DNA of 33,586 nucleotides from Magnetococcales bacterium (GTDB lineage: Bacteria; Pseudomonadota; Magnetococcia; Magnetococcales; UBA8363), in contig JADFZF010000013.1 of the NCBI GenBank assembly GCA_015232645.1, forward strand, positions 1 to 33,586, in the 5' to 3' direction. The number at the start of each line of letters is the position of its first letter. Position 1 is the first letter of the stretch. The notes under the pieces are model-generated. The model was not told the origin of the DNA. It saw only the letters and a list, made by a program, of their open reading frames with translations, and ran no database searches. Positions 1 to 33,586 of the stretch are shown piece after piece. Position numbers and translations under genes: made by a program.

Positions 1-60
1 GATACACCAAGAGCAGGAAGGCGACAGGATATCCGCTGTCTATGCGAAATTTAACGCTTA

Positions 61-432
61 TGGGGGATTGCCCCCAGGGTTTTGCTTTTGATTTTGCTTT
101 TCACTCGCCCTTTGACCCGAAGCCAGATTCCCGCGTGATTTTTGCAGGAATCTGGCGCAGGCGCGCGCCCTGGGCGCCCTTTCTTCGCGGTTTGGGCGAA
201 GAAAGGCCAACGCCTTGCCGGTTGTCGGGCTTGACAACCGGCAAGGCGTCTTAAGATCTTTTCGCACAAACCGCGAAAAGATCTTAAGACCAAGGCGCGC
301 GCCTGCGCGGTTTTTCCGCAAAACCACGCGGAAAAACCGCTTCGGGTCAAAGGGCGCGTGAAAAGCAAAATCAAAAGCAAAACCCTGGGGGCAATCCCCC
401 AGACCCCCTTTTTTTTTCAATCATTCCAAACC
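61..432. repeat. Palindromic repeat element, copy 1 (left end truncated)
   Basis: The element is almost entirely nested inverted repeats. The outer arms 61-123 and 339-401 are complementary over 63 bases with one mismatch seen by eye. Inside are hairpins at 122-134/144-156 (one mismatch), 180-188/196-204, 211-226/233-248, 248-265/273-290 and 307-319/328-340, the last three perfect. A further 13-base pair, 157-169/294-306, brackets the central hairpins. The right end continues through a T-tract to a CAATCATTCC-AAACC tail at 418-432 that matches copy 2 (22366-22783). The matching left tail is missing: the sequence before 61 is unrelated. Short ORFs in all frames of this element are side products of its composition. 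No transposase gene is near. It could be a MITE-like element, a structured RNA or a chromosome-organising site. Confidence 0.9.
385..417 (+). terminator. Intrinsic terminator at the right edge of repeat copy 1
   Basis: CTGGGGG at 385-391 and CCCCCAG at 396-402 form a 7-bp stem with a CAAT loop. ACCCCC and nine T residues (409-417) follow. It would stop transcription leaving the element rightward. The same arrangement occurs at both ends of copy 2. Confidence 0.55.
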
Positions 433-510
433 GGGGGAATCTGCATGGCTACCTTGCGGCTATGGCTTCATCTCACTTGTTGCGACAAACCTGAATGGTG
501 AATACGGCGC

Positions 511-562
511 AAAAAAACCAGCGGCGTTGGGGGGGGGGGAAAGACCTTCCTCCCAACGCCGG
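511..562 (-). terminator. Intrinsic terminator of the flagellin gene
   Basis: An inverted repeat pairs GGCGTTGGGGGG (from 523) with CCTCCCAACGCC (549-560). On the minus strand the stem is followed by TGGTTTTTTT (520-511 read in reverse). It lies about 40 bases past the flagellin stop codon. The run of about ten G residues at 529-539 is part of the stem. Confidence 0.7.
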
Positions 563-601
563 CCATACCGTCACGAGACACGTTCAATAAAACTCTATTT
601 C

Positions 602-1438
602 TCATGATGTTTGAAGGAGTTGCAATAATAGTTTCGGCTGCAGATTGGCCTGGGCTAAGATGGAAATTCCCGCTTGCTGAAGGATGTTGTTGCGGGTCAT
701 TTCGGCGGTTTCCTTGGCAATATTGGCATCCATGATGGCTGACTTGGACGATGTATACGCATCGGATAACGATTGAATCTGGCTGAGAACAGATTGAAAA
801 CGGGTTTGTGCGCCTCCCAGGGTCGCGCGGATGGAGGAAATACTGTCCAATGCACTGTCGACCAACAAAACGGTCGTACTGGCGTGAGTCGTCGTACTGA
901 CCAAGGCCGATTTGCCATTAGCACCGAAGCCGAGCAGTCCCATACTGGCCCCCTGGACTGTAAACTGGACGGTTTCGCCCGGATTGGCTCCGATCTGAAA
1001 CGAAAAGGTTTGCGTAGCCGCCGCCAGAAGGCTGTACCCATTGAACTTGGTGTTTGCAGCCAGACGGGTGATTTCCGATACCATCAGGTTGACTTCCGTT
1101 TGCATCGACACCCGATCGGAGGAGGAGGCGGTGGTGTTTTTCGCGGCGATCGCCAGATCACGAATTCTTTGCAGGGAAGTGACAGTTTCTGACAAGGCGC
1201 TATCGGCCACCTGGGCCAAGGAAACGCCATCATTGACATTTTGCGCCGCCTTCGACAGCCCTCCGATTTTGGACGTCAGGCGTGCCGCCAACGCGATACC
1301 GGCAGGATCATCCCCGGCAGAGTTGACGCGCAAGCCCGACGACAAGCGCAGATAACTTTGTCCCAAAGCCTGGTTGGTTTTGGACAGGTTGCGTTGTACC
1401 GCAAGGGAAATAAGGTTTGAACCAATAGTAAGTGGCAT
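602..1438 (-). CDS. Flagellin (short form lacking D2/D3)
   Basis: This is the structural subunit of the flagellar filament, exported by the flagellar type III system. The 278-residue protein has the conserved N-terminal D0/D1 helices, with LSSGLRVNSAGDDPAGIALA near residues 32-51 and NVNDGVSLAQVADSAL near 68-83. The C-terminal helices include NILQQAGISILAQAN near 251-265. Almost nothing lies between the two conserved halves, so the variable surface domains D2/D3 are absent, as in other short proteobacterial flagellins. The ATG at 1438 is preceded by AGAGGAG eight bases upstream, which fixes the start. A strong terminator follows the stop. The gene stands alone, so it may be one of several flagellin paralogues in the genome. 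The letter suffix of the gene name cannot be assigned. Confidence 0.95.
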   Translation of the reverse strand: MPLTIGSNLISLAVQRNLSKTNQALGQSYLRLSSGLRVNSAGDDPAGIALAARLTSKIGGLSKAAQNVNDGVSLAQVADSALSETVTSLQRIRDLAIAAKNTTASSSDRVSMQTEVNLMVSEITRLAANTKFNGYSLLAAATQTFSFQIGANPGETVQFTVQGASMGLLGFGANGKSALVSTTTHASTTVLLVDSALDSISSIRATLGGAQTRFQSVLSQIQSLSDAYTSSKSAIMDANIAKETAEMTRNNILQQAGISILAQANLQPKLLLQLLQTS

Positions 1439-2287
1439 GGATCGGCTCCTCTCTCGCCTGGCCTCCGGCAGACGGACGGAACGCTCGACCGCCCTGGATG
1501 GCCTGGTTGATTTTTATAGGAAACCATTGATTCATGCCGCCATATAACTTGTTCGCCAGCTCCTATTAAAGACAAATTCACGAGATCGAGTCAAGAGATT
1601 TTTTTTCTTCCAGTAAAAATCAACTATGTTCGCCGGTTCTGGTTGATCATTTCGCTGGTTGGTTGATTTTTTCCATGGAAATCATGAATCCTGTGGAAGC
1701 GCCTAAACTTTAATAATGTTATTTATCAATACTTTGATCCATTGACAGAGGTGCTATTCTTCCATAATGCAAGAAATTGCACTTGGTTGATTTTTTCCTT
1801 ATGTCCGACAGAAAAAGGGTCGATACAACTCTCAGGAACGCCATGCCCGCCAAATGTTGGTCGCCAAAAAGAAGTTGTTGCTGTTAACCTCATTCGACAA
1901 GGTTGGAGAACTCTTGCGCCTCGATATCTCTGTCGAATATTCCGGATTCGCCCGCTTTCGGTAACGAAGGTCTATTGCCAACGGTGGGCGGATCCGTGGA
2001 AATTATTTGCCCGCCAGCGCTGGCGCATGGCATAGGATCCCCCCTTCTTTACCTTCCCGCCGAGCAGATCCTGAATATGGTTCTGATCTTGCATGCAGGT
2101 TCAGCGATCTCTTGATGACACGGTCCACATCAGCAACCCATCACTTTGGCCAAAGGCAAGGCATCGGAAACCTGAAATTCCAGCTTGATGCCCCCCTCTT
2201 GAAACCAAAACCGGGTTGTACAATTTCTGACATCGCCTGCAAACTCTTGCAGTCAACTTTTTCCTGTGGGGTGACGGATCAATCCAA
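1439..2287. other. Long non-coding region between flagellin and barrel-protein genes
   Basis: No convincing gene was found in these 849 bases; the open frames lack ribosome sites and protein-like composition. The half next to the flagellin gene is AT-rich. It holds TAAAGTTT on the minus strand (1712-1705), which matches a sigma-28 -35 element, but the expected -10 is poor (CAGGATTC). On the plus strand TTGACA (1742-1747) is followed 15 bases later by CATAAT (1763-1768), then by the dyad TGCAA-GAAA-TTGCA (1768-1781). These are possible promoter or operator parts, none secure. Confidence 0.4.
1504..1796. repeat. Dispersed TGGTTGATTTTT motifs upstream of flagellin
   Basis: TGGTTGATTTTT occurs at 1504-1515, 1660-1672 (one extra T) and 1784-1796 (one extra T). 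A partial copy, TGGTTGATCATTT, is at 1640-1652, and an inverted half, AAAAATCAAC, is at 1615-1624. On the minus strand the motif reads AAAAATCAACCA, which contains the WATCAA half of an IHF site but not the full consensus. The cluster lies only in this intergenic region. Confidence 0.55.
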
Positions 2288-3457
2288 ATGGCCAAACCAA
2301 CCGGTAAAATTGCCCCCCTGTTTCTTCCCTTGCTGGGTATCACCCTGACGGCACAAATAACGACCCAGAAGTTCGCCTTTTCTGCCCCTTTGGATGAGTT
2401 CCTCTCGGTACAACAAGAGACTCGCCCGTTTCATGGGGAGGTCGAGACGGGATGGGATGGCATGAACAAAACAGTGGATATGTTTGATGTGCGGAAAAAT
2501 CTAAGTACCTCTGGCGGCAGCTCGGTCGGTGATTATTCGGGATATCATCTACGGGGGGGGATGGCGTGGGAAAAACACATCTGGACCGATGTCAGCTACG
2601 GTGATCATTCGGTCAAGACACCGTACGACAACGCCAACAATAAATTCTACCAGGCGGCTGTGCAGTTCAAACTGCTGGAAAACGAAGGCAAAATCCCGGC
2701 ACTCGCCTTGAGGCTCTCCAAGTGGGGAAACAGTTCGGGTCAGGCCGCCAAAGGGTCAGCGACTCCGGTCTTTGGCACCGATATTTCCGCCGACTCCATA
2801 GTCATGAAGGACCCCAAGGATCGACAGTTTCAAGGGGACATTATCGGTTCCTGGGCCGTATCAAAAACCACAACCCTCTCCTTGTTTACCGGAATAGGAA
2901 CCAGCAAGGTGACGGTTGGGGATTTTTTTGCCACTCTCGGGGGGTGCACTTATAAAGTCACCCGCGGTTTGCAGCCCGACGAAGTCAACGGAGGCATGGA
3001 CAGTACCATCAGAGGTGACGCGGTCAATGCCGGTGACCCCAACTGTGGTGTCACCACCTTTTCGGTACCGCTGTCGTCCTACAGTCTCCCAGAACTCCCA
3101 GAGGGGATGTATGTTAGCTATGACGCCAAATATTACCAAGTTGGCGGCATGATCCAATGGCAGAATGACGAATGGCGCCTACGATTGGGGTACCGTCTGC
3201 AGAAATGGGACCGGGGGGATTTGGATGGCGCCATAGCCACCTTGCAGCAAGTCGATAAAACCAGCTACGACACCAATCAAAACATCTCTGCCGAAGCCAG
3301 CTACAAACTGCATCCAAACATCGCCGCCTATGCCCGTTCCCAATACATGACCAATCAGTTTTTGGGCGAAGTTCCCTATTCTTATAACCTGTTCAGTTCT
3401 CACAAATTCGCCAAACCTTACGGCTATGTTTCCTTGGGTGTGGCCGCCGGATTCTGA
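2288..3457 (+). CDS. Predicted outer-membrane beta-barrel protein
   Basis: The function is not recognised beyond class. The 389-residue protein begins with a signal peptide: Lys residues, a hydrophobic stretch around residues 8-22 and a likely cleavage after FSA near residue 33. The rest is rich in alternating aromatic and polar residues typical of barrel strands (for example YYQVGGMIQW and WRLRLGYRLQKW). The chain ends in the Phe (GVAAGF) expected of BAM-inserted outer-membrane proteins. Two Cys residues in the middle (GGCTYKV and PNCGV) could form a disulfide in an extracellular loop. It may be a porin or a surface barrel; no substrate can be named. The ribosome site is weak (GGGGTGA about 13 bases upstream). 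It is transcribed alone, convergent with the acyltransferase gene downstream. Confidence 0.75.
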   Translation: MAKPTGKIAPLFLPLLGITLTAQITTQKFAFSAPLDEFLSVQQETRPFHGEVETGWDGMNKTVDMFDVRKNLSTSGGSSVGDYSGYHLRGGMAWEKHIWTDVSYGDHSVKTPYDNANNKFYQAAVQFKLLENEGKIPALALRLSKWGNSSGQAAKGSATPVFGTDISADSIVMKDPKDRQFQGDIIGSWAVSKTTTLSLFTGIGTSKVTVGDFFATLGGCTYKVTRGLQPDEVNGGMDSTIRGDAVNAGDPNCGVTTFSVPLSSYSLPELPEGMYVSYDAKYYQVGGMIQWQNDEWRLRLGYRLQKWDRGDLDGAIATLQQVDKTSYDTNQNISAEASYKLHPNIAAYARSQYMTNQFLGEVPYSYNLFSSHKFAKPYGYVSLGVAAGF

Positions 3458-3604
3458 CCGCAGTATTTGACCAAGGGGGGCCGCTCCTTTCCTGAAAGAA
3501 CGGCTGGGAGCGAACCTTGTACGATCAGCCCATCGGCAAACGCACATGAAGTGGGTTGGGGAAAGCCCCCTTCCCAGATCGATCCGGTCAATTTCCAATA
3601 ACAA

Positions 3605-4789
3605 TCATGTCTCAATCGTCCCCTGCGTCAACTTCATTTCCGAGTACAAGCGCAAATAGTTGCCCAGATCGTCGTCAATGGTCCGCCAGGAGACGGACCG
3701 GGCGATCTTGCTGAAAACCCGATGTAACAACGGATTGAGATGCAAACAATAATTGGTCAACGGCTGCAATCGATGTCCCGTGAGAATCTTTGCACCGTAT
3801 CCCGTTTGTCCACTCTGAATCGATCCCATCCCCCGGGATAGAGCCCATTCCACGGCCGCCTCCCACAAACGAAAATACAACAGCCACTCCGCAGGTCTTT
3901 GATAATCGATTCCGATAAACTTATTGATCATCATCCCAGAAAAGGTAAAACAAAGCATAAAAGCAACCATCTCGCCCTGATTTGGCATCCTGAGTACAAT
4001 AAAATACACGCAGGGTTCCTGGGCGATTCGTTCGAAAAAGCGACGATTGAGTCGCTCAAACTTGGTGGTCGATTTATCGTACGTCTTAGAAAACAAACAA
4101 AAAATAGAATCGATTGTTTTCATGTCCGGATTTTGAATCACCGTCACTTCCAAGGTCACCTTTTCGGCGCTCCGACGCCATTTTTTTCTCAGATTATGCC
4201 GCCTGCTTCCCTTCAATGTCGCCAGATAGCCCTCCTTGCTGCCACCCGCCAATGGGCAAACGGTACCCGGAAAACTGACCAGCGCAAAGAGACGGTAGGT
4301 ACGGACCAGTTCATGAAACAAAATATCATCACGACGCGGAAAATCCTTCCAGGTCAACAGAGAGGCCTTGAACTGTCGGGCACGTCGAGGAAGAGCCTGC
4401 TGAAGAGTATGAAAAACGAAACGCTGGTCCACCCCTGGCTTGATCCCGACATGGCCTTCGTCGGAACAAGGAGAACCGACGAACAGAGTGCGCTGAAACG
4501 GCAACGAGGGAAATAGACTCTTGCAACGGTTGATGATTGAATCAACCCAAGGTGGAGCCAGGATGGACAGAGGGACATCCATGATGAAAACCGGAGCGAT
4601 GGCCACCGGTTGACCCAACCATTGCACCACGGCGTACATGAAACGAAATTGATCTTCAAGACCTGCCTGTTCCAGGGAACGATACCACCACTGCCCTTCC
4701 AAAGGGGGAGGAAAGCAGACTTCCCACAATTCCTGGGCGATGTGCGCTTCGGAGTCGAACCAGCTCAAGGTCCATTCGGTGACGGCCAT
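3605..4789 (-). CDS. GNAT/FemAB-like acyltransferase
   Basis: The 394-residue protein resembles the BioF2/FemAB-like GNAT acyltransferases. The C-terminal half holds the fold signature: YLATLKGSRRHNLRKKWRRS (residues about 185-205) is the basic helix common in this family. It is followed by a strand/helix pattern including YFIVLRMPNQGEMVAFML and a C-terminal GYGAKILTGHRLQPL segment. Family members transfer acyl or aminoacyl groups to cell-envelope or lipid precursors; the substrate here is unknown. It lies 18 bases downstream of two small EamA-type membrane proteins on the same strand, so the three probably form an operon for making and moving an envelope compound. That pathway is inference. 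No clear Shine-Dalgarno sequence precedes the ATG, which fits translation coupled to the gene before it. Confidence 0.7.
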   Translation of the reverse strand: MAVTEWTLSWFDSEAHIAQELWEVCFPPPLEGQWWYRSLEQAGLEDQFRFMYAVVQWLGQPVAIAPVFIMDVPLSILAPPWVDSIINRCKSLFPSLPFQRTLFVGSPCSDEGHVGIKPGVDQRFVFHTLQQALPRRARQFKASLLTWKDFPRRDDILFHELVRTYRLFALVSFPGTVCPLAGGSKEGYLATLKGSRRHNLRKKWRRSAEKVTLEVTVIQNPDMKTIDSIFCLFSKTYDKSTTKFERLNRRFFERIAQEPCVYFIVLRMPNQGEMVAFMLCFTFSGMMINKFIGIDYQRPAEWLLYFRLWEAAVEWALSRGMGSIQSGQTGYGAKILTGHRLQPLTNYCLHLNPLLHRVFSKIARSVSWRTIDDDLGNYLRLYSEMKLTQGTIET

Positions 4790-4807
4790 GTCAAGCGACA
4801 GCCAAGC

Positions 4808-5188
4808 TCATGCCGCAACCAGACCGCACCCCAGCACGATCAGGGCCAATCCCAACCAGCGTCGCTGATCGACCGGCTCCCGCAACAACCACCAAGAAAA
4901 CAAGGCGGTGGCCACGAAGGTCAGGGCACCCAGGGTATAGGCGGTAGCGACTGGAAGCCATTGCAGGGCGACCGTGTAGAGCAGCGCTTCAAGAACGAAG
5001 AGAGAAACACCCGCAATCAACCAGAGCCATTTCCGTTCCACGAGAAGTACCGATTTTTTCAAACACACCTGTGCCAATCCTTCGATGACCGAGGCCGCTA
5101 TCACCAGCCCGATACCCACCTGAACCCGATTCACAAAACCTAATCCGTTACCGATGGTTGTCCCTGAGGTTTTCCCATACCAATCCAC
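4808..5188 (-). CDS. EamA/SMR-type small membrane transporter, half 2
   Basis: This is a four-helix integral membrane protein of the drug/metabolite transporter superfamily. The hydrophobic segments run VGIGLVIAASVIEGLAQV, WLWLIAGVSLFVLEALLY, LGALTFVATALFSWWLL and WLGLALIVLGCGLV, with the typical REPVDQRRW loop before the last helix. The ATG start at 5188 overlaps the preceding gene by 49 bases. A GTG at 5134, six bases after that gene's stop, is a good alternative and gives a 108-residue protein that begins just before helix 1. Such proteins work as homo- or heterodimers. The adjacent paralogue suggests a heterodimer similar in layout to ArnE/ArnF lipid flippases or paired SMR pumps. The substrate is not known. 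Confidence 0.7.
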   Translation of the reverse strand: MDWYGKTSGTTIGNGLGFVNRVQVGIGLVIAASVIEGLAQVCLKKSVLLVERKWLWLIAGVSLFVLEALLYTVALQWLPVATAYTLGALTFVATALFSWWLLREPVDQRRWLGLALIVLGCGLVAA

Positions 5189-5598
5189 CCGACTCCTGCC
5201 AAAACGCAGGCTATCCCGACGATTTTGCTGGCTCCGATGGGCTCGTCGAACATCCTGTTTGAAAAAAACGCCACCGTCACATAACTCAGCGAGGTGATGG
5301 GCAAGGCAAAGCTCAGGTCAGCCCCCTCAAGAACCTTCAACCAATTGAAAAGCTGAAATAAAAATACAGCAGCCACCACCAGAAACCAGGGCTGTTCCAG
5401 AATTGCCGACGTCATTTGCCAGCCCGACTGCCACTCCGGCAAGCGTGCCGCGGTCCATTTCCACAGCAGTTGTCCGAGGGTGTCCAAAACGACCACCAGA
5501 ATCAAACCCATGGCAAGCTTTCGTGTCACGCGCTTGAACCCCCCGTAACCTACGGGACCATCATGGACGAATCGGCCTGAAGAATGATTTTTCGACAA
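5140..5598 (-). CDS. EamA/SMR-type small membrane transporter, half 1
   Basis: This is the first gene of a likely three-gene operon with the second EamA half and the GNAT acyltransferase. It has four predicted helices: LAMGLILVVVLDTLGQLLW, PWFLVVAAVFLFQLFNWL, LPITSLSYVTVAFFSNRMF and IVGIACVLAGVGWIGM. The DEPIGASK loop before helix 4 is the EamA/SMR hallmark. The N-terminus is uncertain. The listed start is a TTG with AGG five bases upstream; the ATG at residue 30 (MGLILVV) would leave only the membrane part. The family exports small molecules or flips lipid-linked sugars. Pairing with an acyltransferase favours an envelope precursor, but this is inference. Confidence 0.7.
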   Translation of the reverse strand: MSKNHSSGRFVHDGPVGYGGFKRVTRKLAMGLILVVVLDTLGQLLWKWTAARLPEWQSGWQMTSAILEQPWFLVVAAVFLFQLFNWLKVLEGADLSFALPITSLSYVTVAFFSNRMFDEPIGASKIVGIACVLAGVGWIGMGKPQGQPSVTD

Positions 5599-5682
5599 TA
5601 TGCCTAAAAATTAACCACGCATTCGTTAATCTATGTCAATTTTCCATGCATACTGATTCGTTTGCAGCCTCAGGCCGACTGC

Positions 5683-5811
5683 TCAAAAAATCAGGTCGAT
5701 TTTTTCGTACTCCACCGCAACCCTACGCCGTCTGGTTTTGTTGAACATCCAGCCAATCATCTTCAACATGGCCCTTTTCCCATAATTTGTCCAACGAAAA
5801 TGAGTCAACAT
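5683..5811 (-). CDS. Small basic protein, 42 residues, unknown
   Basis: The product is not recognised. An ATG at 5811 is preceded by GTAGGAGAGGGTATC, a very strong Shine-Dalgarno sequence at good spacing. It opens a 42-codon frame ending in TGA at 5683. The protein has a mixed hydrophobic and aromatic N-terminal half (MLKMIGWMF), a KTRRRR cluster near residues 25-30 and an acidic tail (EYEKIDLIF). The same frame stays open upstream to 6144, but that extension overlaps tex and reads poorly. It could be a stand-alone small membrane-associated or nucleic-acid-binding protein, or the tail of a decayed gene. Confidence 0.45.
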   Translation of the reverse strand: MLTHFRWTNYGKRAMLKMIGWMFNKTRRRRVAVEYEKIDLIF

Positions 5812-6010
5812 GATACCCTCTCCTACCGGACAGACTTGGTTGCATACGGCAAAATTTTCACTGCCCACCACCCTCGGGTCGGGTTTCAACTCGACGCCGG
5901 GCCTGTATTTCGGCCATGCAGCGCCGAGTTCCCACAGGGCATTAACCCATATAGGGCATAAATCGTGCCAGTTAAGAGAGAACAAGGAAAATAAGACCCC
6001 TCCCCCTGAT

Positions 6011-8353
6011 TCAAGTCCGTTTGAGCGCCCTGGAAAACGCGGAGGCCATGGCACTTTCGCCCTGGTCGACCGGCTGATTCTTGAAGGATGGGGATCGCGA
6101 AGGAGAGTCGCGTCCCGAACGGGAAGAGGGGGATATCGGATCACTCAGCCGCATACTGAGGGCGATACGTCGTCGTTTCAGATCGATCTCCATCACCCTG
6201 ACCTTGACGACATCCCCAGCACGCACCACATCATGGGGATCCTTGACGAACCGATCCGCCAGGGCGGAAACATGCACCAAGCCATCCTGATGCACGCCTA
6301 TATCGACAAATGCCCCAAAATTGGTCACATTGCTGACCACTCCCTCCAATACCATGCCAGGTTGCAAATCCTTCATATCCTCCACCCCTTCCCGAAAGGT
6401 GGCGGCACGGAACTGTGGTCTGGGATCGCGTCCCGGTTTTTCCAATTCCTGCAGAATATCCCTGACCGTTGGCTCACCAAAACGGACATCGGTGAACTCC
6501 CCGGTCGCCAGGGTTCGCAATACTTTCTGATTGCCAATCAATTGTGATAACGACAAACCAGTTTTACGTAGAATTCGTTCCACCAACTCGTAGGATTCGG
6601 GGTGCACCGCGGAACCATCCAAAGGGGTATCCCCATTCTGTATACGCAAAAAACCGGCGGCCAATTCAAACGTTTTGACACCAAAACGGGGCACCTTGCA
6701 CAGTGACCGCCGATTGGGAAATGGACCGTTCTTCTCCCGATAGCTGACAATGGTTTCGGCCAAGGTGGCATTGAGACCGGAAACCCTTTGCAATAATGGT
6801 GGTGAGGCGGTGTTGACATCCACACCCACCGCATTCACCGCATCTTCCACCACCCCATCCAGGCTGACGGACAACCGTTTTGGATCGACATCATGCTGGT
6901 ATTGTCCCACCCCAATGGATTTGGGATCGATTTTGACCAGTTCCGCCAGGGGGTCCTGCAGACGTCTGGCAATGGAAACCGCTCCGCGCAAGGAAACGTC
7001 CATATCCGGCAATTCTCTGGCCGCGTATTCCGACGCGGAATAAACCGATGCCCCCGCCTCACTGACCAGGACCCCGACACATTTCAATTCCGGGTGCTCT
7101 TTTTTCAACTCCTGGACCAGACGATCGGTTTCCCGGGATCCGGTGCCATTCCCAATGGCTATCAGACGGACGCCGAATTTTGCTGCCAGAAGGGCCAGCC
7201 CCCGTTTCGCCTCCTGCCATTGGTTTTTCGGCGGGTGCGGATAAAAGGTTGTGACAATCTCGACCTTTCCGGTTTGATCCACCACCGCCACCTTGACCCC
7301 GGTGCGCAACCCCGGATCCAACCCCATAACGCTGACCATCCCCGCGGGTGCCGACAAAAGCAGATCGCGCAAGTTGGCCGAAAACACCCGCACCGCATCC
7401 TCCTGGGCCATCTCCTCCAGACGTTTGGTCAAGTCGGTTACCACATGCGGCTTGATCTTTTTTTGCCAAGCGTGATGCACCACCTCCAACAGCCACGGAT
7501 CCCCGGGACGCCCCTGGTCCCTGATGGAGAAATGCTGACAAATCAGAGATTCACACCAGACCATCTTCTTGTTCGAACCCTTCAGGTCCTGTTCGTGTTC
7601 CAACTCCAGACGCAGAACCCCCGCGCTCTTCCCCCGCAACAAGGCCAGTACCCGATGGGAAGGCAACTTTTTAACCGCTTGATCAAAAGAAAAATAATCA
7701 GAAAATTTTTCCCCTTCCTCCTCTTTCCCTTTCACCAGACGTGACTGCAAAACCCCCTGATCCCACATGGACTCACGAACCCGCCCAACCAGAGCAGCAT
7801 CCTCAGACATGACATCGGCCAGAATGGATTGGGCCCCCTCCAAGGCCGCTGCCGCATCCTTCACCCCCCGCCCCTCATCGACGAACGCTCCCGCCTGCTC
7901 CTCTGGAACCAGGCCAGGATCACGCAAAAGCATCATCGCCAAGGGTTCCAAACCTGCTTCCCGAGCCACAGTCGCCTTGGTACGCCGTTTGGGACGAAAA
8001 GGGAGGTACAAATCCTCAAGCCGGGTCCTGGCCGTCGCCGCCATGATCTCGGCCTCGAGATCGGCTGTCAGCTTGCCCTGCTGACCAATGCTGTTCAGAA
8101 TGGTCGCCCGACGCTCCTCCAGGTCGCGCCATTGTCCCAGACGTTCGTGCAACACGCGTAAATGACCATCGGTCAACCCCCCGGTTAATTCTTTACGATA
8201 GCGGGCAATGAACGGAACCGTGGCCCCCTCGTCCAACAACCGCACGGCTGCAATCACCTGACTTTCTCGAACTCCCAATTCTTCCGCCAAGCGAGCATTG
8301 ATTCGGTTCTCAGGACCGGCATTCATCGGTTGTCCCGCCGCCAATATAGACAT
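6011..8353 (-). CDS. tex: RNA-binding transcription accessory protein Tex
   Basis: Tex is a cytoplasmic nucleic-acid-binding protein linked to transcription and RNA metabolism. The protein is 780 residues from the chosen start, the usual length. It has an N-terminal helical region with FIARYRKELTGGL (residues about 48-60). A YqgF-like RNase H-fold core starts at MGLDPGLRTGVKVAVVD. Helix-hairpin-helix units follow (NTASPPLLQRVSGLNATLA). The C-terminal S1 domain reads GMVLEGVVSNVTNFGAFVDI. A Ser/Arg-rich tail follows the S1 domain. The start at 8353 is chosen because AAAGGAGAACCGAAAC lies just before that ATG. The longer frame begins 17 codons earlier with no ribosome site. It is monocistronic and divergent from the cysteine-cluster gene. 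Confidence 0.96.
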   Translation of the reverse strand: MSILAAGQPMNAGPENRINARLAEELGVRESQVIAAVRLLDEGATVPFIARYRKELTGGLTDGHLRVLHERLGQWRDLEERRATILNSIGQQGKLTADLEAEIMAATARTRLEDLYLPFRPKRRTKATVAREAGLEPLAMMLLRDPGLVPEEQAGAFVDEGRGVKDAAAALEGAQSILADVMSEDAALVGRVRESMWDQGVLQSRLVKGKEEEGEKFSDYFSFDQAVKKLPSHRVLALLRGKSAGVLRLELEHEQDLKGSNKKMVWCESLICQHFSIRDQGRPGDPWLLEVVHHAWQKKIKPHVVTDLTKRLEEMAQEDAVRVFSANLRDLLLSAPAGMVSVMGLDPGLRTGVKVAVVDQTGKVEIVTTFYPHPPKNQWQEAKRGLALLAAKFGVRLIAIGNGTGSRETDRLVQELKKEHPELKCVGVLVSEAGASVYSASEYAARELPDMDVSLRGAVSIARRLQDPLAELVKIDPKSIGVGQYQHDVDPKRLSVSLDGVVEDAVNAVGVDVNTASPPLLQRVSGLNATLAETIVSYREKNGPFPNRRSLCKVPRFGVKTFELAAGFLRIQNGDTPLDGSAVHPESYELVERILRKTGLSLSQLIGNQKVLRTLATGEFTDVRFGEPTVRDILQELEKPGRDPRPQFRAATFREGVEDMKDLQPGMVLEGVVSNVTNFGAFVDIGVHQDGLVHVSALADRFVKDPHDVVRAGDVVKVRVMEIDLKRRRIALSMRLSDPISPSSRSGRDSPSRSPSFKNQPVDQGESAMASAFSRALKRT

Positions 8354-8545
8354 GTTTCGGTTCTCCTTTTCTGCCCGATACCTGTTCCGCATCCATCGGC
8401 CCACACCGATGCCACTTTTTTAGCGTTGACGATGAGATACCGTTTCCTTTTATTCAATTACAGGGTAACATCGCCGACCGTATCAAAACGAAAGGACATA
8501 ACCACGACACCTCTGCCATCCTCTCCTCAACCCAGGAATATCCTA

Positions 8546-8962
8546 GTGAACATTCGTCGGTTCAGCATGCCGCTACTATTGGGCAAGGTACGCCGTTTTC
8601 TGATGGTCCGGTTTCGCCCCAATATCATAGCCCAACGGGCCTTGTTACGGCAGGGAGAGTGTCATCGCTGCGCCATCTGTTGCCAACTTCTCTACCGATG
8701 CCCCATGTTGTCCAAGGATAATTTGTGCATGATCTACCATTCCACCTTGCGTCCGACCGTATGTCAACATTTCCCGCTGGATCATCGCGATCTCAACGAT
8801 GTAGCCCGCATGGGCGTGGGTTGTGGCTACGTGTTTCCCCGCCAGTCTGGCGAGCGAACCGCCAGCCAGGATCTCGCCAATCTACCGCAACGTCAGAAAC
8901 CATCCTCACCCCTTGGCGAGCTGGAACCCCGCTGCCCTTCGTATCGACAGCAGGTCTCATAA
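8546..8962 (+). CDS. YkgJ-like cysteine-cluster protein
   Basis: The 138-residue protein carries the pattern of the YkgJ/UPF0153 family, thought to bind zinc or an iron-sulfur cluster: ECHRCAICCQ, then RCPML, then LCMIYHSTLRPTVCQHFP. Further Cys occur at GVGCGY and the C-terminal RCPSY. The biochemical role of the family is not established. The chosen start is a GTG at 8546 with AGGA eight bases upstream. An ATG at 8570 (MPLLLGK) and upstream in-frame starts back to 8330 are possible, but the latter would overlap tex. A basic segment (GKVRRFLMVRFRP) precedes the cluster. A hairpin follows the stop codon directly. Confidence 0.75.
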   Translation: MNIRRFSMPLLLGKVRRFLMVRFRPNIIAQRALLRQGECHRCAICCQLLYRCPMLSKDNLCMIYHSTLRPTVCQHFPLDHRDLNDVARMGVGCGYVFPRQSGERTASQDLANLPQRQKPSSPLGELEPRCPSYRQQVS

Positions 8963-8963
8963 C

Positions 8964-8992
8964 CCTTCCGTCCCACGGGCTTTGACGGAAGG
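8964..8992 (+). terminator. Hairpin after the cysteine-cluster gene
   Basis: CCTTCCGTC (8964-8972) pairs perfectly with GACGGAAGG (8984-8992) around an 11-base loop, starting one base after the stop codon. No T-tract follows, so it may be a weak terminator or an mRNA-stabilising stem. Confidence 0.4.
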
Positions 8993-9075
8993 AATCCAAA
9001 CCGGCAGCCGATACAAACGGTCAACCCGTGCCCTCTTCCCGCTATTCCCACCCGCTGGCCTGTTCCCTGGCGGCT

Positions 9076-9615
9076 TCAGAATTCTTTTTCCTTTCGATGA
9101 TGGTGAACATGGTGGAGCACAACCCGATGGATCTCATGCGGGTCGATATCCAACGTCGCACACAGAATGAGCAACCGGTCAGGAAACAACGGTGACAGAA
9201 AAGCATGGAGAAATCGACACCACAATGTCCTTTCAGCCGGCAACCCTTGACCAGGGACCAACTCCAAAACCACCGCCGGCAACAACAAACCTACCCAACC
9301 ACGGGTCATGGTCACCCCCACGATATCCCCCCATGGAACCGCGCGTTCACTCAACCGAAAATCGGTAACCCCTCCATGGTTGACCCTGAGCAGCATCTTG
9401 CATCCCGGACGCAAGAGCCGACGGATGGCCACGATAACCAAAAAGACTCCCGGAATCGCCAATACCAATGACCACACCCCCCCAAAAGCAAAAAACGGTC
9501 CTGGGGATAAGCTCCAGGCGCCGTAGATGATGGCAATACCTGAAATGAACAGAAAGCCGATCCGGTTGTCGTTCGATTGGGCGGTAATGTTGGGTGGAGG
9601 CACGGGTGTTGTCAT
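9076..9615 (-). CDS. Membrane protein with PH-like domain, unknown function
   Basis: This 179-residue protein has two membrane helices (IGFLFISGIAIIYGAWSL and SLVLAIPGVFLVIVAIRRLL). A cytoplasmic part follows that resembles the STM3941/bacterial-PH style of domain: VNHGGVTDF, then RAVPWGDIVGVTM. The function is unknown. A His-rich C-terminus (HRVVLHHVHHHRKEKEF) is notable and could bind metal, though this is speculative. The ATG at 9615 has GAGGG eight bases upstream and is preferred to the TTG one codon earlier. It begins 40 bases after gpsA on the same strand and is likely cotranscribed with it. Confidence 0.6.
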   Translation of the reverse strand: MTTPVPPPNITAQSNDNRIGFLFISGIAIIYGAWSLSPGPFFAFGGVWSLVLAIPGVFLVIVAIRRLLRPGCKMLLRVNHGGVTDFRLSERAVPWGDIVGVTMTRGWVGLLLPAVVLELVPGQGLPAERTLWCRFLHAFLSPLFPDRLLILCATLDIDPHEIHRVVLHHVHHHRKEKEF

Positions 9616-9655
9616 CAATCCGACCCTCGGTTACGGATGACCTGAAAGGTCGCCA

Positions 9656-10660
9656 TCAAGATTCCCCCTTGAGATCGCGTTCCATCAATTCCGATACCAC
9701 CGATCGTGGCGCACGGTTTTTGAAGAGAATTTCATAGACTGCATGGGAAATGGGCATTTCGATGCCATAGTTACGGGCCATCTGGTACACCGCCGCGGTC
9801 GTCGGCACCCCTTCGGCCACTTCTCCAGCCCCGATCCGTATTTCATCCAGGGACTTCCCCTGACCGAGGTAGAATCCCACCTGGCGATTGCGGGAATTTT
9901 CCGACGTTGCGGTCAACAGCAGATCCCCCAGCCCCGACAATCCCGCGAAGGTCGCTGGCTCGGCCCCCAGACAAACCCCCAGGCGGATCATTTCAGCCAA
10001 CCCCCGCGTAATCAACGCGGCCCGAGCACTGTGGCCGAATCCAAGACCATCACTGATTCCCGCCGCCAGGGCTATGATATTCTTCAATGCCCCACCCAAC
10101 TCCAATCCCGGGACATCATAAGTACGATAAATCCGGAAAAAAGTATTGGAGCAATAATGTTGTAAAGCGAGCAATAAATCTTCGCGAACCCCCGCCAAGG
10201 CCACTGCCGTGGGCAGACCTTCGAGAACATCGCGGGCAAAAGAGGGACCCGATAGAAAACAAGTCCGCTGCAAGGCTTCCGCTCCCAATACCTCCTGGTA
10301 AATCTGGGAAATCAAGGTCAACGTCCCCACCTCGATCCCCTTGGAGGCGGACAAGAACACCCCATCCTGACGCCTATGAGGTTTCAGGGATGACAAGACC
10401 GAGCGGGTGTATTGCGTCGGTACCACCACGACCACTAATCGGTCTCCGGCGACGTCCTCTATCCGGGTGGTGGCCACAACATTGGGGGGAATGGAATAAC
10501 GGGAAACGAACAAGGGGTTGACATGTTGTTCATTAATTCCCCGGGCCACCTCTTCTTCCCGACACCACAAGGTGACCCTTATCGCCTTTTCTGCCAGCAA
10601 TACCGCAAGGGCCGTTCCCCAGGAACCGGCACCGATGACGGAAACCTGTTGAAAATTCAT
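9656..10660 (-). CDS. gpsA: Glycerol-3-phosphate dehydrogenase [NAD(P)+]
   Basis: GpsA reduces dihydroxyacetone phosphate to sn-glycerol 3-phosphate for phospholipid synthesis in the cytoplasm. The N-terminal Rossmann motif is VIGAGSWGTALAVLLA. FLSASKGIE and FLSGPSFA mark the conserved middle. LGGALKNIIALAAGISDGL carries the catalytic Lys, and GLSGLGDLLLTATS is the C-terminal signature. The length of 334 residues is normal. The start is placed at the second Met (MNFQQ) because GGAGG lies 12 bases before it; the first ATG abuts that sequence. tsaD is upstream on the same strand with 137 bases between. Confidence 0.97.
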   Translation of the reverse strand: MNFQQVSVIGAGSWGTALAVLLAEKAIRVTLWCREEEVARGINEQHVNPLFVSRYSIPPNVVATTRIEDVAGDRLVVVVVPTQYTRSVLSSLKPHRRQDGVFLSASKGIEVGTLTLISQIYQEVLGAEALQRTCFLSGPSFARDVLEGLPTAVALAGVREDLLLALQHYCSNTFFRIYRTYDVPGLELGGALKNIIALAAGISDGLGFGHSARAALITRGLAEMIRLGVCLGAEPATFAGLSGLGDLLLTATSENSRNRQVGFYLGQGKSLDEIRIGAGEVAEGVPTTAAVYQMARNYGIEMPISHAVYEILFKNRAPRSVVSELMERDLKGES

Positions 10661-10797
10661 GAAAAATTCCATCCTCCAGACCTGGACTACTCTTGGATCA
10701 CACCGGAATGATCATCGTTACCTTGAGTGGCGACCGCAGGCCATGCCTCCGAATCGACAGCCAACCCCTCCGCAAGCGGCAGACGAGTCCTCCGGGT

Positions 10798-11859
10798 TCA
10801 GGCGATGGTGGAGCAAATGTCCGCAATCGGCCAACGTGCCCGGGCATCCAATGTGCTCCATGGGGGCAAGGGCGATCCTGATGACAGTCCCACCCATCCC
10901 GCCAGCGCAATCATGGCGGCGTTATCGGTGCATAAGGACAAGGGGGGAAAATGCAAAGCGACCGCACCCTCGGCCACCTCGACCAAACGCCGACGCAACC
11001 TTTGATTGGCTCCCACCCCCCCTGCCACCAGCAAACGCCGGCAACCGACATGGTGACATGCCTGCACGGCCTTCCGGGCCAGGGTATCCACAATCGCTTC
11101 CTGATACGAGGCCGCCACATCCCTGAGTTCCCGACCCGACATCTTCCCTTCCGGTCGTGATGCCACATGGATTTTAAGAGCTGTCTTGAGGCCAGAAAAG
11201 GAAAAGTCAAATTTTTTTTTGTCCAGCATGATTCTGGGGAAGACAACGGCGGCCGGGTTTCCACCTACGGCCGCCTTTTCGATAGCCGGCCCGCCCGGAT
11301 ACCCCAGGCCCAACAGCCTGGCCCCCTTATCAAACGCTTCGCCCACGGCATCATCCCGGGTCTGTCCCAAAAACGCATAGTTCCGAATACCGCGAACGTG
11401 GAGCAACAAGGTATGACCACCCGATACCAGAAGGGCTACGAACGGAAAATCCAAAGAGTCGGCATCAGCCCCTCCCAGAAACGGGCTGAGCAAATGCCCT
11501 TCCATGTGGTGGATTCCTGCCAGAGGCACGTTGGCCGCCAGGGCGATTCCCTTGGCCACCGCCAACCCGACCAAAAGCCCGCCCACCAATCCCGGCCCCT
11601 GAGTCACCGCAACGCCATCGAGATGGTTCGGGTCCACCGCGGCCTCATCCAATGCCCGGGCCAGCAGGGGGCCGATCTTGCGGATGTGAGCGCGGCTGGC
11701 CAGCTCCGGAACCACTCCGCCATAACGGGCATGCTCCTCCAACTGGCTGAACACCTCATTGGCCAAAATTCTGGTCTCCTTGAGGCCGGCCCCCTCGGGG
11801 ACTTCGATGATGGCCACGGCCGTCTCATCACAACTGGATTCCAACCCCAAAATAATCAT
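10798..11859 (-). CDS. tsaD: tRNA N6-adenosine threonylcarbamoyltransferase TsaD
   Basis: TsaD transfers the threonylcarbamoyl group from threonylcarbamoyl-AMP to A37 of ANN-decoding tRNAs, working with TsaB and TsaE. The protein is 353 residues from MIILGLESSCDETA. It has the metal-binding GIHHMEGHLLSP motif, LLVSGGHT, the DDAVGEAFDKGARLLGL segment and LVAGGVGANQRLR near the C-terminus, all typical of the ASKHA fold. The start at 11859 matches the usual N-terminus of the family. The frame stays open 34 codons further upstream, but that part has no family resemblance. It is probably transcribed with gpsA. Confidence 0.97.
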   Translation of the reverse strand: MIILGLESSCDETAVAIIEVPEGAGLKETRILANEVFSQLEEHARYGGVVPELASRAHIRKIGPLLARALDEAAVDPNHLDGVAVTQGPGLVGGLLVGLAVAKGIALAANVPLAGIHHMEGHLLSPFLGGADADSLDFPFVALLVSGGHTLLLHVRGIRNYAFLGQTRDDAVGEAFDKGARLLGLGYPGGPAIEKAAVGGNPAAVVFPRIMLDKKKFDFSFSGLKTALKIHVASRPEGKMSGRELRDVAASYQEAIVDTLARKAVQACHHVGCRRLLVAGGVGANQRLRRRLVEVAEGAVALHFPPLSLCTDNAAMIALAGWVGLSSGSPLPPWSTLDARARWPIADICSTIA

Positions 11860-12035
11860 CCCCTCGTCCCCAATCAGCCACCAAGGTCGTCCTGCCATCG
11901 ACCGTGCCCGGCCACTGGACCTGCCATCCTCCCGGGCCGATCGGATCGCCCAACCTCGCAATCATGCAACGCGTCCAGCAATGACCGACCATGGGGCCGT
12001 CTGTCACCCTTCATTCCATCTGACGGCATTGGCAA

Positions 12036-12070
12036 CCGGATCCGGGACGGAGAACCCCTCCCGGATCCGG
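12036..12070. terminator. Perfect 12-bp inverted repeat between lipoprotein gene and tsaD
   Basis: CCGGATCCGGGA (12036-12047) pairs with TCCCGGATCCGG (12059-12070) around an 11-base loop. It lies about 65 bases past the lipoprotein stop codon. It lacks a T-tract on either side. It may terminate transcription from the lipoprotein gene or serve as a protein-binding dyad. Confidence 0.4.
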
Positions 12071-12135
12071 CTGCGCTCCTGCCAACATCCTGGTCAATGA
12101 ACCATGGACTCGACCACGGACCCGTTTCAAGCCGA

Positions 12136-12600
12136 TTACATTTCCCAGGTTCCATCAGGGTGGCGACAGGCGGTCTTGGTGGCCCGTTCGTGTTTGCCAT
12201 CAACGATGGCATCGATTTCCACATCACGACAGGTGCGGCCATCGACCGTTTTCGCCACCATGGGCGTCACGACATATTGCCGACCCGTATCGGGGTTGGT
12301 CCATTGACTTACCTGATTGGAACGCCCCTTCTCCAAAGTTTCGGTGATTCTGGCCCGATCCGCCTTGTCCATCTCATTGCCCACCGCATACCCCAACAAC
12401 CCACCGACCGCCGCACCAATCACGGCGTTTTCCTTTCGGTTCTTGGAGGGACCGGCCAGACTGCCGATCAGTCCACCTCCCAGGGCACCCAAACCGGCAC
12501 CACTTTGCGCCTTGGATTCACAACCGCTGATGATGATTCCTGGAACGACCAGGGCCAGGCTCAATACCAAACCACGACACATGGCTAGAAAACGTCTCAT
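12136..12600 (-). CDS. Glycine-zipper lipoprotein (17 kDa surface antigen-like)
   Basis: The 154-residue protein has a lipoprotein signal peptide ending in IIISGC, so the mature protein should be lipidated on that Cys and placed in the outer membrane. A glycine-zipper 2TM region follows (GAGLGALGGGLIGSLAG and AVIGAAVGGLLGYAVGNEMD), as in Rickettsia 17 kDa antigen and SlyB-type proteins. The C-terminal domain ends in CRDVEIDAIVDGKHERATKT and CRHPDGTWEM, typical of this family. The precise function is unknown; relatives affect envelope integrity. The start at 12600 is fixed by AAGGAGGAAAGT. It begins 54 bases after the stop of the GGDEF-like pair on the same strand. Confidence 0.85.
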   Translation of the reverse strand: MRRFLAMCRGLVLSLALVVPGIIISGCESKAQSGAGLGALGGGLIGSLAGPSKNRKENAVIGAAVGGLLGYAVGNEMDKADRARITETLEKGRSNQVSQWTNPDTGRQYVVTPMVAKTVDGRTCRDVEIDAIVDGKHERATKTACRHPDGTWEM

Positions 12601-12654
12601 ACTTTCCTCCTTCATAAAGAAAAAAACCAACCACCGGACTCCACAATAGTTACA

Positions 12655-13962
12655 TTAATCTCCATGGCTTGGCAACGGCTCTGCCTGACCAGCCGTTGTT
12701 TTTAAAGGCAGTCCCCCCCTCCTGGCCGAGTTGCGCGCCCAATGCTTTCCCTTATCCAACAGGGCCGCCTCGTCCATGATGGCCGTACCGGTGATCGCCA
12801 TCGTGACCAGACCGAAACGGACATGAGTCGGGAACCCTTTGGTCGCCTGCAAACGATCCAAAATCCGATTCTTGATGGGATGGGCGATGTCTTTGTCGGC
12901 GTATTGGTCGGCAACGATGATGACGATGGTTTCATCACCGACGTAAAACGCCTGGCCCAAATCGGACTTTTCAATATGCCGACCGATAAAACCGAGAATG
13001 CGATAGCTTTCGCCCCGGTTGAGCCGGGGAAACGCATCGGGATCCTTGTCAAGATACAAAAACAAGAGAACCTGATGATGATCCGACCCATACCGTTTCC
13101 TGACCTCGGTCAGAGCAAAACGGTTGCCGAGTCCGGTAAAAATATCGAATAATTCCTGATCGCGGGACTCCTGCAATTGCCGATCCGCCTGACGAAATAA
13201 TTCGTTCAACTGTGTCATGGCGGCGTTGGCCTGGTGAACGTTCTGTTGCGCCGCAACCATGGCCGCCTTGATATGGCCAATCTCGACGAGAATGCGATCG
13301 ACGAAAGCTGGCAAGACCACGCCAGGCGGCTCTTGACTCTCCAGCAAGGCACGGGCTTGATGCAATTCAGTCACCGGATGGTGGACCCGTTCGGCGGTCT
13401 GTACCAGAGTATCCACCAGACGAAACAATGACCCTTGTCGCCGATACCGCTCCCGTTCCAGCCGCCGCTGCTCGCGGCCTTGTTCCTGAACACAGGTGGC
13501 CACCATCTCTTCGACTTCAGGCCAGCCATAGGTGGCCGGTCGATTGGCCACCACAGAAGCAAACCCGGGAAGGCTCAACAACCATCGGGCCAACCGATCC
13601 GCCTCCTGGTTGGCCAGCTCCGCAGTCGCCCCCGATGCCTGGGCCGAAGGAGCGGCAACCATCTTTGATACCTCGCCCAGAACTTCGCCTGGATCCAGCC
13701 CAGGAGTTCGTCCCACCTTGGCCATCAACCGTTTAAGTTTCGACTCCTGCTCCACGTTTCCCTGAAAGGCTGGGCGAAACACCCGTTCCAACAACAGGAT
13801 GGCCGCCTTTTGATAATACAATACCTCCTTGTCGTTGACGCCGTGAAGCATCATTTCCTTGGCGACCCCCAAGGCTTCATGAAATGGCAATGGCGTGGTG
13901 CTCAGCAATTGCCGCAATCGCTCCATGCTGTGACTGGTTTCAATCAAGGCTGACCTCGACAT
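12655..13962 (-). CDS. Degenerate GGDEF-domain protein B
   Basis: This 435-residue protein has a long helical N-terminal region (about 1-275, with coiled-coil-like stretches such as REQRRLERERYRRQGSLFRL). A C-terminal domain resembles a diguanylate cyclase GGDEF fold. DIFTGLGNRFAL corresponds to the usual D-LTGLxNR motif, and LLFLYLDKDPD to the metal-binding strand. The signature loop reads YVGDET in place of GGDEF. Loss of the second Gly and the Glu-Phe argues against cyclase activity, so it is more likely a receptor or scaffold. The gene overlaps the stop of its paralogue-like neighbour by 23 bases, which indicates coupled translation. The start is the ATG at 13962 with GGGGAAC just upstream. 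Confidence 0.65.
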   Translation of the reverse strand: MSRSALIETSHSMERLRQLLSTTPLPFHEALGVAKEMMLHGVNDKEVLYYQKAAILLLERVFRPAFQGNVEQESKLKRLMAKVGRTPGLDPGEVLGEVSKMVAAPSAQASGATAELANQEADRLARWLLSLPGFASVVANRPATYGWPEVEEMVATCVQEQGREQRRLERERYRRQGSLFRLVDTLVQTAERVHHPVTELHQARALLESQEPPGVVLPAFVDRILVEIGHIKAAMVAAQQNVHQANAAMTQLNELFRQADRQLQESRDQELFDIFTGLGNRFALTEVRKRYGSDHHQVLLFLYLDKDPDAFPRLNRGESYRILGFIGRHIEKSDLGQAFYVGDETIVIIVADQYADKDIAHPIKNRILDRLQATKGFPTHVRFGLVTMAITGTAIMDEAALLDKGKHWARNSARRGGLPLKTTAGQAEPLPSHGD

Positions 13963-15262
13963 GTTCCCCAAGTTCGACGGGATGCTCCCACCCCTTTGGT
14001 TCGTCCTGGGTTTTGATATTATTGATGTTTTCCGCCAGCTGCGCCACCTTGGCCAATATATCCTGAACCGTCATCCCCTCCTGAACCGAAAGACCGTCAC
14101 TGATCAGCTTCAGGTCATTCAATTCCGGAATCAGAGGTAATACAGCCGCGACCAACTGATGTTTCAGGGAGTTGATGACGGCACTGCACCGATCGGCGGT
14201 GGTTCGGGGAAACAATATCCCCAGACGATCGGGAGCGATGCGGGCGATGAAATCGCCTGAATCCAGATGGTGACGGATGGCCTCGGCCATGGAACGAATC
14301 AACCGATCCATCGCCTCCGTGGACAGACTGGCCTCCAACGCCTCGAAGTGGTCCACTCGAACGATACCCAACGAAAACAATTCTCCCAAGTGGTTGGCCC
14401 GATCCAACAGCTTGTTGAGACGCACCGCAAACCCCGAATGATCCGACAGGCCGGTCCTGGGATCGATAAAATGGGCCGATTGACTGCGAACGATCGCCGC
14501 CTCCAACTCATCGATACGTTGCCTCAACCGCTCCCCTTTGTGGCGCATATCATCCAGTTCATGGCCAACATGCCCAACCACGCGCATCCATTCGTGGGCC
14601 ATGCCCATAGCCTCTTCGATCAAGGTTTCTCGATCATCGGCCTTGGCCGGCTCTAGACCATGGTCAGGCATGGCCTGGGTCGACTGCCCCGGATCCAGCC
14701 CCTGGGTGACCTCTTGCAGCCCATGATGCAATCGACGCCAGGCCTGCTCCCAAACCAACTCTTCCTGGCCATGATCCTTGGCAGGCCATTCGCTTACCGT
14801 GACCATCGACGCCACGGCTTGGGTCAGTTGCCCCAGGGAGGGAGTGGTAGCTGGCAGTGACCGCAACAAGGCGGCCACACCTGGGCGATCTTCTTTCATG
14901 CCGGTCAAGGCCTGAAACAATTGTCCGGCCAGATCGGGGGAAGGTTTGGCGCCTCTTGTCTCACTCCGGACGACTGCCCGGTTGAAAAGGGGGGCCGCCG
15001 CCTGAGCCAGACGATCAAAATCACGGTCATGGCTGGAGCATTGCCGGCAGTCGGCGATGGCCTCCGGGACCCCTGGAATTTCTCCCAGCCATTGTTCCAG
15101 AATCACCAATAATCCTTCCACCATTTGCTGGCCTCGACGCCGTTCTTCGCCACACACACCGGCGGCCAGCGCCTGCTGCACCAGGCTCAACGCCCGAGAG
15201 GTATCCGGCACTTTCTGACGCAGGAGATCGTAAATGGATTCGATGAGGGATGTGGTGGACAT
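13940..15262 (-). CDS. Degenerate GGDEF-domain protein A
   Basis: This 440-residue protein has a similar plan to its downstream partner: a helical N-terminal region of about 270 residues, a short coiled coil (DDMRHKGERLRQRIDELEAA) and a GGDEF-like C-terminal domain. FIDPRTGLSDHSGF matches the start of that domain. The signature loop reads RIAPDRLGILF in place of RxGGDEFxxL, so catalytic residues are missing. SLGIVRVDHFEAL preserves the core strand and its Asp. The N-terminal part contains CRQCSSHDRDFDRL, whose paired Cys could bind a ligand, though this is speculative. The start at 15262 has GGAGG three bases before the ATG. No membrane segments are seen, so it is cytoplasmic. Confidence 0.6.
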   Translation of the reverse strand: MSTTSLIESIYDLLRQKVPDTSRALSLVQQALAAGVCGEERRRGQQMVEGLLVILEQWLGEIPGVPEAIADCRQCSSHDRDFDRLAQAAAPLFNRAVVRSETRGAKPSPDLAGQLFQALTGMKEDRPGVAALLRSLPATTPSLGQLTQAVASMVTVSEWPAKDHGQEELVWEQAWRRLHHGLQEVTQGLDPGQSTQAMPDHGLEPAKADDRETLIEEAMGMAHEWMRVVGHVGHELDDMRHKGERLRQRIDELEAAIVRSQSAHFIDPRTGLSDHSGFAVRLNKLLDRANHLGELFSLGIVRVDHFEALEASLSTEAMDRLIRSMAEAIRHHLDSGDFIARIAPDRLGILFPRTTADRCSAVINSLKHQLVAAVLPLIPELNDLKLISDGLSVQEGMTVQDILAKVAQLAENINNIKTQDEPKGWEHPVELGEHVEVSLD

Positions 15263-15492
15263 GGACCTCCGATCAATAAACGGCATAAATCAGATGCATG
15301 CTTCTCTCAAAGACCTCTTCCGTCACCAGATTCAAACCCGACGACCTTGAGGTTGAACATTCCATGATCGATGATGAAAGGGGGTCCCGGGAAACGGAAA
15401 ATCACCGTTCCGCCCCATCCCGTCCACTCATCGTCTCCCATGTCCGCAGCCACCGATGAGACGACCGCATGAGAGGCCGGCCAATCCCGTTT

Positions 15493-17136
15493 CTATTCGG
15501 CGACGATGGTCACCTTGGGGGTATGATCCGTCGTCTGCTCGTGCAGGGGGTGGCGGGAATCGATGGTGGCCGCGGCTGGGCGACCTGGCGCTGTCGCCGG
15601 CCTGTCGTCATTCGACGTTTTTACCACCTTGGACTCCTTGCCAACATTGAGCTGCTTTTCCTCGGGTTTATCCTTCTTGACCAGACGCGGTTTTTCCGAT
15701 GATTTGGCCTTCTCGACCTGGTTCGACCCCAACAGATGCGAAAGGCGTACCACCCGTATCCCCTTGTCGCGCAAGCTCGGAAGCCATTCCCGCAGGGCTT
15801 CCAGGGTGGAAGGATGGGGATGGCCGATACCGACGGCTTGGCCAAACTTGTTGGCTATGGTCACCAACTCCGCCAATCTTTTCAGAGTGGCCCCCTTGTC
15901 CGCGACGTTATCGATAAAAACGTCACGTCGCAACGCCGGAACCCCCTGAGCGATGGCCCGGCTGGCGGCTACGGATCGAGTCGATGTCCGACTGTCGAGG
16001 AAATACAGCCCTTTCGGCTTGAGGTAATGCATGACCGCATCCATGGCCCGGGCATCATTGGTCAGGTGCGATCCCATATGATTGTTGATCCCTTTGGCAC
16101 GAGGAAATTCTCTCAAATTATGTTCCAGAATTTCATGAATTTGCGCCTCGGACATGGTATCGTACAACCCCCCTGGTCCCGGTTTGATCCCTGGATAACC
16201 TTGAGGTTGCATGGGTTGATGGAGAATCACTTCCTTGCCCTGGGCATCCGCCAGTTGCGCCACCTCCCTGGAGAATCCTCCTCCGGGCAACACCGCCAGC
16301 GTCAAATCAAAGGGCAGTAGCGCTATGGCCTTGGATATCGGTTTATTGTAACCCAAATCATCAATGACCATGGCAATCACATGGCCCGTTGGCTTCACCG
16401 GGGGATGAACGCTGGGTTTTTCAATTTCTTGATAACGTCCGTCCGCCGGCAAGGAGGCCTCTTCGAAGGGGGGCGGTTCGGGAATTCCCGGCAGGACCTG
16501 TGGCTCAGGCGCCGCAGGGGGGGATTCATGAAGCGCCGCCCCGGGAGCTGCGTCGATTGCCAGCCGGGAGGTCCCCCGCAATGACGGATCGGCCACGGTC
16601 GGCACTTCTCCTGTCCCGGAATCGCGCAAAATGGGGACCTCTGGGGCAATACTTACCGGAGGAATCGAAATGACAGCCTCAGGCTTCGTCGTTTCCCCAA
16701 GTTTGACTGAAGCAGCCTCCCTGTCGCCGACCCCAGGCTTTTCACCGATGGCTGGAACAACCATGGCGTGTTCTGGATGAGGATTGGCAAGACCGGCATC
16801 TCCCGCGACGTTAGCCGTGCCCTGACCTACTGGCGTCGGAGGAGCGCTTGCCTCCACCGTACGCTCCTCGGGACGAACCGATGGGGATGGCTCGGGACGC
16901 GCAACCACCGCGGATTGTTCCGTCTTCTGACCCTGAACCTCTCCCGCTGGTTTTTCTCCCGGCACCAACGGCCTCACCGATGCGGAAACCAGGGTCAAAA
17001 CCCGATCCAGATCCCCCTCACCTCCCAAGTACCACCATGCCCCCAGTCCTGCAACCAGGATCAGCACCGGCAAAAACCAGAGGATTACCGGCCATTCGCG
17101 AACAATCGATTTTCGCTTCCCTCCATGGTCACGCAA
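15493..17136 (-). CDS. Divergent polysaccharide deacetylase family protein (YibQ-like)
   Basis: This 547-residue protein is anchored by one N-terminal helix (VILWFLPVLILVAGLGAWWY). A Pro/Ala/Glu-rich linker of roughly 200 residues follows, then a divergent polysaccharide deacetylase domain (DUF610/YibQ). Domain markers are AMVIDDLGYN, LAVLPGGGFSREVA, VILHQPMQPQGYP, NNHMGSHLT and LYFLDSRTST. A basic Lys-rich tail follows. Family members are periplasmic and often lie beside envC and ctpA, as here, but their substrate is not established. The start is a TTG at 17136 with AAAGGGGAC placed over the ctpA stop codon; only 12 bases separate the genes. The extended low-complexity linker is longer than usual. 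Confidence 0.85.
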   Translation of the reverse strand: MRDHGGKRKSIVREWPVILWFLPVLILVAGLGAWWYLGGEGDLDRVLTLVSASVRPLVPGEKPAGEVQGQKTEQSAVVARPEPSPSVRPEERTVEASAPPTPVGQGTANVAGDAGLANPHPEHAMVVPAIGEKPGVGDREAASVKLGETTKPEAVISIPPVSIAPEVPILRDSGTGEVPTVADPSLRGTSRLAIDAAPGAALHESPPAAPEPQVLPGIPEPPPFEEASLPADGRYQEIEKPSVHPPVKPTGHVIAMVIDDLGYNKPISKAIALLPFDLTLAVLPGGGFSREVAQLADAQGKEVILHQPMQPQGYPGIKPGPGGLYDTMSEAQIHEILEHNLREFPRAKGINNHMGSHLTNDARAMDAVMHYLKPKGLYFLDSRTSTRSVAASRAIAQGVPALRRDVFIDNVADKGATLKRLAELVTIANKFGQAVGIGHPHPSTLEALREWLPSLRDKGIRVVRLSHLLGSNQVEKAKSSEKPRLVKKDKPEEKQLNVGKESKVVKTSNDDRPATAPGRPAAATIDSRHPLHEQTTDHTPKVTIVAE

Positions 17137-17148
17137 ATCGGGTCCCCT

Positions 17149-18594
17149 TTATTTACGGGCCACTCGGTCAGAACCACCTGTGGTCAACTGACTCTTCAGG
17201 ACCTGAAATCCACGCAGCAGATCCAATGCCCTTTGCAGCTGGTAGTCTTCCTTGCTGTGACCCGTAACACGGTCCTTATTGAGTTCCGCCTCCTCCTCAC
17301 TTTCGGACCGGGTAGGAGCGGTGCCAGAGGGAGCTTCTTTGGGGGCACCCTCTTTCGGGACAGTCTCCTTCACGGCCGGCTCTTTTTTCTTCCTGATCGT
17401 CGACTTCCTGGCCCCCTCCCCGTCCTCCAGATGGCCGCGCAAATCCGCCTCCGTGGTCCGGGGTTGCTTGTTGCGCACCCCGCCAATATCCAGGTCTTCC
17501 ACCACGATGTCGGGATCAATCCCCTTGGCCTGAATGGAACGCCCGCTCGGGGTGTAATACTTGGCGGTCGTCAAACGCAAACCCGACCCGTCGGACAACG
17601 GAATGATGGTTTGGACCGACCCCTTGCCAAAGGAACGGGTCCCCATGAGGACTGCCCGGTGGTGATCCTGAAGGGCGCCGGCGACAATTTCCGATGCCGA
17701 TGCCGAACCGGCATTGATCAATACCACCATGGGGGCATTGGTCAGGAGATCGCCTTCCTGCGCCTCGAAAGACATGTCCTTGCCATCGATCCGGCCTTTG
17801 GTGTAGACAATCAATCCCTTGTCGATGAAGGCATCCGCCACCTGGACCGCCTGATCCAACAATCCGCCCGGATCATTGCGCAGATCCAGTACCAGACCCT
17901 TCAATTTGCTCCCGGCACTCTTCTCCAGATCCGTCATGGCCTCCTGAAGCAACGGATAGGTCTGTTCATTGAATTGAATGACACGGACATAACCGATCTT
18001 GTCACCCTCCAGACGCCATTTGACGCTGCGAATCTTGATGATCGCCCGGGTAATCTTGAAGGTCAACGGTTTGGTCTCCCCCTGACGAACGACGACCAGG
18101 GTGATGGACGTTCCCGGCTTACCCCGCATCTTTTTGACTGCGTCCATCAATTCCATGTCTTCGGTGCTCTCATCGTCAATCTTGATGATCAGGTCACCCG
18201 CCTTCATTCCCACCTCGAAGGCAGGCGTGTCTTCAATCGGAGAGACCACGCGAATGCCGCGCTCCGCATGGGTGATTTCAATTCCCAGGCCGCCAAATTC
18301 CCCCTTGGTATCAACGCGCATTTCCTTGAAATTCTCGGGCGTCAAAAATGACGAATGCGGGTCGAGAGATTTGAGCATCCCCTGAATGGCGCCATAGAGG
18401 ACGGTCTTCTCGTCAACATCCTCGACATAATTTTGTTTGATCAACCGAAACACCTCCGAAAAAACCCTGAGTTTCTCGTAGGTGACTTGACTGACCGCCT
18501 GGACACTGGTACTGGTGAAATTGAGACCGACCAATACAACCATGGTCAATGCCAAGAATAGATAGGGCCTGGAACCCCTGAGGAAACCTTTCAT
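17149..18594 (-). CDS. ctpA: S41-family C-terminal processing peptidase
   Basis: This periplasmic serine protease trims or degrades envelope proteins, including cell-wall hydrolases in several bacteria. The 481-residue protein has an N-terminal membrane or signal segment (YLFLALTMVVLVGL). The domain with SLDPHSSFLTPE is followed by a PDZ domain (GGLGIEITHAERGIRVV, then AGDLIIKIDDE). The catalytic S41 core has LVLDLRNDPGGLLDQAV, the Ser in INAGSASASEIVAGAL and the Lys in GTRSFGKGSVQT. A charged low-complexity C-terminal extension of about 100 residues is unusual and may mediate contacts. The ATG at 18594 is preferred over a GTG 11 codons earlier. The gene sits in the gpmI-envC-ctpA-deacetylase run. 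Confidence 0.95.
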   Translation of the reverse strand: MKGFLRGSRPYLFLALTMVVLVGLNFTSTSVQAVSQVTYEKLRVFSEVFRLIKQNYVEDVDEKTVLYGAIQGMLKSLDPHSSFLTPENFKEMRVDTKGEFGGLGIEITHAERGIRVVSPIEDTPAFEVGMKAGDLIIKIDDESTEDMELMDAVKKMRGKPGTSITLVVVRQGETKPLTFKITRAIIKIRSVKWRLEGDKIGYVRVIQFNEQTYPLLQEAMTDLEKSAGSKLKGLVLDLRNDPGGLLDQAVQVADAFIDKGLIVYTKGRIDGKDMSFEAQEGDLLTNAPMVVLINAGSASASEIVAGALQDHHRAVLMGTRSFGKGSVQTIIPLSDGSGLRLTTAKYYTPSGRSIQAKGIDPDIVVEDLDIGGVRNKQPRTTEADLRGHLEDGEGARKSTIRKKKEPAVKETVPKEGAPKEAPSGTAPTRSESEEEAELNKDRVTGHSKEDYQLQRALDLLRGFQVLKSQLTTGGSDRVARK

Positions 18595-18762
18595 TGTTTT
18601 TCCCGTAAAGAAACTGTTAACGAACACAATGCCCTACCCGAGGCACGTTCAGGTGGTGCCATATTATCAAAAGCCAAAACGATGAGCCATGCCTTAAATT
18701 AAAAAGGCTCCGATTTTAAATATAAAAACCCCCTTGACCCATGGAGAAACACCCGCAAGCCA

Positions 18763-20040
18763 TCAAGAACCGAGCCAAAGGCGCGGATTGACCGATTGTC
18801 CGTTGTCCCGCATTTCAAAATAGAGCCCCGAACTCCCCTCCGTGGATCCGGTACTGCCGGATACGGCGATCGTTTCCTGGGCCTCGACCCAGTCCCCCGC
18901 TGCAACCAGCAATTTCTGGTTGTATCCATAGAGCGAATAAATATGGTCACCGTGATTGAGAATCACCAACAGGCCATAACCGCGAAACCAATCGGCGTAG
19001 ACGACTTGTCCATGGTAGACCGCTTTGACGGGGGTATCGCTGTTCGCCGGATAAAACAAACCCGGTGGCCGACTTTGACCATGACGCCCCTTGACGGGGG
19101 GAGGTAAGCGACCTTTTCTTTTCACAATGTGCTCGAAAGTCTGGTCCGCATTCCGATCTTCGTCGCCCACGGACGACGTGGTGGAGGTGCCGGCAGATTT
19201 TGCGGGGGCATGCCCTGGCCCTTGTTCTTCTGGAACGACCGCAACGGCTGGTAACGCACGGTTCAGTTTGTCCACAAACCCTGTCAACGTTTCTCCGGCC
19301 TTTTGCAATTCCTCGATCTTCTGCTGATGCAAGGCCTTTTTGTCTCGGATGCTCGCCAGCAGTCTGGTTCGCTCCGCTTTCCTCTGCTCCAGATGGACCA
19401 GCTCTTCCGCCATGGCCTCGACCAATCCCTGGGCCGTCGTCAGAACCATCTGGTAATTCGCGCTGGCCTGGCGCAACTCGGCCAAATGCTCCCGGTACGA
19501 ATGGAATTGCTCATTTCTGGCCTGAACCAACCGGCCGTAATAAAGAACCCCCTGTCGAACTCCCGCGGCACTCTCCTGGGAAAAAATGATCCTGAGAATC
19601 CCCTGGCTACCCAACCCATACATCAGCCGCAAGGAGTGGGCCAGGCTGGACCGTATCTTCCCCAACTGCTCCTGATGCCAGACGATTTGTTTTGCCAATT
19701 CAGGCAATTCCGCATTGGCCTGTTGCAATTGCCTGGTCTGTTCTTCCCGCCGATCGACCAGATCGGTCAACTCCTTGTCCAACACTTCCAGATCGGTGAG
19801 GATACCTTGTTCCAGCCCCTGCTGCTTTTGCAAGGCCTTGGTCTCCTCACCGAGATTCTTGATGATCTGGTTAACTTTATGACTAGTCTTCTGAACCGGC
19901 TTCTCCGAGGCTGCAAACAGTCCCCCGGGCCATCCTCCGATGGCAACCGCCAAACCAAAGCACAACGCCATCCATGGCGTTGTTGGCTTCGGTCGGCCCC
20001 TTGTGGCGGGCTTAAGCCCGGTCACCGGTGAAGCTGACAA
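18763..20040 (-). CDS. envC: Murein hydrolase activator EnvC-like protein
   Basis: EnvC-type proteins activate periplasmic amidases that split septal peptidoglycan and are themselves controlled by FtsEX. The 425-residue protein has a signal segment ([20 protein letters not shown]), a long coiled coil (about residues 45-255) and a C-terminal LytM/M23 domain. [17 protein letters not shown] and [12 protein letters not shown] are close to the EnvC pattern. Zinc-binding residues of active M23 enzymes are lost: LYFEMR stands where active enzymes have HxH, so it should be an activator, not an enzyme. The TTG start at 20040 follows GGAAAA and overlaps the end of gpmI by 29 bases; a GTG at 20025 and the ATG at 19971 are alternatives. 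Confidence 0.9.
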
Positions 20041-21577
20041 GGGATTTTCCAGTCATTTCCTTCGGTTGTGGTAAACCAATCAACGACAGAATGGTCGGCG
20101 CGACGTCACACAAGGCTCCATCCGTCAAAGAAACCCCCTGGCGCCCCAGAAAGATCAATGGCGCTGGATTATTGGTATGAGCGGTATGAGGCTGGCCCGT
20201 CGCCTCTTCCAGCATGCAATCGGCATTGCCATGATCGGCGGTAATCAACATTTCACCACCCGCCTTTTTGACCGCCGCCGCCACGCGCCCAAGACATTGA
20301 TCCACGGTTTCGATGGCCTTCAAGGCGGCCGGCATGATACCGGTATGTCCCACCATGTCGGGATTGGCGTAGTTGAGAATGATCACATCGTATTGACCGC
20401 TGTTGATGCGTTCCAACACCGCGTCGGTCAGCTCCAGCGCCGACATCTCCGGTTTCAGATCATAGGTGGCTACCTTGGGCGAGGGAATCAACAGACGATC
20501 TTCACCGGCAAATTCCTTTTCCTCGCCACCATTGAAAAAATAGGTGACATGGGCATACTTTTCCGTCTCGGCAGCCCGAAGTTGTTTCATCCCCGCATTG
20601 GCAATCTCTTCCCCAAGAATTCGGGTCAAGGCTTCGGGTGGAAAACCGATCTCGACCCCCTTCAACCCCTCCTCATACTGGGTCAGGGTAAAATAACCCG
20701 ATAGTTGCGGCACAACCTGACGGTCAAAGCCTTTGAAGGCCCCTTCGCCGGCTCTGGGATCGAGAAAGGCATGCGAAATCTCCCGCACACGGTCGGCGCG
20801 AAAATTCATCATCAAAATCGCGTCGCCATCCTTGACCCGGGTATTCTCCCCATCGCCGGAATCAATGACTGTCGGGAGAACGAATTCATCATTTTCGTCG
20901 CGACCGTAGGCTTTCCGTACCCCTTCAATGGCCGTTTTGCCTGTTTCGCCAACTCCCCGTGTGAGCATGTCGTAGGCCTTGACCACCCGTTCCCAACGTT
21001 TGTCACGATCCATCACCCAGTAACGACCCGAAAGGCTGACGATGCGTCCGGCGCCGATCTTTTGCAAACCTTTCTCAAAATCCTCGATAAACTCAATCGC
21101 CGATCGTGGCGGCGTATCGCGACCATCGAGAAAACCATGAATGTAGATCTTCTTCATTCCCAGATCGCGAGCCGCTTCAACCACCGCGAGAAAATGATCG
21201 GTATGGGAATGGACCCCTCCTGGGGAAAGCAATCCCATCAAATGGACCGCCCCGTTCGCTTTTATGGCCTTGTTGATCACCGCAACCACTGCCGGATTGC
21301 TGTGCATGCTCTTATTTCTGACTGCCAGATTGATGCGGGTAAAATCCTGGTAGACGATGCGTCCCGCCCCCAAATTGGTGTGTCCCACTTCAGAATTTCC
21401 CATCTGCCCGTCTGGGAGTCCCACGTGCTCGGCGCAGGTCTCTACCTTCGCATGGGGGCATTCGCGCAACCACTGGTCGTAATTGGGGGTGTTGGCCAGT
21501 GCGATGGCGTTATTGTCCCGGGTATCCCGAATACCCCAGCCATCCAGGATCACGAGTGTCATCGGTTTGGGTCTCAT
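20012..21577 (-). CDS. gpmI: 2,3-bisphosphoglycerate-independent phosphoglycerate mutase
   Basis: GpmI interconverts 3- and 2-phosphoglycerate in glycolysis and gluconeogenesis, using two metal ions and a phosphoserine intermediate. The 521-residue protein has [10 protein letters not shown] with the first metal ligand, [16 protein letters not shown] with the catalytic Ser, [22 protein letters not shown] and the C-terminal ITADHGNAD metal site. The length is normal. The start is set at [15 protein letters not shown] (21577), where the family begins. The frame is open for another 100 codons upstream, but that part has no family similarity. It heads the run gpmI-envC-ctpA-deacetylase, an order common in Proteobacteria. 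Confidence 0.97.
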
Positions 21578-21971
21578 GGTGTCAATCCGTCCCTTGCATG
21601 TGAATGATTTACGAAGGCCGGGACCTCTCTCATTTCCCCAGGATTGGTCGGTCCAGCATCGCTGTCGCTGCCGGTAGACAACTTCTTGCATTCCCTTGGG
21701 ATGAAAAACTCCGGCCGGTTGTCTCAGGGGCATAAGAATGCCAGAAACTTGGCAAAAAAGCCCTTGCTTTTTTTTCCGTTTCCCTGTCAGCACCATTTTT
21801 TCCTGGGGTCCGACACGACGAGTTTGGCCCAAGTCGCGTGATTGGGTTGGCAACAGCATCTTCTGAATCTCCGGCACGGTTATGCATCGCTGCGGGAGCT
21901 GAGTTCCCGTCCGCCTTGAAGTCCGTCGAGGCTTGGCTGCAACCGATTGAACATCCCGATTACGTTATCCG

Positions 21972-22256
21972 TCAGTGCCTCGGTTCAGCCTGAGGCAAGC
22001 GATTTCCGGATAGCTCGTTGCAGTTCCTGGGTGCCGTGATCGATGATCGACAGGGGGGTGCCTGCCGAATTGGGACAGTGCCTGGAAGTGATCGCGGACG
22101 CCAGGCCGGAACTAACGATGAAGTTAAAACCGAAGCGACAAATCCCACGACAGTCCGCTCCGAAAGCCATGATTCATAAACCGCCGACTTGGCCCAGGTC
22201 GAGGTGAGAATCACACTCCCCAACAGACGGGCAATGATGTATCCTTCACGGTTCAT
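21972..22256 (-). pseudogene. Possible frameshifted small gene
   Basis: The product is not recognised. One frame reads MNREGYIIARLLGSVILTST and continues plausibly to about 22130, after which it becomes Pro/Arg-rich and unlike protein. A second frame (21985-22170) becomes plausible in just that part (SAGTPLSIIDHGTQELQRAI). The switch suggests one frameshifted gene of about 90 codons. There is no good ribosome site before the ATG at 22256. The rest of 21578-22365 holds only AT-rich sequence near 22260-22350 and a short hairpin with a T-tract near 21758-21777. Confidence 0.25.
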
Positions 22257-22380
22257 CGATGATTTTTTGGAAACTTTCGAAAAAAAATAAAAATAGTTAA
22301 ATTATTGTATTCAATCTGGAAATTGGTTATTGCCAAAATTTATTCATAACTATTCGGATCCTTCCGGTTCGGAGTGATTG

Positions 22381-22413
22381 AAAAAAAAAGGGGGGCTGGG
22401 GGATTGTCCCCAG
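22381..22413 (-). terminator. Outward terminator at the left edge of repeat copy 2
   Basis: CTGGGGG (22396-22402) and TCCCCAG (22407-22413) form a 7-bp stem with one G-T pair. On the minus strand the stem is followed by a C run and nine T residues (22389-22381 read in reverse). It faces out of the element. Confidence 0.5.
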
Positions 22414-22735
22414 GGTTTTGATTTTGCTTTTCACGCGCCCTTTTATCCTATGCCAGATCCCCGCGTGATTTTTGCGGGAATCTGGCATAGGCGCGCGCCT
22501 TGGGCGCCCTTTCTTCGCGGTTTGGGCGAAGAAAGGGCGCCGCCTTGCCGGTTGTCGGGCTTGACCACCGGCAAGGCGTCTGAAGATCTTTTCGCATAAA
22601 CCGCGAAAAGATCTTCAGACCAAGGCGCGCGCCTGCGCGTTTTTCCCGCAAAAACCACGCGGAAAAAACGCTTCGGATAAAGGGGCGCGTGAAAAGCAAA
22701 AACAAAAAAACAAAAACAAAATCGAAGGCAAAACC

Positions 22736-22765
22736 CTGGGGGCAATCCCCCAGACCCCTTTTTTT
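22736..22765 (+). terminator. Outward terminator at the right edge of repeat copy 2
   Basis: CTGGGGG (22736-22742) and CCCCCAG (22747-22753) pair around CAAT, followed by ACCCC and seven T residues (22759-22765). It mirrors the left-edge terminator. Confidence 0.5.
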
Positions 22766-22971
22766 CTTCAATCATCCCGAACCAGGGGGTTCTGAATCGT
22801 TACAATGCCGTCATCCACCACCTGCCGGTCACCGAAAACAGTCGATGAGGAGACAGACCCCTAGGCCCATGGAGAAGGAAAGATACCCAACAAGGCGTTG
22901 GCTTCCCACAGGAAAGGAAACCTGGGATGTTGAATCGACGTGTGCGAGTGATCGGATCGTGAGGAGTACGG

Positions 22972-23169
22972 TCAAAAAAAGGTAAACCGCTTCTTACGGC
23001 TGTAGAAGTAACCACCGATGGCTCCCAGCCCCAGAAGAATCCAAGGATTGACAGTAGCCAGGCTCAAACCCAAAATCTGGCCGGAGATCAGTTTGGCGGG
23101 GAAAGATTTGGATGCGACGATTCCAGAGGATTTGACCAGGGTAATCGCAGCCTTTTGATTGGGCACCAT
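22972..23169 (-). CDS. Small membrane protein, 65 residues
   Basis: The ATG at 23169 is preceded by GGGAGGTCACCC, a strong ribosome site at ideal spacing. The protein has a basic, polar N-terminal half (VKSSGIVASKSFPAKLI), one hydrophobic segment (GLSLATVNPWILLGLGAIGG) and a basic end (YFYSRKKRFTFF). The pattern of Gly/Leu repeats, then a PWILLG turn, then YFYSRKK loosely resembles the membrane part of magnetosome proteins such as Mms6 and MamD. The acidic iron-binding tail of those proteins is absent, so the resemblance may be chance. Its frame is open upstream to the stop codon of the DUF3426 gene. An ATG at 23427 would give 151 residues but lacks a good ribosome site. Confidence 0.55.
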   Translation of the reverse strand: MVPNQKAAITLVKSSGIVASKSFPAKLISGQILGLSLATVNPWILLGLGAIGGYFYSRKKRFTFF

Positions 23170-23523
23170 GGGTGACCTCCCGGAGGTTGTAAGGAGAGGG
23201 TTTGCAGTGATATTCCGTTCCGATCGCTGGCCTACTCTATAGACAAACGCCGGGTTGGCCAAGTAGAAAAAAACGCCAAAATCGTAACCTTGCGCCTCCA
23301 CCCCAAAAATCATGCCGATGGTTATAAAAAAACTGGCACCTTTCCAGAACCATCGAAAAATGTTGAACAGCGGAACCCGGTGATGACCATCGACCGAAAA
23401 ACCTGCCAATGCCCCTCGCTGGGCCATGGCCCTGAAACCGAATCCATTTCCTTTGATGGCGACGATGCCCCGACGAACGCCCCCCCATGCCGAATACTGC
23501 CCATGGAAGACTGACCGGTGCCA
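23170..23523. other. Gap between DUF3426 gene and small membrane gene
   Basis: No secure gene is present in these 354 bases. The minus-strand frame in phase with both neighbours stays open throughout and includes a hydrophobic stretch (FFITIGMIFGVEAQG). It may be coding with an unusual start, or a decayed sequence. A near-palindrome, ACCTCCCGGAGGT at 23174-23186, overlaps the ribosome site of the small membrane gene. Confidence 0.35.
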
Positions 23524-24864
23524 TTATTTGCCGCCAGATCCTCGGGCATTGCCCGCTCCGGCTACCGATTTTTCCATGGCGTCAAAATCAACCCGGTACC
23601 GGGAAGCACTCTCTGGAGGTTTGATGAAAATGGCCTGAAACGGGGTCTCCTGACCGGGAGAAAAGCGCTCCACCTTCACCTTCCTGGTATCCCCCTGCAA
23701 ACCGACCATGGTACGCAGCGAATCCTCGGTACTGTCGTCCAACAGTTTATCGTCCACCACCCGTCCGGGGATCACCGAACTTGCGAGCAATTCCTTGTTG
23801 TCCTTGTCTAGAACCGCCACGCGAACCTTGGGGACGTTCTGGGTCATTTTATCGATATTGCTCAATCGTCCCTGCACCACCAAAACCGTACCGAAGGGAT
23901 GCTTGCGCCACTCCCCTCCCAATTGAGTCAAGCGGAATGGGCTGTTGAGGTCGTACCACTTGAACTCCCACCAGTCGGTCGGAACCAACACCCCCGCTCC
24001 CAGGGACAGGCTCAGCAACAACGCCGCACTCCAACCCCATTGGGCCGCCGGCAAGGATAACGCCCATCCTGCCCGTTTTTCCTCTTCCTCCCCCCCTTCC
24101 TCCCCCGACGATGGAGAATCGCTTTCAGTCACCATGACCCGATCGGACTCCTTCCGAACTTCTTCATAGGGTTCCTCCTGAAATACAACCTCAGGAACCT
24201 TTTCTTCCTGTGATCCGGCCTGAAAAACTTCTTCTTCCAGGGGGTCCTCTTCGAAAGGTTCTTCTTCAACAGGTTCCTCTTCCGATCCTTCCGCCTCCGG
24301 AGCCTCCTCTTCCAAGGCTTCTTGCGGAAAAACCTCCTCATTCTGAACCTCTTCCGGGGAACCCTCCTCTTTGAGCGACGCCTCTTCCTGCGTCATCTCC
24401 GGAGTTACTCCTTCCTGGACCAGGGCTTCATCCTGAAGAGATTCCATGAGGGCATCGATTTCATCGATCTGAACCTCATCGATGGCGACTTCCTCGCCGT
24501 CCGATGGCAATAGCGCTTCGGAGGCTTCATCGGCCACCCCATCGGCTGGCGGCAGCTGGCCGGATGATGACCCGTTGACCCTTTCCGTCAGGCTGGGTGA
24601 CAAAACCGTTTCGGTATCGTCGTCACCAGAAAAATCATCCTGATCCGCTTCTGAAATAACCTCGTCTTCCCCGGCACCGACATCCGCGTCTTCGGACAGC
24701 GACGGTTCGGTTTCCGTCTCCTGCTTTTCCTCCACCTCCGTGGACGGGGGCTTCTGAAAAAAAACCTCCTTGCAATTCGAACACTTGAGCTTCCGTCCAG
24801 ACGGTAGCAGCATCTCCGCGTCCACATCGAAACGGGTACTGCAATTGGTGCATTGAACGATCAC
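23524..24864 (-). CDS. Zinc-ribbon (MJ0042) and DUF3426 membrane protein
   Basis: This 446-residue protein starts with an MJ0042-type zinc ribbon: Cys 5, 8, 28 and 31 in VQCTNCSTRF and LKCSNCKEVF. A very long acidic Glu-rich linker (about residues 40-260) follows, then one membrane helix (SAALLLSLSLGAGVLV) and a periplasmic DUF3426 domain (FGTVLVVQGRLSNIDK). The family function is unknown; it often neighbours ftsEX in alphaproteobacteria, as here. The linker is repeated in style (EEEPFEEDPLEEEVF) and much longer than needed. A GTG at 24864 is chosen because the zinc ribbon begins at once and GGGAG lies upstream. The longer ATG frame from 24969 adds 35 unlike residues. It is divergent from ftsE. 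Confidence 0.85.
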   Translation of the reverse strand: MIVQCTNCSTRFDVDAEMLLPSGRKLKCSNCKEVFFQKPPSTEVEEKQETETEPSLSEDADVGAGEDEVISEADQDDFSGDDDTETVLSPSLTERVNGSSSGQLPPADGVADEASEALLPSDGEEVAIDEVQIDEIDALMESLQDEALVQEGVTPEMTQEEASLKEEGSPEEVQNEEVFPQEALEEEAPEAEGSEEEPVEEEPFEEDPLEEEVFQAGSQEEKVPEVVFQEEPYEEVRKESDRVMVTESDSPSSGEEGGEEEEKRAGWALSLPAAQWGWSAALLLSLSLGAGVLVPTDWWEFKWYDLNSPFRLTQLGGEWRKHPFGTVLVVQGRLSNIDKMTQNVPKVRVAVLDKDNKELLASSVIPGRVVDDKLLDDSTEDSLRTMVGLQGDTRKVKVERFSPGQETPFQAIFIKPPESASRYRVDFDAMEKSVAGAGNARGSGGK

Positions 24865-25127
24865 CCTGGTCTTACTCCCTCGATCGAAGCTTGTTAAAAA
24901 CCCTTCAGCTCCAACATCCTGAACCTGGTCACGACCACCAAAAAAAATACCATGCAACTTCAGGACCACCTATAAACAAAATAAATATTGGCCCTTTTTC
25001 TCCCCGCATCGGTATTGTCGAGGCCACTTGTCAAGAGGCTCAGGCTACGTTAATTTATCTCCGGCATAGCCCCTGTGAAAAGGGACAACCGCCATCATCC
25101 CTTTCGCTTCCTGCCCACTGTGCATCC

Positions 25128-25802
25128 ATGGTCCGTTTTCTGAATGTCAGCATGCGCTATCCGACCGGTCATGAGGCACTGAAGGATGTCTCCTTCCACC
25201 TGCGTCCCGGATCATTCCACTTTCTGACCGGCCCATCGGGTGCCGGTAAAACTTCAATCCTGAAACTGATCTACCGCGCTGAATCGGCCTCCGAAGGGGC
25301 GGTGCTGGTCCAGGGACGCAACGTGGAACAAATGACTCCTGCACAACTCCCCTCCCTGCGCCGAAGTATCGGCGTCATCTTTCAGGACTACAAACTGCTT
25401 TATGATCGCTCCGTGTTCGATAACGTCGCCCTGGCCATGGAAGTGGCGGGCCACAATCCCGAACGCATCCCCGGCCAAGTGAGCCGAACTCTGGAATCGG
25501 TCGGCCTCACGGAACGAATGTATCACAATCCCATCGCCTTGTCCGGCGGCGAACAACAACGAGTCGCCATCGCCCGCGCCACCGTCAACCGTCCACCGCT
25601 GGTCATCGCCGATGAACCCACCGGCAACCTCGACCGGGAAATGGGTCGAAAAATCATGACATTATTTCATAACCTCCACCAGCAGGGAATCACCGTCCTC
25701 CTGGCGACTCACGATCTGGATCTGGCTGCGGAACTGGCCCACCCACAAATTTCCATGGTCGATGGCATCCTGACCAGCGTCCCGACATCGGCGCAACCAT
25801 GA
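25128..25802 (+). CDS. ftsE: Cell division ATP-binding protein FtsE
   Basis: FtsE is the ATPase of the FtsEX complex, which couples divisome assembly to periplasmic wall hydrolysis. The 224-residue protein has [15 protein letters not shown], Walker [10 protein letters not shown], the Q-loop in [10 protein letters not shown], the ABC signature [14 protein letters not shown], Walker [13 protein letters not shown] and the switch His in LLATHD. The start at [12 protein letters not shown] matches the family; the frame is open for 79 codons upstream with no similarity. No clear ribosome site precedes it. TTGTCA at 25028 with a weak TAATTT 17 bases later is a possible promoter. ftsX follows after 43 bases. 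Confidence 0.97.
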
Positions 25803-25845
25803 CCATCCCCCCCCGTTCGTTCCCACGCCAACCTCGGAACCAGCC

Positions 25846-26892
25846 ATGACCTCGGACAATCCCCCCACACAACGCCGGGACTCCAAAATCAGACTGGGCG
25901 AAAAATTGGAACGGTTCCTGGCCCACCACAAACTCAACCACTCGGGGAATGTCCGCAAGGGACGCCCGGGTCAACCCAGGTTGATCGACCATTCTTCCTA
26001 TATCAACAACTTTCACTTCCGATCCATCGCTCGCGCCTGGCGCCGCTTTCGCGGCGGCTCCCTGTCCCATTGGGCCGCGACCATCGTCATCGCCCTCTCC
26101 CTCACCATTCACGGCAGTTTCATCCTCTTCCTGACCAACGCCGATACCGCCATCCAAACCTGGAAGGGCGATAACCTGGTCACCGTTTTCCTGAAAAAAT
26201 CGGCCCCCGTCACCCAATTGACACAAATCCGCAGCCAGTTGGCCGATCAACCACTGATCCAGGGACTGACCATCGTCTCCCCCGATGATGCCATGGTGCG
26301 GATGCGCCGCATGCTCGGCTCCGAATCGGCTCTCCTCAACGACCTGGATGACAATCCCCTCCCCTACTCCATCGAATTCCACCACCTGGGCGATTCGCTG
26401 GACCAAACCGCCCATCTCGCCCGCGAAATCGGCTCCTGGCCCGGTGTCGAAACCGTCGCCTATGACCACGAATGGGCCAAAAAACTCGCCGCCACATTCC
26501 AGTTCATCCGTACCATCGGCCTGGCATTGCTCGGCCTGCTCCTCAGCGCCGTGGCCCTGATCATCGCCAACACCATCAAACTTACCATCATCGCCCGCCG
26601 CGATGAAATTGAAATCATGCGCTTCATGGGAGCCACCCACCTGTTCATCAAAGCGCCATTCATCTACGAAGGAATCATCCAAGGCCTGTTGGGAGCCTTG
26701 GGGGCCATCGCCCTGGTCCTGGCCCTCTTCGAAGGGACCAGCCACGCCGCTACCGAACTGAGCACCGCCTTCGGCATGCATCTCGAACTCTCCTTCCTCT
26801 CGGGGCCGCAATTGCTCCTGATCCTGCTCCTGGGAATCGGCCTCGGATTGGCCGGAGCCCTCATTTCCCTGTCGCGCTTCCTGGAAGTCTGA
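25846..26892 (+). CDS. ftsX: Cell division protein FtsX
   Basis: FtsX is the four-helix membrane partner of FtsE. Its large periplasmic loop contacts an EnvC-type activator in E. coli. The 348-residue protein has a cytoplasmic basic N-terminus of about 75 residues (longer than many), helix 1 (ATIVIALSLTIHGSFILFL) and a periplasmic domain of about 130 residues (LVTVFLKKSAPVTQLTQI). Three C-terminal helices follow, with the FtsX-core EIEIMRFMGATHLFIKAPF. The start is the ATG at 25846; an ATG overlapping the ftsE stop is out of frame and closes quickly. An EnvC-like gene lies about 6 kb away in this window. Confidence 0.95.
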   Translation: MTSDNPPTQRRDSKIRLGEKLERFLAHHKLNHSGNVRKGRPGQPRLIDHSSYINNFHFRSIARAWRRFRGGSLSHWAATIVIALSLTIHGSFILFLTNADTAIQTWKGDNLVTVFLKKSAPVTQLTQIRSQLADQPLIQGLTIVSPDDAMVRMRRMLGSESALLNDLDDNPLPYSIEFHHLGDSLDQTAHLAREIGSWPGVETVAYDHEWAKKLAATFQFIRTIGLALLGLLLSAVALIIANTIKLTIIARRDEIEIMRFMGATHLFIKAPFIYEGIIQGLLGALGAIALVLALFEGTSHAATELSTAFGMHLELSFLSGPQLLLILLLGIGLGLAGALISLSRFLEV

Positions 26893-27246
26893 TAAACTTC
26901 GCAACCAAAAGCATCGACAGGGGCTCATCGACCTTGCTCCCCGCGGCCACAATCAACCCCCTGGGGAAGGAATGGCGGCGGGCGAAATTCAACGGTTTCC
27001 ACCGCTCTTTGACCCCCGACCGCACCAGCACTCCCTCGGGGCGTCCGTCTCCCCCCCAGGAGGCCTGCAACTTGCGATGCACCGCCATCACCCCAACTCG
27101 GGGCATCCCGGAGAATGGGAAGACGGTGGGATGGAAAAGAATGACCTTGGTGGCTTCACCCCACCCCCCCACCGGGATGGGGCCAACCCCTCCTCGGACC
27201 CATCCCATGAATGAACGACAACGATACCTCATCCAAGGAAAATTTC
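26893..27246. other. Gap between ftsX and gcvH
   Basis: I see no supported gene or terminator in these 354 bases. The plus strand is C-rich with runs of C up to seven. A minus-strand frame (26861-27232) reads without stops but has no ribosome site and overlaps the ftsX end, so it is not called. Confidence 0.35.
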
Positions 27247-27648
27247 ATGGCCACCAACAACGAAATCCCTGACAACCTGCACTACACCCCCGACCACGAA
27301 TGGGCCCGCCTGGAAAACGATGGCACCCTCACCGTCGGCATCACTGCCTTTGCCGCCAGCCAGTTGGGCGATGTCGTCTTCGTTGAACTCCCACCCCAAG
27401 GGACCCGCGTCGCCGCCAAACAACCCTTTGGCGTCGTCGAATCGGTCAAATCGGTCTCCGATCTCTTCGCCCCGGTCTCCGGTCAGGTCACCGCCATCAA
27501 TGCCTCTCTGCAAGACTCCCCTGAACAAGTCAATGCCGATCCCTATGGCCAAGGATGGATGATCCGCATCCACCCCGATGACCCCCAGGCTGGCAATGCG
27601 CTTCTGACTGCTCAAGCCTACGGCGCCCTGCTCAAGGAACACCATTAA
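27247..27648 (+). CDS. gcvH: Glycine cleavage system H protein
   Basis: GcvH carries the aminomethyl group between GcvP, GcvT and Lpd on a lipoyl arm. The 133-residue protein has LHYTPDHEWAR at the N-terminus, GITAFAASQLGDVVFVELP, and the lipoylation site with Lys 68 in GVVESVKSVSDLFAP. NADPYGQGWMIRI follows near the end. The length is normal. The start is the ATG at 27247, where AAGGAAAATTTC gives a good ribosome site; the frame opens 12 codons earlier. No gcvT or gcvP is in the window, so the other subunits must be elsewhere. Its stop codon overlaps that of the siroheme gene on the other strand (TTAA at 27645-27648). Confidence 0.97.
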   Translation: MATNNEIPDNLHYTPDHEWARLENDGTLTVGITAFAASQLGDVVFVELPPQGTRVAAKQPFGVVESVKSVSDLFAPVSGQVTAINASLQDSPEQVNADPYGQGWMIRIHPDDPQAGNALLTAQAYGALLKEHH

Positions 27649-28310
27649 TCCCCTGGTGGCGGCCCTTTTTTTCCGCTTGCCGCATCAAGTCGCTCCATGA
27701 ACCATATTTTTGCATCGCCATGGTCGTAACGCCGCTCTCTTTCCGCCAACAGAGCGGTGTTACGCCAAAAATGCCGTCGCTCCGACACATCGGCCAAGCG
27801 GCGAACCACCTCCGCACGCATGGCGCCGAACACCTCCACCAACCCCTGCCAACCCGGTTCCAACCAGTGTTCGATGCGCTCCTTGAGCAGGCGCGACAAC
27901 GCCGGCGATGCGCCCTGGGTCCCCACCGCCACCGTCAACGCCCCGCGTCGCACCACCGCTGGTACCAGAAAGCCGGAAACCTCGGGATCATCGGCGGAAT
28001 TGCACCAGATTCCCCGTTCCCGACAATACGCCGCGATCTGCCGGTTGCGTTGCGCCGCTCCCGTGGCCGCAAAAACCAATGCAGGCCTCACCTCCCGGTC
28101 CAACTCCCGCTCGTCGAACTCCCCGGCGCAGACCTGCAATCGCCCCTCAGCCTGCCACTGACAGATATCCGCATGAAATTCGGGCGCCATGACCATCACC
28201 TGGGCCCCGGTTTCCAGCAACCCCCGTATCTTGCGCGTCGCCACCACCCCACCACCGGCCACCCAGACCAATCGCCCGGTCAAATTCAATTCCGCCATAT
28301 AATAATGCAT
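27645..28310 (-). CDS. Precorrin-2 dehydrogenase / sirohydrochlorin ferrochelatase
   Basis: This is a Met8p/CysG N-terminal-type enzyme that makes siroheme from precorrin-2 by NAD-dependent oxidation and iron insertion. The 221-residue protein has LVWVAGGGVVATRKIRGLL for NAD binding. ALVFAATGAAQRNRQIA and CNSADDPEVSGFLVPAVVRR carry the conserved active-site region, and GTQGASPALSRLLKERIE follows. The methyltransferase half of full CysG is absent, as in many bacteria. It starts at 28310 with GGAGACGGGG upstream. It is divergent from uvrA with only 32 bases between the start codons and tail-to-tail with gcvH. Confidence 0.9.
   Translation of the reverse strand: MHYYMAELNLTGRLVWVAGGGVVATRKIRGLLETGAQVMVMAPEFHADICQWQAEGRLQVCAGEFDERELDREVRPALVFAATGAAQRNRQIAAYCRERGIWCNSADDPEVSGFLVPAVVRRGALTVAVGTQGASPALSRLLKERIEHWLEPGWQGLVEVFGAMRAEVVRRLADVSERRHFWRNTALLAERERRYDHGDAKIWFMERLDAASGKKGPPPGD
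28298..28303 (+). promoter_or_regulatory. Possible -10 element for uvrA
   Basis: A perfect TATAAT lies about 40 bases before the uvrA start, inside the first codons of the divergent siroheme gene. No good -35 is seen at 17 bases (CCCGGT), and no LexA-like box is visible, so the call is weak. Confidence 0.25.
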
Positions 28311-28342
28311 GATACCCCGTCTCCCCTGGAGCCCATGGACCC

Positions 28343-31222
28343 ATGACTACCACCCACGACAAAATCATCATCCGCGGCGCCCGCGAACACAACCTGAAAA
28401 ATGTCGATCTGGAACTTCCCAGAAATGCACTGACGGTGATCACCGGAGTCTCGGGCTCGGGCAAATCCTCCCTGGCGTTCGATACCCTCGCCGCCGAAGG
28501 GCAACGCCGCTACGTCGAATCCCTGTCCGCCTATGCCCGACAATTCCTTTCGCTCCAGGGCAAACCCGACGTCGATGCCATCGACGGCCTGTCCCCATCC
28601 ATCTCCATCGAACAAAAAAGCACCAGCAAAAACCCCCGTTCCACCGTTGGAACGGTGACCGAAATCCACGATTATCTGCGGTTGCTTTTCGCCCGCGTTG
28701 GCAAACCCCACTGCCATGCCTGCGGCAAGGCTATCGATAGCCAAACCGTCAGCCAAATGGTCGATACCCTCATGACCCTGCCGGAAAACTCGCGAATCCT
28801 GGTGATGGCTCCCATCGCCATGGGCCGCAAGGGTGAGTTCAAAAAGGAAATGGCGGCTCTGGTCCGTCATGGCTTCACCCGAGTCGTCATCGACGGTCAA
28901 ACCATGGATGTGGAAGAGGCCACGGATCTCAACAAAAAAGTCAAACACACCATTGCCGCCCTGGTGGACCGCATCGTCATCAAACCCGGCATCGAACATC
29001 GCCTCGCCGATTCTCTCGAAACCACTCTGGCCTTGCCTCAAACCCTGGCACTCAAATCGGTCCCCGGGGGGATCGCCCACATTCAAATCCTCAGCGACCC
29101 GCCCACCGACATGCTGTTCTCCGAACGCCATGCCTGTCCCGACTGTGGCATCTCCTACCCCGAAATCGAACCCCGTCTATTTTCCTTCAACAACCCGTTT
29201 GGTGCCTGTCCCCATTGTACCGGTCTCGGAACCCGGGAGTTCTTCGACCCCGACCTGGTGGTGCCCAATCCCAAGCTGGCCATCGATCAGGGGGCCATCG
29301 CTCCATGGTCCAAACCCACCGCCCACATGGCCCGACAAAGCCTCCTGGCCGTCGCCACCCACTTCGATATCGATATCCACACCCCATGGGAACAATTATC
29401 CCCTGAACACCAGGCCATCATCCTCGACGGCGTCGAAAACGATCCGATCCGTTTTCGCTTTCGCGGTCCGCGGGGCAGCTTTTCCACCACCAAACCCTGG
29501 GAAGGGGTATTGAAGAACCTCGAACGGCGCTATCTGGAAACCGAATCGGACGACATGCGCGAAGAGCTTGCTGCCTATCGTAACGCCTCTCCGTGTCCCG
29601 GATGCCATGGCAAACGACTTCGTGTCGAAGCCCTTTCGGTACGAACCGGCGGTCACAATATCGCCGAATTGTCGGCCCTGCCATTGGACCACGCCTTGAA
29701 CCTCCTGACCTCTCTCCCCCTGACCCAGCGGGAGGCCACCATTGCCCACCGCATACTCAAGGAAATTACCGAACGTCTGCACTTCCTCATCGCCGTCGGC
29801 CTGGACTACCTGACCCTGGATCGGGCGGCCGCCACCCTTTCGGGCGGCGAAAGTCAACGGATCCGCCTAGCCAATCAGATCGGCTCCGGATTGACCGGGG
29901 TGCTCTACATCCTGGATGAACCCAGTATCGGTCTGCATCAACGCGATAATCAACGATTGCTCAATACCTTACTCCGCCTGCGCGATCTGGGGAATACCGT
30001 CGTGGTCGTGGAACACGATGAAGAGGCCATTCGCGCCGCCGACCATGTCATCGACATGGGACCTGGCGCTGGCGAGCACGGCGGATCGGTAGTGGCGCAG
30101 GGATCTCCGGCGGCCATTCTGGCCAATGGCAACTCCCTGACCGGTCGTTACCTCTCGGGGAACCTCACCATTCCCCTCCCCCCCTCCCGCCGCCCGGTCG
30201 ATCCAAAACGGATGCTGGCCCTCAACCTGGTCCACACCCACAACCTTCAAGGCATTTCCGCCCAGATCCCCGTGGCTTTGTTCACCTGTGTCACCGGCGT
30301 CTCCGGTTCAGGCAAGTCGAGTTTGATTCTGGATACCCTCTACCCGGCCTTGCAACAAAAACTGCACGGCACCCAGCTCACCGGGGGCGAATTTGCCTCC
30401 ATCGATGGACTGGAATTTTTCGACAAAGTGATCCACATCGACCAATCCCCCATCGGACGAACCCCCCGTTCCAATCCCGCCACCTATGTTGGTTTGTTCA
30501 CCCCCATCCGCGAGCTGTTTGCCCAGGTCCCCGAGGCCCGCGCCCGCGGCTACAAATCGGGACGCTTCAGTTTCAACGTCAAGGGGGGACGCTGTGAAGC
30601 CTGTACCGGTGAAGGATTGGTGAAAATCGCCATGCATTTCCTCCCCGATATCTTCGTCGAGTGTGACGTCTGCCAAGGCAGCCGTTACAATCGGGAAACC
30701 CTAGAAGTCCTCTTCAAAGGCCATTCCATCACCGGTGTCCTCAACATGACGGTCGAAGAAGCGGTTGCTTTTTTCAAAGCGGTCCCCTCGGTTCAACAAA
30801 AACTGATCACCCTCATGGACGTCGGTTTGTCCTACATCCGCCTGGGGCAGGCGGCAACCACGCTGTCGGGCGGCGAGGCCCAAAGAGTCAAAATCGCCAA
30901 GGAACTGGCCAAACGGGCCACCGGGAAAACCCTATACATCCTCGATGAACCCACCACCGGCCTGCATTTTGACGACATTCGCAAACTTTTGGAAGTCCTG
31001 GATCGCCTGGTGGTGGCGGGAAACACTGTCGTCGTCATCGAGCACAACCTCGATGTCATCAAAACCGCCGACTGGATCATCGACCTGGGGCCGGAAGGGG
31101 GCAGCCGTGGCGGACGGATCGTCATGTCGGGGACCCCTGAGCAGTGTGCCAAAGATCCCGATTCCTGGACCGGTCGTTTCCTCAAACCGGTCCTGGCCGG
31201 CCACCAAACTCCCCTCGACTAA
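28343..31222 (+). CDS. uvrA: Excinuclease ABC subunit A
   Basis: UvrA is the damage-sensing ATPase of nucleotide excision repair and loads UvrB. The 959-residue protein has two ABC modules. The first has Walker [10 protein letters not shown], signature [14 protein letters not shown] and Walker [13 protein letters not shown]. The second has [24 protein letters not shown] and [12 protein letters not shown]. The zinc modules read [10 protein letters not shown] with CPHCTGLG, and CEACTGEG with [27 protein letters not shown] is the UvrB-interacting region. The length is normal and the gene is intact. A diverged copy of its last 240 bases lies 1.3 kb downstream (32257-32503). Confidence 0.98.
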
Positions 31223-31372
31223 GGCCGTCATCAAAGGTGGCATGGTTCGCCTATCCTTTATCCAGCGCGTTGGGGAAAAAATGACCCGCATCCCTCCCAC
31301 CGCTACTGACAAGATCCACACCTCCAACCCAATGGAAACCAAAGGGGAGAACGAATCAGGATGCCCCTTGTC

Positions 31373-31844
31373 TCACCGCCTGCAGAAAATAGACGTTATG
31401 TTCACAATGCCATCTTGATTGACATGCCCCTTCAAGAGGGTTGAATAGTCTTTCTTGGGCATCAATAATGTGGCTGCAAATTCATGAGCCTCAAACTCCC
31501 GGTCACCGGTACCAAAACGCGCCATGGAGGATGCTGTGTTTTCATCCAACCCATGCCATTCGGTCCAAATTTCATATGTAAAAGAAGATGTCCCCATTCA
31601 TGGGCCAAGGAGAAACGTTTCCGCACTTCGGGATCGCCTCTCTCAAGTCGATCCGGAAAGATTGTCCTTGCTTATGAATAACGGCCTCATCTTCCAAGGG
31701 AGCGGCGGGCAAGCGATTGATGGTGCCACCAAGTTGAGCAATGATTGCTTCAACATCGACCACCCCACCCTCCGTACAAGAGGAGAATTGATGCAAAATT
31801 TCTTCGGCTTTTTGATTGATCTCCTGCCGTCTTTGCGGTGTCAT
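31373..31844 (-). pseudogene. ImmA/IrrE-type metallopeptidase pseudogene
   Basis: Read in three successive frames, the minus strand spells a DUF955 (ImmA/IrrE) protease. Frame 1 gives MTPQRRQEINQKAEEILHQF through QSFRIDLRE. After a shift near 31620, frame 2 gives DPEVRKRFSLAHEWGHLLLH with the zinc motif HEWGH (31588-31602). After a second shift, frame 3 gives GDREFEAHEFAATLLMP with the third metal ligand region. The end is short: after LLMPKKDY only about 27 codons remain. Two frameshifts and a missing tail mean the gene is not functional, unless the frames reflect sequencing errors. ImmA/IrrE proteases cleave regulators and often sit in mobile or toxin-antitoxin loci. Confidence 0.8.
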
Positions 31845-32145
31845 GGTCGTCGCCAGGAGGTATGAAGGGGGATTCGCATCCAACCCGTTCCTCACCCCCC
31901 TCCCTACAACCTTTTATCCAAAGGTTGGAACAATCAACAAACATCACTATCGAATTCATTGGCGACCCGGGAAGTATCCCATCAGGGGTTGAGGTACGGA
32001 GCTGGTGAGGGGTGGGAAGGTTTCACGAATGTGGACGGGTTGGGGGTGATTTCAAGAAATCTTCTCCGCAAGCCCCATCCGGGACCCATCGGCCATCAGA
32101 TGGGCGCGGGTAGACCGCTGGTGGGATAACGGTCAAAACGTGTTG

Positions 32146-32259
32146 TCAAGCCGATTTCCCCAAATGGGCTTGGCGCACCTCCGGATTGGCCAACAATTCC
32201 TGACCTTTGCCCTCCAGACGAATGCGGCCGGAACCCAGGACATAACCACGATCAGCCAT
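32146..32259 (-). pseudogene. livF 3' fragment (branched-chain amino acid ABC ATPase)
   Basis: The last 37 codons read [19 protein letters not shown], then ELLANPEVRQAHLG, then a stop at 32146. This is the typical C-terminus of LivF, the second ATPase of the Liv/HAAT branched-chain amino acid importer. All of the ATPase core upstream is missing: at about 32257 the sequence passes directly into the reverse complement of the uvrA 3' end. It is therefore a broken gene end. Confidence 0.8.
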
Positions 32260-32503
32260 TCGCAAACTTTTGGAGGTCCTGGATCGCCTGGTGGTGGCGG
32301 GAAACACTGCCGTCGTCATCGAACACAACCTCAATGTCGTCAAAACCGCCGACTGGATCACCGACCTGGGGCTGGAAGGGGGGTGTCGAGGGGGACGGAT
32401 CGTGATGGTGGGCACTCCCGAACAGGGTGCCGAAGATCCCGATTCCTGGACTGGTCGTCTCCTCAAACCGATCCTGGCCGGCAACCGACCCGTCCCGGGC
32501 TGA
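32257..32503 (+). pseudogene. Duplicated uvrA 3' fragment
   Basis: Sequence from 32257 onward matches uvrA from 30976 to about 31204. The translation, [20 protein letters not shown] through [16 protein letters not shown], aligns with the UvrA C-terminus with about a dozen amino-acid changes in 75. The frame is intact to a TGA at 32501, but there is no start region, ATP site or signature. It is a decayed partial duplicate or the end of a second, lost uvrA. Confidence 0.85.
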
Positions 32504-32607
32504 GGCCACCGGACCCGATCCGATCAATGATTGCGCATGGGGGCTGGGAATGGGGGCCCCCCCTCCCCGTCCCTCCCATCCCATGAACAGATTCGACGCA
32601 CGGAAAT

Positions 32608-33417
32608 TTATTTTTCCGCGATAAACTGAGATTGCAACCAGGCCAGAATGCTTTCTGCCGATTCCTGCCAACGGGGCTCCAACATCATGGCGTGCGGAGT
32701 ATTTTTCAAAACAACGGGATCGACCCCATAATAAAGCGCCGTCCAACGAACATCTGTTTCGGGAACGAACATATCGGCATCCGCCCCCATCACCATGACT
32801 TTGTAGGCACTCTTTTTTCCCGGCAAGGGGGCCAAGGGGGGCCACCCCATGAGTTCAAAACTGGCTGCGATGGGGGCTTCGCCGACGCGGGTGAGAAAAT
32901 CCATGAATTCATGGCTGGGAAGTTGTTCGGAAAATACCATCTTGCGTACCACCGACGGATCCATGGTGGCCACACCCCAGGTCATCATAACCGCCAGTTT
33001 GCCCCAAAGGAATGGATTCATGATCATGGTGCGCCAGGACGCCAGCCCCAAACCGTAAGGTGGAACCGAGGCCATCAAGACCATTCCCGCCCCTTTCTCA
33101 CCCGTTTGAAAATATTTTTGCACCACCCCTCCGCCAAAAGAATGGCCAACCAGCACCGTAGGTTCGCCGATGGCTGCACATGCCTGGCGCACATCGTCGA
33201 CGTATTCTGCCAACGAATTGAAGCGTACCGGTTTGTTTGACGGGCTTTTGCCGTGACCGCGAAGACTGACGGCATGGCACCGATACCCATGCTGCGCAAA
33301 AAAAGGCAGATAATGCCGCTCCCAAACCCATGCCCCGACGCATATTCCATGAACAAACAGCAGGTTGACCGGCTTTTTTTCACCTGCCGGTTCGTGGGTG
33401 ATCAACTCAAGATTCAT
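32608..33417 (-). CDS. Alpha/beta hydrolase
   Basis: This 269-residue protein of the alpha/beta hydrolase fold has the oxyanion HG in LLFVHGICVGAWVW, the nucleophile elbow LVGHSFGGGVVQ with the catalytic Ser, an acid candidate in MVMGADADMFVPE and the catalytic His in NTPHAMMLEP. It could act as an esterase, lipase or related hydrolase; the substrate is unknown. It has no signal peptide from the chosen start. The ATG at 33417 (MNLELITHEP) has GGAG nine bases upstream. The frame continues 27 codons further upstream but without a ribosome site. The 169 bases to the window end hold nothing I recognise. Confidence 0.9.
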   Translation of the reverse strand: MNLELITHEPAGEKKPVNLLFVHGICVGAWVWERHYLPFFAQHGYRCHAVSLRGHGKSPSNKPVRFNSLAEYVDDVRQACAAIGEPTVLVGHSFGGGVVQKYFQTGEKGAGMVLMASVPPYGLGLASWRTMIMNPFLWGKLAVMMTWGVATMDPSVVRKMVFSEQLPSHEFMDFLTRVGEAPIAASFELMGWPPLAPLPGKKSAYKVMVMGADADMFVPETDVRWTALYYGVDPVVLKNTPHAMMLEPRWQESAESILAWLQSQFIAEK

Positions 33418-33586
33418 GATAGTGGCTCCGGGGTATTTGATGCTGCACCGAAAAAAAGTTTCGCCATCCATAACCAAGTACAGGCCAAAAAGCAACATTT
33501 TCTATGGAAAATGGCAGGAAAGGTTGCGACGCGGAAGGTTCATGCCCAGCACTCCCCCCTTGCTTGGTCGGAAAAAAACAATCAAT

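Follow-up and report, generated by a model that had tools for sequence, protein, structure and literature searches.

What is the nested-palindrome element that occurs twice in a 33,586-nucleotide stretch (hereafter the window) of a Magnetococcales genome: an RNA, a chromosome site, or a mobile repeat? The initial annotation described it as built almost entirely of inverted repeats and proposed an unrecognised class of structured element, RNA, or chromosome site. Our analysis makes it fairly probable that this is a dispersed non-autonomous mobile element, in which a REPIN-like palindromic core sits in MITE ends, is moved by an IS66-family transposase, and has its arms kept by DNA-level copying. 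The core would consist of a variable spacer, in this case filled by five nested hairpins, flanked by a pair of short GC hairpins that carry T-tracts and are inverted relative to each other, and it would be carried centrally within the MITE ends.

Anatomy and folding of the window copies

The 63-base outer arms with one mismatch described for copy 1 were confirmed exactly (the mismatch is at position 105), and extension of the arms to 82 bases brings the total to seven mismatches. The five internal hairpins are likewise present (hairpins A to E in Table 1), and the arms of copy 1 additionally hold one small hairpin at either end. The proposed extents of 61-432 and 22366-22783 fall within the element, and the true unit is larger in both copies. 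Copy 1 (positions 58-432) had a predicted RNA folding energy of -278.7 kcal/mol, whereas its shuffles averaged -128.7 (z = -25.9), and the minus strand of copy 1 and copy 2 folded with z-scores of -23.2 and -27.9, respectively; in each of the three cases none of 100 shuffles folded as well. The proposal that a single strand forms a branched fold is therefore borne out for copy 1, and it is upheld by the covariation described below. Both strands fold because the whole element is coarsely symmetric, the left hairpins having T-rich loops and the right hairpins being the reverse complement. The open frames of copy 1 (up to 120 aa) are not common to the family, since the aligned core lengths differ by non-multiples of 3 (342, 358, 340, 356, and so on).

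Table 1. Coordinates of the element copies, their parts, and the neighbouring gene in the window.
Feature	Position	Strand	Remarks
Copy 1, nested-palindrome element, left-truncated	61-452	.	Core 61-402; probable decayed transposon end up to 452
Left arm, copy 1	61-142	+	Partner 320-401; 82 nt, 7 mismatches; one mismatch in first 63 nt
Right arm, copy 1	320-401	+	
Left end hairpin, copy 1	61-76	+	TGGGGG-ATTG-CCCCCA, then T-rich run; terminator-like
Right end hairpin, copy 1	385-417	+	CTGGGGG-CAAT-CCCCCAG, then ACCCCC and nine Ts; terminator-like
Hairpin A	122-156	+	10 perfect outer pairs
Hairpin B	178-206	+	11 perfect outer pairs
Hairpin C (centre)	210-249	+	17 perfect outer pairs
Hairpin D	250-288	+	16 perfect outer pairs
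Hairpin E	307-340	+	13 perfect outer pairs
Probable decayed GTAAC-type outer end, copy 1	443-452	-	GCATGGCTAC; end type assigned by eye
Copy 2, complete element	22346-22803	.	ATAAC at 22346 ... GTTAC to 22803
Core, copy 2 (between its end modules)	22391-22757	.	Both end hairpins listed as terminator-like
Flagellin gene	602-1438	-	PF00669, PF00700; copy 1 ~150 bp beyond its stop

The right end hairpin of copy 1 was listed by the terminator scan on the minus strand only, its plus-strand T-run beginning six bases past the stem. The end modules of copy 2 lie 45 and 46 bp inward of its outer ends, and no target duplication is left in its flanks (ATTTATTC and AATGCCGT). Copy 1 has lost its left end at 60/61. 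The 60-bp left flank of copy 1 (window 1-60) recurs on contig C60 (L019/L070) with the same cut in the core, between TTAACGCTTA and TGGGG, and the same junction is found on contig C77 (L023) at an oppositely oriented end module. The recurring cut at the end hairpin is perhaps the work of an insertion element targeting that hairpin; IS110 (PF02371), considered as its source, had no match in the window's own genome.

Distribution, outer ends, and carriers of the core

The two window copies are not a local duplication. The window's own assembly, which comprises 426 contigs and is 74% complete, gave 92 BLAST matches to positions 61-432; by hand count these represent ~41 separate, dispersed places, four of them nearly full length with both window copies included. 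BLAST matches were present in 29 of 61 genomes, of which 28 are among the 48 from the order. Several of these 28 match weakly, their best E exceeding 1e-8, and in at least one the match lies beside simple repeats (L052, G019). The remaining genome, outside the order, also matches weakly (E 4e-4). The end pattern ACCCTGGGGG-N-CCCCCAGACCC occurs in 21 of the 48 genomes of the order, while reversed-pattern controls gave zero matches. Counts of the end module vary from 0 to 295 across the order and from 2 to 295 within one genus, with the maximum in G004. A scan of named genomes returned at least 111 stretches, and the 80 listed are from Magnetococcales MAGs; a viral-contig match (L235) is without the T-tract and looks like chance. 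Many contigs of these draft genomes end at a copy of the element.

In full copies from the sister genome G006, the outer stem continues to GTAAC...GTTAC, and many elements in the window's genus have these outer ends. Most fetched loci were searched for GTAA/TTAC end pairs that match at 12 or more of 16 bases and are separated by 60-1300 bp, which yielded 26 intervals. A perfect 8-bp target duplication flanks eight of these, and none of 182 offset controls reached 7 or more; the other 18 comprise one pair with 6/8 and 17 with 5/8 or fewer. Among the eight intervals with the full duplication, two hold the core (L081 and L085), and others hold a core with shortened middle (L087), a nested degenerate core (L102), half a core (L278), the core ends with another filling between them (L128), or other fillings altogether (L175 and L259). 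L084 and L089, like copy 2, have kept no target duplication. Where measured, the core is central in its carrier within 2 bp (45/46, 48/47, 46/46, 48/48, 48/46, 46/46, and 46/45 bp; seven elements, copy 2 included). The family is mobile and of MITE type, with terminal inverted repeats and target duplication, although neither of the two window copies has retained this combination. Its relatives thus run counter to the initial claim that the element differs in kind from MITEs.

As previously observed, the ORF list reveals no transposase near either window copy, where the family search covered the nearest ORFs; in the genus, however, matches to the IS66 family (PF03050) are found in 8 of 8 genomes. 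The window's own genome contributes one partial match, and an intact IS66 gene was not found in its assembly, which is 74% complete. A 472-aa IS66 transposase (PF03050, E 8e-49) in a sister genome (L237) lies between GTAACTATTCAGCACCCCCC ends with a 22/24 end match and a duplication of 7/8. It is the only intact IS66 gene within a matching GTAAC end pair among the 12 loci fetched, and this locus has no end module. According to the accessible portions of the literature, IS66 elements have 20-30-bp inverted ends starting GTAAGCG and make 8-bp duplications (PMC11946415), the latter also recorded for two Paracoccus IS66 elements (PMC3281130). The ends of our elements start with GTAAC, as in the L237 insertion sequence, and differ from the GTAAGCG start given in that available text. 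From these resemblances we infer that the GTAAC carrier, one carrier in the genus, may be moved in trans by an IS66-family transposase; its ends and 8-bp duplications are read directly from the loci.

Several smaller observations concern the same ends. Two GTAAC-ended elements (L175:5968-6084 and L318:1501-1560) have a different palindrome (GTCATTCCCGCGAAAGCGGGAAT...), which suggests that GTAAC ends pick up palindromes in general. At L248, L256, L265, and L320, GTAAC ends stand directly after GAAAAAAG of another copy's core end, and the A-tract looks like a favoured target of these ends. GTAAC elements of 56-65 bp were considered as the empty form of the carrier, and an 8-bp duplication was found at the own ends of 0 of 6 (best 2/8); around one such element, the nested L320, an outer GTCATGTC pair can be seen.

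The same core adjoins other ends as well. A second end type, TAATTCTAC(C/T)TTGT(C/T)ACATTCAT, was found beside it in the window's own genome and in G002, and two further types, TAGGGCGTGTTGACATTC and CAGGGCAATCGCATTTG, were recognised by eye in the G003/G004, DCbin2, and DCbin4 genomes. A pattern count of 61 two-ended elements gave GTAAC at both ends in nine, type 3 in three, type 2 in one, type 4 in one, a mixed type 3/4 in one, one recognised end in 18, and none in 28. The elements of the last two groups may have been moved by something else or have decayed ends. This typing is rough: one round yielded no type 2, and other ends can be seen by eye in many of the G003/G004 copies scored as "none". 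L305, L306, and L317 have mixed ends by eye. Target duplications were examined for the GTAAC-type ends. In other genera, the core ends mostly adjoin genes without a recognised carrier. The core therefore stands between different repeat ends, with at least two carriers solid and four likely.

These observations raise the tentative possibility that the branched core is a unit of inheritance in its own right, that is, an order-wide module which, by exchange via its palindromic arms, would move from one kind of transposon end to another, unrelated one. The ends concerned would be the IS66-like GTAAC type and, represented by fewer complete pairs, TAGGGCGTGTTGACATTC, TAATTCTAC, and CAGGGCAATCGCATTTG. 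The branched fold of the core would be actively kept by DNA-level arm copying and by removal of copies with alike hairpins. If so, a core common to unrelated transposon ends would be a route for non-autonomous elements to change carriers.

Position beside genes and terminator-like core ends

Genomic position was surveyed with a home-made gene caller in 146 loci (756 kb, 83% coding). Of 158 elements, only 2 extend into a called gene. Where both neighbours were known, elements are depleted in divergent gaps (8 of 92, p 0.0005, compared to 51 of the 195 other gaps) and weakly enriched in convergent gaps (19 of 92, p 0.046, compared to 22 of the 195). Among neighbours no more than 600 bp away, 3' ends lie at a median of 59 bp and 5' ends at a median of 126 bp, and tandem cases are nearer the 3' side in 40 of 65 (p 0.029). 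Every core end consists of a GC hairpin with a T-rich tail, and two scans found 9 and 7 terminator-like sites versus 2.4 and 2.6 in shuffles. Judged by this anatomy and a modest position bias, the core ends of copies located immediately beyond genes may plausibly act as intrinsic terminators in both directions. At L127 (~7390-7445), the frame of the upstream gene appears by eye to end at a TGA supplied by the ATTGAAAA border of a core end.

In three species (L170, L196, and L125), the element persists between the same two genes, which by eye we take to be ilvC-like and psd-like. A loop that reads ATTCAT/ATGAAT in L170 has become ATTCTT/AAGAAT in L196, the change being matched on both arms, whereas the arms of L125 differ at that loop (ATTCGT/ATGAAT), one arm alone having changed. 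At another site, the element is present in G004 (L197) and absent from G007 (L200), with flanks aligning at 80% and 72%. Retention across species together with this presence/absence site shows that both retention and turnover occur.

The terminator-like ends in excess of shuffles, the nearly exclusively intergenic placement with depletion between divergent genes, and the retention across three species, including a loop change mirrored in the opposite arm between L170 and L196, would all suit a domesticated bidirectional terminator or insulator, which the host keeps for ending transcription at the ends of genes and for which the MITE ends are incidental carriers. We regard this explanation as unlikely. 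The strand that is sense to the flanking genes folds no better than the antisense strand and outdoes it in 10 of 24 tandem cases (p 0.39), the five inner hairpins are not needed by terminators, and the L125 loop position has changed on one arm only. Moreover, the available text of a survey of REPs describes the same position bias for these repeats (PMC3733652).

Relation to known repeats and upkeep of the pairing

The initial impression of an unrecognised structured element holds insofar as the whole window contains no match reaching the gathering score of an Rfam family, and the accessible portions of the openly licensed literature on Magnetococcus/Magnetococcales, nested palindromes, related repeats, and IS66 contain no description of the family. 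It does not extend to a new class: the closest architecture is that of REPINs, the GTAAC form as a mobile unit is a MITE, and the element is a variant of these known kinds. With MITEs of the IS66-family type it shares short length, lack of a conserved ORF, GTAA-starting inverted ends, 8-bp duplications, and the presence of IS66 genes in the genus. In contrast to such MITEs, its interior is not recognisable as an internally deleted IS66 (the intact L237 is without the end module), and its nested palindrome core also occurs between other end types and alone. BIMEs and tagged REPs are, in the accessible part of their description, palindromic intergenic repeats located mostly downstream of genes (PMC3733652), as here, but our element has neither the GTAG nor the CGTC tag and its palindromes are nested rather than serial.

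REPINs, as far as the consulted text describes them, have two inverted conserved ends over small palindromes, a variable pairing spacer, compensatory changes, and extragenic location (PMC3116915), all of which recur in our element. The latter differs in its length of up to ~400 nt, the ends of the type REPIN being ~71 bp apart in the same text (PMC3116915), in its five branched hairpins, in lacking a GTAG tag, and in often being nested inside MITE ends. On these likenesses the element might be a REPIN in the strict sense, with a Y1 (RAYT-type) transposase mobilising it as single-stranded DNA and the MITE carriers secondary. Two further findings would agree with such an origin: in G018 the end module is arrayed in tandem, and 7 of the 8 searched genomes contain Y1 genes. 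We nevertheless consider it improbable. The end module was found at 0 of 10 Y1 loci fetched from 7 genomes (13 Y1 matches being listed), and the flanks of these PF01797 loci contain a small number of unrelated hairpins and almost no 16-mers common to other loci. In addition, no Y1 gene was matched in the window's own genome (74% complete), neither a GTAG nor a CGTC tag stands beside the palindrome of the end module AAAACCCTGGGGG-CAAT-CCCCCAGACCCCT, and the surviving duplications are 8 bp, as made by IS66.

A covariation alignment was built from 23 of 28 cores found (L061, L087, L197, L257, and L317 were left out, and two rows have runs of N), and in the predicted structure 96.6% of its 2278 cells pair. 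Both sides have changed in 33 of 101 pairs (22 in shuffles), double-change cells number 192 (64 in shuffles), and further pair types 68 (60 in shuffles, 6 of 500 of which reach 68), the last being the least distinct measure; because the copies share ancestry, these figures and the P values given below for hairpins A and E overstate independence. Sliding the partner by 1-3 columns lowers the pairing to 37-55%. Many pairs switch wholesale, as in columns 169/188, where 12 rows have U-A and 11 have C-G with no intermediates. Wobble cells amount to 31 GU on the aligned strand versus 36 of the mirror AC (99 of 101 pairs), next to 40 other mismatches. This lack of strand preference favours DNA-level upkeep over an RNA gene, with moderate weight since the element is symmetric and readable either way.

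Template switching can create multibase compensatory changes in one event, according to the accessible text of PMC8794818. The hairpins maintained in this way, as portrayed there, resemble ours in the double changes restoring their stems (PMC8794818) but reside in RNA genes, whereas here they belong to a mobile element without strand preference. Considering the many double changes and the absence of strand bias, we suggest that changes in one arm may be copied to the opposite arm at the DNA level by template switching in replication.

Hairpin A and the mirror of hairpin E have like stems in only 2 of 30 copies taken from a hand-made list, compared to 11.1 under random pairing within genome groups (P 0.0002). 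By group, like stems occur in 0 of 13 copies in G006, in 1 of 12 in G003/G004/G007, and in 1 of 5 in the window's own genome, the copies of which on their own display no effect (n = 5, P 0.69). Copies with like hairpins include L004 and L301. A cruder comparison of 18 copies gave P 0.10 for identical stems and 0.032 for similarity, and one of 34 rows including chance matches gave P 0.014 for near-identical stems and no effect on mean distance. The rarity of copies with matching hairpins could mean that the branched form is being maintained, or that copies were lost once they had turned into longer perfect palindromes; the latter appears probable to us, as the merged palindrome may be unstable.

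Strong RNA-like covariation is usually taken as proof of a functional RNA. The extreme fold, the strong covariation, and the constancy of one fold throughout a genus would indeed accord with a structured RNA gene or large riboregulator, an RNA having been among the initial proposals, but with no strand preference, no Rfam match, a dispersed and very variable copy number, interchangeable and partly missing hairpins, and presence or absence at a matching site, we consider this explanation very improbable. The other initial proposal, a chromosome site, which would be a segregation, packaging, or uptake signal, is hardly credible: the many intergenic copies with conserved ends would suit it, but the number of end modules ranges from 0 to 295 across genomes of the order and from 2 to 295 within one genus, and the element is present or absent at a matching site. 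As a mobile palindrome with RNA-like covariation and no strand preference, the family provides a natural test set for the DNA-level origin of compensatory changes and for bacterial tolerance of long palindromes.

Two further structures were noted in passing. In G018 (a single contig of 4,719,581 bp), the shared end hairpin forms tandem arrays with units of ~126-141 bp (L114/L119/L112), and these arrays adjoin two-hairpin structures, the stems of which differ widely between copies yet stay paired. In the window, positions 30976-31226 and 32257-32507 form a direct repeat of 251 bp with 86% identity. The first copy lies at the 3' end of a 959-aa ORF (28343-31222) that is UvrA-like by eye, and the second looks like a duplicated fragment of this ORF.
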